The notes under the pieces: generated by a model
What the model was told of the DNA's origin: nothing
Databases searched by the model: none
What the model saw: only the letters and a program-made list of their open reading frames with translations
Position numbers and translations under genes: made by a program
Shown here: positions 1-64,000 of the stretch, piece after piece
Layout: each line of letters begins with the position of its first letter
How positions within the stretch are numbered: the first letter of the stretch is position 1
From: Bolinopsis microptera
Lineage: Eukaryota > Ctenophora > Tentaculata > Lobata > Bolinopsidae
DNA length: 64,000 bases
NCBI RefSeq assembly: GCF_026151205.1
Contig: NC_087083.1
Coordinates: forward strand, 6,116,460 to 6,180,459
Reading direction: 5' to 3'

Positions 1-104
1 GTCAGTAGCCGCACCTTCTTACTCGGTTTCTGAACTGGAATTCTATGGGCTTTCAGACAGCCAAACTGAGTATTACAATCCCATCCTTCTAGAGTTCATT
101 ACAA
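1..104 (+). CDS. Partial exon of a secreted, discoidin-like protein
   Basis: Read from base 2, this stretch is open and contains SELEFYGLSDSQTEY, which resembles the closing strand of a discoidin/F5-8-type galactose-binding module. It ends at 104 on a good donor (ACAA|GTAAGT) after the first base of a codon, so it is phase 1. The module in the next gene is also bounded by phase-1 introns, so the two are probably related extracellular genes in tandem. The start lies outside the window. The next exon is uncertain (see 620-750). Confidence 0.55.
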
Positions 105-1020
105 GTAAGTGTAACACCCATCTTGAAGATCTTTGACACACTGACACAGTGCACACCCCATTGGCAAACAAACTTTGGATATAATCTTACATGCTCCCGA
201 AGGAATCCCTGGTTTATGGTCTTTGTCATAATACAATATCATTAAACAGAATTCAAGGTCATTATCCCAACCTCTGCCTGGTTGGATGCTATGAGAACCA
301 TCTAAACAACCAAATCACTCAGAAGGATTTGGTTAACGGTTGAAGCCTCAGGAATGGCTGCTATTTTGAGCTGGTGTTATATGACTTTAACTTATTTAAA
401 GTCACGCAATATTTTGCTGCTATTTTGCGTCAGCTAGTGAACAACAAGTTTACTACTGCTTTTGAAACAGCTGCTATGACACAATGCACTTGTTCACTAA
501 TGGTATTGGGATAGTTCCGTAATGTTGACTCCAGGCAAAGATCTACAACACATACAGTATATATATATATAATACGCTATATATAATACACTCCAACTTA
601 GGATCTAACCTTTTTTTAGTACGTGGCCTTACCTTTACTAATGGTATTGTAGTAGCAAATAGCCTGTTGAACAGTGATCTGTATGCATGGGATCAGGGAA
701 GCAATGGTCATATGCTCTTGGTGGCTCAACGGTTGTTGTTATCTTTATAACTTACGGCAGGACCAATTCTATACCATTTGGTATCTACCTTGAAACTCTG
801 ACTCTTTAAAGAAAATAGTTTTAGTTCATTTCATTTGTACATGCCGCAGAGGTTGAATATTTCATAAACTCATAAAACTAATGTCCCTATTAGAATACTT
901 TTCTACTGTTGAATAGAATATAAAAAATAATTATAATTTGGCAACAACTTCGTATCTTGTAATTGTAAATTGACAACTTAACTATTGCTAATATTTATTA
1001 TAGCGCAGCGCGGTTTAGTT
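105..1020. other. Intron and intergenic sequence between two secreted-protein genes
   Basis: AT-rich DNA with a short TA microsatellite near 556-585. Apart from the candidate exon at 620-750 nothing coding is visible. It should contain the promoter of the gene starting at 1021, but I see no clear TATA box. Confidence 0.4.
620..750 (+). CDS. Possible terminal exon of the upstream gene
   Basis: A T7 tract ending in TTTTTTTAG precedes base 620. If spliced to the phase-1 donor at 104, the frame stays open for about 42 codons and ends at TAA (748-750). The residues match no domain I know and composition is unremarkable, so this rests only on the acceptor and the open frame. Confidence 0.25.
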
Positions 1021-1075
1021 ATGGTAATAATTCATTTGTTGGTGCTCCAACTTCTTCTCTATTGTGCTAACAGTG
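1021..1075 (+). CDS. Exon 1: signal peptide
   Basis: ATG followed by a hydrophobic leucine-rich stretch ending in CANS, then donor G|GTAAGT at 1076. It ends after the first base of a codon (phase 1). Confidence 0.75.
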
Positions 1076-4013
1076 GTAAGTTACAAGCTAGGCTGAGATG
1101 CTCTTTACAACTGCAGAAAAAACATGTATAACACACTGCTTGTCGTCTATCAGACTTACAATTTATAAATAATTACATTATCTAGCAACCCTTGTGTATT
1201 GATCCATATAAGTAACACGTGTAATTTTAGCTCCAAGAGAAAGACTAGCTGGTGAAATAATACCAGTGAGAGCTGAGCAGTCCACTGCTGGGTGGAATAG
1301 TCACCAAGCTATAGACCTGGACATAGGAACGTCGTCTACAAACAAGTACTGGTTCAAGTTAACTTTCGATAAGGTGCACTGTGTTAAGCAGGTGGTGTGG
1401 ATTAGCTCTAGTGGGAAGCTCAAGGCTACCTGGACCTGCTCTCAGACTGGCTGCTCAGTATGTGAGGGTGGTCAGTGTAGCGGCTTCTCTCTGACAGTCT
1501 ACATGGGGGAAGAAGTACTAGGCAACCTACCTCCTGACTGTAAATACGGGGATACAGTCAAGCTTCAGAGAAATACTGGTGATACCTTTTATGTTACAGA
1601 GATAGCAGTGACAGAGAAACAAGGTAACACACCGAACAGTAAGATACGTGCTTTAATTGCACCTTACATGCCGTGAGAAGCAGTGCGGACTCATTGTAAG
1701 ATGGTATTACAAATACAATACTTGAAATATTATGTTGCGATTAAAAAAAGTCACAACAAATACCGAATATCAAGTTGTTATATTTACCGAATAGGAAGAA
1801 GAAAGCAATGATCAATAATCTTAATTTCAGATTGCAGCAGCCTCGACTCTACATGGGGAATCGTCAAGACGGAACCTAAGTTACCAGTTAAACATGGATT
1901 GGAGATAATCCTCACTTGTCTAGCTGACTATATCAACAAGGGAGGTAACAAGGCAACTTGTCAGGATGGTCAACTTGTCGCAGCTAACGAACCTCCAAAG
2001 TGCTCCTCTGTCAGTATCAGTAAGTTAACGGAATGATGTGACATGTTCATGTAAAAATATCACAAGTGAATAGATAGAAGAGTAGATAATCCTTTGCCGC
2101 CGTATGGCGGTCACGCGCTACTGCAAGCGCGAGAGGGCTCTGGCCAGATCAACTACTAGGAGGTGCACCATAAAAATAAACTTGCTCGGATTTTAAAAAT
2201 TTTTGTACCATTGTTTTCTAGAGACTGTGAGAATTTTCACAATACCAAATTTGTCATACCTTTTTGGAAAGATCAGTGAGTTTCGCCTAGGTGCCATATT
2301 TGATGGTGCGCGGCTTTTGGAGCAAAATTAGCTGTAAAAGTTGATTCACGATGTCAATCCTTCGCAGCTCGGTGAGGCACAGTGGTGCATCTCGCCGATC
2401 TACCGAAGATCGGTAGATCTTCGGTGGTTGCGAGAAGCATTATTTGATGCGCGCGCGACCCAGTAGTGCATCGCGCTACAATTGTAAAAGTCGCGTAATT
2501 TGACCAAATTTGACCAAATTCGTTGATTTTTGTCGTATTATTTGGATATATCTTCAGTTCCTTGAATGAGATCATTCTGAAAATTGGCGACAACCTTCTA
2601 ATAGGGCTTTCACAACTGTCCGAAAAATTTGGTGGATATCGAAGTTGATATAGTGATCAAAATGGAGCAAAATATGCTGCTTTTAGCTGTAACATTATGT
2701 TTGATGGTTGGATATGCTTTAAACTTTTCGGACACCTTCCTTGTAAGTCTATGAGTAAGCTTACCAATTTTTGTTGCAATCGAAGGTTGGGAAGGATACT
2801 TGATATCTATTTGTTTGAAGAAAATTGTGCTGGCCGAAATTAGCGCTAAAAAACCATCCTACAGTCGGCACGCGCGGCTCACTGTCGATGGCGCACTACC
2901 TACAACTACTTTCCCAAAAGAGGATTAGTGGGACATGAAGTTAAATGACGCTATCTAGCGTCATTTAACGCTTGTTATGCGAGTACACTGTCGCGAGGCG
3001 ACAGCTAGCGCTATTTGCAAAGAATTTCTGGCCTTTTTGTGGGCGACATTTAGCGCTATCTAGCGCTAGATGACGCTAAATACCGAAATTCAACTGTCGG
3101 TAAAGGTCCAATTAGTGAAGATTTCCCTAACTCAGATATCTTATATCCCTGCACAAATGGCGCGCGCGCGACAGCAGCAGTTAGTGCAGCAGTTAGCAGC
3201 AGTTAGCAGCAGTTAGCAGCAGTTAGCAGCAGTTAGCAGCAGTTAGCAGCAGTGAGCAGCAGTTAGCAGCAGTTAGCAGCAGTGAGTAGCAGTGAGCAGC
3301 ATTTAGCAGCAGTGAGGAGCAGTTAGCAGCAGTGAGCAGCAGTGAGCAGCATTTAGCAGCAGTGAGCAGCAGTTAGCAGCATTTTCTTTGCACTTTGGCC
3401 CTCCTGTGCAGCTGAACTTTTAAAAATGCAGCAGTTAAAGCAGCATTGCATGGAACGCACAAGATTCTGTGTGCAAACATAATTTTTAAAATGCAACGAA
3501 TTAATTATTATTTAACATGATAATTGTTTATCTATCATTAAAGAAATCTAATTCATTTCTAGTTTTCATTTACAAATCTAAACGATTTTCATAACGCGGA
3601 TTTCTTTCTCGCACAACTTTCAAAACCATGATTTGAAGGAATTTTTCCATCTCCAGCGCCATTGTATGATATTTGATAGGCGATTTCATAAATAACAATT
3701 GTAATAATGTTTATCTAATATATTTAACAAGTACATAATTTTTAATCTATAAGAGAAGAATGTTTTCTAAAATGTTTATAAAACAAAATTTCTTACTTTA
3801 CTCATAAAAGAACAAGCTTATTTTAATAGTATTTTAAGAATATCTATATTTTATAATAACTGTGATGATTTATAATAACTGTGATAATTTAGAAAAATGT
3901 ATTAATTTACTTTGATTTCTACAGTCTCTAAGAAAAGTGTCGTACAAGACACTTTTATCTCTCTGATCGATTCAAAAATAAAACCGCGGTGGAAACCTAA
4001 TAACGCTAGTTAG
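1021..4013 (+). CDS. Small secreted protein: signal peptide, discoidin-like module, sushi module
   Basis: The predicted gene has exons 1021-1075, 1231-1623 and 1831-2019, plus a weaker last exon at 3925-4013. Exon 1 encodes MVIIHLLVLQLLLYCANS, a typical signal peptide. Exon 2 encodes about 131 residues resembling a discoidin/fucolectin-type galactose-binding fold with six cysteines. Exon 3 encodes about 63 residues with the four-cysteine pattern of a sushi (CCP) module. All introns are phase 1, the classic arrangement of shuffled extracellular modules. With the proposed last exon the total is 726 bp, or 241 residues plus stop. The likely role is an extracellular lectin-like or recognition protein; this is inferred from domain types, not from a recognised orthologue. 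If the fourth exon is wrong, the gene may be truncated by the repeat-rich DNA after 2,080. Confidence 0.7.
1231..1623 (+). CDS. Exon 2: discoidin-like galactose-binding module
   Basis: The acceptor GTAATTTTAG precedes 1231 and the donor CAAG|GTAACA follows 1623, phase 1 at both ends. The text AEQSTAGWNSHQAIDLDIGT has the NxxxAID-type pattern seen near the start of F5/8-type and fucolectin domains. A cysteine-rich hairpin (four Cys within about 15 residues) follows in the middle. Confidence 0.75.
1831..2019 (+). CDS. Exon 3: sushi (CCP) module
   Basis: The acceptor TTAATTTCAG precedes 1831 and the donor A|GTAAGT follows 2019, phase 1 at both ends. Four cysteines are spaced as in a CCP module (DCSSLDS.., ILTCLADY.., KATCQDG.., PPKCSS), about 60 residues in all. 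Confidence 0.75.
2080..3165. other. GC-rich, palindrome-rich block, probably transposon-derived
   Basis: Base composition differs from the flanks (many CG and GCGC words) and inverted repeats are dense, notably the 14-bp-arm palindrome at 2940-2969 and TAGCGC-rich palindromes at 3024-3085. No coding potential is visible. It sits in an intron or just downstream of the discoidin-sushi gene. Confidence 0.45.
3166..3385 (+). repeat. 10-bp minisatellite (AGTTAGCAGC)n
   Basis: About 21 tandem copies of AGTTAGCAGC, with AGTGAGCAGC and ATTTAGCAGC variants. It follows directly on the GC-rich block and a short (GC)n run. Confidence 0.9.
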
Positions 4014-4566
4014 TGCGCCATTAACACTAACATACAGCGAGTCTCCATCCTAACAACGCGATAATTAGAGTAAAAGAAACCCATTTTTTGAAATATTTTG
4101 CGATATTTTCTTCTCGCTCATCGTTTAATCACAAAATGAAACCTTCCATCAGACGTTGTGCAATTGTATAAATTTCCGAAGTTTATTGAGAAAGTATAGC
4201 ATTCTTTCGATAAGTAATCATCATGCGTGTAATTGTTGCAATATACCGTCAGCCATGACCATCACAAACGAATGATTCTTGGAACACGATACATCTAACA
4301 GTCGGATTTGGTTACCATTGGTTACCATTTTCCCACTTTCTTTTCATTTCAATGCATTGTGCAACTAGAGTAATTGTGGCGCCTATTAAAATATTAAAAA
4401 ATTAAATGGTCCCTTGTACGTTTGTGAATATGACATTTTTTCCTCAAATTCAAGGACACAGCTGACAGTAACCAATTTCATTTTCAACAAGCTTCACGAT
4501 AAAAATATTTCGTATTTCTTTTGAAGAACTCTGCTCTGCATTATTTTTAGATATCTGTTATTACAG
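3386..4566. other. AT-rich spacer upstream of the first transporter gene
   Basis: Apart from the candidate exon at 3925-4013 no exon is visible. The end of the stretch must contain the 5'-UTR intron of the transporter, whose acceptor is TTATTACAG at 4558-4566. The non-coding first exon and promoter were not located. Confidence 0.4.
3925..4013 (+). CDS. Candidate terminal exon of the discoidin-sushi gene
   Basis: The acceptor TTTGATTTCTACAG precedes 3925. In phase 1 the frame is open for 28 codons and ends at TAG (4011-4013). It is lysine- and serine-rich with no domain. Support is the acceptor quality and the fact that it closes the gene in frame. Confidence 0.35.
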
Positions 4567-4592
4567 GCTACACCGACAGCTAAGCCAGTTCA

Positions 4593-6065
4593 ATGACTGA
4601 TCTCAAAGATTACGGTGAGAAGGATGGCGAGGATATGGCAGCATCCGACACCCAGTGTAAGCCGACTGACAATAGGGACAAAATGAAAAAGAACATAACA
4701 GTTTTACGAGGGATAGCATTGGTGGTTGGTACAGTTATAGGAACTGGGATCTTCATCACTCCAAACTCTATCACCAGGAGAGTGAACGCTCCTGCTACAT
4801 CAATCCTGGTCTGGCTGGCAGGTGGGGTGATGGCAGGTGTCGGTGGTCTTGTCTTCTGTGAGCTGGGGACCATGATACCGGTCTCCGGGGCCGAGGTTGC
4901 ATATCTTAAAAAGATATACGGCCCTCTGCCTGGCTTTTTGTCAGTGTGGCTAATGCACTTTCTGTTAGGTGGTATGCGTCGTGCTATTGGTGTACTAGGG
5001 TTCTCTAAGTACTTCTGGACTCTATTTTACGAGAATCCAGAAGTTGAAGTTAACTGGTGGGTCTCTAAACTAATCGCTCTATCAGTCTTATACATCATAG
5101 TTGCACTCGTCACCTTCAAACCGACCTTCATACTAAAATGTATCGTGTTCTTTACTTCTTCCAAGTTTGTTGCGACGATAATTATAATAGTAGCAGGATT
5201 TGTTTATCTAGCTAAAGGACATACAGAAAACATCTCTGTGGGCTTTGAAGGGACTAACACTGATGCTAAAGAGTGGGGAGATGCATGGAATGGGGTCATT
5301 TGGTCTTATCTGGGCTGGGAACAGATTTGTATTGTCACAAGTGAAATCAGAAACCCTCAAAAAAATTTACCTATCATAGTTTTGAGTTCCGTGGCGATAG
5401 TCACAGTTTTGTATCTGTTGACAGTCATCAGCTACCACATAGTTTTGCCTCTCAGTATTATGACGCAGGATAAAGCGGTGGCCAGTGAATTCGGGTTCCA
5501 GACCATGGGAGATGCAGGGAGGATAATCCTGGCTCTTACTGTAGTGCTGTCAACTTTAGGAAACGTTCAATGTACCTTTCTTACCCAAAGCCGGTACATT
5601 CACTCCGGAAGTGTGGAAGGTCTTCTTCCTTCTTGCTTCGGCTTGGTCAGCAAACGCTTCAGAACTCCCATAGTGTCCATCCTGTATCTGACTGGAGTTA
5701 CCTCGGTGTTTGTCATAGTCGGAGGAATTGATGATCTCATCAGTGCAGCAAGTTTCACTGTGTTCCCGTTCTATGTTGCTTGCTCAGCAGGTGTTTTTGT
5801 CATGAGAAAAACACATCCTCATATCCCCCGGCCTTACAGAGTACCACTAATCTTCCCTGCTCTGTTCATTCTCTTCGGTCTTTTTGTCTTTATCACCCCC
5901 TTCTTGGGTGAAGATTGGTTGATATCTTTGATTTGGGTTCTGATCCTGCTGCTGGGAATTCCTCTTTATTATCTTATTCTGAAGAATGTGTTACGGTTGG
6001 AATTCCTTGGGAAGTGGGATGCAACTGTCACGGCACTTCTGGCGAGACTGCTGAATTGTGATTAA
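4593..6065 (+). CDS. SLC7-family amino-acid transporter, copy 1
   Basis: 490 residues with the length and layout of the LAT/b(0,+)-type light chains of the SLC7 (APC superfamily) transporters: a cytosolic N terminus of about 35 residues, then about 12 membrane segments. TM1 carries VVGTVIGTGIFITP (residues 45-57), the unwound glycine motif that contacts the substrate backbone. TM6 carries GVIWSYLGW (234-242), followed by the family signature EIRNPQKNLP (251-260). The tryptophan in TM6 lies where these proteins place an aromatic gate. The protein should exchange amino acids at the plasma membrane; the exact substrate cannot be read from sequence. No cysteine occurs between residues 90 and 182, so the cysteine that normally links light chains to an SLC3 heavy chain is absent. 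The coding region is one exon; a 5'-UTR acceptor lies at 4566, 26 bases before the ATG. Confidence 0.93.
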   Translation: MTDLKDYGEKDGEDMAASDTQCKPTDNRDKMKKNITVLRGIALVVGTVIGTGIFITPNSITRRVNAPATSILVWLAGGVMAGVGGLVFCELGTMIPVSGAEVAYLKKIYGPLPGFLSVWLMHFLLGGMRRAIGVLGFSKYFWTLFYENPEVEVNWWVSKLIALSVLYIIVALVTFKPTFILKCIVFFTSSKFVATIIIIVAGFVYLAKGHTENISVGFEGTNTDAKEWGDAWNGVIWSYLGWEQICIVTSEIRNPQKNLPIIVLSSVAIVTVLYLLTVISYHIVLPLSIMTQDKAVASEFGFQTMGDAGRIILALTVVLSTLGNVQCTFLTQSRYIHSGSVEGLLPSCFGLVSKRFRTPIVSILYLTGVTSVFVIVGGIDDLISAASFTVFPFYVACSAGVFVMRKTHPHIPRPYRVPLIFPALFILFGLFVFITPFLGEDWLISLIWVLILLLGIPLYYLILKNVLRLEFLGKWDATVTALLARLLNCD

Positions 6066-6840
6066 ATTTGCACTGTAGTGGACTGAACTTGTAATTGGTG
6101 TTAAACAATTGCATACAAACATTAAATTTGTATCACAATTATCTTGTTCTGGTTGATTATATTTGCAGTTTAGTTATAGTACTGCAGAGATTCGATCAGT
6201 AAGTGCAGAATGTTGGAAATGTGAATTGTTTGATTTGGGCTAATTAAGGTTACATACATTATGCTATTATGATTATTCAAACCTGGCCTTTTGGAAATGC
6301 ATCAATCTTGTGCCAAAACTTTCATTCTCACTTTGATTTCGGGAGTAAATATTTAATGCAGATGTTAGATCTGAATCTTTACAATTATCCAAAAATTACA
6401 AAATTGTTAAAATTCTTCTTGATTTATGATTAGAATAATTTTTTTTTTTCAAAATATTTTTTTCTTGGATATTTTGTCACTAATAATAAGCATGAACAAA
6501 TTTAATTTTTTTTTCAAATTAATAACGAGCTTATTATTTCAATATAATCGCTGAAAACATACACTTCAAATACATGAATCAACCATAACAGTTAAATGTC
6601 GAAACTATTTATAAACAATTAAATTCACTACTTTACTAGTATGTTAAAATCACTTTTGCGAAGACGTTACAATTTTCGATCATAATCGATTTCACCTTGT
6701 ATCAGATATGATAATAGAAATACCCCATCCATGACAACGAATTAAAGATACTCGGCAATACAGTTTTCTTACTAAATAACTGTTATCAATATTATACACC
6801 ACCCGTTTCAGTCGCACTGTTTTAGAGATGTTCTCAACAA
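6066..6840. other. 3' UTR and spacer after transporter copy 1
   Basis: AT-rich. ATTAAA at 6121-6126 is a possible polyA signal 55 bases after the stop. No coding sequence seen. Confidence 0.4.
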
Positions 6841-6843
6841 TTA

Positions 6844-7006
6844 GGGGTCGTTCACATATCACGTAATCAGCCGAGGGGGGGGGGGGGTTTCCAAACGATT
6901 ACGCTAGTGTAATTTTGACACAATAGCTATGTGTAAAACTGATTACGGAGGGGGGGGGGGGGTTAACAATTGCCAACAAATTGATTACGTAATATGTGAA
7001 CGACCC
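6844..7006. mobile_element. PIF/Harbinger-like MITE, copy 1
   Basis: A 163-bp element with terminal inverted repeats GGGGTCGTTCACATAT and ATATGTGAACGACCC, each followed inward by a near-palindromic ACGTAATCA word and a long G tract. It is flanked by TTA on both sides (6841-6843 and 7007-7009), a three-base TWA target duplication as made by PIF/Harbinger transposases. No coding sequence. A larger relative lies at 54186-54642. Confidence 0.75.
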
Positions 7007-7009
7007 TTA

Positions 7010-8056
7010 CCACCGATAATATACTGAGTACTGACTACCACTTTCCCATGATCACATCACGTCATCATCACGTGGGTTGAACCCAGTTCAACAGTTCCGT
7101 GTAATGGGACCCCACATATAATGATGAAAACACCACAGAAGTCCCTGAATTTTCAAATGTAAAGAAGAATTCTGCTAAACCGGAGTAACGCTTGGGAATA
7201 AGGCTTTGCTCTTTTTGTTCGTTAACTTATCTTTCTTCTGTAATAAAGGTTTGTTAGTTTTGGGTAATTTTAACTGAAAATGTGATTGTTTGATCCGGAA
7301 TTCTTACAGCTGACGTCATGCGGTCATTCACAACTTGATGCAGAATAAATTATTCGTTTATATTTAATGTACTGCTTTGGAGAATGGTTTTAAAATAATT
7401 ATATTCAATTTTGTGCTTTCAATTAAATGGAAGAAAAATCAGCACTTATTTGCAACATGTAGCATGTATGTATTTGCAAACTTTGTTTTAGATACCAGTC
7501 CCCTCATATAAGCATATAACAGTAAGTATAATTATAACGTAACTAGTCATGTTATTAGTATTATGCAATACTTGGTCATCATCTATACTTTCTTAAGTGA
7601 ACTCATAGGATTTTTATACTGAAAAGTTACATAGGTGCTGATATTATGAAATCAATCCAAAAATTATCTAAGTTTTGAGAATCGTCAAAATATTATACAT
7701 AACAACAGCTCTTTACATTTTACGTTAATGATCAGAGGCGAGATGTGAGATAACAATATATTAATATCGATGAAATATCGTTTAAAGTTTCAGTAATGGA
7801 TGTCATGATTTGTACTGATTTAATTAACACCTCTCTTTTTAATCTCTCCAAAAACCATAATGGTGTTAAGAGAGTAGGGTCAACACGATTTTCTACATTT
7901 ATTGCAGTCGATCTCATTTATTTGCTACATTCATTGCAGTCGATCTCATTTACCAGCTTTGCTTTACAATTATTTTAAAAATAACATGTACTTGTAGTAA
8001 CGAATATCATTTTTGAATTAAATCTGCATTGTTTTTATCGTTTCTACACTTTACAG
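7010..8056. other. Spacer and 5'-UTR intron before transporter copy 2
   Basis: AT-rich sequence with no exon recognised. A 24-bp imperfect direct repeat (TTTATTTGC/ATTGCAGTCGATCTCATTTA) is at about 7900-7951. The acceptor CACTTTACAG at 8047-8056 matches the 5'-UTR acceptor of copy 1, so the two copies share gene structure. Confidence 0.45.
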
Positions 8057-8074
8057 CTTCTGACAGCAGCTTCA

Positions 8075-9547
8075 ATGACTGATGTCAAAACCAACACTGA
8101 AACGGCAGAAGAGAAGATTGCTGGACCAACAATGGAGAGTAAACCTACCGATAATAGGGATAAGATGAAAAAGAACATAACAGTTTTGCGGGGCATAGCT
8201 CTTGTGGTTGGAATCATGATTGGCACGGGGATCTTCATCACTCCAAACTCTATCACCAGGAGAGTGAACGCTCCTGCTACATCAATCCTGGTCTGGCTGG
8301 CAGGTGGGGTGATGGCAGGTGTCGGTGGTCTTGTCTTCTGTGAGCTGGGGACCATGATACCGGTCTCCGGGGCCGAGGTTGCATATCTTAAAAAGATATA
8401 CGGCCCTCTGCCTGGCTTTTTGTCAGTTTGGCTTAAACACCTTCTGTTGGGTGGTATGCGTCGTGCTATTGGTGTACTAGGGTTCTCTAAGTACTTCTGG
8501 ACTCTATTTTACGAGAATCCAGAAGTTGAAGTTAACTGGTGGGTCTCTAAACTAGTCGCTCTATCAGTCTTATACATCATAGTTGCACTCGTCACCTTCA
8601 AACCGACCTTCATACTGAAATGTATCGTGTTTTTCACTGCTACTAAGGTCGTTGCTGCGATAATTATAATAGTAGCAGGATTTGTTTATCTAGCTAAAGG
8701 ACATACAGAAAACATCTCTGTGGGCTTTGAAGGGACTAACACTGATGCTAAAGAGTGGGGAGATGCATGGAATGGGGTCATTTGGTCTTATCTGGGCTGG
8801 GATCAGATTTGCACCGTCACAAGTGAGATCCAAAATCCTCAACGAAACATACCTATCATAGTTATGAGTTCAGTGACAATAGTCACCGTTTTGTACCTGC
8901 TGACAGTCATCAGCTATCATATAGTCTTGCCTCTGAGTATTATGACGCAGGATAAAGCGGTGGCCAGTGAATTCGGGTTCCAGACCATGGGAGATGCAGG
9001 GAAAATTATTTTAGTACTATCCGTAGTGCTGTCGGCTTTAGGAAACGTTCAATGTAACTTTCTTACCCAAAGCCGGTACATTCACTCAGGAAGTGTGGAA
9101 GGCTTTCTCCCCTCCTGCTTCGGCTTGGTCAGCAAACGCTTCAGAACTCCCATAGTGTCCATCCTGTATCTGACTGGAGTTACCTCGGTGTTTGTCATAG
9201 TCGGAGGTATTGATGATCTGATAAGTTCAGCTAGTTTTACAATGGTACCGTTTTACACTGCTTGCTCGGCTGGTGTGTTTGTCATGCGGAAAACACATCC
9301 TGATATCCCCCGGCCTTACAGAGTACCCCTAATCTTCCCTGCTCTCTTCATTCTCTTTGGGCTGTATGTGTTCATCAACCCCTTCTTGGGTGGAGATTGG
9401 TTGATATCTTTGATTTGGGTTCTGGTCCTGCTGCTGGGAATTCCTCTTTATTATCTTATTCTGAAGAACGTGTTTCGGCTGGAGTTTCTTGGGAAGTGGG
9501 ATGAAACTGCTACAGCTTTCTTTTCAAGACTGCTCAACTGTGATTAG
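8075..9547 (+). CDS. SLC7-family amino-acid transporter, copy 2
   Basis: 490 residues, the same length as copy 1 and aligned to it without gaps (offset 3,482 bp). It has the TM1 motif VVGIMIGTGIFITP, the TM6 GVIWSYLGW and the signature EIQNPQRNIP. Differences from copy 1 cluster in the N terminus, in TM5 (TATKVVAA versus TSSKFVAT), around 240-275 and in the C-terminal segments, so substrate preference or trafficking may differ. The linker cysteine for a heavy chain is missing here too. The 5'-UTR acceptor is at 8056, and the leader sequence GACAGCAGCTTCAATGACTG resembles that of copy 1. AATAAA at 9686-9691 is a likely polyA signal. Confidence 0.93.
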   Translation: MTDVKTNTETAEEKIAGPTMESKPTDNRDKMKKNITVLRGIALVVGIMIGTGIFITPNSITRRVNAPATSILVWLAGGVMAGVGGLVFCELGTMIPVSGAEVAYLKKIYGPLPGFLSVWLKHLLLGGMRRAIGVLGFSKYFWTLFYENPEVEVNWWVSKLVALSVLYIIVALVTFKPTFILKCIVFFTATKVVAAIIIIVAGFVYLAKGHTENISVGFEGTNTDAKEWGDAWNGVIWSYLGWDQICTVTSEIQNPQRNIPIIVMSSVTIVTVLYLLTVISYHIVLPLSIMTQDKAVASEFGFQTMGDAGKIILVLSVVLSALGNVQCNFLTQSRYIHSGSVEGFLPSCFGLVSKRFRTPIVSILYLTGVTSVFVIVGGIDDLISSASFTMVPFYTACSAGVFVMRKTHPDIPRPYRVPLIFPALFILFGLYVFINPFLGGDWLISLIWVLVLLLGIPLYYLILKNVFRLEFLGKWDETATAFFSRLLNCD

Positions 9548-9967
9548 ATATTGTGGTACACGGGTTTTTCGAAATCATCTGCAGAATTTGATTATTTTGG
9601 AATATTTATTGGATTATTTTGGAATATTTTACCTAATTAGAATTTCTTCTGCCACCAATCATTGAATTATTTATATATTATAAATAATAAATTTTAATCC
9701 GATTTTAGGTAACCTAGTCCTTTAATGTTTAATTGAAGATTCTGGCATATCATATTATTATATGCATATCAATAGTGTGAACTTACTAAACTAATATGTA
9801 CACGACAATCCTACTTTTTGATTTATAATGTTTACTTCCATAGTCCATACTTTGCAGATTATAAAATTATTATTGCACCGGTCTGGCTTTCATTTTAGAG
9901 CTTTACAGGGCTAATCATAGGTCGTTGAATTAAAGATGGTCCTACATTTTCCTGCTACCATTGCACC
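9548..9967. other. Convergent 3' region of the transporter and the unknown minus-strand gene
   Basis: AT-rich, with polyA-type words on both strands: AATAAA at 9686 on + and the complement of AATAAA at about 9605 on -. No further exon seen. The two transcription units converge here. Confidence 0.4.
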
Positions 9968-12900
9968 TTACTGAAATCTCTTTCTACTTACATAATTCAT
10001 ATTCAACACTTGAAAAATTATTAAATTACAGAAAAAGGGCAAAAAGCGGCCTTTTAATTGCTGAATAGCAAACAGTAAATGTAACTTACATCTGATGGAA
10101 ATTTGAAGTGCTCTATTTTGTGCTTCGCCTTAGGACTTGGGGTTGGTGATGCCTTTGCTGCTGACACTGACACTGGCCTATCAATAACGTTGGAACCTAA
10201 AGCAGGTATAGTAGCAGGTAAAGCAGCTATAAAAATAACGAGCCGTTTGAAAGATTGACTACAAATTTTTACTCTGAAGATTTTTGAGCAATAAGGGGTT
10301 ATGAGTATGTTTGCTGTTGGTTGATGAAGTGTTCAAGATTACGTTGCAACCGTGGATTGTAAAATCTTTTAACCGATCAACAAAACTGACTTCAGTCCAG
10401 AAAGTCATGAATGTACACAATAATTTAAAACACAAGGAAACATTTTATAAAGAAAAACTTAATTACTTGATGGAGCACTGTTGGGTTTGTTGTGGTTAAA
10501 GAAGGTAAAATGTTCCCAAGATAACCTTCTGCTGTCATGGTAACCGTGACGCGGCCTCGTTGCTCCTGGACCTCTGGGGTGGAGAAGTGGATATTAAGGA
10601 AGGTTCACATATAATTACATTACCTAATATCTACATATTCATATTTTACATTAACCACCCTAGATATATGAGTATATTGTGTATGGTGGCTTAAAATGGC
10701 TTATTTAATATGTGAACGATTCGTTAAGCTAATAGTTATCCGTATGTAGTTTTAATCGCCAGCTTAATTGAATTAATACTGGCAAAATTCATATTCTGAG
10801 ATGGTACTAGAATAAATTTTGATTCATATTTTATAACTGTAACCACAAGTAACTCAAAAAAATGAATGATGATATGAATAATGCATGAAGTTACAAGAGT
10901 GTCTTTTTTTCCATAAAAGTTATGCAAAGGTTCTAAATCATAATACAAAACCATGCTGTTCAAGTATGCAAGTAATAAAAAAACACAGTTAATGTTAGGG
11001 ATAAAGTTGGGTCCTGGTTAGGATGGGCCCGATTGGGTAAGGGTTAGGTAAAGGTCCAAAATCATGTTTACTGCTTAATATTAGGTGGTGAAACGTCTGC
11101 GGAGTGGAAAATCATGTTTACTGCTTAATATTAGGGGGTGAAACGTCTGCAGAGTGGAAAAGCATGTTCAATGTTTAGTATTAGGGGGTGAAACGTCTGC
11201 ACGAGTGGAAAGGCATGTTTAATGATTCGTATTACGGGTTGAAACGTCTGCTGAGTGGAAAAGCATGTTAAAAAACCAAAAACAGCTATAAAAGTATAAA
11301 TGGGAACTCAATAAAACTGCTGGATAAGTTAAAGCAAAATAAATTCTTAAATACCTCTAAAATACCATTGAATCACTACTAAAATACATTTAAAATAGTG
11401 GATATATTGGATATAATAGTGGATATAATATTGGATATACTCACACGGTCCTGATACCGTCTCCCCTCACGTGGATATTCTTTGAAGCTTTCTTTCCAGA
11501 CCTGTCAGGGGTTCTGTTTGTTTTAAAGAAAAGTTTTTTAGAAGTGAAAGCTTTATAGTTGGGCAATCTTTTTGAAATCATATTAATGTTATATGGAACG
11601 AAATAGTTTTTAACTTTGGGCGAATAATACAGTCATCGAAAGAATATTTTCCGTCTAGAATTCGATTACAATTTGTTTTTGAATACCTTGTGCTGCGGCG
11701 ATGTGGAAGATTTCTCGAGAGTTTGGGTCGCAAATTAAATTCTTTATCGTCCACTATATTGAGATTGTCATCAGAAAATATGTCGTCTTGAAATTCTACT
11801 CTGAAACAAAAGGAATTCAATAAATAGATGGAACACTACCAGATTTAGGTCAAACATAAGTTAGCACTGTGTCATGTTAACTGAAAGAATACCAGTACTA
11901 TTTAGTCGTATTGATAGGTGACTCCTTGCTTTTGTCAAAATAATATCAGTAAATATTACATCTAATTTTCAAATGTCTAAATATGACCTGTTAGGAGTTG
12001 GTTCCAATGTCAAAATATTACCTGTTAGGAGTTGGTTCCAATGTTAAACTACTGAGGGCTTTAGTAAGCTTTTTGATGCTTCCTTTCGATTTTAATGCCT
12101 GTAAATTAGTCAATAGACTCATTTTAGTGTACGCCTTGATAGGGCATCTCAGGACAAAAATATGTTAACACTCATGATTGTAAAAATAAAACAACAAATT
12201 TTAAAAGTTGGTTTATTTAAGAATTTTCAGTTTAACTGAAATACTGAAATAGTTACTATAAATACTTGAATTCTAAAATATATTCAATCAAGACAATCAA
12301 ATTTAAATAACGTAAATTAAATGTACGACAATCAAATAAATAACGTGAATTAAATATAATAACGTACAGCAAGTTGATGGTGGTTCATTTTGGACAGCGC
12401 AACCGTATCATCTAAATGTAGGCTTCTCAACAGGGACACCGTCTCGAAATCCAGGTCATGCTTATTCGCCCACTTTCTGAAAATTATGTTTGGATTGCAA
12501 TCTGGTGATCTTAGATGTGAAGTTAACAACAATTTCTTGGATGAATTTCGTGTATGAATAAAACAGTTCAAATTTTCATGGCATAGATACTAAATTTTGT
12601 AAGATAGCTAATGTTAGGAGGTGCACTACCTACTAATATATCAGTTTCCTCAACAATTCCCTTACCTAAATGTATCAGTTTCCTCAACAATTCCCTTACC
12701 TAAATGTATCAGTTTCTTCAACAATTCCCTTACCTAAATGTATCACTTTCCTCAACAATATCCTTACCTAAATGTATCAGTTTCCTCAACAATTCCCTTA
12801 CCTAAATGTATCAGTTTCCTCAACAATATCCTTACCTAAATGTATCAGTTTCCTCATCATAGAACTGAACCTCATCATCCCACTCGTTAAGATTACTTTC

Positions 12901-15900
12901 ATTAGAGTAGAATTCCCACCAAGACACTATCTTTAGATTGTTAACGTACTCTTCTTCTCTTTTGTACCTGGGAGTCATTAGTTGTTAATAAGTAAATAAT
13001 TAGTAAATAATAAGTATATAATTAGTAAATAATTAGTAAATAATTAGTAAATAATTTGTAATTTGTAAATAATAGTATCACGAGATTTTTATTTCCCGCA
13101 GTCAAATGACGAATGACTTGATTACATTCTTATTGAATGAGGAATTATATTTTCGAATTCATAGTCAGTACCTAAATAGAGATAAAGTAAAAAACCAAAA
13201 CATATATTGTGTAAGCAACGCTCCATAAGTAATTGATTAGTAGTTTATAATTATCCGTTAAGTTATATACGCTAATTCAACTGCGTATAATGCGATTACA
13301 CTATTAATTGCACGAGGCGCAGCCGAGTGCAAATTGATACAATAATCGCACGAGGCGAAGCCGAGTTCGATTATTGCAGTTATTTCACGAGGCGCAGCCG
13401 AGTGCAATAACTGGTGTAATCGTGTAATCATATTATACATGCAGTTAGATTCGCGTATAACTCCACGCTTCTGGTGTTATAACCAGTGCATTGATTTAAT
13501 AATATAAATTTACATAATAATGATTTAATAACACACAACTAAATTTCCCACCTTGGAGTTATACATGAGTAGTTAGACAGTGTGGTGGCCTCGTCCAAAT
13601 CATTTATCCAGTCAAGGTGATCCAACAAGTCCGACTCATCACAGCTCATAGCCGCACTTCGGTCCTGCAATTAAATAACTTTAAGATTTAATTTAACTTT
13701 AATTTTTAACTTTAAGATTTCAAGCCTTATATTGTGTGTTTCCCTTCGTGTCCAAAAGCATTATATTAAATAACTTTTTTACTTGTACTATGTTATTTGC
13801 TATAAATTCTGATATTTTTATGGAAGGGAGACGGGGTAGACCATGTTTAAACTTATTAGATGTTATTAGAAAAGACTTGACTAGTAGAAATCTTGATATT
13901 AGACTTAAGAATTTGACTGATTTCGAAGACCTTAGATTTTTAGCTTTAGATAGGGAGGAGTGGAAGAAGTTAGAAGATGGTTGATGTTTTTTGTTTTCTT
14001 TTTTATGCGTTTTGATATCTATAAGGTGCCTAGGATGCTCTTTTAAAGAGATATTTCGTACTTTGAAAGATTTACTACTACTTGTACAGGCGGAATATCT
14101 GCTTTTCACTAATGTATCTGTGAATTATAATAGGTATCAATTTCACTTCAAGGTACCTGTTTTGTTTGTTGTAGCGTATTTACAGATGCAGCAAAACCCC
14201 GAATTACCGCGGTAAATTGGGGTTTTACTGTATATGTATAAAATTTGCTTTAAAGCTTTAAAGTAAATGACAATTGTGTTGAACAGTGTATTTATCAGTA
14301 AAAGTGTTCATTTTGCACAATGTTATACATTCTTGTTCAATAGATATATTGTTAACTCTTATATATTGTGTTCTTCTTGTCTAAAAACCAATACTATATC
14401 ATGTACTTACTATTCAGTTTTATAGATGTATCAAATTTAAGTAGAAAATGAAATGTCTGCATATTCATATTTCCGAAAGTATTTATTTTCATATTTCCGA
14501 AAGTATATATATATGATAGTAAGTACAATTTCAAAAATATGATTCTTAATAAGCTTTCATCAAAAAACCTTAAACCACCTACTTACATTTGTGGGGTTAC
14601 CAACTATTCTCTACTTACATTTGCGGGGTTACCAACTATTCTCTACTTATATTTGCAGGGTTACCAACTATTCTCTACTTACATTTGAGGGGTTACCAAC
14701 TAATCTCTACTTACATTTGAGAGGTTACCAACTATTCTCTACTTAAATTTGAGGGGTTACCAACTATTCTCTACTTAAATTTGAGGGGTCACCAACTATT
14801 CTCTACTTACATTTACGGGGTTACCAACTATTCTCTACTTACATTTGAGGGGTTGCCAACTATTCTCTACTTACCTTTGCGGGGTTACCAACTATTCTCT
14901 ACTTACATTTGCGGGGTTACCAACTATTCTCTACTTACATTTGAGGGGTTATCCAAGTATTCTCTACTTACATTTGAGGGGTTATCCGACTATTCTCTAC
15001 TTACATTTGAGGGGTTACCAACTATTCTCTACTTACATTTGAGGGGTTATCCAAGTATTCTCTACTTACATTTGAGGGGTTATCCAAGTATTCTCTACTT
15101 ACATTTGCGGGGTTACCAACTATTCTTTACTTACATTTGCGGGGTTACCAACTATTTCTCTACTTACATTTGAGGGGTTATCCAAGTATTCTCTACTTAC
15201 ATTTGAGGGGTTATCCAACTATTCTCTACTTACATTTGCGGGGTTACCAACTATTCTCTACTTACATTTGAGGGGTTATCCAAGTATTCTCTACTTACAT
15301 TTGAGAGGTTACCAAGTATTCTCTACTTACATTTGCGGGGTTACCAACTATTCTCTACTTACATTTGCGGGGTTACCAACTATTCTCTACTTACATTTGA
15401 GGGGTTACCAACTATTCTCTACTTATATTTGCAGGGTTACCAACTATTCTCTACTTACATTTGAGGGGTTACCAACTAATCTCTACTTACATTTGAGAGG
15501 TTACCAACTATTCTCTACTTAAATTTGAGGGGTTACCAACTATTCTCTACTTAAATTTGAGGGGTCACCAACTATTCTCTACTTACATTTACGGGGTTAC
15601 CAACTATTCTCTACTTACATTTGAGGGGTTGCCAACTATTCTTTACTTACCTTTGCGGGGTTACCAACTATTCTCTACTTACATTTGCGGGGTTACCAAC
15701 TATTCTCTACTTACATTTGAGGGGTTATCCAAGTATTCTCTACTTACATTTGAGGGGTTATCCGACTATTCTCTACTTACATTTGAGGGGTTACCAACTA
15801 TTCTCTACTTACATTTGAGGGGTTATCCAAGTATTCTCTACTTACATTTGAGGGGTTATCCAAGTATTCTCTACTTACATTTGCGGGGTTACCAACTATT

Positions 15901-17175
15901 CTTTACTTACATTTGCGGGGTTACCAACTATTTCTCTACTTGCATTTGAGGGTTATCCAAGTATTCTCTACTTACATTTGAGGGGTTATCCAACTATTCT
16001 CTACTTACATTTGCGGGGTTACCAACTATTCTCTACTTACATTTGAGGGGTTATCCAAGTATTCTCTACTTACATTTGCGGGGTTACCAACTATTCTCTA
16101 CTTACATTTGAGGGGTTACCAACTATTCTCTACTTACATTTGAGGGGTTACCAAGTATTCTCTACTTACATTTGAGGGGTTACCAAGTATTCTCTACTTA
16201 CATTTGCGGGGTTACCAACTATTCTCTACTTACATTTGCGGGGTTACCAACTATTCTCTACTTACATTTGCGGGGTTACCAACTATTCTCTTCTTACATT
16301 TGAGGGGTCACCAACTATTCTCTACTTACATTTGAGGGGTTATCCAAGTATTCTCTACTTACATTTGAGGGGTTATCCAAGTATTCTCTACTTACATTTG
16401 AGGGGTTATCCAAGTATTCTTTACTTACATTTGCGGGGTTATCCAAGTATTCTCTACACTGCTTCCCAATGAAATACGGGTACTCCTCCCCAGACGAGTT
16501 CCCACTATCCGAGCTAAACCTCCTGTTCGCAGCACTAACATTACTCTCAGTATCCCCCGCTGAGCTCCCCCTTACCGTCCCCTCCTCACTTAGAAACGTC
16601 TCCGTGCAGTTCTTCACCAGGTTCCCTACCACAGATATCCTCAGCTCCTTCTCAGGGAGTGGGGAGGTTCTGCGGGTCCTGTTGTACGTTCTCTTTACAA
16701 ACCTCCAGACTGTTACCAAGGATCTTAGTTTCAGGCCTGCTGCCGCTGCTGCTGCTGCGGGAGCTTTCTTGTTTCTCTGGGATACAGTTGGACTCTTGCT
16801 GACGGGGGAGGGAGATGGTATCTTGTTTCTCTGGGATACAGTTGGACTCTTGCTGACGGGGGAGGGAGATGGTATCTTGTTTCTCTGGGATACAGTCGGA
16901 CTCTTGCTGACGGGGGAGGGAGATGGTATCTTGTTTCTCTGGGATACAGTTGGACTCTTGCTGACGGAGGAGGGATTGCTGACGGAGGAGGGAGATGGTG
17001 TCCGGGAGCGGGTCCGATGTGGGGAGGGTGTCCTGCGAGGGAGAAGGGGACTTCGTTTAATTGAGAGAGGCGACACAGAGCCGGGTTCTGAGAGGTCCAT
17101 AGTGGTTTTAGCTTGAAGGTTTTTCATCGCCAGTGGCGGTGGTGGTGGTGGTGAGTGCTCGTCAGAATTTAACAT
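9968..17175 (-). CDS. Nine-exon gene of unknown function, Ser/Pro-rich then acidic
   Basis: Nine coding exons (16429-17175, 13552-13664, 12836-12967, 12368-12476, 12022-12098, 11687-11800, 11445-11513, 10545-10573, 10090-10226) sum to 1,527 bp, exactly 509 codons, with every splice phase agreeing. A last exon starting at 9970 would supply TAA at once. Residues 1-250 are Ser/Pro/Arg-rich with a proline run, four 18-residue repeats of the type KIPSPSPVSKSPTVSQRN, an alanine run and a Lys/Arg patch. The middle is acidic and Trp/Asp-rich (DWINDLDEA, SWWEFYSNE, NEWDDEVQFYDEE). The tail is basic and Ser/Pro-rich, ending KHKIEHFKFPSD. No membrane segment or enzyme motif is seen, so it is probably an intracellular, phosphorylated, largely disordered protein. 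I do not recognise a family. Three donors lie inside tandem repeats. Confidence 0.7.
10090..10226 (-). CDS. Exon 9 of the unknown gene
   Basis: Acceptor TTTTTATAG, open only in phase 1, reading ALPATIPALGSNVIDRPVSV to HKIEHFKFPSD, donor CAGAT|GTAAGT, phase 0 out, 137 bp. Confidence 0.65.
10545..10573 (-). CDS. Exon 8 of the unknown gene (29 bp, tentative)
   Basis: Acceptor TTCTCCACCCCAG, reading GPGATRPRH, donor CACG|GTTACC. This weak donor gives phase 1, which exon 9 needs. An alternative donor at 10525 (AGAAG|GTTATC) would leave phase 2 and break exon 9. Confidence 0.45.
10603..10731. mobile_element. Possible decayed relative of the GTTCACATA MITE family
   Basis: GTTCACATATAATTAC near 10605 and TTAATATGTGAACG near 10708 are inverted to each other and resemble the ends of the MITE at 6844. 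No clear target duplication remains. Confidence 0.3.
11060..11270. repeat. 49-bp minisatellite, about four copies
   Basis: Units start with AAAATCATGTTTACTG or close variants at about 11060, 11109, 11158 and 11208, and include GGTGAAACGTCTGC. It lies in the intron between exons 7 and 8 of the unknown gene. Confidence 0.8.
11445..11513 (-). CDS. Exon 7 of the unknown gene
   Basis: Acceptor TAAAACAAACAG, reading TPDRSGKKASKNIHVRGDGI, donor ACCGT|GTGAGT, phase 2 in and out, 69 bp. Confidence 0.6.
11687..11800 (-). CDS. Exon 6 of the unknown gene
   Basis: Acceptor CTTTTGTTTCAG, reading VEFQDDIFSDDNLNIVDDKE, donor CACAAG|GTATTC, phase 2 in and out, 114 bp. If the donor is skipped the frame reads on to a stop near 11578. 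Confidence 0.65.
11987..12054 (-). repeat. 34-bp duplication spanning the exon 5 donor
   Basis: CCTGTTAGGAGTTGGTTCCA occurs at 11987 and again at 12021. On the minus strand each copy ends in CCTAACAG|GT, so the exon edge and splice site are duplicated. Confidence 0.85.
12022..12098 (-). CDS. Exon 5 of the unknown gene
   Basis: Acceptor ACTAATTTACAG, reading ALKSKGSIKKLTKALSSLTL, donor CCTAACAG|GTAATA. Phase 0 in, phase 2 out, 77 bp. The donor and the preceding 20 bases are duplicated 34 bp further on (CCTAACAG|GTCATA). Confidence 0.65.
12368..12476 (-). CDS. Exon 4 of the unknown gene
   Basis: Acceptor CATAATTTTCAG, reading KWANKHDLDFETVSLLRSLH to MNHHQLA, donor CTTGCT|GTACGT. Phase 2 in, phase 0 out, 109 bp. 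Confidence 0.7.
12639..12856 (-). repeat. 34-bp minisatellite carrying the exon 3 donor
   Basis: Six full units and a partial one, containing TATCAGTTTCCTCAACAATT and CCTTACCTAAATG. On the minus strand each unit reads ACATTTAG|GTAAGG, the same junction that ends exon 3. Confidence 0.85.
12836..12967 (-). CDS. Exon 3 of the unknown gene
   Basis: Acceptor GACTCCCAG, reading YKREEEYVNNLKIVSWWEFY and on to ETDTF, donor TTTAG|GTAAGG. Phase 2 in and out, 132 bp. The donor is the first of a run of identical donors in the 34-bp array at 12639-12856; using a later donor would give an immediate in-frame stop (AGG TAA). Confidence 0.72.
13258..13500. mobile_element. Foldback-like element with GCACGAGGCG hairpins
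   Basis: Three hairpins of the form GCACGAGGCG..AGCCGAGTGC lie at about 13310-13415. They are bracketed by GTTATATACGC (about 13260) and GCGTATAAC (about 13454), inverted to each other. No coding. Similar hairpins recur at 34.3 and 36.4 kb. Confidence 0.5.
13552..13664 (-). CDS. Exon 2 of the unknown gene
   Basis: Acceptor TTAATTGCAG, then DRSAAMSCDESDLLDHLDW and further to a donor CCAAG|GTGGGA. Phase 0 in, phase 2 out, 113 bp. Acidic. Confidence 0.7.
13795..13984 (+). pseudogene. 3' remnant of a non-LTR retrotransposon (reverse-transcriptase ORF tail)
   Basis: The frame reads FMEGRRGRPCLNLLDVI and later ALDREEWKKL before TGA at 13982. The GRRGRP..W/L..D-x-R-x-x-W layout matches the extreme C terminus of many LINE ORF2 proteins. 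The catalytic part is absent, so this is a 5'-truncated dead copy. It lies in intron 1 of the minus-strand gene, antisense to it. Confidence 0.6.
14190..14232. mobile_element. Short palindromic MITE with AAAACCCCG ends
   Basis: CAGCAAAACCCCGAATTACC pairs with its near-perfect inverse ending GGGGTTTTACTG around a CCGCGG centre. CAGT-type ends next to TA resemble pogo/Tc1-type mini-elements. A related, less complete copy lies at 30373. Confidence 0.5.
14578..16457 (-). repeat. 32/33-bp minisatellite built from an exon-intron junction
   Basis: About 57 tandem units of the type CTACTTACATTTGAGGGGTT + ACCAACTATTCT (32 bp) or ATCCAAGTATTCT (33 bp). On the minus strand every unit reads CAAAT|GTAAGTAGAG, the junction that ends exon 1 of the unknown gene. 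Next to the exon the units are the 33-bp kind and stay in frame as EYLDNPSNVSR; deeper in, 32-bp units predominate and shift frame. A block of about 660 bp is duplicated at a spacing of 776 bp (14641 and 15417). Confidence 0.92.
16429..17175 (-). CDS. Exon 1 of the unknown gene
   Basis: ATG at 17175, then 249 codons to a donor CAAAT|GTAAGT, phase 0. It contains the proline run, the SPSPVSKSPTVSQRN repeats (about 16775-16970) and poly-Ala. It ends in CREYLDNPAN, the first unit of the downstream minisatellite. If splicing is skipped, the frame stays open to 16315, adding EYLDNPSNVSR units. Confidence 0.75.
16775..16975 (-). repeat. 54-bp in-frame coding repeat, four units
   Basis: TCTGGGATACAGTTGGACTC recurs every 54 bp. 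Read on the minus strand it encodes four copies of an 18-residue SP-rich unit within exon 1. Confidence 0.9.
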
Positions 17176-18027
17176 CTTGTTCCATCGTCACACATGTCTC
17201 CAGGCTGTGTTACGGTAAGATTGATTCGTTACATCTTACAGGAGAGAGATCTGGTTGTGTTCTTCAGACTATTTCTAACAAGGCATCAGGATATCAGGAT
17301 AAGTAGACGAAAATACAAATTACAGTTAGATACAGTCAGACCCCCCCCCCCCCCCCCCCCTTAGACACCCATCCCCCCCCCCCCCCCCTTAAACCCCCTG
17401 GGTGTTTATTGTTATAACCCTTTCTTAGAAAATATGGCGAATATTTAACAATATGAATCATGGTAAGACGCAAATCTCAGTACACTTAAAGTTGCATGTT
17501 TGAATATTTTCCCGTTATTTTTTGTTCGATACTTTCAACTAGATCATACTAAATCGTAAGGAGGTCTGACTGTCAAATGAGAGTTGACTCCATTTCATTA
17601 AATCATTACAAAGAAAATCACAGCCAAAATAAGAAACACCGTACATAAAATATAAAACAATTCGATCTATAACATTAATCGAAAATTGGATCTGTTATCC
17701 ACGGCAAATCACTGATGCTTTTACCAAATACCAACGAAAATTGTGAACTTTTCACATAACTTGTAGTTTTCTAAAATATTCAACCCTACAAATGCTTTAT
17801 CACTATGTGTATATATGTGAATCCAACTCCGATTAAGGCTATACGACTTTATCGACAATATCATCGTCAAATTATTGTCGTGAAGAAAATTAGGTGTCAA
17901 CGTTATGCAGCAAACCAAAGGACTATAATTTATGCTATATAACTAATACATAACGTCGTGTCCAATAAATAATGTAGTATTTTGTAAAAAATTGTATTGT
18001 TTTTTAGAATCAGTACATTATTTATGG
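17176..18027. other. 5' flank of the unknown gene with poly-C tracts
   Basis: Holds the presumed 5' UTR and promoter of the minus-strand gene. Two runs of 16-20 C at 17341-17388 are the only structure. No exon seen. Confidence 0.4.
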
Positions 18028-18151
18028 AACACCCTGTATAAAAGGGTACACCCTGTATAAAAGGGTACACCCTATATAAAAGGGTACACCCTGTATAAAA
18101 GGGTACACCCTGTATGAAATGGTACACCCTGTATAAAAGGGTACACCCTGT
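18028..18151. repeat. 19-bp array containing a TATA-box word
   Basis: Units of ACACCCTGTATAAAAGGGT, six to seven copies; most contain TATAAAAG on the + strand. Confidence 0.85.
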
Positions 18152-19140
18152 ACGTAGGCGAGATTGTTAACTTTCAGGATGTTAACAATTTAAACAGTTA
18201 TATCTTAATTATTCACATATGGTATATAATTAGTCTATTTGCTTAGACGGAAGATAATTTAGCAATTAGAGACACGGAGTAATAACCTTTTAGTAATTAT
18301 TGTTGGTCTTATAACTTATAACTTATAATTATGAAAAGAACTTGAGGAGAAACCGATCACTTAATCACTTAATTAATTAATTTATTAATTACTACTTATA
18401 TATCACGTGTTTATCGAGGCCAAAACTTTTAAAAGAGCGGAAAATAATAACATTTTTGTATAACCTTCAAATATTCAGATTAGCGATAAACAAAGGATCA
18501 TACAATAATGGGAGTGACAAATTGGGTACAATGTTTTATTTCTGCATAACTAGCACACACTAGCACGCACTAGCACACACTAGCACACACAAGCGAATAC
18601 TAGCACACATTAAACTTGCAATTAACGCAGAAACAGTAAGTTTTTTGTATCCAATTGAAGATCAAGCTAATAGTTAAGGGACAAACCAATGTTAAAAAGC
18701 TTAATATTAGTACAATATTTCATACAATATTAGTACAATATTTCATATTATATATGATATCAAAGCTTAATACATTACTTTGTGATCGATAACACATTTA
18801 ATGTTACATCATAAATTCTTGCTAAATTGTAAGTTCGACTTGACAAGGTGTTCGTTTTAGTGTTTCAATACATAATAACATCTATACCAAATGTATACCA
18901 AATGTATATATGGGACTATTTTGAAAAACTTAACTAAAGTACTAGCAAAATTGCCCGTTCTGCTCTAGATAAACATGTTATTTTAGAAATTTTAATTTAC
19001 GTACCAAATATAAAGTACATGAAACGGACAATGACAATTGTCAAACAGTACGCAATACGCACACAAGAAACCTCCCCGATGAAGTGGCAATAACCCTTGT
19101 AACTTCGTGATATCGACAAAGGATACAATGCTATCAGGCT
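18152..19140. other. AT-rich intergenic DNA
   Basis: Contains a short CTAGCACACA repeat (18551-18608) and an AGTACAATATTTCATA duplication (about 18708-18750). Nothing coding seen. Confidence 0.4.
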
Positions 19141-19313
19141 ATAATGCCACCAAGAAACTAGAAAGTGGGGCTGTAACAGGATATAATGCCACCAAGAAAG
19201 TGGGGCTGTAACAGGATATAATGCCACCAAGAAAGTGGGGCTGTAACAGGATATAATGCCACCAATAAAGTGGGGCTGTAACAGGATATAATGCCACCAA
19301 GAAAGTGGGGCTG
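19141..19313. repeat. 35-bp minisatellite, about five copies
   Basis: Units contain GCCACCAAGAAAGTGGGGCT and GTAACAGGATATAAT. Confidence 0.85.
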
Positions 19314-19410
19314 TACGTGACCCAAACATGTAATGGCAAAATGTTTAATTACTGTTTAATTTAATTATTAGAATGTTTTGAACTAAAAATAAAGCTGCTG
19401 AACGACTTCC

Positions 19411-20354
<944 letters not shown>

Positions 20355-20414
20355 AAGTAAAGGTAAGTAAAGGTAAGTAAAGGTAAGTAAAGGTAAGTAA
20401 CGGTAAGTAAAGGC
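20355..20414 (+). repeat. 10-bp array (GTAAGTAAAG)n
   Basis: About six copies of GGTAAGTAAA, each a perfect splice-donor core on the + strand. No exon could be confirmed upstream. Confidence 0.8.
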
Positions 20415-21837
20415 ACAAGTATGAAGATGTTGGTGTGACTATTTCAAATACCTAGTGTTATAATAAAGAAGAGTGAAGATCTATAAGAATTTACTAGGTG
20501 CACATATACACCCCGACATGCAGGGGACACGGACACATGGGAAGCATTGTTTTCTGTGCTACTTATACTCTTATAGCTTTACAGCTTTATAGGACTAACT
20601 AGTGTAACCCGTGTCTACGGCTGGGCCTTCGCTATTGCAGTCGAATTGCTTAAGTATAACGGTGGAAAATTTAAAACGGTGGAAAAGTGTGAACTCGTTC
20701 AGTCGAAACTGGCCGAATTAGAGTAAATTTAGTTCTGAGCACCCATCACGTATCCAAAAGCAATACTTAATAGGCAATCTTGCGGCTCCTGGGCCCTGGC
20801 TCCACTGCCAAATTGCCAAATTATGTACCAAAGCTGTAATGAGGGGAGCTGTAAATGAGGAGATAGAGAGAGTGTGTGAGAGAGAGAGGGATAAAAACTG
20901 AAACACTTTAGTATCACATTTGGGGTACAAAACCATCAATTAAACCACGTCTTGTTTTTTATTTGCTTATTTGCTTCCTCATAGTTTTATCGGCACTATA
21001 CCTAAAAAACCAGTATAATAACTCCGACTGTTTTCTTGATATCAAGCTGTTCGGACATTACACACGTACACACACGTCACACCCACACATTTATTGGGAT
21101 TATTAGTGTAGATACCAGTTTTAAACAATAAAACAAAATACAGGTGTAAATATTTCAAATACTACGTATAGTAGGTACTGCAGAGTGGAGATGTTGGTGT
21201 AACTATTTCAAATAGCTTAAACTCGACATGTCGCGAAATTACCATATATGGTAATGTTACCATGGTAATATTACCATGTAAGGTAGCTGCTTGTGTAATT
21301 GTCCTCGCTACCCTGTTTAAGCTACACTGAATATTTATCAAGGGGTAATATTAAAGTCAACTTGTATATTCAATAGTTACTTGGATTAGTTAACTTATAG
21401 GTACCTGGTACAATGTACATAGCAATAAGCATTGTAGTAATGTCATTAATGTTATATTTATTTAATGTATTCACTATTATTTCGAATAGTTACTGAGCTT
21501 CTGAACTAAGCAACGCGATGTGAGAAATTTGAAAATTGAACTTTGAAACAATTAAAGTTTAGAAAGGCACATATTATAGCAAACTAAAAACAAAAAAGCA
21601 AAGAAAGATAATTAAAACTGAAAACAAAAGTGCCTACTCGCAATTAAGAAACAAAGTGTAGCTTGTATAAATTAAGAAGTTATAAAACTTTACAGCAATA
21701 ATTATAAACCACCTCACACCTAAAGTGCATAGTGCGAGGCAACAATTAATAACAATTAAAACGTTTCTGCTTTAGTATGAGGATAATTACACTGGAGCAT
21801 GTTACCAAACAGTTGCCTCCCATGTACCAACTGAGAA
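20415..21837. other. Intergenic DNA with scattered ACCATATA/TTACCATGG words
   Basis: AT-rich. A cluster of TACCATG-type words at 21238-21282 foreshadows the array at 21838. No exon found. Confidence 0.35.
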
Positions 21838-22130
21838 ACTACCATATAAGGAAATGGTTCCTTGGTAGCACTAGTCACTACCATATAAGGAAATGTTACC
21901 TTGGTAGCACTACCATATAAGGAAATGTTACCGTAGTAGCACCACCATATAAGGAAATGGTTCCTTGGTAGTACTACCATATAAGGAAATGGTTCCTTGG
22001 TAGCACTAATGTTGCCATGGTAGCATTATGTTGCCATGGTAGCACTAATGTTGCCATGGTAGCACTAATGGTTCCATGGTAGCACTAATGTTGCCATGGT
22101 AGCACTAATGTTGCCATGGTAGCACTAACA
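21838..22130. repeat. Array of CCATATAAGG and CCATGGTAGCAC units
   Basis: The first half has five copies of ACCATATAAGGAAATG followed by GTTCCTTGGTAGCACT; the second has six copies of TTGCCATGGTAGCACTAATG. CCATATAAGG fits the CArG-box consensus bound by SRF. Confidence 0.8.
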
Positions 22131-22378
22131 ATTATCAAACTCACGGACCACGTCAACTACTCGCGGCTCTACCAAAGCAGCTACAACTACAAAATTAATA
22201 CGTCGGCTATATAATAATCCATATAATATAAAGGTAAATATAATTACTTTTACAGTAAAAGAATGTAAATATTTGTTACAATAAGGTACTTTCCCACCAC
22301 CACTTATAGGCGTTGCAGACGATACACCGAGAGTTGACACATTTTTTTATTTACAAATCATCACCTGCTCCCTGGGCT

Positions 22379-22552
22379 GGCAGACCTCAAATATGACAGA
22401 AGCAGGGGTAAATACTCCTTTATAATATGCGGTATTGTACGGAAATTACGCGCGTTTAGCAATGTGCATAGTGCATTAGTGCGTGGTAATATTACTTTGC
22501 GTTTCATCGTGCGGGTTTCAAATTGAAGCATTTTTCCGAAACATTGTACCAA
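22379..22552 (-). CDS. Candidate first exon, function unknown
   Basis: ATG at 22552, open for 58 codons (MVQCFGKMLQFETRTMKRK ... LLLSYLRSASPGS) to a donor GAGCAG|GTGATG, phase 2. No matching next exon was found, so it may be chance. Confidence 0.25.
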
Positions 22553-22736
22553 AATGGAAAATATTTGATAAGCACCTGATCATGTCGCCTGTGTGACAGC
22601 TGACTTATGTGACACTGACTTATGTGACACGTACATAGCTTTCAACTGCTCTTAATTCTTTTCAAAGTTGTTGACGTGGAAAAGTGTCTAAGTGGTGTTT
22701 GTACGTTATGTAAGAAACTACTTCTGTGGCGATGTT

Positions 22737-22842
22737 ACCATATAAGGTAATCTTACCATACATGGTAATCTTAGTTTTACCATATATAGCAATGTTACCA
22801 TATAAGGTAATCTTACCATTGTAACACTACCATATAAGGTGT
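22737..22842. repeat. Second cluster of ACCATATAAGGTAATC units
   Basis: Four or five copies of ACCATATAAGGTAATC/ACCATACATGGTAATC, the same family as the array at 21838. Confidence 0.7.
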
Positions 22843-23640
22843 CTATTGTAAAAAACGTGTACAATTTTTTATCGACACCTTGATAAAGTCGATGGGAATT
22901 AACAACTATTGACCGTGAATAAGATGGCACAGTTTGAAAATTACAGTTATGTCTTGCAAAAGAAGGGCGTTGTAAGGAGGATCAAGCGAATTGTAGTAAT
23001 AGGTCGTATCGAGCAATTGAAGAATTAAGATGGCAAGAATTAAAGAAATTTAGTAGCAACAACTGAACTAATCAAGGTTAAACAGGTTACTAAATTTCAA
23101 AATAGCAAGTATAAGAATTAGTAACGATCCATTAGATCCTATCAAAGTTAACAGCCTTACATCATAGACTCATGTTTAGTGTTACGGTATTAGCAGGAAT
23201 TTTGAACACTAAACATTATGACAATGTGAATCATAAATAATGTTCCTATACGGATATAACAACATATAGACTGCACTTACAATTAACATTTTAACTCGTT
23301 TTCGACAATAAAATTCTTCCCAATAATCAAAAGACTAATTTGTATTAAGAAAGAGGGTTTGAACCTAATAGAAATTTTATTGAATAAACCGCTGCAAAAT
23401 TAAGCTAGAAATTTCAGTAAAAGATAAGTATGAACTACGACCAACCTTACCATGATGACATTACCATATTAGGGCATCACGTGAATACCAAGCAAATGCC
23501 TGATGCCATTGAAAGGACAGAATTGTGGTCTCTCCGTATTGGCGCAAAATATTTCCAAGGAATCTGACTTGACAGTATCTGACAGAGTTAAAGTTTTAAA
23601 GTGGTACAAAGGTTCACGAACCAGCAAGTCAGCCTGGCGC
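22843..23640. other. Intergenic DNA with a small unexplained ORF
   Basis: A 34-codon frame MAQFENYSYVLQKKGVVRRI opens at 22924 in good start context (AAGATGG) but has no partner exon. A CACGTGATG/CArG composite, inverted, lies at 23464-23483. Confidence 0.3.
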
Positions 23641-23650
23641 TCTGAGGAAA

Positions 23651-23773
23651 CTTAGGAGGCTACTATGACTTGTGAGACATGTAAAAATTGTGATGTGTTC
23701 GCAGGTAATTACCCATTTACTCATCTGGGAATCTTATTTATACCAAGATGTACCAAGATGAATGGTGAACAAG
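23651..23773 (+). CDS. Candidate exon next to a donor-bearing array
   Basis: After AAACTTAG the frame reads EATMTCETCKNCDVFAGNYP to NGEQ and meets GAACAAG|GTATTA, the junction repeated in the array that follows. The Cys-x2-Cys-x2-Cys motif is the only feature. Earlier frames upstream (DRVKVLKWYKGSRTSKSAW) look coding but are interrupted, so this could be a decayed gene. Confidence 0.3.
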
Positions 23774-24210
23774 GTATTAAGACTCCAGAACTATAGTGGT
23801 GGAACAAGGTATTAAGAATCCAGAACTATAGTGGTAGAACAAGGTATTAAGACTCCAGAACATAGTGGTGGAACAAGGTATTAAGACTCCAGAACATAGT
23901 GGTTGAACAAGGTATTAAGGGTCCAGAACTATAATAGTGGTGGAACAAGGTATTAAGACTCCAGAACTATAGTGGTGGAACAAGGTATTAAGGGTCCAGA
24001 ACTATAGTGGTGGAACAAGGTATTAAGACTCCAGATCTATAGTGGTTGAACAAGGTATTAAGGGTCCAGAACTATAATAGTGGTGGAACAAGGTATTAAG
24101 ACTCCAGAACTATAGTGGTGGAACAAGGTATTAAGACTCCAGAACATAGTGGTTGAACAAGGTATTAAGACTCCAGAACATAGTGGTTGAACAAGGTATA
24201 AAGGGTCCAG
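23764..24210 (+). repeat. 35-bp minisatellite with GAACAAGGTATTAAG units
   Basis: About 13 copies of GGTGGAACAAGGTATTAAG + ACTCCAGAACTATAGT. The first unit overlaps the end of the candidate exon. Confidence 0.88.
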
Positions 24211-25308
24211 AGCTCCCTTATAAATTATAAATTTAACTGAGTAATATAATAGTGATGGGAGCAGCAGTGAGCAGCTATAGCCTGCATGTATATCATTAGC
24301 TCCCGTGCCTCATACACCCTCTTACCCCGTACTGGACCTCTATAATTGGGACCTTTATCCCACATACTGGTCCTCTGGTATATATAGAGTTTATTATATA
24401 GAGTATGATATAGTGCTGGATAATAGTATCCCCCACGTGATGCCCTTATATGGCAATGTTATCATGGTAACACTACTATATAAGGTAATAATAGCCTCCC
24501 TCTGCTGAATTATATTTGACCGCTTTACCATGATTATCTGGTCTACTTAATAATTCAGCATATTTATAGGTACAGCATTATAAATTTACATTTATAATCG
24601 ATATATTTATACTAAACGTGGAGCTGTTAGATATAAATTATGTTATATATCCTTTATTATTCCTTGGATAATATACAATGCACCAGTGTATAATACTGTT
24701 GAGTTGAGGCTGCAGACAATGGTGCGGGATAAATTGAAGGTTCCATGTGTCACGTGAAAGAGCCGTTTGCTAATAATTTTTACTGTTTTTCGCTGGGTAA
24801 AATCGCAAAAATCGGATTTTTGGCCTATCAGCAAAATTTAAAATTTAATAAGTACCCACTTGATAATAAACATTTATTTTACTCCGCAGGCGGTGTCGCA
24901 AAATTTGCTACAACAATGCAAGAAACAGACAGGGCTAGAGTCTAGACACACTACTATCAGTATTTTAGTATGGGGTATAGAGCCTTTTTGAGAGACTGCA
25001 GCATTGCAGCGTGTGAAGCGATAATTAATTAACAAAACGACATCTTCAGATCTACACCACAACAGGGAACTTAATGGATTAATGAGTAACAAAGCTTTAC
25101 TTTATTAGTAATAAAGGAGGCGATGAATGAGCTGAAGCAGGCTCGTCTTTATTAGTTTACTGCTCATTATGCTGGTACCAAACACGATGAATTGAAAAAC
25201 TCAATCTTCAGATCAGTTCACAACAACAAGCGCCTAAAGCTTCATGGGTAAGATAATGAATGAGCTGGAGCTACTACGATGACTTAAAAGACCAACTTTT
25301 AGTAATGA
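24211..25308. other. Intergenic DNA
   Basis: Contains a CACGTGATGCCCTTATATGG composite at 24436-24455. No phase-consistent exon seen. Confidence 0.35.
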
Positions 25309-25312
25309 TTAA

Positions 25313-27371
25313 GGGGGCGTTCATCCTGTTTTTCTTGTGAAATTTGATTTCGAGAAAGCAATTAACCAACAAACTAGGGCCTGTGACCGAACTTTTGAGG
25401 ATCTACGCGATAGTGTTCTCTATAAAGGTCCTATATTAGCTACCACCGAGCTCAACATCAGTTGCATAACTTGCCCATGTAGCATTTTCTCAATAAGCAT
25501 TTATAAGAAATCAGCAATGCGTGTAATGATAGAACTATAAAGCTCAGGAAACAATGAAGAATGGCCACCTTTTCTGTTACATAATTTACCCGGGCTACGT
25601 AAATCGACAAGATCAGGCGCTCAACAAATCAACTACCGAGAATTATTTAAGGAATAAGTGAAACTAGACGATTAGCACACCAGTCACTATCAACCATATG
25701 CCACATTTTTCACTGCCAATTCACTGTCATATTGATAGCGCTAGCAGATGCTGATAAGACATGGGCTCATTTATTTTTATTTGTTTTAACTTCAAGCAGA
25801 GCACTATACTGATACAGAGCACTATACTATCTTACTATCGACTTGGCACTGCCCACTAATCGTTAATCCAACACAAGTAGCTCATAAAACAGTGCGTGTG
25901 ATCATCTGTCGTATCAAATCAAATTATTTCTCACTATGTTAATAAATCATGATATGCAAGTTTTAATTTTTAAAGTTTTGGTTTTTTTAAATGAATAAAC
26001 GATGAAGGTTACATTTCATGTTTAATTCCTGTTTAAGTTTAATTCATTATAATTTTCAATTCTCTTATTGACGTATATTAAATAAAATCATATTTTTATG
26101 TATCATATGATTTTGTAAACATTGGCCGGTGTATAAAAAACTGGTCCCCAAACAAACAAACAGGAGGTTCCGGACTCCGGGTGCCCACCGGATCCCGCGG
26201 GAGTCGGGACAGCCACGCCCATATTTGGTCCAAATTATGCCCAATTATGCCAAATCTTACTATATATAAAGCGAGACGATATATATATATATATTTCATG
26301 GCTGGACTTCTACACAATAAAAGAAAGCGGTTGTGATTAGATCGTCGAAAGTCTTTGCATCATTTATTTACATCAATTCTGAGAAATTATATCATTAAAG
26401 TAACTACAACAAATACGAATCATATATATATTTATTTATCCGCACCATTTTACTGACACCACGGCATCAACTTTAACACGGGTTTCCGCAAAAACCGTAC
26501 AAGATATAAAACTGAAAATTTTTTAACTGATTCAAATGCTTTAATGGCCTTCAAATCAGCATGAAAAAATCGAAAATCGGCCAAGGAATAAGAATTTTAG
26601 TACCCAATATTTGGACCCCCAAGTGGTGTCAAAAACGCGAATTAAATAGGTAATAATTATTTTTACTGGGAGACTTTAGGGTAGGAAACTGATCCGGCCA
26701 CCAAAGAGCCTTGACACCAGTCTTAAAGGTTTGACGGGTTCCTGCTAGTCATCTTAACATGCTCAAAACCCAGATTTCATGTGCTCTACTTGTGGCTAGT
26801 GGTCCCTGAACTCTTATATGAATTTCATGAAGATTGGACCAAAAATATATGATTTATGCCCATATTTGGTCATACGCACCAAATTCAATCGATTTTGGCC
26901 CATAAATTGGTAAAATATCAATATTTTTGAATGAAACTAACTTTATATAAAAGGTAAGCCTAAACTACACATTCTCTATAATCATGAGCTCAATATCTAC
27001 ATAACTGTTGATTCTGTGTTCAAATAAACGCACAAAATGAACAAAATCGCCCATATCTCAGTTAGCGATATTCACGAAACTGATTTAGCTCAAAACAATA
27101 GAACTCGATAGGGTTTCAATATTTTTATGAAACTTTCAGAATTGACGTAGAATCGCATTTTGACGTTTTGTAGTAGAATTTTGAGTTAGGCATTTTAAAA
27201 AATTGGCGGCCAAAGCCCAAACTGTGGGCACCGGTGGGCATCCGGAGTCCGGAACCCCCTCAAAAGTTCGGTCACAGGCCCTAGTTAGTTGGTCAATTGC
27301 TATCTCGGAATCTAATTTCACAAGAAAATCAGGGTGAACCCCCCCCCCCGCCCCCCCCCCCCCCCCCCCCC
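25313..27371. mobile_element. 2.06-kb TTAA-flanked inverted-repeat element
   Basis: Ends are inverted repeats of about 92 bp (25313-25404 and 27251-27371, the right one with an expanded poly-C), with shared words such as TTCTTGTGAAATTTGATTTC and GGGCCTGTGACCGAACTTTT. TTAA flanks both ends (25309-25312 and 27372-27375), as for piggyBac-type insertions. A second inverted pair, GGTTCCGGACTCCGG.. at 26166 and its complement near 27231, suggests inner sequence has been interrupted. No transposase frame is visible, so it is non-autonomous. A Helitron-like element sits inside it. Confidence 0.65.
26255..26748 (+). mobile_element. Helitron-like non-autonomous element, copy 1
   Basis: Begins TCTTACTATATATAAAGCGA and ends GGGTTCCTGCTAG, preceded by A and followed by T, matching the TC...CTAG ends and A^T target of Helitrons. 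It shares several blocks with the copy at 52419. It has no Rep/helicase frame and is nested in the TTAA element. Confidence 0.65.
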
Positions 27372-28999
27372 TTAAGTGTACTTTTGTAGTATACCTAACA
27401 TGATCTTTAGGCAGTATCTAAAAGTGTATCTAAAGGCAGTATCTTTAGGGCAGTTTACAACAACAACAAGTGCATACAGCTTCGTTTATTATAATAAATG
27501 AACTACTTCACTGACGGTAAAATTTAAAAAGCTCCCAAACCTTCGTTTATACTTTATTATAAATGAACAACTTGGTGGACTGTAAAATTATCACAGGCGT
27601 CCCAAGGTTCTTGTGCAGAATTAAACTGGAGTAATTACTGTAAAAGTATACCAGGCTCCCAGAGATTGAGGTAAACTGGAGTAATTACTGTAAAAGTATA
27701 CCAGGCTCCCAGAGATTGAAGTAAACTGGAGTAACTGTAAGAGTGTAAAAGAGTAAAGACTCATCATCATTAACTGTACTGTTGTACACTTGTACTGGGC
27801 ACTCGACCATATCCAATGTTCCGCTTCAAAAACCCGAGAGAGGTTTGATTATTGAGTGTTGGTAGTGATATACACTTCATACAGGGACTTTTTTCCACTT
27901 CTATAATTTTTGACAAAATCTGAAAATCAAACTTCACAGTTATTTTTTACTGAATTTTTTAATATTTTACATCGAAGAGATAAGACATCTTCAGACAATT
28001 TGGTTATACAGTTTAGTTTTGATGTGGAAGATAAAGTGCGGTGCAGAATAATGCTTCTTGATGTAGTAATCAATTATCATCTCTGCCCTGTCTACAGCGT
28101 GCATGGCACTTAACACGTGATGCCCAAATATGGTAACACGTGATGCCCGAATAAGGTTGTTTCATCCCTACCCCGTCCTAGAAAAAGAAGTTAGCACCCC
28201 TAAAAAGCAAACAGAGGATTACGTTTATAACGTGCAGACTAACCTATAACAGATGAATCATAACTAATCTCAGATCCAACTTTACAAAAGTGCAGTCTCG
28301 TGAAGTACATACCACTATAAGTATAATCTAAATCTTATCTCAATTGTTAAGGAAACGCCCTTACAAAACTAAAAGATAGAGTCTGTAGAACAGTAGACTC
28401 ATGCCTAAATTGGTTCCGAGCACTGGTTATGAAACTATACATGTAATGATGTCTGAACCGTCCCAGAGAAGAAACAGACAGACCTCTAAAGAGAAGTCTA
28501 AAGACCCAGCAACTCGCTCTCTTTACCATATAAGGAAATGTTACCATGGTAACATTACCATATAAAGTAATGGTTCCATGGTAACACTACCATATAAGGT
28601 AATGGTTTCATTAAGGACCCTGCAACTGTCTCTTTATCGTTTAGACTGCACAAGAGAGGAACATGTCTACAAGTTGTAGACATGTCCTTTCTAAAGCAGG
28701 TCTTTAACCTCCACTGCAGCTGTACTCTCTTATTTAAGTGGTTTGTAAAGCAGACTGTTATTATACTTTTATAGAACATCACCTCAACATGCGAGTTAAT
28801 AATAGCAAGAGGCATGTTGTAAGTGTTGGGTAGTGAGCTGGTGCAGTCGGATAAACTGAGGTTAACAACGGTGACGCTACAAGTGGGGTGGTGGTGGGGT
28901 GGTGATACTACACTTCACTACATTATACCAGGTTTACTGTCCTTACTCTACTGTCTTCTAGTGGTCGCTGTCTTGTACAGCTCATTATTATTGTTGTAG
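27372..28999. other. Intergenic DNA with short duplications and CArG/E-box words
   Basis: A 52-bp unit GAGGTAAACTGGAGTAATTA.. is present two to three times at 27605-27745. CACGTGATGCCC words followed by CArG-like sequence lie at 28115-28156, and CCATATAAGG words at 28526-28598. No exon supported. Confidence 0.4.
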
Positions 29000-29563
29000 G
29001 ATTAATGAAGGGAGTGTTTACGGAGGAGGAGGTACGGACAATAAACACACTCCCTACAGGAGAGATTGATAGGTACAATCAATCTCACCAAAGACAATCA
29101 GTATATGAGGAGGTGATAAATACAATCAATCTCACCAAACACAATCAATCTTAGATTAGCTGCATTTATTCATCTGTAGTTGATTGTATCTATGGATTTA
29201 TTAATTTATCAGCGCGTGGCTGCTAAGTAAGAGCAGCTAGGGTAGTTGCTAAAAGTATGGTATCTAGAGGTGTGACGAGATTCATATTTAGCAGCTAGGG
29301 TAGTTGCTAAAAGTATGGTATCTAGAGGTGTGACGAGATTCGTATTTAGTCAGATGATGAACATTTTAAGACATGTGAACACCGCAAATGGGTAAAACAG
29401 TGACATACCATTTGTACCCGACTATATATTGTGTGTTATCATTACCAGAGGAATGGGTGGTTTTATAAACGGAATGCAACCAAAGAGAGCCATAGGTGCA
29501 CTGTGCAGCTCGTCATTCCGATATACGCAACATAACACATCTAGTATGGAACTGAAACTGTAG
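29000..29563 (+). CDS. 3' end of an unrecognised gene, three exons
   Basis: Exons 29000-29072, 29299-29391 and 29449-29563 join in phases 1-2-2 and end at TAG (29561-29563). They read LMKGVFTEEEVRTINTLPTG, VVAKSMVSRGVTRFVFSQMM and GMGGFINGMQPKRAIGALCS, with no domain I can name. AATAAA at 29734-29739 is a plausible polyA signal. Donors are acceptable (AG|GTACAA, GG|GTAAAA). The acceptor at 29298 is pyrimidine-poor and lies in a 57-bp duplication, the weakest link. Upstream exons were not found. Confidence 0.45.
29233..29346 (+). repeat. 57-bp tandem duplication over an exon start
   Basis: AGCAGCTAGGGTAGTTGCTA through GACGAGATTC occurs twice. Only the second copy leads into an open frame. Confidence 0.85.
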
Positions 29564-31539
29564 TCTGGAAGTGAAACTTGGCTGTTGAACGTGTTTATAA
29601 GTATTAAATCTATACTCTAAAGATTTATAGTCTTGTAAGTATTACTATTTATAGTCTATCGCTTTATTGGGTCTGGTATTGTCTGATCCTAACTTAAACA
29701 TGATTAATCCACAAACTTAAAAGCAACTCAGCCAATAAAGAAGAGGTCAAAGCGTACTGATAAAGTACTGTTAGAAAGGCTATAGATAAAGTATTTCTAT
29801 ACTTTGTAAATATACTGTAAGATAACAGTAATCCTACATAGACTAATAAAGACTAATAAAGGAGGCCTCATATACTTTGAAGTATAAAGTAATGTAGGTG
29901 CGTAATATCAGCTCATCAGCTAACTGTAGTAAAATGGTTAATTGCTACTTAAAAGCAACTTTTATATTTATAATATTTGCATAATGTACTCATCCCTATA
30001 AGTATACGATATTGCTAACAACCATTTTTGACAAGTTCCTGTTAAAAGAAAGTGGTTAGTCAACATGACAATATGTGATAGTTATAGTTAACATGACAAT
30101 ATGTGTTCAAGTAAACCCAAAAGGATATGGCATGAGAATGAAATAAAAACATGCATATGAAATCTTCATAATGTGCCCGCTGCAATGTTTTTTGAAATAA
30201 GCAGGCAATATTTTGCTATAAACTTACAATAATCTAAAAGAATGTTACGGAGACGGTTAAAAATTTAAACTAACATTATAAAAGTATAAAGAGCTGCAAT
30301 AACGTTATACACACTCACAACGTAACTGATATAATATGATATATATATTAAAGTGATACTGATAAAAGTAGTACAGTAAAACCCCGATTTACCGCCGATT
30401 TTGGGGAAAGAAAACTGCCGCGGTAAAACGGGGTTTGCAGTTAACCGGAGCGCGTTAAATCGGGGAATGCCTGTGCAAGTAAAACATAACCCCCTTATAA
30501 AAATAAATAAAACCAATACGGAATTTGTATTTAGAGGAGAGCGAGCTGGTGTTTTGTTTGTACTAGTACAATATATACCTTTAATACCACAATATTAGGA
30601 CGCAGTGAAACTATGTAATAGTATCTTCAATAGTCCTCTAAATAAAAGAAAAGTGAATGAAAATAAAATAATGTGCGGTCTCATGAGGGTATGGTATCTT
30701 AATTTATCGTTTCATTTTACGTGTATTCGTACTACTGAGATCTCAGTACATATTACGACATTACGGTGATTCCGTGCTCTTACAGTAACCTTCAAGTTAA
30801 ACGTGTTATGATGAGTATGTGTCTGTGTGTATATTTGTCTGTGTGTCTGTCAGTGTGTTTGTCTGTCTGTGAGTTTGTACGAGGATGAGTTACGAAAATA
30901 TCGCGAATACAATGTGATGGTAGGGAGGTTGCATTCCACATAATATTTAGTGCTCTACTGCGGTTGTCAGACAGAGTCGGACAGAGTCGGACAGAGTCTG
31001 TTGACACGCAGACGGTATTCTGACGAGTATTTAGTGTTCAGTGAGAATGTGATATTAGCGGATTTTAGCGGATTTTAAGATCAAATCGGATAATTCAAGA
31101 TATTTTTTTTAAAAAGCTGACTCAATTAGGGAATTAAAAAAATACGATGGGGTTAACAAAGTTGTTTTGTACAAATTCCACATATAATTAGTATTCTAAC
31201 TACACTATTAGTGACATCTCATTTATCACAAGATCTTTATCTCAATCTTCAGTGCCTCAAATTATTTGTTATATAGTACTACTATAATAGTACTACTAAA
31301 AGTATTAAAACACATCTCATCTATAATCCATAAAAGCTGCAAGTGTAGATTTTGGTATTCATACAAAGTAAATCTCTCAGCTAAAACGGAAAAGGACGTT
31401 TGACCAAGATTTTGTAAGTAACTTTATTGCTGCTCGGAAAAGTCTTTTCAATATTTCGTGGGTGAGAATGAGAACCGAAATATACAAATTATATTCTTTG
31501 TTTTATATCGAGCAACTTGTAATTACATCCCTTTTTCAG
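29564..31539. other. 3' UTR and intergenic DNA
   Basis: Contains the AAAACCCCG palindromic mini-element at 30373 and a GTCTGT/GTCGGACAGA simple repeat at 30830-31005. No exon supported. Confidence 0.35.
30373..30470. mobile_element. Degenerate AAAACCCCG palindromic MITE
   Basis: TACAGTAAAACCCCGATTTA at the left, CGCGGTAAAACGGGGTTT in the middle and GTTAAATCGGGG further on. It is related to the palindrome at 14190 but rearranged. Confidence 0.45.
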
Positions 31540-31595
31540 AAGACAATTGCTTTGACAGGGTTCGAGGATGCTGTGAATATAGAGATCACTCTCAG
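31540..31595 (+). CDS. Candidate isolated exon
   Basis: Acceptor CATCCCTTTTTCAG, reading KTIALTGFEDAVNIEITL in phase 0, donor CTCAG|GTGGGT in phase 2. Both sites are good, but no partner exons were found. Confidence 0.3.
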
Positions 31596-31649
31596 GTGGG
31601 TGAATCCAAAATCAAAATTACAATAGATTACTGGACCCTTACAACACTG

Positions 31650-31758
31650 TAGGGTTGCCATTATCGGTACAAATTTTTTTTCGCGATAATCGATAACGAT
31701 TTTTGGGAAATTATAATCGCCGATAATTATCGGCCGATAAAATCGGTTGGTAACCCTA
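31650..31758. mobile_element. 109-bp MITE with TAGGGTTGCCA ends
   Basis: The ends TAGGGTTGCCA and TGGTAACCCTA are inverted and flanked by TA, as for Tc1/mariner-type mini-elements. The interior is rich in ATCGATAAT-type palindromes. Confidence 0.5.
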
Positions 31759-32190
31759 TAACACGGACGGCGGACCTTACCTCTAATGACTCTTCTCTCG
31801 TGGGTTAAACTTAATCACGTGATCGCATGTGAGACACGTGATAACAAAAAATTAGGGAAAATGAAACAGTTATAACTGTATACATATATATTGTACATTA
31901 TACACTATAGCATATACATTATACATTATAAATGTATACTTACTTGTATAATATCCAGTCTCCCTCAGTTTCTCAGTGACAACTATTTCATTATATTTTC
32001 GTCAACTTCATCCTTGTATCATCTTAAAAAGGGTTGTGATTGTTAATGATAATTTGAAACCCAACAATAATCAATAACTTGATAAATTTTAAGAAACGTA
32101 TATGAAATTATGCATGTTTATTGTTTATTATAGTAGAGCCAACGTTATTTTAAAGTTATTTCGAAGATGACAACATAAACAAGGGTACCG
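31759..32190. other. AT-rich spacer
   Basis: TA-rich tract at about 31870-31950 with palindromic TATACATTATA words; nothing else. Confidence 0.35.
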
Positions 32191-32195
32191 CGACA

Positions 32196-32281
32196 ATTGA
32201 CCCCCCGACAATTGACCCCCCGACAATTGACCCCCCGACAATTGACCCCCCGACAATTGACCCCCGACAATTGACCCCTAT
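32196..32281. repeat. Array of CGACAATTGACCCCC
   Basis: Six copies of the 16-bp unit, followed by a further degenerate pair at 32330-32365. The same unit recurs inverted at 32585. Confidence 0.9.
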
Positions 32282-32429
32282 GTAATTATTCTGGGGTCAA
32301 TTGTCGCGAAATTTAGGGTTTAGTACGACAATTGACCCCCCCCCCCCCCGACAATTGACCCCCCATGTAATTACACTGGGGTCAATTGATCGGGTTTAGT
32401 TAGGGTCAGGGTCCTGGATCAGGATCATG

Positions 32430-32580
32430 GGTAAGGGTCCTGGGTCAGGGTTAGGGTTAGGGTTAGGGTCCTGGGTCAGGGTCAGAATTAGGGTTAGGGT
32501 TAGGGTTAGGGTTATGGTTAGGGTTAGGGTTAGGGTTAGGGTTAGGGTTAGGGTTAGGGTCAGGGTCAGGGTCAGGGTCA
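32430..32580. repeat. Interstitial telomere-like (TTAGGG)n tract
   Basis: About 15 TTAGGG units with GTCAGGG and GTCCTGG variants. It is not a chromosome end, since unique sequence follows on both sides. Confidence 0.88.
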
Positions 32581-32584
32581 AGGT

Positions 32585-32664
32585 CCGGGGGGTCAATTGT
32601 CGGGGGGTCAATTGTCGGGGGGTCAATTGTCGGAGGGTCAATTGTCGGGGGGTCAATTGTCGCC
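32585..32664. repeat. Inverted array GGGGTCAATTGTCGG
   Basis: Five copies, the reverse complement of the array at 32196. Confidence 0.9.
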
Positions 32665-32717
32665 CACCCATAAACAAGAAGCACAAAAATTGACATGAAA
32701 AAAGAAGACAGTATAAT

Positions 32718-32771
32718 TGTACAATGTACAATGTACAATGTACAACATTGTACAACATTGTACAATGTACA
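32718..32771. repeat. Palindromic TACAATGTACAA cluster
   Basis: Tandem TACAATG units that turn into ACATTGTAC, giving a self-complementary 54-bp stretch. Confidence 0.75.
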
Positions 32772-32941
32772 TACAGTTTCATAATGATATAATCATGGCT
32801 ATCGTCTACAATTATGTAAACTAATACCATTTCACTACAGCGCTTTCTCAATACACTTGCTGAAAACGTACTGATATGATCAACTGTCAATGAGTAAATA
32901 AAAAGTAAACAGTAAATTTTCAAACAGTGTACAGTAAAATG

Positions 32942-35046
32942 CAGGACACCTGCATGAACCAATGTGAGGTTAAAGATGTGATGATTTAAAGAATGGTTAT
33001 ATGCGGAAAGGGACCCCCTCTACCCTGGCCCTGTTCAACTTCGCGAGCAAAGGCCCACGTGTCACCGGCCCAGTCCCCATGTGAGTTCTACGGGCGATTT
33101 GACTGGGCGAGTCAAGTAGTACCGGCAGGAGTCCGACCCTGAGGGGTTCCCGAGCTGCATGGCGTAACGTTGCCTGCAGTGCTTTCTCACCTATAAACGT
33201 TGCGATGATATAATCAATCAAAGCAATCTACTGAAATTAAACAGAAAGTCTTAACGGGTTATAAACTTAAAAAGCAACAACAGGACTATAGAGGTGTCAT
33301 TCAATACAGCAACTGACAACAAAGCAAGGAAGTTTAGTGAAATCATTTAAAATGGCTGATTCAGAAAAGCCAACAGACCAATTTGTGGGTAATTTTGATA
33401 AATGCAGTAATTTTTCAGCCAAAGCTACGAGTCTAGAATAACTGTCTATAACTCTCAGTGTCAAATCAAAGCATGTCAATTGTCAAACCATGCTTAATAT
33501 GATATTGATAATATATACATAGTGATATATAGTATGTGATATATAGTATGTGATACAGGTTATCGGAAGTTATTTGACCGAACATTGCGTGAACGGACAT
33601 AATTTTGAACGGACATTAAAATGAACGCTCGGAGGCAATCAGTTAATGTATTTAAGTTAACTACCGATTCTCAGACTTTATTTCAACGAACATTAAAATG
33701 AACGCTAGGGCCTCCAGCGTCCAATTAATCTCCGTTAAATAAAATCCGATGAGATTGTGGTATTTGATATATACTTATATAGATTGTGATATATAGCCAA
33801 GAAACCAGCAGCAGCTGTATACAAAGGGTTGTAATTCGCATACTTGTTAATAGCGACCATTTGGATGAAGTTGTTGTGCGGACGTTAACTATAGAATATA
33901 GTTGGGTTTTTTCCTTGCCGAGGCAAAGTGTTGTACAAATGTACCATGTGAAGTGTTGACTGGGCCTGTAGTTCACGTTTGACTGTTAAGTGATGTGTAT
34001 TTGATATTTTCACAGTCTACTTTGTCAAGGAAATGTGTTGACTGGGGTGAAGTTACCTGGTTTATACCTGGTAACCAGGTAACTTCACCTCTCACAACAT
34101 CATAATAACTAAGTTAACAGACCAGCCAATTCAGAATTAATATGGAAATGTGGTAATAAATAATATTAAATAAATAATTTATAATGATAATATTAATATA
34201 TCCTGGTTTCAGCGTGTTTAATTTGCGTTTCATTGCTTGGTGAGCACGAGCAAAGGAAATACATTTAAAATGTTATAAAGTTATAAAAACACACATAACC
34301 CCGGCATGCGCAGGGATTATATTTCAATTTTTCCCGCGACGCGCGGGAAAAGTTTATAATAATTTCGAGTGCGAAGCACGAGGGATTATTATGAAAATAA
34401 CCCCGACGTGCTTTAGCACGAGGGGTTATTTTAATATAACTTAAGCGTGCCGGTGTTATGTGTTATAAACCCCTCCGGGTTAGTGCTAGGACCAACAAAT
34501 TTGACATTTTACTCTTAAATATAGCTATATGATTATGAGATCATTATGGAAAATATGAAATGGAATTGGGGACTACCAAATAAATACAACTAAGGTACTA
34601 TGACTTTTGAAATTGGCGTTATATCTAAACATTATTCCTCAGTCAGAACGTTGAATGAATATGAATATCGATAAGGGGCGTCGAGTTAAGCGTGGCAAGT
34701 AATAAAAGCTAATAATGATATCGTGTCATGAAGTTTATCAAAGTAGACGACTATAATACATGGCTTATATCAAACACGACAAAATTAACCGAACCGGACA
34801 AAATCAAATGTAACCGTCGAGACAAGTTTTGGAACTGGTCCAATTAATGTAAGAGTTTAAGTAATGTAAGCAGTGTGCACTGTGCTGGAGTTTTGCCAGC
34901 GCCTGCAATTAGACCGATACGTAGATCGAGTGTATTTATAGTTCTTACGTTAAGCCATAGCCTGCCATAGGTCACGTGACATTTTTTACCAATGCGCGTC
35001 GTAGTAGTTAGTCACGTGATACACGTCATCAAAACACGTGACAGTA
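32942..35046. repeat. 2,105-bp tandem duplication, copy 1
   Basis: Starts at CAGGACACCTGCATGAACC and ends at ACACGTGACAGTA. It is followed head-to-tail by an apparently identical copy. The unit contains a GC-rich 220-bp block (32997-33221; its minus-strand 74-codon frame is of unknown meaning), a 17-bp-stem hairpin, and a foldback block with GGCATGCGCAGG and CCCGCGACGCGCGGG words. Confidence 0.9.
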
Positions 35047-37151
35047 CAGGACACCTGCATGAACCAATGTGAGGTTAAAGATGTGATGATTTAAAGAATG
35101 GTTATATGCGGAAAGGGACCCCCTCTACCCTGGCCCTGTTCAACTTCGCGAGCAAAGGCCCACGTGTCACCGGCCCAGTCCCCATGTGAGTTCTACGGGC
35201 GATTTGACTGGGCGAGTCAAGTAGTACCGGCAGGAGTCCGACCCTGAGGGGTTCCCGAGCTGCATGGCGTAACGTTGCCTGCAGTGCTTTCTCACCTATA
35301 AACGTTGCGATGATATAATCAATCAAAGCAATCTACTGAAATTAAACAGAAAGTCTTAACGGGTTATAAACTTAAAAAGCAACAACAGGACTATAGAGGT
35401 GTCATTCAATACAGCAACTGACAACAAAGCAAGGAAGTTTAGTGAAATCATTTAAAATGGCTGATTCAGAAAAGCCAACAGACCAATTTGTGGGTAATTT
35501 TGATAAATGCAGTAATTTTTCAGCCAAAGCTACGAGTCTAGAATAACTGTCTATAACTCTCAGTGTCAAATCAAAGCATGTCAATTGTCAAACCATGCTT
35601 AATATGATATTGATAATATATACATAGTGATATATAGTATGTGATATATAGTATGTGATACAGGTTATCGGAAGTTATTTGACCGAACATTGCGTGAACG
35701 GACATAATTTTGAACGGACATTAAAATGAACGCTCGGAGGCAATCAGTTAATGTATTTAAGTTAACTACCGATTCTCAGACTTTATTTCAACGAACATTA
35801 AAATGAACGCTAGGGCCTCCAGCGTCCAATTAATCTCCGTTAAATAAAATCCGATGAGATTGTGGTATTTGATATATACTTATATAGATTGTGATATATA
35901 GCCAAGAAACCAGCAGCAGCTGTATACAAAGGGTTGTAATTCGCATACTTGTTAATAGCGACCATTTGGATGAAGTTGTTGTGCGGACGTTAACTATAGA
36001 ATATAGTTGGGTTTTTTCCTTGCCGAGGCAAAGTGTTGTACAAATGTACCATGTGAAGTGTTGACTGGGCCTGTAGTTCACGTTTGACTGTTAAGTGATG
36101 TGTATTTGATATTTTCACAGTCTACTTTGTCAAGGAAATGTGTTGACTGGGGTGAAGTTACCTGGTTTATACCTGGTAACCAGGTAACTTCACCTCTCAC
36201 AACATCATAATAACTAAGTTAACAGACCAGCCAATTCAGAATTAATATGGAAATGTGGTAATAAATAATATTAAATAAATAATTTATAATGATAATATTA
36301 ATATATCCTGGTTTCAGCGTGTTTAATTTGCGTTTCATTGCTTGGTGAGCACGAGCAAAGGAAATACATTTAAAATGTTATAAAGTTATAAAAACACACA
36401 TAACCCCGGCATGCGCAGGGATTATATTTCAATTTTTCCCGCGACGCGCGGGAAAAGTTTATAATAATTTCGAGTGCGAAGCACGAGGGATTATTATGAA
36501 AATAACCCCGACGTGCTTTAGCACGAGGGGTTATTTTAATATAACTTAAGCGTGCCGGTGTTATGTGTTATAAACCCCTCCGGGTTAGTGCTAGGACCAA
36601 CAAATTTGACATTTTACTCTTAAATATAGCTATATGATTATGAGATCATTATGGAAAATATGAAATGGAATTGGGGACTACCAAATAAATACAACTAAGG
36701 TACTATGACTTTTGAAATTGGCGTTATATCTAAACATTATTCCTCAGTCAGAACGTTGAATGAATATGAATATCGATAAGGGGCGTCGAGTTAAGCGTGG
36801 CAAGTAATAAAAGCTAATAATGATATCGTGTCATGAAGTTTATCAAAGTAGACGACTATAATACATGGCTTATATCAAACACGACAAAATTAACCGAACC
36901 GGACAAAATCAAATGTAACCGTCGAGACAAGTTTTGGAACTGGTCCAATTAATGTAAGAGTTTAAGTAATGTAAGCAGTGTGCACTGTGCTGGAGTTTTG
37001 CCAGCGCCTGCAATTAGACCGATACGTAGATCGAGTGTATTTATAGTTCTTACGTTAAGCCATAGCCTGCCATAGGTCACGTGACATTTTTTACCAATGC
37101 GCGTCGTAGTAGTTAGTCACGTGATACACGTCATCAAAACACGTGACAGTA
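35047..37151. repeat. 2,105-bp tandem duplication, copy 2
   Basis: I found no difference from copy 1 in the stretches compared. It ends at 37151, after which sequence diverges (CGCGGTTGAA). Confidence 0.9.
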
Positions 37152-37348
37152 CGCGGTTGAAATTCTCATCGAATGTCAAAACAAAACAAATCTTGTTGAG
37201 CCAAATTAGCGGGGCGAGATTATAAAAGCTGTGCCGGGGTTATTTATTCAGCGGGAAAAAACTAACAGCGGGAGCCGGGATTATCAGAATCTATTTAGCG
37301 GGAGCCGGGATTATCAGAATCTTATTCTATCCCGGAGGGGTTTATAAC
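36398..37348. mobile_element. Foldback-like inverted element at the end of the duplication
   Basis: CATAACCCCGGCA (36398) and TTATAAACCCCTCCGGG (about 36565) have inverted partners TGCCGGGGTTAT (about 37232) and CCCGGAGGGGTTTATAA (37333-37349). AGCGGGAGCCGGGATTATCA is repeated at about 37268 and 37298. Confidence 0.5.
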
Positions 37349-37349
37349 G

Positions 37350-40300
37350 ATGCTCAGCCACCACAACGCTTGATCACTCTGCTGATCGCTGAATGTCACT
37401 TTTTATTATTGTGCTCGACATAAACACCATTTTAAGTTCACGTCAAATAAAACAATTAGCTAAAATTACGACAAATGTTGGTTGAACAGTATTTATAACG
37501 CGACCTATAAACACTTAAGAAGAGCATAACTGCTATAATATAATACATTTTGGAAATTATACCAATTTTGCAGTTTGCTTGATAGAATGGTTAGCAGGCT
37601 CTCGAGATTAAAATTTATGAAGATTTCCAGCATGTTATTTGTGTTTCATTTCGTCCCAAAATACAACATATAACTACTGTTACAATCATTCAAATATGGT
37701 TCCTTTTAAGATTCACATCTACTCTTTACAGCACGATAACATAAATGTGGCGATCCACAATGAAGATAACGTAATTATTTAGCTGAAGAAGCCGTTATAG
37801 TGCTTTTTTAGTATGTATTTGACGTGTTACCAATTCTGCTAACAAAACTGATCGTGGTGATGCAAAACCAAAACGTCAACGCTAACGTTTATAAATTGTA
37901 ATGCACGCCTATGTAGAGTCCACGTCAAATGAAATAACGTAACACACCAATATCAATATATTGATAACTATTAATCTTGGTCAAACTTGGGAACTTGATA
38001 GTGTGAAATTTCATTAAATTACATGATCCTATTTATAGTGTTACATATTTAATATGATAATATTTGACGCTGTCGTTAAATATTTAAATTGATATAGCTA
38101 TTCGACTATGACATAGTCTATGTTAAACTATGTAATGGGGGAAAATGTTTTATATTAAAATAGTATTTAAATAACACTTACAACTTCAGCTGCCAGTGTT
38201 GAGTCTCATTAATATTTCTCTGGCCTTCACAAATCAATTTTGCCTCATTGTAGATATTTTGGTTTTGTAAATGTATTGATGTAAAAATTATTTGAATTTT
38301 GAAATAAAATGGATTTAGCGCCGTGTCACCGTCATCTCAGCAATTGAACAGTGGTTTGAGTGACACTTCAGTAACTGTAAGATAACGTTACAAACTGCCA
38401 CGAATCAGGAGATAGCAGCTAATTCAGAATAATATTGGAGCTATCAAACTATCGACAGATGTGGAAACAGGTGTTGAATTATAAAATTATCTTAGTTTCA
38501 GGTGTTGTTCATATATTTGACCTAAGTCCTAACTGTGCAGTCCAATTTCATGAAACAACCTGTGCTGTTATACAACTATAATGGCTGGAGGTTTACTGTG
38601 AAATGAAAAAGCGCGCGTCGCTCTGACTCTGAGAAACTTAAAACCAAATTTTCAGTGAAGCGTTGAATGTAAATGAAACTTGAAGAAAGCTGCGTGCTCC
38701 AGGTAAAAATTAGCTTAATTTTAAATTTGAGTTAGCGTTTGAACCAGGTGGGCAAAATTACAGAATTACAAAATCCATTCAATTTCTGACGTGACACTGA
38801 CTGCAATAAACCGATCAGCTTCAACCATTAGCTTATTAGTATATTTGACGTACTTTGCTCCATGTCAAGGTTCACTGAATTTAATAAGCGAGAAATTTAG
38901 CGACTCCAGAATCAGTTTCTATGATTATGGTGAGCGGTACTATAAATACTAAATACCCTTATTTAGTTGATACTTGATAGGTGTGGATACCGGTGGGGAG
39001 TTGAGGCATACTGACACGTGACAGTAATACACAAATCAGCTTCCACTATTGACTTACCAAATGCAGAATTGTCAAACCAATATGCCTACCCACCGGTACC
39101 CCACCTTAACTGGTAAAACTTCTTACTGAGTTTGCGAACAAAATCCCCTGTTCTGGTGAGTGGTGACCACGTGCCCACATGCTGGTGACCACGTGTCCAC
39201 ATGCCCAAAATATTTACGTTAAGAAAATTCTTTCCACATTCAGCAACTAAGCAAATAAAAGAATAGCACGAATTATAGCCCAACTCTGAATATATATTGC
39301 GTAGACAATTTAAGTTTAGCATACCCAGCAAACTTATAGTCAGTCATTAGTGACAAGGAATTCATGGCAGAGTAGTAAAGTAAAAGACGTATAGTACTGC
39401 CTTAATCCAGTGAGCTGCATGATTATACCTCTGACCCAACAGTCAATATATATAATAGTAGAAGTATAGTATTCAGGGCAGAGTAGATTTATAATCACAA
39501 AATATTCCACTGACATTCACCAACTCAAACAAAAGAGTCAAGAAGAGAAATACCTTAGTTTAGTCCAACTGGGAGACTACATTACATATCCGAGCCTAGG
39601 TTAACATACGTCATGAGTGTTGTGGTGAGGAGTTCCACTTCAGATTAAATCAAGTTGCAGTATTTGGCTGTGGTAATTAGAAATTCAATCTTTGTTTCGT
39701 GAGTTAATTCTAGAATTACTGTAACACCTGCCATATAGCAATAGAATGAGGTAGTTAAACTAGAAAATAAGGTGGTTATACCAGAAAATAAGGTCGTTAT
39801 ACCTGAAAATAAGAACGTGGTACAATAGTCCACATCACTAAAATTGTACAAGCGGATTTTCATCATTGAGAAGCCTACATGATATTTATAATTAGCTTAC
39901 AGCTATTATAATAACATTTGCTTATATTTTTGATGTTATTATTTAAAACCAGCCCTGCAGTGGTGATCAACCTGTTGGATAATAGATGATAACAAGATAG
40001 TCTGATTAATTATCAGCTAAGGTTGAGACAAAATAGTTGCAAATAAGGTTCAAGAGATGACAGTATGACTCCACGTGGATCAAGGTTCCAGATATAAGTA
40101 ATTGATAGTAATACGATAGTAGACAAAATCTTTTACGAAGTCAACCACTGTGAAATAAACGTACTAAAATACTGGAGAGTAGATTATACGCGTACACTCT
40201 TTATCCAATATCCGGATTTGAACCATTTTTGTTTTGGGTAGAGACCCAGATAGTCATTACTCAGTGTAAAAAATACTCCTATACGTAGAGTATAAATACC

Positions 40301-42749
40301 ATATAAACCGTCTATACCATGATTATCAGGTACAACAAAACACGGAATCGTCATTATAAAATTGGTTTCACGGCAGATAAGAGATGTATAAGTGAGTTTA
40401 AATTATAATAAACTTTCGCTGCTCCTACTGCACCAAGTGCAAGTACAATATTGCTAAAATGTACCAGCTAACAAGATCAATAACACTACTAAGCAACTGC
40501 AAGCTCTCTGATCACAAGTTCATTGATATTGCTTAAAGTTGAATTTCTAGAGACAAAGTCATTATTTCTACAGGTGCAGTGTCATTAATCAATAATCCAA
40601 ATGTCTTATATTGAAGCCTTCTGTAAGGATCGAATGTTGATCCCCTAATGGTCTAATCTTCTAATGGTGTCTAAAGATCAATGAAACGATTTCTGTTATG
40701 TCATTCGGTGTACCCCTTGTGGACCTCAGAAATACCACATATTTTTTTTTGTTTTTTGATAAAGAGCAGCTTGCCACTTAGGTCCAGGATCATTATAAAA
40801 GTATAAAACATAACGCCGGACTTCTAGGCAGTGTGCTTGGCTGTGGGACACACTCAACTACGAAAGGATGAGAAACCTGCAAACTCCCTAAAGAGATATC
40901 AACAGAGCCACTGCCTGAAAATACCACATACACCTGAATATGCGGTAGTACGCGCAGCTTTATCTAAGTGCCCGCCACACCATTTAATCACGGAGTTGTG
41001 GCTAATATGGCCCTCATCAAGTTGAGGCTATTACTTAGTGACATTTCTTTATGGTTGAGAAGAGAGCTTCATAGGGTTGTACACTGTACAGATGACGAAG
41101 CTCACAGAGTTTCACAGAATGATGACCCTACCCACCGGCACCACCCTTAAACGTGTTTTTGTACGTAGCACAAACGGTGTAGGTCACTCGGATGATTTGG
41201 GTCACAAGTGTTATTTAGTCCCCATGGAAACTGTAAGTACCTAGTAGTACTCAGGGCGTTTCTGTCAGCGCGAGGTAAACAAAACGTAAAGTAAAGTAAA
41301 GTTAGTAAAAACAGCACTACCTTACTGAGCTTCCGCTGGAAGTTCCAGAACGTTCCAGAACAAGACAAGAAGAACAAGTACTCCCAAGCAAGACAAAGAT
41401 ATTATAGACCCAACAAAGTGTTAAAGAGATTGAGCACACGTATGATACAACAATAACATGCAGTGACCGTGTGTACAATGTACATTGTATTGTGAGCATG
41501 TTCATGTGTAATTTGTGTATTGGCCCTGGGTGGTGCAGGGGGCTGTAGCTATTTACATTAGACTTTAGAAATGTTGCGAGGAAATGTCTTCAAGTAGTTT
41601 AGGTGCTGCACAACAGCACATATCCTTCACTCAAGGCTCTTTAGGACTCATTCGTAGTCCACATTTGATACTTGTTTTTGATGAATCAGATCTTTACAAC
41701 TGCAACTGTAAACCAACATAGACCCTTAAGTAGACACAGATACACCTATGATTCACCTAAAATATTCAAACGTATGCCATCAGTTATAAAAAACACGAGG
41801 AATTTTCTTTTCTTACTGTTAACGATAACTGTCCAATTAACGAGTCCAATTTGTTGGATCCAAGGGGGTATCCAGATCCTTACTAAACGGCATTAGTTAT
41901 GTTAGTTAGTTACTGCACATGTTATACAAGGAATTAAACAAATAGTTAAATAACAATTTGAAGCTGGAAAAAATGCAAATATGTAATTTTATTTCTTCAG
42001 AAGTTCAGACAAAGACATGATATCGAGCTAAAAAATCTAAATAGATCCGATCTTTGTGCGATAACCCCTCCGATGTTAAGATCCACAGCAGCTGTAACTT
42101 TAACTATAAGTGGTAACCAAAGCAGTAAAACAAGATTTACCAACTCTGCAAGGTGTGCACAGAGGCCAACCAATTATACCATAAAACCAGCCCCACCCAG
42201 CCCATGCACCACCAGTCCCATTCTCCTATCCGGTAATTACCCTGAAACATGGGGCCCTCTCCATTACTGAATTGTAATTGCTATAAAAACAGAGCATTAT
42301 TAGGAGATTACAGTATTATAGAATATAGATGGGTGTGGAAGTAAACACGTGGCACCTGCTGCACAATGCACATCCTTTTGTTATATGGTCGGTGGTATTA
42401 ATAATTTGGGTTTGCTGATATTTTACGAAACTGACATGAAATAAATCCTAGGATGAATGAATAACTGCAAATACAGCATGACAATAAAGATCTATGTCAA
42501 TTTTACACAAGCCTAATATAACCACATTTTAACACATCAAAACACCAAGTTAACAATAGAAGACCCACAACAAATATATAGCGGTCCAAAACAAAATGTT
42601 TACACACGATCAGTGATCTAACTCGAGAAGCATAATAATAATAAAGAAATAATATGAGAACTGGAGATCTGGTAGCCAGGTGTTAAGAAGGTAGGAAGAT
42701 TTATTTAGTTTTAAATTTTTACAGTGTATTGCACTATTGCATAGTGCGT
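37350..42749. other. Long stretch with no convincing gene
   Basis: AT-rich, low in repeats. Frames near 40831-41150 (RKDEKPANSLKRYQQSHCLK) look slightly coding but lack splice support. The notable site is the heat-shock-type element at 41343. Confidence 0.4.
41343..41360. promoter_or_regulatory. Perfect four-unit heat-shock element
   Basis: TTCCAGAACGTTCCAGAA is four alternating nGAAn/nTTCn units with exact spacing, the binding pattern of trimeric heat-shock factor. No adjacent heat-shock gene is visible. Confidence 0.5.
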
Positions 42750-43497
<748 letters not shown>

Positions 43498-43591
43498 GAT
43501 TTTTAAAACGGTGCTGCCTTGATGAGTTACAGGTGGTTCTGTTGTAATATTTTAGTCAGAAAGTAACTTTTTTGAACAATACAGCTGTAAG

Positions 43592-43625
43592 TACCTCACT
43601 AAACTTTTGTAAGTTTAGTGAGGTA
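43592..43625. repeat. Perfect 15-bp-stem hairpin
   Basis: TACCTCACTAAACTT, loop TTGT, then the exact inverse AAGTTTAGTGAGGTA. Confidence 0.9.
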
Positions 43626-43715
43626 GATTAAGTTAAGTTAAGTGGTGGGCTAAATTTAATAGGTCATATAATTATTAAATATATAGTAGTCGGATCCCAA
43701 CCGTTCTAAAAGGCT

Positions 43716-46700
43716 ATCTCGTTAGCTTTTCGTGTTAAAAGCGATTTCTCAACGGTTATCACCTCTCTAGATGATTCTTAAAACATTTGGACTTCATTGC
43801 ATTTTTGAAATAAATGCAATGAGGGCGTTTTCGGCCACACCCCTTTTCAGGGTTTCGCGGTCAATCGAATTTTTGTATTTCAGCCCAGGAAGGTCTAAAA
43901 GACTATTCTGGTACACCAAAATGTGCCTAATAGCCACATTTATTTACAACTTATGAAGCAACATATACCTTAAAAAGCTTCGTTTCGGAATTATGGCCGA
44001 AAAACGGTTTTTGGCTTGAAGCAGTTCATATTTTCCGTGATTTTTGGCATTTCCGCCTAGGAAGGTCGCAGAGACTATTCTGATACACTAAAATGTACAT
44101 AATGGCCACATTTATATACAACTTATGAAGCAACATATACCCTAAAAGGCTTACTTTCGGAAATGTGGCTGAAAAACGAATTTTTGCCGAGCGAACAAGA
44201 CAATATTCACATATGGGCTATTGGACTGTTAACTAAAAAGGTCTTAAAGAAGATTCATGAGGAACATAGCATTTGTCACAAGATGTAAGATGACTCACTT
44301 TGTGTCCAGAAACACCTACAAAAATTGGAGAATGATCTACTTTATTGGGCATCTCTCTTAATGCTTTAATGAGCCAGGACAGCAGCATATTTGTGTCTTA
44401 CGAAAGGGCAATTTTTCAAAATTACGGTTTCTTAAGGTCAAAGGATCGGCTGCTAACAGCAAATTGTTCGCAATTACCGACTCATGTACATCGTATACTC
44501 AAAAACGCTCACTTTAGCAGTCATTAGTAAATAACTACTACATGATTTGTGACAACCCCAACAATTTTTCCTTGGCACCAATTTAAATAAAATGTGTTTT
44601 TTTTTTAATTTGAAAATTCAATTGATCATTATATATATAAATCAAGCGTTACATTTCAGCCATGCAAAATTACAATGACATATTTTGATATACAAATTGA
44701 TGAATGGTACTGCAATATAAGTTGCTTAATGTTTGGCCGGATGACAACTAACGAGAAAAATAAACTTGATTAAACATAATAATTAATTCGGCTGAACCAA
44801 CACATAGCTAGAGCCACATTAACGTTGTTGACCAAAATTCAATTTCAAACTTTTTATCAATATTCATGCCATGAAACCATGATCTATGTACCAAGAATAC
44901 CGCACCTAAAATAAATCGGCACTGGATCCGGGCCAGATTGTTGCTTGACAGCTGACCAGTACCCCACTTTGAGTGCCTCGACCAATATTGATCTGTAATC
45001 CCTGGATTGAGATCTGTTGGCCGCAGTTTAATTTAGTTAATTTCCTATACATAATACCGCAGTGGTTTGGTTCTCACTTCAGAATGACCCCATATTCTTT
45101 TTTTTGTCGCATAGATTTTCCCATTGTATGATAATGCGTGTCATTCCCTCGTTTTTTAATCAAGTGGTGACTGGCTAGTTCTTCTGTTATTACAGCTGCC
45201 TCGAGATCTTATCTGGGGCATGGGCACTAACTAAGAACATTAGAACTGTAATTCTAGAACCTCATATTAAGGTTACTTGGCAGAATAGCATTAGCAGGGT
45301 CCAAGATTTGACTGAGGGCATTCAGGTAACATACCAGGTTCATATCACCAGTTGAGGTGGATCTTAATTTCGGCATGCAATGCCTTATAAGTTATAAGCT
45401 TATAGTAGGATCACGGGGTTTATATAATAGAAGGTCTCGAGATGCTGATTTAGCTATTTAGGTTTCACATGTGAAATTTTTCCAGCTTTGGGTAAAGTGC
45501 TAAAGTGGATTTTAGAGCGGAGAGGGGGTCTAAATGACCAAAATCTGAACGATCTCTTACAGCTTACTTACGGGGCACTAGTACTACGGGACAAGGGACG
45601 GATATCGGGCCTAGTAGCTGTTTTCTAATGAGATGCTGGGGTATGGACCTAGATGGTCAACGTGAGGATAGCATGAGGATTTAGGATGCTCTGCCTGCCT
45701 TTCGTGGGGTCTTGTAACCCCGAAAGCTGGCATATCTTATCTAAATTAACCTTGGTTAAATCCCGTGCTGTTTCGAATATATCATTAGATTTATAGGTCC
45801 AATATCAAGCAAAAAAGTCTGATCTCCGGTACTGATGTTACACTTACATGATCTCCGACGCAATGATCTCCGAAGTCCGATCTTAAAGTTGGATCTCAGA
45901 GCCAAAAAGAGGAACCTACGCCTTGGTTCCTCTCTTTGAGAGTCATACAGGAATTCGGTGTTATCAACTCAAACTCGGATTCGTAGCACAATTGAAAAAC
46001 CAAAGAATAAAAATCTGAATGAATTTCCCGAAATCCTAAAATTAATATCAGGTTGTATTCGATTCAGTGGCCCAAACTCCAGTTTGGGCTTACGAGACTT
46101 AAGTTCAAGTCGAGGAACACTTTGATTAAGCATGATCCTTGTCTAGTTGGAGTTTTCGCACATCATGCATCTACTAATCACTCCTAAACTGAGAGTTTTA
46201 GAGTCGAATCTCGAACCCTGCCATTCAGTCAAGTAATCTTAATCTGAAGTTCTAGAATTACAGTTCTAGTGTTCTAGTACTAATGCATTAGTGCCCTAGA
46301 TAAGATCTCGAGGCAGCTGTAATAACAAAAGAGCTAGCTAGTAACCACTTGATTAAAAAACGAGGGAATGACACACATTATCATACGATGGGAAAATCTA
46401 TGCGAACCAAACCACTGCGGTATTACTATTTAAATGGTAAATGAGCTAAATTAAACTGCAGCCAACAGATCTCAATCCAGGGATTACAGACCAATATTGG
46501 TCGAGGCAGTGAAGTCAATTATAATTATAAAGTGGGGTACTGGTCAGCGGTCAAGCAACAATATGGTTTTATGGAATGAATAAATTAAAAGTTGAATTTT
46601 GGTCATTACATTTCAGGCTAAATTGGTGCCAATGAAAAATTGTTGGAGTTTTCACAAATCATGCAGTATAGTTAAACTTATTTACTAATCACTCCTAAAG

Positions 46701-47505
46701 TGAACGTTTTTGAGTATATGATGTGCATGAGTCGGCAATTGCAAACAATTTGCTGTTAGCAACTGACCCTTTGACCTTTACTTTGACCTTTACTAAAGAA
46801 ACCGTAATTTTGAAAAATTGCCCTTTTGTAAGACACAAATATGCTGCTGTCCTGGCCCATTAAGAGAGATGCCCAATAAAGTAGATTATTCTACAATTTT
46901 TGTGAGTGTTTCTGGACACAAAGTGAGTCATCTTACATCTTGTGACAAATGCTATGTTCCTCATGAGTCTTCTTTAAGACCTTTTTAGTTAACAGTCCAA
47001 TAGCCCATTTGTGAATACTGTCTTGTTCGCTCGGCAAAAATTCGTTTTTCAGCCACATTTCCGAAAGTAAGCCTTTTAGGGTATATGTTGCTTCATAAGT
47101 TGTATATAAATGTGGCCATTATGTACATTTTAGTATATCAGAATAGTCTCTACGACCTTCCTAGGCGGAAATGCCAAAAATCACGGAAATTATGAACTGC
47201 GTCAAGCCAAAAACCGTTTTTCGGCCATAATTCCGAAACGAAGCTTTTTAAGGTATATGTTGCTTCATAAGTTGTAAATAAATGTGGCTATTAGGCACAT
47301 TTTGGTGTACCAGAATAGTCTTTTAGACCTTCCTGAGCTGATATACAAAAATTCGAGTGACCGCGAAACCCTGAAAAAGGGTGTGGCCGAAAACGCCCTC
47401 ATTGCATTTATTTCAAAAATGCAATGAAGTCCAAATGTTTTAAGAATCATCTAGAGAGGTGATAACCGTCGAGAAATCGCTTTTAACACGAAAAGCTAAC
47501 GAGAT
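43716..47505. mobile_element. Large inverted-repeat (foldback) element 1
   Basis: The left arm (43716 to about 45313) and right arm (about 46202 to 47505) are inverted copies about 1.3-1.6 kb long, around a spacer of about 890 bp. Outer ends are ATCTCGTTAGCTTTTCGTG and its complement. The arms differ by indels; the right arm is shorter and contains a partial internal duplication. Both arms carry about 125-bp sub-repeats with ACATTTATATACAACTTATG. No transposase was recognised and no target duplication found. Confidence 0.75.
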
Positions 47506-47799
47506 TCCGTTTCGTCCCTGACTATAGTTGCTAGTTTACTCTGTAAACATATACTTTATGGTGAGCTATAAAAACATAGCAACAAAGTTGCATTGACTGG
47601 TTAAGTTAATAGCTTGAACACGTTAAACTGCATCTTCCAGAGACATGCCCAAATAAGGTCATGTAACCATGGAGACATATAATATTTACCGTCTGATAAA
47701 TGACTGTTGCAAATGGTTGCGCATGTTTGCAAAGAGTGACGATTTAAACTTATAATGGGTTTAAGATTACGTAATGGAATTTAGTGCGATGTAACTGTA
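47506..47799. other. Spacer
   Basis: ATGCCCAAATAAGG (47645-47658) belongs to the dispersed CArG-like family. Nothing else seen. Confidence 0.35.
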
Positions 47800-48541
47800 G
47801 AGTGCAGGCAGCAACCCTTGTCCAGGCAGCAACCCTTGTAGAGTGCAGGCAGCAACCCTTGTAGAGTGCAGGCAGCAACCCTTGTAGAGTGCAGGCAGCA
47901 ACCCTTGTAGAGTGCAGGCAGCAACCCTCGTAGGGTTCAGGCAGCAACCCTTGTACAGGCAGCAACCCTTGTAGAGTGCAGGCAGCAACCCTTGTAGGGT
48001 TCAGGCAGCAACCCTTGTACAGGCAGCAACCCTTGTAGAGTGCAGGCAGCAACCCTTGTAGAGTGCAGGCAGCAACCCTTGTAGGGTTCAGGCAGCAACC
48101 CTTGTACAGGCAGCAACCCTTGTAGAGTGCAGGCAGCAACCCTTGTAGGGTTCAGGCAGCAACCCTTGTACAGGCAGCAACCCTTGTAGAGTGCAGGCAG
48201 CAACCCTTGTCCAGGCAACAACCCTTGTAGAGTGCAGGCAGCAACCCTTGTAGAGTGCAGGCAGCAACCCTTGTAGAGTGCAGGCAGCAACCCTTGTAGA
48301 GTGCAGGCAGCAACCCTTGTAGAGTACAGGCAGCAACCCTTGTAGAGTGCAGGCAGCAACCCTCGTAGAGTGCAGGCAGCAACCCTTAACTGTAGAGTGC
48401 AGGCAGCAACCCTTGTAGAGTGCAGGCAGCAACCCTTGTAGAATGCAGGCAGCAACCCTTGTGAGCCTTGTCCAGGCAGCAACCCTTAACTGTAGAGTGC
48501 AGGCAGCAACCCTTAACTGTAGAGTGCAGGCAGCAACCCTT
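47800..48541. repeat. 23-bp minisatellite with GGCAGCAACCCTTG units
   Basis: About 33 units of GCAGGCAGCAACCCTTGTAG + AGT, with shortened variants. The open frames on the minus strand are by-products. Confidence 0.93.
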
Positions 48542-49090
48542 GACTGGGATCATTTCCCGATATTAAATTGGGGACGGGTACTTTAAACAAATAAACGAAC
48601 GGTTATCGTTGGTATACCACTTGAGAACTGGCACTATTTTAGTTGATATAGGAATGAAAAATAAATAAAAATGAGTAAGGGGTATAAATGTGGACGGTCG
48701 TGCATGTTACCACTGCGGTTGCAGCCAGATTACCAGTCTGAAACTTTTACAAAAGATAATTCATTTAAACAAATAACGATATACGGCCGTCCTTGTTAAT
48801 AAAAATTAGTAGTACAAAATGAGGTGCAAGCTGCTAAAACAAGGTTCTGATCTGTCATAATAATCTGAAATAAAAGTATCATCATAAACACATGCCAATC
48901 TATGCAGTATGCACACGTGATGCCCAAATAAGGTTACTTTTCAAAGCGTTCACAAAACCAAGCCCTCAAGCTCAAGAAACCACAATCGTGTATTATTTGC
49001 ATGAGTATCATGAGTACAATAAAACCACATGTGATTGTTGGAAGTTTATACACATGAGCTGTGCTCACTGAGCTCACCGTGGTCATGTTT
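48542..49090. other. Spacer
   Basis: Contains CACGTGATGCCCAAATAAGG at 48915-48934. No exon seen. Confidence 0.35.
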
Positions 49091-49097
49091 CACTACA

Positions 49098-49308
49098 TGA
49101 CATACACGTGACATACACGTGACATACACGTGACACACACGTGACATAAACGTGACATACACGTGACATACACGTGACATGCAAGTGATATACACGTGAC
49201 ACACACGTGACATACACATGACACACACGTGACACACACGTGACATAAACGTGACATACACGTGACATACACGTGACATACACGTGATATACACGTGACA
49301 TACACTTG
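49098..49308. repeat. 11-bp array (GACATACACGT)n
   Basis: About 19 units, most containing CACGTG. Confidence 0.93.
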
Positions 49309-49857
49309 ATACTTACATATCACACTTATTCACACGTATAACATAATGTGTAAGTAGCATGACATATTACGAAGTACACTGGGGTAAGCTATTGAGAAGA
49401 CTTAATATTGACCGTTACTCACCGGAGGAAACTGAAGAAGATCACACATAACACACCCCCTCGTTTTTGCCTCTCAGTTAATAACAGAGATTTTACACTT
49501 ATACTTCATACCGTGCTGGACCGTACGGGACCTCCCTAGCAGCGAGTGAAGGCTCATTAGAAAGTTAGAAGATAGCAGCGACAAGGCTTCCACCAACTTT
49601 TGGAGCGCGCCAATCACCGTAGCAACCATTCGTGGTGATATAACATTATATTCGATACTATTTACCTTGATGGCCAGTAGTTCTGTTGGTCTTTTTACGA
49701 ACTGTCATTAATCATTCACACTACAAACCGCTAAAACTACTATACTCCAAATCTTCAAAGCTATGATTGAAAGTTGAGTCGTAACAATTACCAGGAGTGT
49801 TGAATGCAACAAGTAAATTTGAATCCTTGACACAGAATGCCGTATCTAATTACGAAC
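49309..49857. other. Spacer with a possible minus-strand first exon
   Basis: On the minus strand ATG at about 49450 reads MCDLLQFPP to CCG|GTGAGT, a strong donor, but no partner exon was found. Otherwise unremarkable. Confidence 0.25.
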
Positions 49858-49861
49858 TTAA

Positions 49862-51901
49862 AGGACCAGTTAACTGAAAAATTTGTAGTCTCCAATTTGG
49901 CTAAGATTTAAATCAGCTGTGACAAACTGGTAAAGAATCGTATCGCCGAAAGAACCAACTCTCTAGCGTACGTGTAACGCGTGTTATTGCAATAATAAGC
50001 TGTGGCCTCGTGACGTCACGAAGTCCCTCAGTGCGCGCTGGCATAGCGTAATACTTTGCAAATGTTTATCGTTGTCATTAAAACACATGTAACTCACTCA
50101 AATTTTAGAATTATGACTATTACCCTAGTTCTCCCAAATCCTTATAGTTTTGGCTATCATCCTAACTAAAGGAATAGCTGATTGGATGTACAGTGCTCAC
50201 GTCATGATTTTAAACAGTGATATAGGTTCTTGAACAGTGGCGGGTGAATGTACGGTTAGAAAGTTTCTGCTATTACAGTTCTTATGTCATATGTGATGAT
50301 TTCGGATTGTTTTCATTGCTTAATTACACAAGCAGCCAGCAGGGAGACTGTACCGATTATTTTTCCCCAGTCCATGAAACTCTAACGAATTTAGAAAGGA
50401 TCTAGATAAGTAGGAGTTTGTTCAATTCCGAGAGCAATTATATTTATAGCATAGCGAAATTTCTAATTTTAATCCGCATGTGTCAGCCAGTACAGGAGAC
50501 AAGAAGTCTGGCTACTTTACGGCCGTTCCTCTGGGACCATCAGTAGAAGTAGCTTCTATCAGAACAGTGCCGTGGGAACAGAATTCCCGCCAAAATACCC
50601 GGTCTACCAAATAGTAATACAGATTGGAGTTCGAGTGTACGGTGTGCGGTGTGTTTTGAATTAGACTTGCGGCTTACCTAGTTGTTATCCTAATTGCATT
50701 ATCATCGGTACATAACATAAATAAACTACTGGTAAGTTTAAATACCAAGTGCAAACGTGTTCAGTCGATCGACCCACTGAACAACTATAGAACTTCCAAG
50801 ACCCTATTATTCTTTGGCCATATATTACGGCACGATCGATTGTTAGATGGTTAAAGTTAAACGACCAACGCTAATCTATACAATTCTAAAACTATGAGCT
50901 GGCACTTTAATCTAAAAATACACTTTTTATATTACTCCTGATTTTTACATTTCACGTAAAACATTGTCGCCACAGGTTGATCATGGACACTAACAGCTTA
51001 ATTTGAGATAAATGACTTATGAGTTTCTCTAAAGTTAACTCTAAAGTTGTGCAGTCCAGTCATTTTTGGACATTTATGGAAATGAACCTGCAAATGTTCA
51101 GATACTAACGAAACTTTGCACAGACCTTCCCGAAGGTATGAATAAACGATTTTCGTTTGGAGACATTTTTTTGACAGTGGAGAAAACCCAGGAGGGCCAC
51201 GCCCATATTGACCCAATAACGTAACCGACCCCTTGCTTCTGAAGGTCGTAGAGACTTCAAAATAGGCTTAAACGAAGCCACATATGCATGTTTATATAGG
51301 AGTTATTGAGCAACACATGGCCTAAAATCCATACTTTTCGAGAAATTCGCCAAAAACCATTTTGGGCGTGGTGCTGAGCCCATTTTCGATAGGATTGTGA
51401 TAGAGTCTTTAGACAGGGTGCAAAAGAACCGCAATTAGCATATTAACATATGACTTACGAACAAACATAAGACTTAAAGTGCTTACTTTTTCAGTTATTG
51501 GCGAAAAACTGATTTTCGGTTCCAGAAATCATGCAAAACTATGGGTATCTGGTAAATTGGGCTATGAAGGCCCTAAAGGTTTTTAAATGTGTGCAAATTG
51601 TGCAGAATGGCCATGTTCATATACAACTTATGAAGCAACATGTACCCTAAATTACTTACTTTTCGAGTTATTCGGGGAAAAACATTGTATTATGTCCATT
51701 TTCTACCTGTAAAATACAGTCTCACGGGCTCCTCTGCGCGCGCAAGGGACTTCGTGACGTCATCGCCAAAATAATACAAACGCTATTTACACGCGTTAGA
51801 GAGCAGTTAGAGATTTAGGAATTTCGACTCGTTGCTTAGTTTGCTATTTGTCACAATCTGTCAAAATATGAGGATAACTTTTTTTTCAGTTAACTGGTCC
51901 T
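49862..51901. mobile_element. 2.04-kb TTAA-flanked inverted-repeat element
   Basis: The ends AGGACCAGTTAACTGAAAAA and its complement (TTTTTTTCAGTTAACTGGTCCT) are flanked by TTAA (49858-49861 and 51902-51905), a piggyBac-type target site. Both arms hold a CRE-like GTGACGTCA word (50010 and about 51754) and ACGCGTxTTA words. The interior carries two ~125-bp sub-repeats (51237-51365 and about 51560-51680) shared with the two foldback elements. No transposase frame. Confidence 0.65.
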
Positions 51902-52183
51902 TTAACTCGTACAGTTTCAGAGGGATACAAGTTCTTGGCGAATTAGAGTACCACCACACTGGTGGAGACTATCAATCCCGACGACCCTCACGCTAGTCAT
52001 CATTAGAGCGCTCTAGCTACTAGTAGTTAGGCAGCAAGTCATTAGATTTAGACTTGTAGTCAGCACTATATACCAGGCGTAGTTAGATCCTATACTGGTT
52101 CTGATAGGATGGAGCCTTTTAAAGTTTTAAATTGCGTAGACCTAGTGACTAGCTCGTAGGTACTCCTACCGGAGGTTCCTATA

Positions 52184-52418
52184 TAACACACATAACACAC
52201 ATAACACACATAACACACATAACACACATAACACACATAACACACATAACACACATAACACACATAACACACATAACACACATAACACACATAACACACA
52301 TAACACACATAACACACATAACACACATAACACACATAACACACATAACACACACAACACACATAACACATAACGCACATAACACACATAACACACACAA
52401 CACACATAACACACATAA
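52184..52418. repeat. 9-bp array (ATAACACAC)n
   Basis: About 25 units. It directly abuts the Helitron-like element at 52419. Confidence 0.93.
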
Positions 52419-52757
52419 TCTTACTATAAATAAAGCGAGACGATATATATGGATGGATGTGTTTACTATTTATCCGTACCATTTTACTGACACCACGGCA
52501 TGATCTCAACTTTAACGCGACTTTCCGCAAAAACCGTAAAAGATGTACAACTGAAACTTTTTTGACTGGGTCAAATGCTTTAATGTTTAATGGCCTTCAA
52601 TTAAGCCTTTAAAAAATTGGCCAAGGAATAGGAGTTTTAGAGCCCAAAATTTTGACCCCCAACATGGTGTCAAAAACGCGAATTAAATAGGTACCTAATA
52701 ATTATTTTATTCTCTCGAGTCTTGACACCATTTTAGGGTTATACGGGTTCCTGCTAG
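52419..52757 (+). mobile_element. Helitron-like non-autonomous element, copy 2
   Basis: Begins TCTTACTATAAATAAAGCGA and ends GGGTTCCTGCTAG, with A before and T after. It shares TACCATTTTACTGACACCAC, TTTCCGCAAAAACCGTA and GGTGTCAAAAACGCGAATTA with, or nearly with, the copy at 26255. No coding frame. Confidence 0.68.
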
Positions 52758-52841
52758 TACACAAAACACACGTCACACGTGTGTGAACTGTGAATCAATC
52801 GCAATCACATACTGTATACCTTGATCAGCTAATACCAGTAG

Positions 52842-52905
52842 ATACTACAGACTAATCAGCTAATTTACAAGTATTTACTTGTATTAGCTGATTAGTCTGT
52901 AGTAT
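52842..52905. other. 64-nt near-perfect hairpin, precursor-like
   Basis: A 22-bp perfect outer stem (from ATACTACAGACTAATCAGCT), a two-base bulge, an 8-bp inner stem (TACAAGTA/TACTTGTA) and a two-base loop. Could be a small-RNA precursor or the remains of a palindromic mini-element. Confidence 0.55.
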
Positions 52906-53005
52906 TCACTACTAGTAACATCACCAGTGATCATTACCACAGCGTATGTAAACACAGTGTTTATATGTACTGCCAGGTGACTGATCCTGTGTACTCTAAA
53001 TAGAC

Positions 53006-53228
53006 GAGGTAATACACGTGTAATAGACGAGGTAATACACGTGTAATAGACGAGGTAATGCAGTGTAATACACGTGTAATAGACGATGTAATACACGTGT
53101 AATAGACGATGTAATACACGTGTAATAGACGTGGTAATACACGTGTAATAGACGTGGTAATACACGTGTAATAGACGTGGTAATACACGTGTAATAGACG
53201 TGGTAATACACGTGTAATAGACGAGGTA
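53006..53228. repeat. 23-bp array with AATACACGTGTAATAGACG
   Basis: About nine units differing at GACGAGGT, GACGATGT or GACGTGGT. Confidence 0.92.
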
Positions 53229-53274
53229 CTATAGAGTAGTGGGAGTGAGAACAAAGTGAGTATAACATACGATA

Positions 53275-53332
53275 TACCCCTGTGTTACCCCTGTGTTACC
53301 CCTGTGTTACCCCTGGTTACCCAGGTTACCCC
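53275..53332. repeat. 11-bp array (ACCCCTGTGTT)n
   Basis: Four to five units with shortened variants. Confidence 0.8.
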
Positions 53333-53909
53333 TGTGTTTATACTCAAACTGAGTCATTTCCTGATACGATATTAAGGACGCGGGTATCAAAACGAACTAA
53401 CAAACGAACAAGCGTACAGGAGAACTAAAACACGCTATATAACATTAAGTGTAGTCGGCAATATTTTCCTATTAATCAAGAGCACAGAGGGTTTCCTAAT
53501 GTAAACATTATATTACAATAGGCGATGTTGAGTAAATTGAACTTTTGAACTATTAGAGTATTAGAAACAACTATAGTTCGAGTATATCTCCAAAACTATT
53601 GGTTTTTTTCAAAAGCAATTATTTATAAGTTTCAGCATGAGATATATCAGTAGTAATATATAGTAATATATTGATAGCACTTCCAAAAGGTACTTCAGGA
53701 CTCAGGTAGTATGTTGATTCTTGAACTCGCAAATCTAAGGGACGAACGCGAAAATTCAGGGGGGGGGGGCATTTATCGGATCATGAGACCAAATGAGGTT
53801 GCACCACTACTAACACACTGCTGACTGCTGACCATAACACCGATGCACTTTTAGAGTGAAACAATCCACACGGACATGACTAATTGTCACGTGGTCACTA
53901 TATTCAGTG

Positions 53910-54030
53910 GAGTATTGTTGTACATCTGGCACAGTGCCAACACTGTATTGTTGTAGTGTTGTACATATGGCGCAGTGCCAACACTGTATTGTTGTACATA
54001 TGGCACAGTGCCAACACTGTATTGTTGTAC
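53910..54030. repeat. Repeat with GGCACAGTGCCAACACTG
   Basis: Three to four units of TATTGTTGTACATATGGCAC + AGTGCCAACACTG. Confidence 0.8.
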
Positions 54031-54185
54031 ATATTTGAGCTATTGAAAGTGGGTGTGTTAACACAATAAGTGTCTTTTCAGATGTATATATACCTTATCG
54101 GTCATAATTATCACTGACATTACTGTCACTCTGAAGACCTTAGCGTGAATAATTATGTCCTTGAAAATAATATCTGTGGCAGTAA

Positions 54186-54642
54186 GGGGTCGTTCACATA
54201 TTACGTAATCAGCCGAGGGGGGGTTTCAAATGCTTACGGTTGATCACGGGGGGGGGGGGGGGGTTTGATCGTTGATTACGTAATCAAAATTTTAATTTTT
54301 TACCGATTTTCGAAATACCAATTGGACAATTTTCGTTAATTATGTAATCAAAATTTTCGTTTTTTAAACCAATTTTCGTTTAGTAAGTGCTTTGCGATTA
54401 TTTCATTCGTTAATCCGCTGTGATAGCTCAAAAATGGGGGGGGGGGGGGGGGGGGGTGTCTAATCTTGATTACGTAATATAGGAGGGGGGTTGGGTCTTG
54501 ATTACGGGGGGGGGGGGAAGGGGGGCCAAACCTTGATTACGTAATATAGGGGGGGGGGTTCGGTCTTGATTACGGTTGATTACGGAGGGGGGGGGGTTAA
54601 AAATTGCCAAAATATTGATTACGTAATATGTGAACGACCCCT
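54186..54642. mobile_element. PIF/Harbinger-like MITE, copy 2 (expanded)
   Basis: The ends GGGGTCGTTCACATATTACG and its complement are flanked by TAA (54183-54185 and 54643-54645). The 457-bp interior contains several copies of a GATTACGTAATATAGGGGGG + TTGATTACGG segment with G runs of 8-22, an internal expansion relative to the 163-bp copy at 6844. Confidence 0.8.
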
Positions 54643-54802
54643 AACGTCCGTGAATAGTAAAGTCTGGTAATTATTTCCATTAATTTTAGTGTGTGTCAGT
54701 ACAGTGTGTCCCTACATATGCGTAGATATGTGTAGCCGATTACTATATTAGCTTATTAGTAATAGTATACTAGGACAAATAAGATCACTCCTCAGTCACA
54801 TA

Positions 54803-57504
54803 TACTCCAGTAGCAGGGAATGGTTGAGTGTGCACTTCGATGTATACGATTTCTGACAACACAGGGTTGTTTGTTAGATCATTCTTAACCAAAATCGTTT
54901 AGGTACGCAATTTGTGTCGCTAGACATAACCCTACAGGGCAGATTTTCTAAATTACCCTCAGTCGCGTATACGAGATTTTTGTATTTCAGCTCCTGAAGG
55001 TCATAGAGACTTCAATTTTAGCTTAAAATTACCGCAATGGACATATTTATATACAAGTTATCAAGCAACATAAGGTCTCCAGTGCTTTGTTTTATAGATA
55101 TTGACAAAAAACTGTTTTTTGGCTCAGCGAACCAAAAATGGGACTGAATTTTGGTAACTTGAACAAGGAAGATCGTAGAGACTTGAATTTTACCTTAAAA
55201 TGAGCGCAAACATCACATTTATATACAACTTATAAAGCAATATAAGCCCTTTAATGCTTATTTGTTAAGATATTGACAAAAATCGGTCATTTTGGCTACA
55301 ATACACGCGTGAGGAAAAATACCAAATTGGGCAACAACTTTGGTCTTTTTTTGACCAGTTTTGTGCTCAAGTTATTAAAATGTGCTTTGATGTTGTAGAT
55401 CGGGTGTTTTCTTCCAATATGGGTTTCGGTATAAATCCGGAAGCACCCGGTTCATGGGTGATAGGGGTTAAAAACCCTAAAATGTCAGGCAATGGGCGAG
55501 ACAATTGTCTGAATTTGGTTATAAAAACACTTGCACTCTTTGCTAGGGTTTGCTTTTTTCTGCTACATCGATCCGATTTCTAACTACTAATCATCCCCCT
55601 CTACATCATTCCCTTTTAGATACATGATTTCTATAAGTTCTTGAAGGTACATCCGGCGACCGGCATAATGTAAAGTCTATATCAAAGCATTTTAATGTGG
55701 TCTTAACAAGTTGCAAGATATTCAAGTTCACTAATAAAACAGAGATTGTAGGATATTCTTCTTTTACATATTGAGTAATTTTGGCTACACATGTGAGGAA
55801 AGATACCAAATTGGTTTACCAAACGAAGATTGTAGGTTATCTATTATTCTTTACATGATTATTGACGCAACTTCATAGTCAAACCTGTATTATTTTAAAT
55901 ATTTAATATTTATCCACACTCTCCATAAGAATATTATTGGGAGTCATTTTGTGGTTAAAATTCGATTAAATCAGTATTTCCAAGCAAAAAACTGCCCCAA
56001 ATTTCTCCTCCGAATATGGTCCGCTAGTTCGAAATTTTAGCACTTATAAACGTTATTGTTAGACATTACATTAGTGTAATACCACTGAGACCAGATGTAT
56101 AGTAATCTATTCAGATAAAGCGAAGGATGTGCATCTGAATGAAGAGAACTTTGCTGATCAAGAGAAAAGAATATGAAGAGATATCAGCAGCTGACAGAAG
56201 AGATTGCAAGCTCCAGACAGTAGCAGTTCGAGTTCGAGTTCGAGGCATTTACAACTGCAGCCTCCAAACCTTTATGAACCACCTGAACGTAAACACTAAA
56301 GAGAAAAAGGCCTGCATGAAGATCGCTGAAATTAGCATGAGGGCATCATACACCATCTATCTGTCCAGAAACACCATTATATGGACAGATGATTGGGAGT
56401 TAGTCCAGAGGCTAGTAATTGCATAGTAGGAGCGTATAGTGTTTGTAGAATGTAATTATTTTTACAAACTACCGTTCAAAACTTATAGATCAAGTGTTTG
56501 CCTACCCACAATTATATTACAACGTCGTGGGGTCAGTCGATATTGTTGCTAAAAATCAGGAGCAAGCGTCTTAAAACAGGATACCATGAATCTGTATAAG
56601 TTTCAAGTAGTTTCATTCTACGTTTAATATTATTATTGGGTCGTTTACGTTAAAGTTATATTTGGCCATTTTATAGCCTCCCCTCAAAAAGCCCACAATT
56701 ACTCAATATGTAAAAGAATAATATCCTACAATCTCTGTTTTATTAGTGAACTTGAATATCTTGCAACTTGTTAAGACCACATTAAAATGCTTTGATATAG
56801 ACTTTACATCATGCCGGATGTACCTTCAAGAACTTATAGAAATCATGTATCTAAAAGAGAATGATGTAGAGGGGGATGATTAGTAGTTAGAAATCGGATC
56901 GATGTAGCAGAAAAAAAGCAAACCCTAGCAAAGAGTGCAAGTGTTTTTATAACCAAATTCAGACAATTGTCTCGCCCATCGCCTGACATTTTAGGATTTT
57001 TAACCCCTATCACCCATGAACCGGGTGCTTCCGGATTTATACCGAAACCCATATTGGAAGAAAACACCCGATCTACAACATCAAAGCACATTTTAATAAC
57101 TTGAGCACAAAACTGGTCAAAAAAAGACCAAAGTTGTTGCCCAATTTGGTATTTTTCCTCACGCGTGTATTGTAGCAAAAATGACCGATTTTTGTCAATA
57201 TCTTAACAAATAAGCATTAAAGGGCTTATATTGCTTTATAAGTTGTATATAAATATGTCCATTGCGGTAATTTTAAGCTAAAATTGAAGTCTCTATGACC
57301 TTCAGGAGCTGAAATACAAAAATCTCGTATACGAGTATACGCGACTGAGGGTAATTTAGAAAATTTGCCCTGTAGGGTTATGTCTAGCGACACAAATTGC
57401 GTACCTAAACGATTTTGGTTAAGAATGATCTAACAAACAACCCTGTGTTGTCAGAAATCGTATACATCGAAGCGCACACTCAACTATTCCCTGCTACTAG
57501 AGTA
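54803..57504. mobile_element. Large inverted-repeat (foldback) element 2
   Basis: The left arm (54803 to about 55783) and right arm (about 56699 to 57504) are inverted copies with few differences, around a spacer of about 915 bp. The right arm lacks one ~165-bp sub-repeat present in the left. Both arms carry a frame reading MCFDVVDRVFSSNMGFGINP of unknown meaning. The spacer holds the ORF at 56139. It shares the ACATTTATATACAACTTAT sub-repeat with element 1 and the 49862 element. Confidence 0.75.
56139..56426 (+). CDS. 95-residue ORF in the spacer of foldback element 2
   Basis: MKRTLLIKRKEYEEISAADR onward, ending WELVQRLVIA. Lys/Arg/Glu-rich start, about half helical in appearance, with no family recognised. 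A 95-codon frame is longer than most chance frames here. It may be captured host sequence or an element gene. Confidence 0.3.
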   Translation: MKRTLLIKRKEYEEISAADRRDCKLQTVAVRVRVRGIYNCSLQTFMNHLNVNTKEKKACMKIAEISMRASYTIYLSRNTIIWTDDWELVQRLVIA

Positions 57505-57708
57505 ATACTAGAGTTCAGAAAAAGAGTAAAACACTTATTAAAAAATCACCAACAATTTTCAAAATTTTTTGGAAATTTTTGGGCGGTCATGAGCGTGAAT
57601 CATATTCATTATGTCCGTGAAAAATTTGGTCCGTGAAAAACTTGTCCGTGACAATTATAGTAATAAGGTAAGTGTATACATACTCACCCTGTATTATATA
57701 CAGGGTTA

Positions 57709-57868
57709 CCGTTAACCGTTAACCGTTAACCGTTAACCGTTAACCGTTAACCGTTAACCGTTAACCGTTAACCGTTAACCGTTAACCGTTAACCGCTAAC
57801 CGTTAACCGTTAACCGTTAACCGCTAACCGTTAACCGTTAACCGTTAACCGTTAACCGTTAACCGTTA
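57709..57868. repeat. 7-bp array (CCGTTAA)n
   Basis: About 23 units with two CCGCTAA variants; each unit junction contains the palindrome GTTAAC. Confidence 0.95.
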
Positions 57869-59640
57869 AACGCGGTATTTGATGTGGTATTTGATGTCAT
57901 TTTGTTGTGGCTGTAATAACATGTTGTTAAACTATATACAGCTGTGATGTAAGACTTATGTTTAATCTTCAAATGCAAAGAATTCCACATCTTACTTAGA
58001 GAAGTCATATTATTTGAAGATTAAATTTGATTAATCGAGATATTATGTAAACTTGTTAAGATATGTTAAACCTACAGCAATTGTAGTAAAACAATAATAC
58101 GTAAATTATCTGCAGTTAAATGGGCAAGTTTCTGAATAATCAAGTTACTGAGTCAAAATTCAAACGTCAACCCCTTTGACAGTTCATAATGATAATGATA
58201 TCTGCACTATTGCGTCATGATAATATACAATATTACCTTATATGGGCATGGGCATCACGTGATAATCTCTTAAATAATCACCATTTAGAGCAACGTTGTA
58301 AATTGTGTCTGTTTGATGCAATCGATTTGTAAAATTACGTTAAACGCTAAATTGTAAACTTTTTGATTATTTCACCAGACTATATGATCAGAGGATCAAG
58401 CGTTTTAGTCACCCTTAAATGTGCGTCAACCGTGTGCGCGCAACCGTACGTCAAGTGACCACCTACAGATTACTGAGTTGCTCTTTCTCAATGCTACTGC
58501 TAGAGATGCAGATCTCCAAAATTTTTTAAACGTCTTGAAGTTGAACCGTTAACCGAGATCTTTTACTTTTTAAGTAAGCATTTAGATAATTACCCCCCCC
58601 CCCCCCCCCCCCCCCCAACTGAACAAAACACAAAATCTAACAAAATTGAAAAATCGGTGTTGTTTCACTCAAATTTTAATAAAAAATAACGTGATGCCTG
58701 CACTGTTTCATGTTTTTCCAATAATAAGACTATGATCACTACTCACTTGATATAATTGGAGATTATTGCAGCTTCACTTGAGTACCTGTTTAGTGTTTAA
58801 TATAAAAAGCTAAAAAAAATGCAGTTCAATCGTTTAACCAAAAAAACTTCAACAACAGTGTGATGAATCTAAAATGTCAAAGTTCAGGCACTTTAATACT
58901 GACTCTATATTATGATCCTATACATCAAGTTCAACTCATTGACCGTTTTTTGTTCTACATATCGAATGTATAATTGATAACGCGTCCGTAATAATAATAA
59001 TACAGTATAAACTAATTACAACACTACAAATCTATTACTATACATTTATTGAGTATTATGTAACGCGTAAACGCGATGGAAAAATTTTAAGCGGGTCCAA
59101 ACCCAGGATACATTTAACATGCAGACTTTGTTGTAACTTATATGAAAAGCATTATAAATTATATTTAACATTATTATTATCTGTTTTATTTTACCTCGAC
59201 TCGGAATACGGAAATTAGTGAGAGCTAGCAGATTAATTAATTGGTTAATTAATTAATTATATAAGTTAAAACATTTAAATTAATCAATATTGCTTTCAAT
59301 TATCCTACTAGAGATCCCAGCTTATACAATACACGTAGTTTAATTTGTACTACTACTAAGTTATATGGTGCAACGAGGAGGACGTAAAAAAGTCAAAGTT
59401 GCAACGAGTAGGAAGTTGCTGATGAAGTTTAAGAAAGAAACATTGCTCAAAAGTTAATTAAATGCCTAAAACAATAATGATAAACCACAAAGCAATAAGA
59501 GCTGCACTACGGAGTATACCTTTAATAACTCAACACTTCACTTACGAATACCCACAACGTCTTGAATAGCCGAGTATTGGAATCGTAATACAAAAACAAT
59601 GGTAACAATCACATGGCACTGGCAAGAAGTGACGACAGAG
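57869..59640. other. AT-rich intergenic DNA
   Basis: Contains a poly-C run (58592-58616) and an inverted E-box/CArG composite (58233-58262). No exon supported. Confidence 0.4.
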
Positions 59641-59687
59641 TTTTTAAAAGTAATCATTTACAAAGTTCCTTTGCGGTCCACAATCTA

Positions 59688-59750
59688 CTAATATTGGAAA
59701 GAATAAACTGGTAAAAGGCTCTCCAGCAAGTATAGATATGACCACACTGT
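59688..59750 (-). CDS. Possible alternative last exon of the TPR gene
   Basis: Acceptor ACCAGTTATAG, reading TVWSYLYLLESLLPVYSFQY, then TAG. The acceptor and exon start are duplicated about 50 bp upstream (acceptor before 59800), where the frame is also open. Confidence 0.3.
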   Translation of the reverse strand, partial: TVWSYLYLLESLLPVYSFQY

Positions 59751-62700
59751 CTATAACTGGTAAAAAGGCTCTCCAGCAAGTATAGATATGACCACACTGT
59801 CTATAACAACATGAAAGAGACAACAGTGTGTCTAGCTTCACTCTCTTATATTACTAATTCCCTGCCACTGCTTCATGTGGTGTTATCACGTGACATTGAG
59901 GTGTTATCACGTGACATTGAGGTGTTATCACGTGACATTGAGGTGGTATCACGTAATTCAGTGCTTAACCATTGAAATTTGAAAATTCTAGTCCGGTTCG
60001 ACGTATAAATTATGTCCAAGAATATAAGGTAATTATACAATATACATTGTAGATTTTACATTCCCCACCTCCTATAATCTAAATCGAAACTTCTAAGCAT
60101 CTAGAAGATGCTAGGTCAGCTTGTCCTGGCGTATAAACTATAATCTACCTGTATCTCTATAATCAATTCTAATGTGAAATATGGTTTGTATTAAGCAAAA
60201 AAACACATAATAGAAAGTCCAAATATTGTAAAAGTGTGTGATAATCATGTATTTAACTCAGAATTACAGGCAATGTTTTTATACAGTTATCACTCATATT
60301 TAAAAGAAGCACAGTACAGTAAGCTAAAAGATCTTCAATCCTAAATTTCCATTAATCCTATAAACAGTTCGTTTTATATCCTAACTTTTCACACATCACT
60401 CCTCTTTTGATATTTCACCAGCATCCCCTCGTCCCCAAGCACGTGATCTACGTGAACTACAACACGTGATATACAACACGTGATCTACGTGATCTACGTG
60501 ATCTACAATACACGTGATCTACAACACGTGCTCCTCAATCTCCAGCTCCAAAACACGTGCTAAGATGTTAATCTACACTCCTTGTGAATACCATGTGTTG
60601 CCTCAACCCGTCTGCGTATTCTGTTTCGTACTTTATACTTACTCCCACCCAATACGCTGCATTCTGAAGAACGTGTTTAAAATGTGTTAAAAATTTGTTA
60701 AAAATTTGTGAAAAATGTGTTAAAAATTTGTTAAATATGTGTTAAATATGTTGAAAGGTGTCGAAATGTGCTGAAATGTGTTGAAATGTGTTAAAATGTG
60801 TTAAAAGGTGTTGAAATGTGTTGAAATGTGATTAATTTTATTTTAGCACAGTCTCATTAATAGCATAAAATAAAACAAACCTTATCTTTATGCTTTCTAA
60901 GAAAAGCTATAGCAAGATCGTGGAGAAGTCTGTTGAAGTCAGATTTGTTTTTTGTACCTTTCTGATTACCATCCAGCTTCATGATACTTCTCAGATGATA
61001 TTCTGTCTGCGTAAGTGTAATGACGTTTTAAAATTAATAATTTTCATAATTATTGTAATTAGTTTAAGCAATTTAAAACATCATAGTTTTGTGATAACGT
61101 TCTAACTGTGGTGAGTTTTACAGTCTTTATAAGTTAAGTATTATAATTACTATTATCATAATTATTATAATTAGTTTTAAAACTTTAAAACATCATAGTT
61201 TTGTGATAACGTTTTAAGTGTGATGATGACGTTTTCTTTAGTTAAGTTAGTGGCAGCTTTAAACATTATAGTTTTGCAACATTATTGCTAGTCATGATCT
61301 AAATTAAAATTACCTTACCAGACATATTTAAATGGTACGAAAGTCGATGGTTTTTCGATAAAAAAGCACCATATTTTCGGACTACCAAAAATTAGGTCAC
61401 CGTCATTATTGTCCTGTTGCTTGTATGATGCCGACGCTCCATAAAATTTGTCCACTATGTCGGTCACACTAAGGGGTAAAAGGAGTCAACTATCTTCCTC
61501 GTTGGAAAGACCACTTCGGGCACTGACCAATAAAGTGGTTCATTGTCTCTTCCATGAGACAGTGTGGACAAGTTTTATGGATAGTTGTCGGCTTGAGCTT
61601 GTTAAGATGGTAGTTTAATTCACAGTGTCCAGTGAGAAATTGTGTCACTGTTCTTGTGCTCTCTTTACCAAGTTTTGAGATTGATCTGTTGGGCAACGTT
61701 ATCAATTTTTTCCTCATTTTCCGATGACTTATACTCCGCAGTGCTCCTTTCCATAATGTTTTTGAGATTGGAAGTAGCACTTGGGCGGAGTCCAAGTTAT
61801 CAGAGCCTTTTTTGGCAAGATAGATGGTGTTATCACGTGACATGATAGTGTTATCACATGACATTATAGATTGGAAGTAGCAGTAGTGTTATCACGTGAC
61901 ATTTGCATATTTACCAGAGTAAGTTCCCCCGTATCAAGGAACGCGTGAGCTAGTCTGATATGAGCTTTGTTCTGGATAGCAGAGTTCTCCGACCGAGTGG
62001 CTAACTCAAAGTTAGTTACAGCTTTCATTCTCTCTCCGGAGAGCCACAGTGTTTCTGCTAAGTCAAATACTGCTTCTCTGTTTGCTCCACGGCTTAGTTT
62101 TACTGTGGGTGGAAAAATGTGTTAAAATGTGTTAAATATGTGATAAATATGTGTTAGATATGTGATTAAGATGTGTTTAAGTCAAATACTGCTTCTCTGT
62201 TTGCTCCACGGCTTAGTGTTACTGTGGGTGGAAATTCTGTTGAGGGAAAAAACATAGAAAAGTAGAACTTTATAAAATGATAAAACACTAATTTAATATC
62301 AATGTATCAAGAAAAAACACACTCTAGAAGTATTATAGAGTCTATATTAAGAGAAACTTTGAGGATTATCTGTATTTATATAACTGTATAATATACATAA
62401 TTTTAATAATATAACTGTATAATTTATATAATTATGCCTGCTGTAGAGAGGATATCAATAACTTGCTCTAATGTAACCAGTCGAGGTGGTTCCTTTGGTC
62501 TCTCACTCGCTGCTTGTTCCTGTAACTCCAACTATTGGATTTGTGGTTTGAGAAATGGCTGGTGAACAATATCTCCTTATATGGGCATCACGTGACGTAA
62601 TGTCTCCTTATATGGTAAAACAAGTTTTTTCTGACACGTGACAGCGGTTGACCAACCAGGCTTCAGTGTATTGAACAAGTCACCCTCAGAATTACTGTCA

Positions 62701-63765
62701 CGTTTCAAAACAAATTGTATTATCCCAATTTCCTCACGTTTAGGATCGGATGAAAATATAAATCTTAAATCGTGTCTTACAAGGCTAGTTCTTTGAATTA
62801 TGCTTTGGAAGCGTTCTCTTTTGAAGGTGAAAGTGGTTTCGGTTATATACATTTTTATTTGTTTGTATGCGTGTTTGTTAGTTTGTTTGTATGCGTGTTT
62901 GTTAGTTCGTTAATTTGGTTGTATGTTTAAGAGTCTTACCTCGGTAAGAGTATTTTGTTGGTCCAATTCTACCGCTTCCTTTGGGGGTTTTGTGGTCTTT
63001 TTAGCGCCCCGCCCCTTTTCTTTAATATCTGGCTTTTTTGCTTCCTCTTGAATGATGGTGCTTTGTGTCTTGGCGAATAATCCTGAAATAAATCTAGGAA
63101 ATAAATTTAATCCACTGTTTTCTGACACTCACAGCATAACATTTATTTATTTTTAATAGTAATAACTTAATACTTAATGTAATTAGTTAGATAATTAATT
63201 AACTCCCAACTTGACAGTAATATATTACACTTATATATAAGTGTAATGTCCGGATAATACTAGTGAAACAACAATTACGCTCCCACTAAATCGCTCGCCC
63301 AAATTTTAGGAAATTTCTTGTGAAAAGGCCCTGAGGGCATCGTGATAGTCATCTAATTCGGTGTATACCGAATCACCCCCCATGCAGACGTAAGGTAAAA
63401 ATGCTTCCCTGAAGAGTTAAGGGCAAAAAACCGTTTTCTTCACGTGACAGGCTAATAAAACATGAATTCGATTGTTTAGGGCTCGGGTTAGGGTTAGGGT
63501 TGTGGTAAGGGTTATGGATAGCTTCAGGGTTATGGTTAGGGTTAGGGTTGGGATTAGAGTTTTTGTAAAACCGTTTTGTACGGCTGCAAAACCATAAAAA
63601 CCAAAGTCACGTGAAATTTTTGGGCGAGCGAATTAGTAAAAGCCGTAATGTCCGGATTATATTATTGAAACTCAAACAACAATTACCTTGTTTGTAGACT
63701 TCGTGCATGTCAGGGTTTGCTTTAAAGAAGGTAGCTCGCATTGCTAGAGCCAATAGATGGTACAC
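59688..63765 (-). CDS. TPR-containing protein gene, 3' part
   Basis: Minus-strand exons 63687-63765, 62940-63082, 62438-62531, 61915-62102 and 60568-60663 join in matching phases (1, 0, 1, 0). The first reads VYHLLALAMRATFFKANPDM; the second is a Lys/Pro-rich linker; the third reads PPRLVTLEQVIDILSTA. The fourth, REAVFDLAETLWLSGERMKA then NKAHIRLAHAFLDTGEL, has the W/L-G-A-A spacing of tetratricopeptide repeats. TPR proteins act as scaffolds; large ciliary examples have similar linkers, but I cannot assign an orthologue. The gene continues beyond the window at its 5' end. Its 3' end is uncertain: exon 60568-60663 ends in TAA, or splices on to 59750. Introns contain LINE remnants, CACGTG arrays and telomere-like sequence. 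Confidence 0.6.
59701..59808 (-). repeat. 50-bp duplication over a possible acceptor
   Basis: GGCTCTCCAGCAAGTATAGA through ACACTGTCTATAAC occurs twice in tandem. Confidence 0.85.
59880..59958. repeat. 21-bp array GGTGTTATCACGTGACATTGA
   Basis: Four units, each with TCACGTGA; related words recur at 61830-61900. Confidence 0.9.
60438..60560. repeat. CACGTGATCTACGTGATCTAC cluster
   Basis: Irregular repeat of CACGTGATCTAC and CTACGTGATC. Confidence 0.75.
60568..60663 (-). CDS. TPR gene, late exon
   Basis: Acceptor CACGTTCTTCAG, reading NAAYWVGVSIKYETEYADGL to TRSVD, then TAA (60568-60570). It may instead end nine bases earlier at AGT|GTAGAT and splice to 59750. Confidence 0.5.
   Translation of the reverse strand, partial: NAAYWVGVSIKYETEYADGLRQHMVFTRSVD
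60670..60835. repeat. GTGTTAAAATGTGTTGAAAT degenerate array
   Basis: About 15 units of 9-12 bp just upstream of the acceptor of exon 60568-60663, giving that intron a C/A/T-rich end on the minus strand. Confidence 0.8.
60840..61489. other. Intron DNA of the TPR gene
   Basis: A duplicated AAACATCATAGTTTTGTGATAAC block at about 61076 and 61188. No exon seen. Confidence 0.35.
61493..61830 (-). pseudogene. Non-LTR retrotransposon remnant (C-terminal part of ORF2)
   Basis: The minus-strand frame reads TVTQFLTGHCELNYHLNKLK then KTCPHCLMEETMNHFIGQCP. The TGH..L..HL stretch followed by C-x2-C...H-x4-C is the usual end of RNase H/zinc-knuckle-bearing LINE polyproteins. 5'-truncated, in an intron of the TPR gene and in the same orientation. 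Confidence 0.65.
61915..62102 (-). CDS. TPR gene exon with tetratricopeptide repeats
   Basis: Acceptor TTTCCACCCACAG, reading KLSRGANREAVFDLAETLWL onward, donor CTCTG|GTAAAT, phase 1 in and 0 out, 188 bp. Two TPR helices are recognisable. Confidence 0.72.
62181..62236 (-). repeat. Duplicate of an exon start with its acceptor
   Basis: Fifty-odd bases matching 62051-62107, including CCCACAG and the first ~45 bases of the TPR exon, separated from the original by GTGTTAAAATGTG repeats. Confidence 0.85.
62438..62531 (-). CDS. TPR gene exon with a non-canonical GC donor
   Basis: Acceptor AATCCAATAG, reading LELQEQAASERPKEPPRLVT to DILSTA. The only donor giving the needed phase 1 is GCAG|GCATAA. 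No GT in the right phase precedes the stop that follows. Confidence 0.55.
62940..63082 (-). CDS. TPR gene exon, charged linker
   Basis: Acceptor GATTTATTTCAG, reading LFAKTQSTIIQEEAKKPDIK to QQNTLTE, donor CCGAG|GTAAGA, phase 1 in and 0 out, 143 bp. Confidence 0.65.
63484..63556. repeat. Degenerate telomere-like TTAGGG tract
   Basis: GGGTTAGGGTTAGGGTTGTG and variants, about 70 bp, in the first visible intron of the TPR gene. Confidence 0.8.
63687..63765 (-). CDS. TPR gene, first visible exon
   Basis: Acceptor AACTACCACAG, reading VYHLLALAMRATFFKANPDM and HEVYKQ, donor CAAG|GTAATT, phase 0 in and 1 out, 79 bp. Confidence 0.65.
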
Positions 63766-64000
63766 CTGTGGTAGTTTTAATATTAATCCCACTAATAAAA
63801 AGGTACATATTGATTAATTGAGAAAATTGGCCAAGAAGTGACCCTTTGCTGATGTCAATTTCTGCTCAATTTCAGCTCGCAAATGGAATTGAAAACTCGC
63901 GGTTTTTGGGATCAAGGTTGCAGAAAAATACTGTATAGAAAAGAAAGCATTTTTAGAATTTCGATTTAGGCTTGAAATTTTTTATAATTAACGTCGGGAG
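63766..64000. other. Intron DNA upstream of the first visible TPR exon
   Basis: No further exon recognised before the window ends. Confidence 0.4.

Follow-up and report, generated by a model that had tools for sequence, protein, structure and literature searches.

The window, a stretch of 64,000 nucleotides, carries on its minus strand between 17175 and 10090 a predicted gene of nine exons, in which all eight junctions are consistent in phase and 531 codons are read without a stop. A large minisatellite lies across the first of these junctions and two smaller repeats lie across later ones:

16429..17175, minus strand: exon 1, 747 nt from an ATG start, ending AAT/gtaagtaa within the first unit of the minisatellite (open frame, gene model)
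16767..16975, minus strand: in-frame coding repeat in exon 1, 54 bp x 3.9, with an 18-residue unit (TRF, translation)
14579..16457, minus strand: minisatellite across the exon 1 donor, 58 units of 32/33 bp with the last 29 nt of exon 1 and the head of the intron, GTAAGT in 50 (TRF, unit split)
16330..16429, minus strand: frame-compatible donors 1-4, last exon bases 16429, 16396, 16363 and 16330 (frame test)
13552..13664, minus strand: exon 2, 113 nt, acceptor ttaattgcag, donor AAG/gtgggaaa (gene model)
12836..12967, minus strand: exon 3, ending ATTTAG/gtaagg within the second junction repeat (gene model)
12635..12856, minus strand: second donor-straddling repeat (exon 3), 34 bp x 6.5, one of seven GT sites frame-compatible, the first (TRF, frame test)
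12368..12476, minus strand: exon 4 (gene model)
12022..12098, minus strand: exon 5, ending CTAACAG/gtaatatt within the third junction repeat (gene model)
11968..12048, minus strand: third donor-straddling repeat (exon 5), 34 bp x 2.4, one of three GT sites frame-compatible, the first (TRF, frame test)
11687..11800, minus strand: exon 6 (gene model; missed by the exon finder)
11445..11501, minus strand: exon 7 (gene model; missed by the exon finder)
10467..10573, minus strand: exon 8 (gene model)
10090..10226, minus strand: exon 9, the last modelled, donor GAT/gtaagtta (gene model)

In the frame of the model no exon contains a stop; for exons 7 and 8 a second frame is open as well, and for exons 1 to 6 and 9 there is no other. 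Because exon 9 is followed by a donor, the gene probably continues beyond it. At the first junction the last exonic base is 16429 and the G of the GT is 16428, the donor is in phase 0, and exon 2, starting at 13664, continues the frame from 16429 as the original prediction had it. This donor scores 6.9 with our own generic matrix, a value not exceeded by 85% of the 105 predicted donors. In comparison with the genome, neither a 101-residue segment of exon 1 nor exon 2 (extended by a few residues) matches anything but itself.

The most basic objection would be that the gene model is wrong, i.e., that no exon truly ends at 16429 and that the array is a satellite outside any transcript. It could draw on the absence of a Pfam match for the 531-residue predicted protein and of a PDB match for exons 2 to 7. 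However, eight phase-consistent junctions along one uninterrupted frame argue for the model, and seven of the nine exons were also recovered by a home-made exon finder, though it was partly trained on this gene's own exons, missed exons 6 and 7 and added one exon that is probably false. We consider an error of this kind extremely improbable. In its final runs the finder, which disregards coding score within repeats, placed the end of exon 1 at donor 4 (16330) and not at donor 1.

Two long open reading frames lie next to each other on the plus strand, at 4593-6062 and 7985-9544; both match Pfam AA_permease_2 (5.6e-53 and 1.3e-51) and look like an intronless tandem gene pair. Intron 1 itself contains a short plus-strand frame at 13820-13984 (MEGRRGRPCLNLLDVIRKDL...) that has no Pfam match and presumably resembles the 3' end of a non-LTR retrotransposon.

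For the minisatellite at 14579-16457 TRF gives a period of 32, 58.1 copies, 93% matches and a score of 3081, and a tandem array of this kind is far beyond chance. When split on the minus strand it consists of 58 units, of which 39 measure 32 bp and 19 measure 33 bp, with 24 distinct sequences, and there is a higher-order repeat of 24 units, at which shift 18 of 34 unit pairs are identical. The 22-bp core of the array, searched through the whole genome with 0 mismatches, occurs 21 times, always inside this array. The 5' edge lies 29 nt within exon 1, where the first unit begins GTAGAGAATAC...; from these exonic bases of the gene model the array continues into the intron at a minisatellite period, until the last donor passes into unique intron sequence as GTAAGTAGGTGG. 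This supports the claim that an exon-intron junction gave rise to the array. Each of the four exon-adjacent units is 33 bp long, and the 32-bp unit is one base shorter, with GGTAACC in place of GGATAACC.

The original prediction had also placed CAAAT/GTAAGTAGAG in every unit, which was an overstatement. The exact 15-mer CAAATGTAAGTAGAG is present in 42 of the 58 units, GTAAGT in 50 and GTAAGA in one, while seven have lost the GT altogether, six through a change of G31 and one through a change of T32. The two donor columns (G31 conserved in 52/58 units, T32 in 57/58) are no better conserved than the other columns, a pattern like that of drifting intronic sequence.

The consequences for the protein can be calculated by joining exon 1 to exon 2 from all 53 GT sites that satisfy a loosely defined donor pattern. 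Donors 1-4 are in phase 0 and read into exon 2 without a stop, with 0, 11, 22 or 33 extra residues, whereas the remaining 49 sites, including 47 of the 51 GTAAG donors, run into a stop at codon 287. With 39 of its 58 units at 32 bp and this stop, the array is unlike a coding VNTR, whose period would be a multiple of three and whose frame would be open throughout. The 33-bp units beside the exon, four in number, do keep the frame as had been predicted, and the further prediction that the nth donor adds n units of 11 residues holds for donors 1-4 but breaks down for the other 47 GTAAG donors. A coding switch with dozens of isoforms is rejected both by this frame test and by the comparison arrays below, in which only the first donor is compatible.

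In a reduced version of the switch, splicing would be divided among donors 1-4 in changing proportions, and the protein would gain between 0 and 3 additional 11-residue units, much as in human 6-16/IFI6, where the 12-bp unit keeps the frame. That donors 1-4 are in frame, open and nearly identical in sequence fits such a scheme. On the other side, only 4 of the 51 GTAAG donors qualify, and both 34-bp repeats of the same gene as well as the repeats at five other loci permit the first donor only. Despite the precedent of two downstream repeat units serving as donors (described in the accessible part of PMC4526556), we would therefore call such variable use of the first four donors unlikely, though it is the strongest of the competing explanations.

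The five repeats at other loci, all of which lie outside the window, are:

L019:2862-7109: 35-bp spacing, 117 GTAAGT donors, 1/117 frame-compatible (the first)
L027:5203-5684: 42 bp, 9 GTAAGT and 2 GTAATT, 1/11 frame-compatible (the first)
L033:1-541: 65 bp, 7 GTAAGT, 1/7 frame-compatible (the first)
L031:1-445: 13/22-bp spacing, 25 loosely defined GT sites, 1/25 frame-compatible (the first); borderline as donor-straddling, with an exon overlap of only ~6 nt
L036: 36 bp, two donors up to the end of the stretch, 1/2 frame-compatible (the first)

In all seven comparison repeats the sole frame-compatible donor is thus the first, compared with 4/51 in the main array, because every later donor meets a stop or a change of phase. 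Hence there is no sign in these repeats of selection for in-frame units. Nor are the spacings of the junction repeats generally multiples of three, unlike that of the 54-bp coding repeat in exon 1. Pfam supports two of the five exons concerned, with LMF1_C in L033 (2.3e-28) and TIL in L031 (2e-07); the exon in L019 matches EGF models only below the cut-offs (best E 0.024), and those in L027 and L036 have no Pfam match. The arrays in L031 and L033 were chance finds in the flanks of the unselected sample described below. What may safely be said of these predicted junctions is that donor-straddling arrays recur; that donors attract them does not safely follow. Two repeats, L027:4089-4273 and, as judged by eye, L029:97-211, seemingly straddle acceptors instead, with a unit made of an intron end and an exon head. 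The window also holds a tiny plus-strand array of donor-like GTAAGTAAAG x 6.1 at 20353-20413, with no clear exon adjoining.

To judge a preference for donors, the abundance of minisatellites has to be taken into account. In a 244-kb sample (the window plus L011-L028) they make up ~16% of the sequence (39,207 bases), so junctions will often be caught by chance. At minisatellite spacing, triples of GTAAGT number 16,393 genome-wide, against 3,050 for the reversed hexamer TGAATG, both figures being counts of pattern matches and not of arrays. The acceptor-like TTTCAG gives 5,407 triples genome-wide. Single copies occur in the 244-kb sample at 281 (GTAAGT), 286 (TGAATG) and 606 (TTTCAG) per Mb and strand, and relative to these TTTCAG triples are fewer than those of GTAAGT and about equal to those of TGAATG. 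At the level of arrays the excess is only about twofold: among the matches listed there are 8 GTAAGT clusters in 2.585 Mb of C1 and 5 TGAATG clusters in 3.744 Mb. For TTTCAG the matches listed form 16 clusters in 4.596 Mb, some of which are triples that arose by chance. The GTAAGT arrays among the matches listed (G000:C1:1-2585000) are all on the plus strand, with strand totals of 8,028 and 8,365, which is either chance or an effect of the listing. In the sample GTAAGT takes third place among the 90 permutations of its letters, with 5 arrays against a mean of 1.26, although 2 of the 5 are in the window that was selected for the finding; when the hexamer content of each array is counted once, GTAAGT reaches 4 against 2.8 expected.

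Another measure comes from the exon finder, which predicts 184 exons in the 244 kb and 16 in the reversed control. Eight repeats straddle one of the 174 predicted donors, compared with a mean of 4.7 after shifting, and 48 of 500 shifts reach 8; for the 181 predicted acceptors the number is 2 against 5.0, and 483 of 500 shifts reach it. Three of the eight donor repeats belong to the gene under study, and three more (L018, L024 and L027:57-650) are doubtful. Stricter settings give 7 against 3.9 expected (49/500 shifts) and looser settings 9 against 7.7 (176/500 shifts). An earlier scan by codon score lacked power, since it missed repeats that had been found by eye. We also inspected an unselected sample by eye: for C1, the eight GTAAGT arrays that come first among the matches listed were viewed together with 0.7 kb of their upstream flank. 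A donor is straddled in one case (L036), the arrays of L029 and L032 begin about 5 and 20 nt past a donor, two lie near an acceptor on the opposite strand (L030 and L033:704-761), and three were not assigned a context (L031, L034 and L035). Besides LMF1_C in L033, the only Pfam match among the exons of this sample is Pkinase beside L029 (3.1e-12). Taken together, these counts and predicted junctions are mixed and point only weakly to a preference of arrays for donors or to a donor-specific birth of minisatellites. The genome-wide excess of GTAAGT and its third rank among 90 permutations nevertheless hint at something beyond passive tolerance. The minisatellites of the sample are also enriched for GTAAC/GTTAC, ATGGTA, GGTAAC and similar words (GTAAC is present in 27 of the 180 arrays, against 9.6 expected), which would suit an origin of many of them in a single palindromic motif, at a guess GTTACCATGGTAAC.

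A further competing explanation is that the array is retained because many U1 sites near the beginning of a long intron benefit the gene, either as redundant donors or as protection against premature cleavage. In its favour is the excess of GTAAGT triples over the reversed hexamer, which TTTCAG does not share per single copy. At the level of arrays, however, the excess is small, and within the array itself the donor columns are not specially conserved, with seven units lacking the GT. We regard retention for U1 binding as quite improbable, about half as credible as the reduced switch.

The explanation that we consider probable is that a tandem duplication across the exon 1/intron 1 junction expanded as intron, with the exon-proximal or an early donor being spliced and the array a tolerated by-product. 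The initial segment would have comprised 29 nt of exon and 4 nt of intron, duplicated between two 4-nt copies of GTAG, one exonic and one just past the donor. GTAG is found at both ends of the array, in GTAGAG on the exon side and in the distal sequence given above, and its presence at both ends of the presumed original 33-bp segment suits a duplication between short identical words. The 33-bp form beside the exon would be the older, and the 32-bp form would have arisen from it through the 1-bp deletion. Expansion to 58 units may then have included a large duplication of about 24 units. If the gene is transcribed as modelled, everything downstream of the donor in use would be removed as intron, and the array may simply be tolerated in an unusually minisatellite-rich genome. 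The donor in use is most likely exon-proximal or one of the earliest, since a full-length frame results from donors 1-4 only. Some leakage is possible into a small set of isoforms lengthened by 11, 22 or 33 residues, and use of later donors would give unproductive transcripts with premature stops.

Several identical donors have been compared in vertebrates, where the intron-proximal (last) one is favoured when all are occupied. If the same preference applied here, the array would spoil the protein; the exon-proximal choice that we infer runs against it. We offer only tentatively the more general proposal that the spliceosome takes the exon-proximal donor in spite of dozens to 117 near-identical followers, and that such arrays form a recurrent and selectively permitted class.

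The same starting material could also be read as the birth of an intron from an exonic tandem repeat, as in the model of Rogers (1989), with a once-coding array having supplied both splice sites. The repeat does carry donors, and tandem duplication is a documented source of introns elsewhere, specifically for the potato RdRp gene (accessible part of PMC4974935) and for SPOG_01682 and SOCG_00815 of fission yeast (accessible part of PMC3629103). However, the acceptor of exon 2 at 13664 is outside the array, 0.9 kb beyond its end at 14579, and the distal end of the array enters unique sequence, as expected for a pre-existing intron. Common to that model, so far as its accessible description goes, and to the duplication proposed here are a tandem duplication around cryptic or real splice signals and an intron covering several units. 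The difference is that here an existing intron was apparently enlarged at its donor, for which no new intron is needed. We therefore think it very unlikely that the intron was born from the array.

A donor-straddling minisatellite is in itself of a known kind. The human precedent is 6-16/IFI6 (G1P3), from the work of Turri, Cuin and Porter (1995, Nucleic Acids Res 23:1854) as cited in the accessible parts of PMC4526556, PMC3618361, PMC2572611 and PMC2915984. Both minisatellites run from exon to intron and have donor-like units, but here the units are 32/33 bp and only the first four donors are in frame. Tandem repeats averaging 30 bp at exon-intron boundaries have likewise been described as altering splicing in human genes within segmental duplications, with 27 intron modifications reported (accessible part of PMC2812944). 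As presented there, those cases are human paralogs with about 4 copies on average and transcript support, whereas ours have 2 to 117 predicted donors in a minisatellite-rich genome. A literature search that combined ctenophores, minisatellites, tandem repeats and introns turned up a single paper, on an unrelated subject.

If the first donor is indeed the one used, nature would have provided in these loci a series of tandem, almost identical 5' splice sites with 2 to 117 copies, in which every donor but the first (in the main array, the first four) would break the protein. Such a series bears on how a 5' splice site is chosen among equals in strength, i.e., by which of them is transcribed first, by proximity to the exon or by chance. 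It would also show how junction-spanning duplications could enlarge introns with the protein unchanged.

Other repeats are found elsewhere in the window (all TRF). The same two tandem repeats appear at 33511-34196 and again, 2105 bp further, at 35616-36301, which suggests a recent 2.1-kb duplication. Interior telomere-like runs of GGGTTA/TTAGGG lie at 32399-32589 and 63476-63561, a perfect CT x 252.5 repeat (100% matches) occupies 19413-19917, and a GT run of 745 bp with 99% matches extends over 42751-43495.
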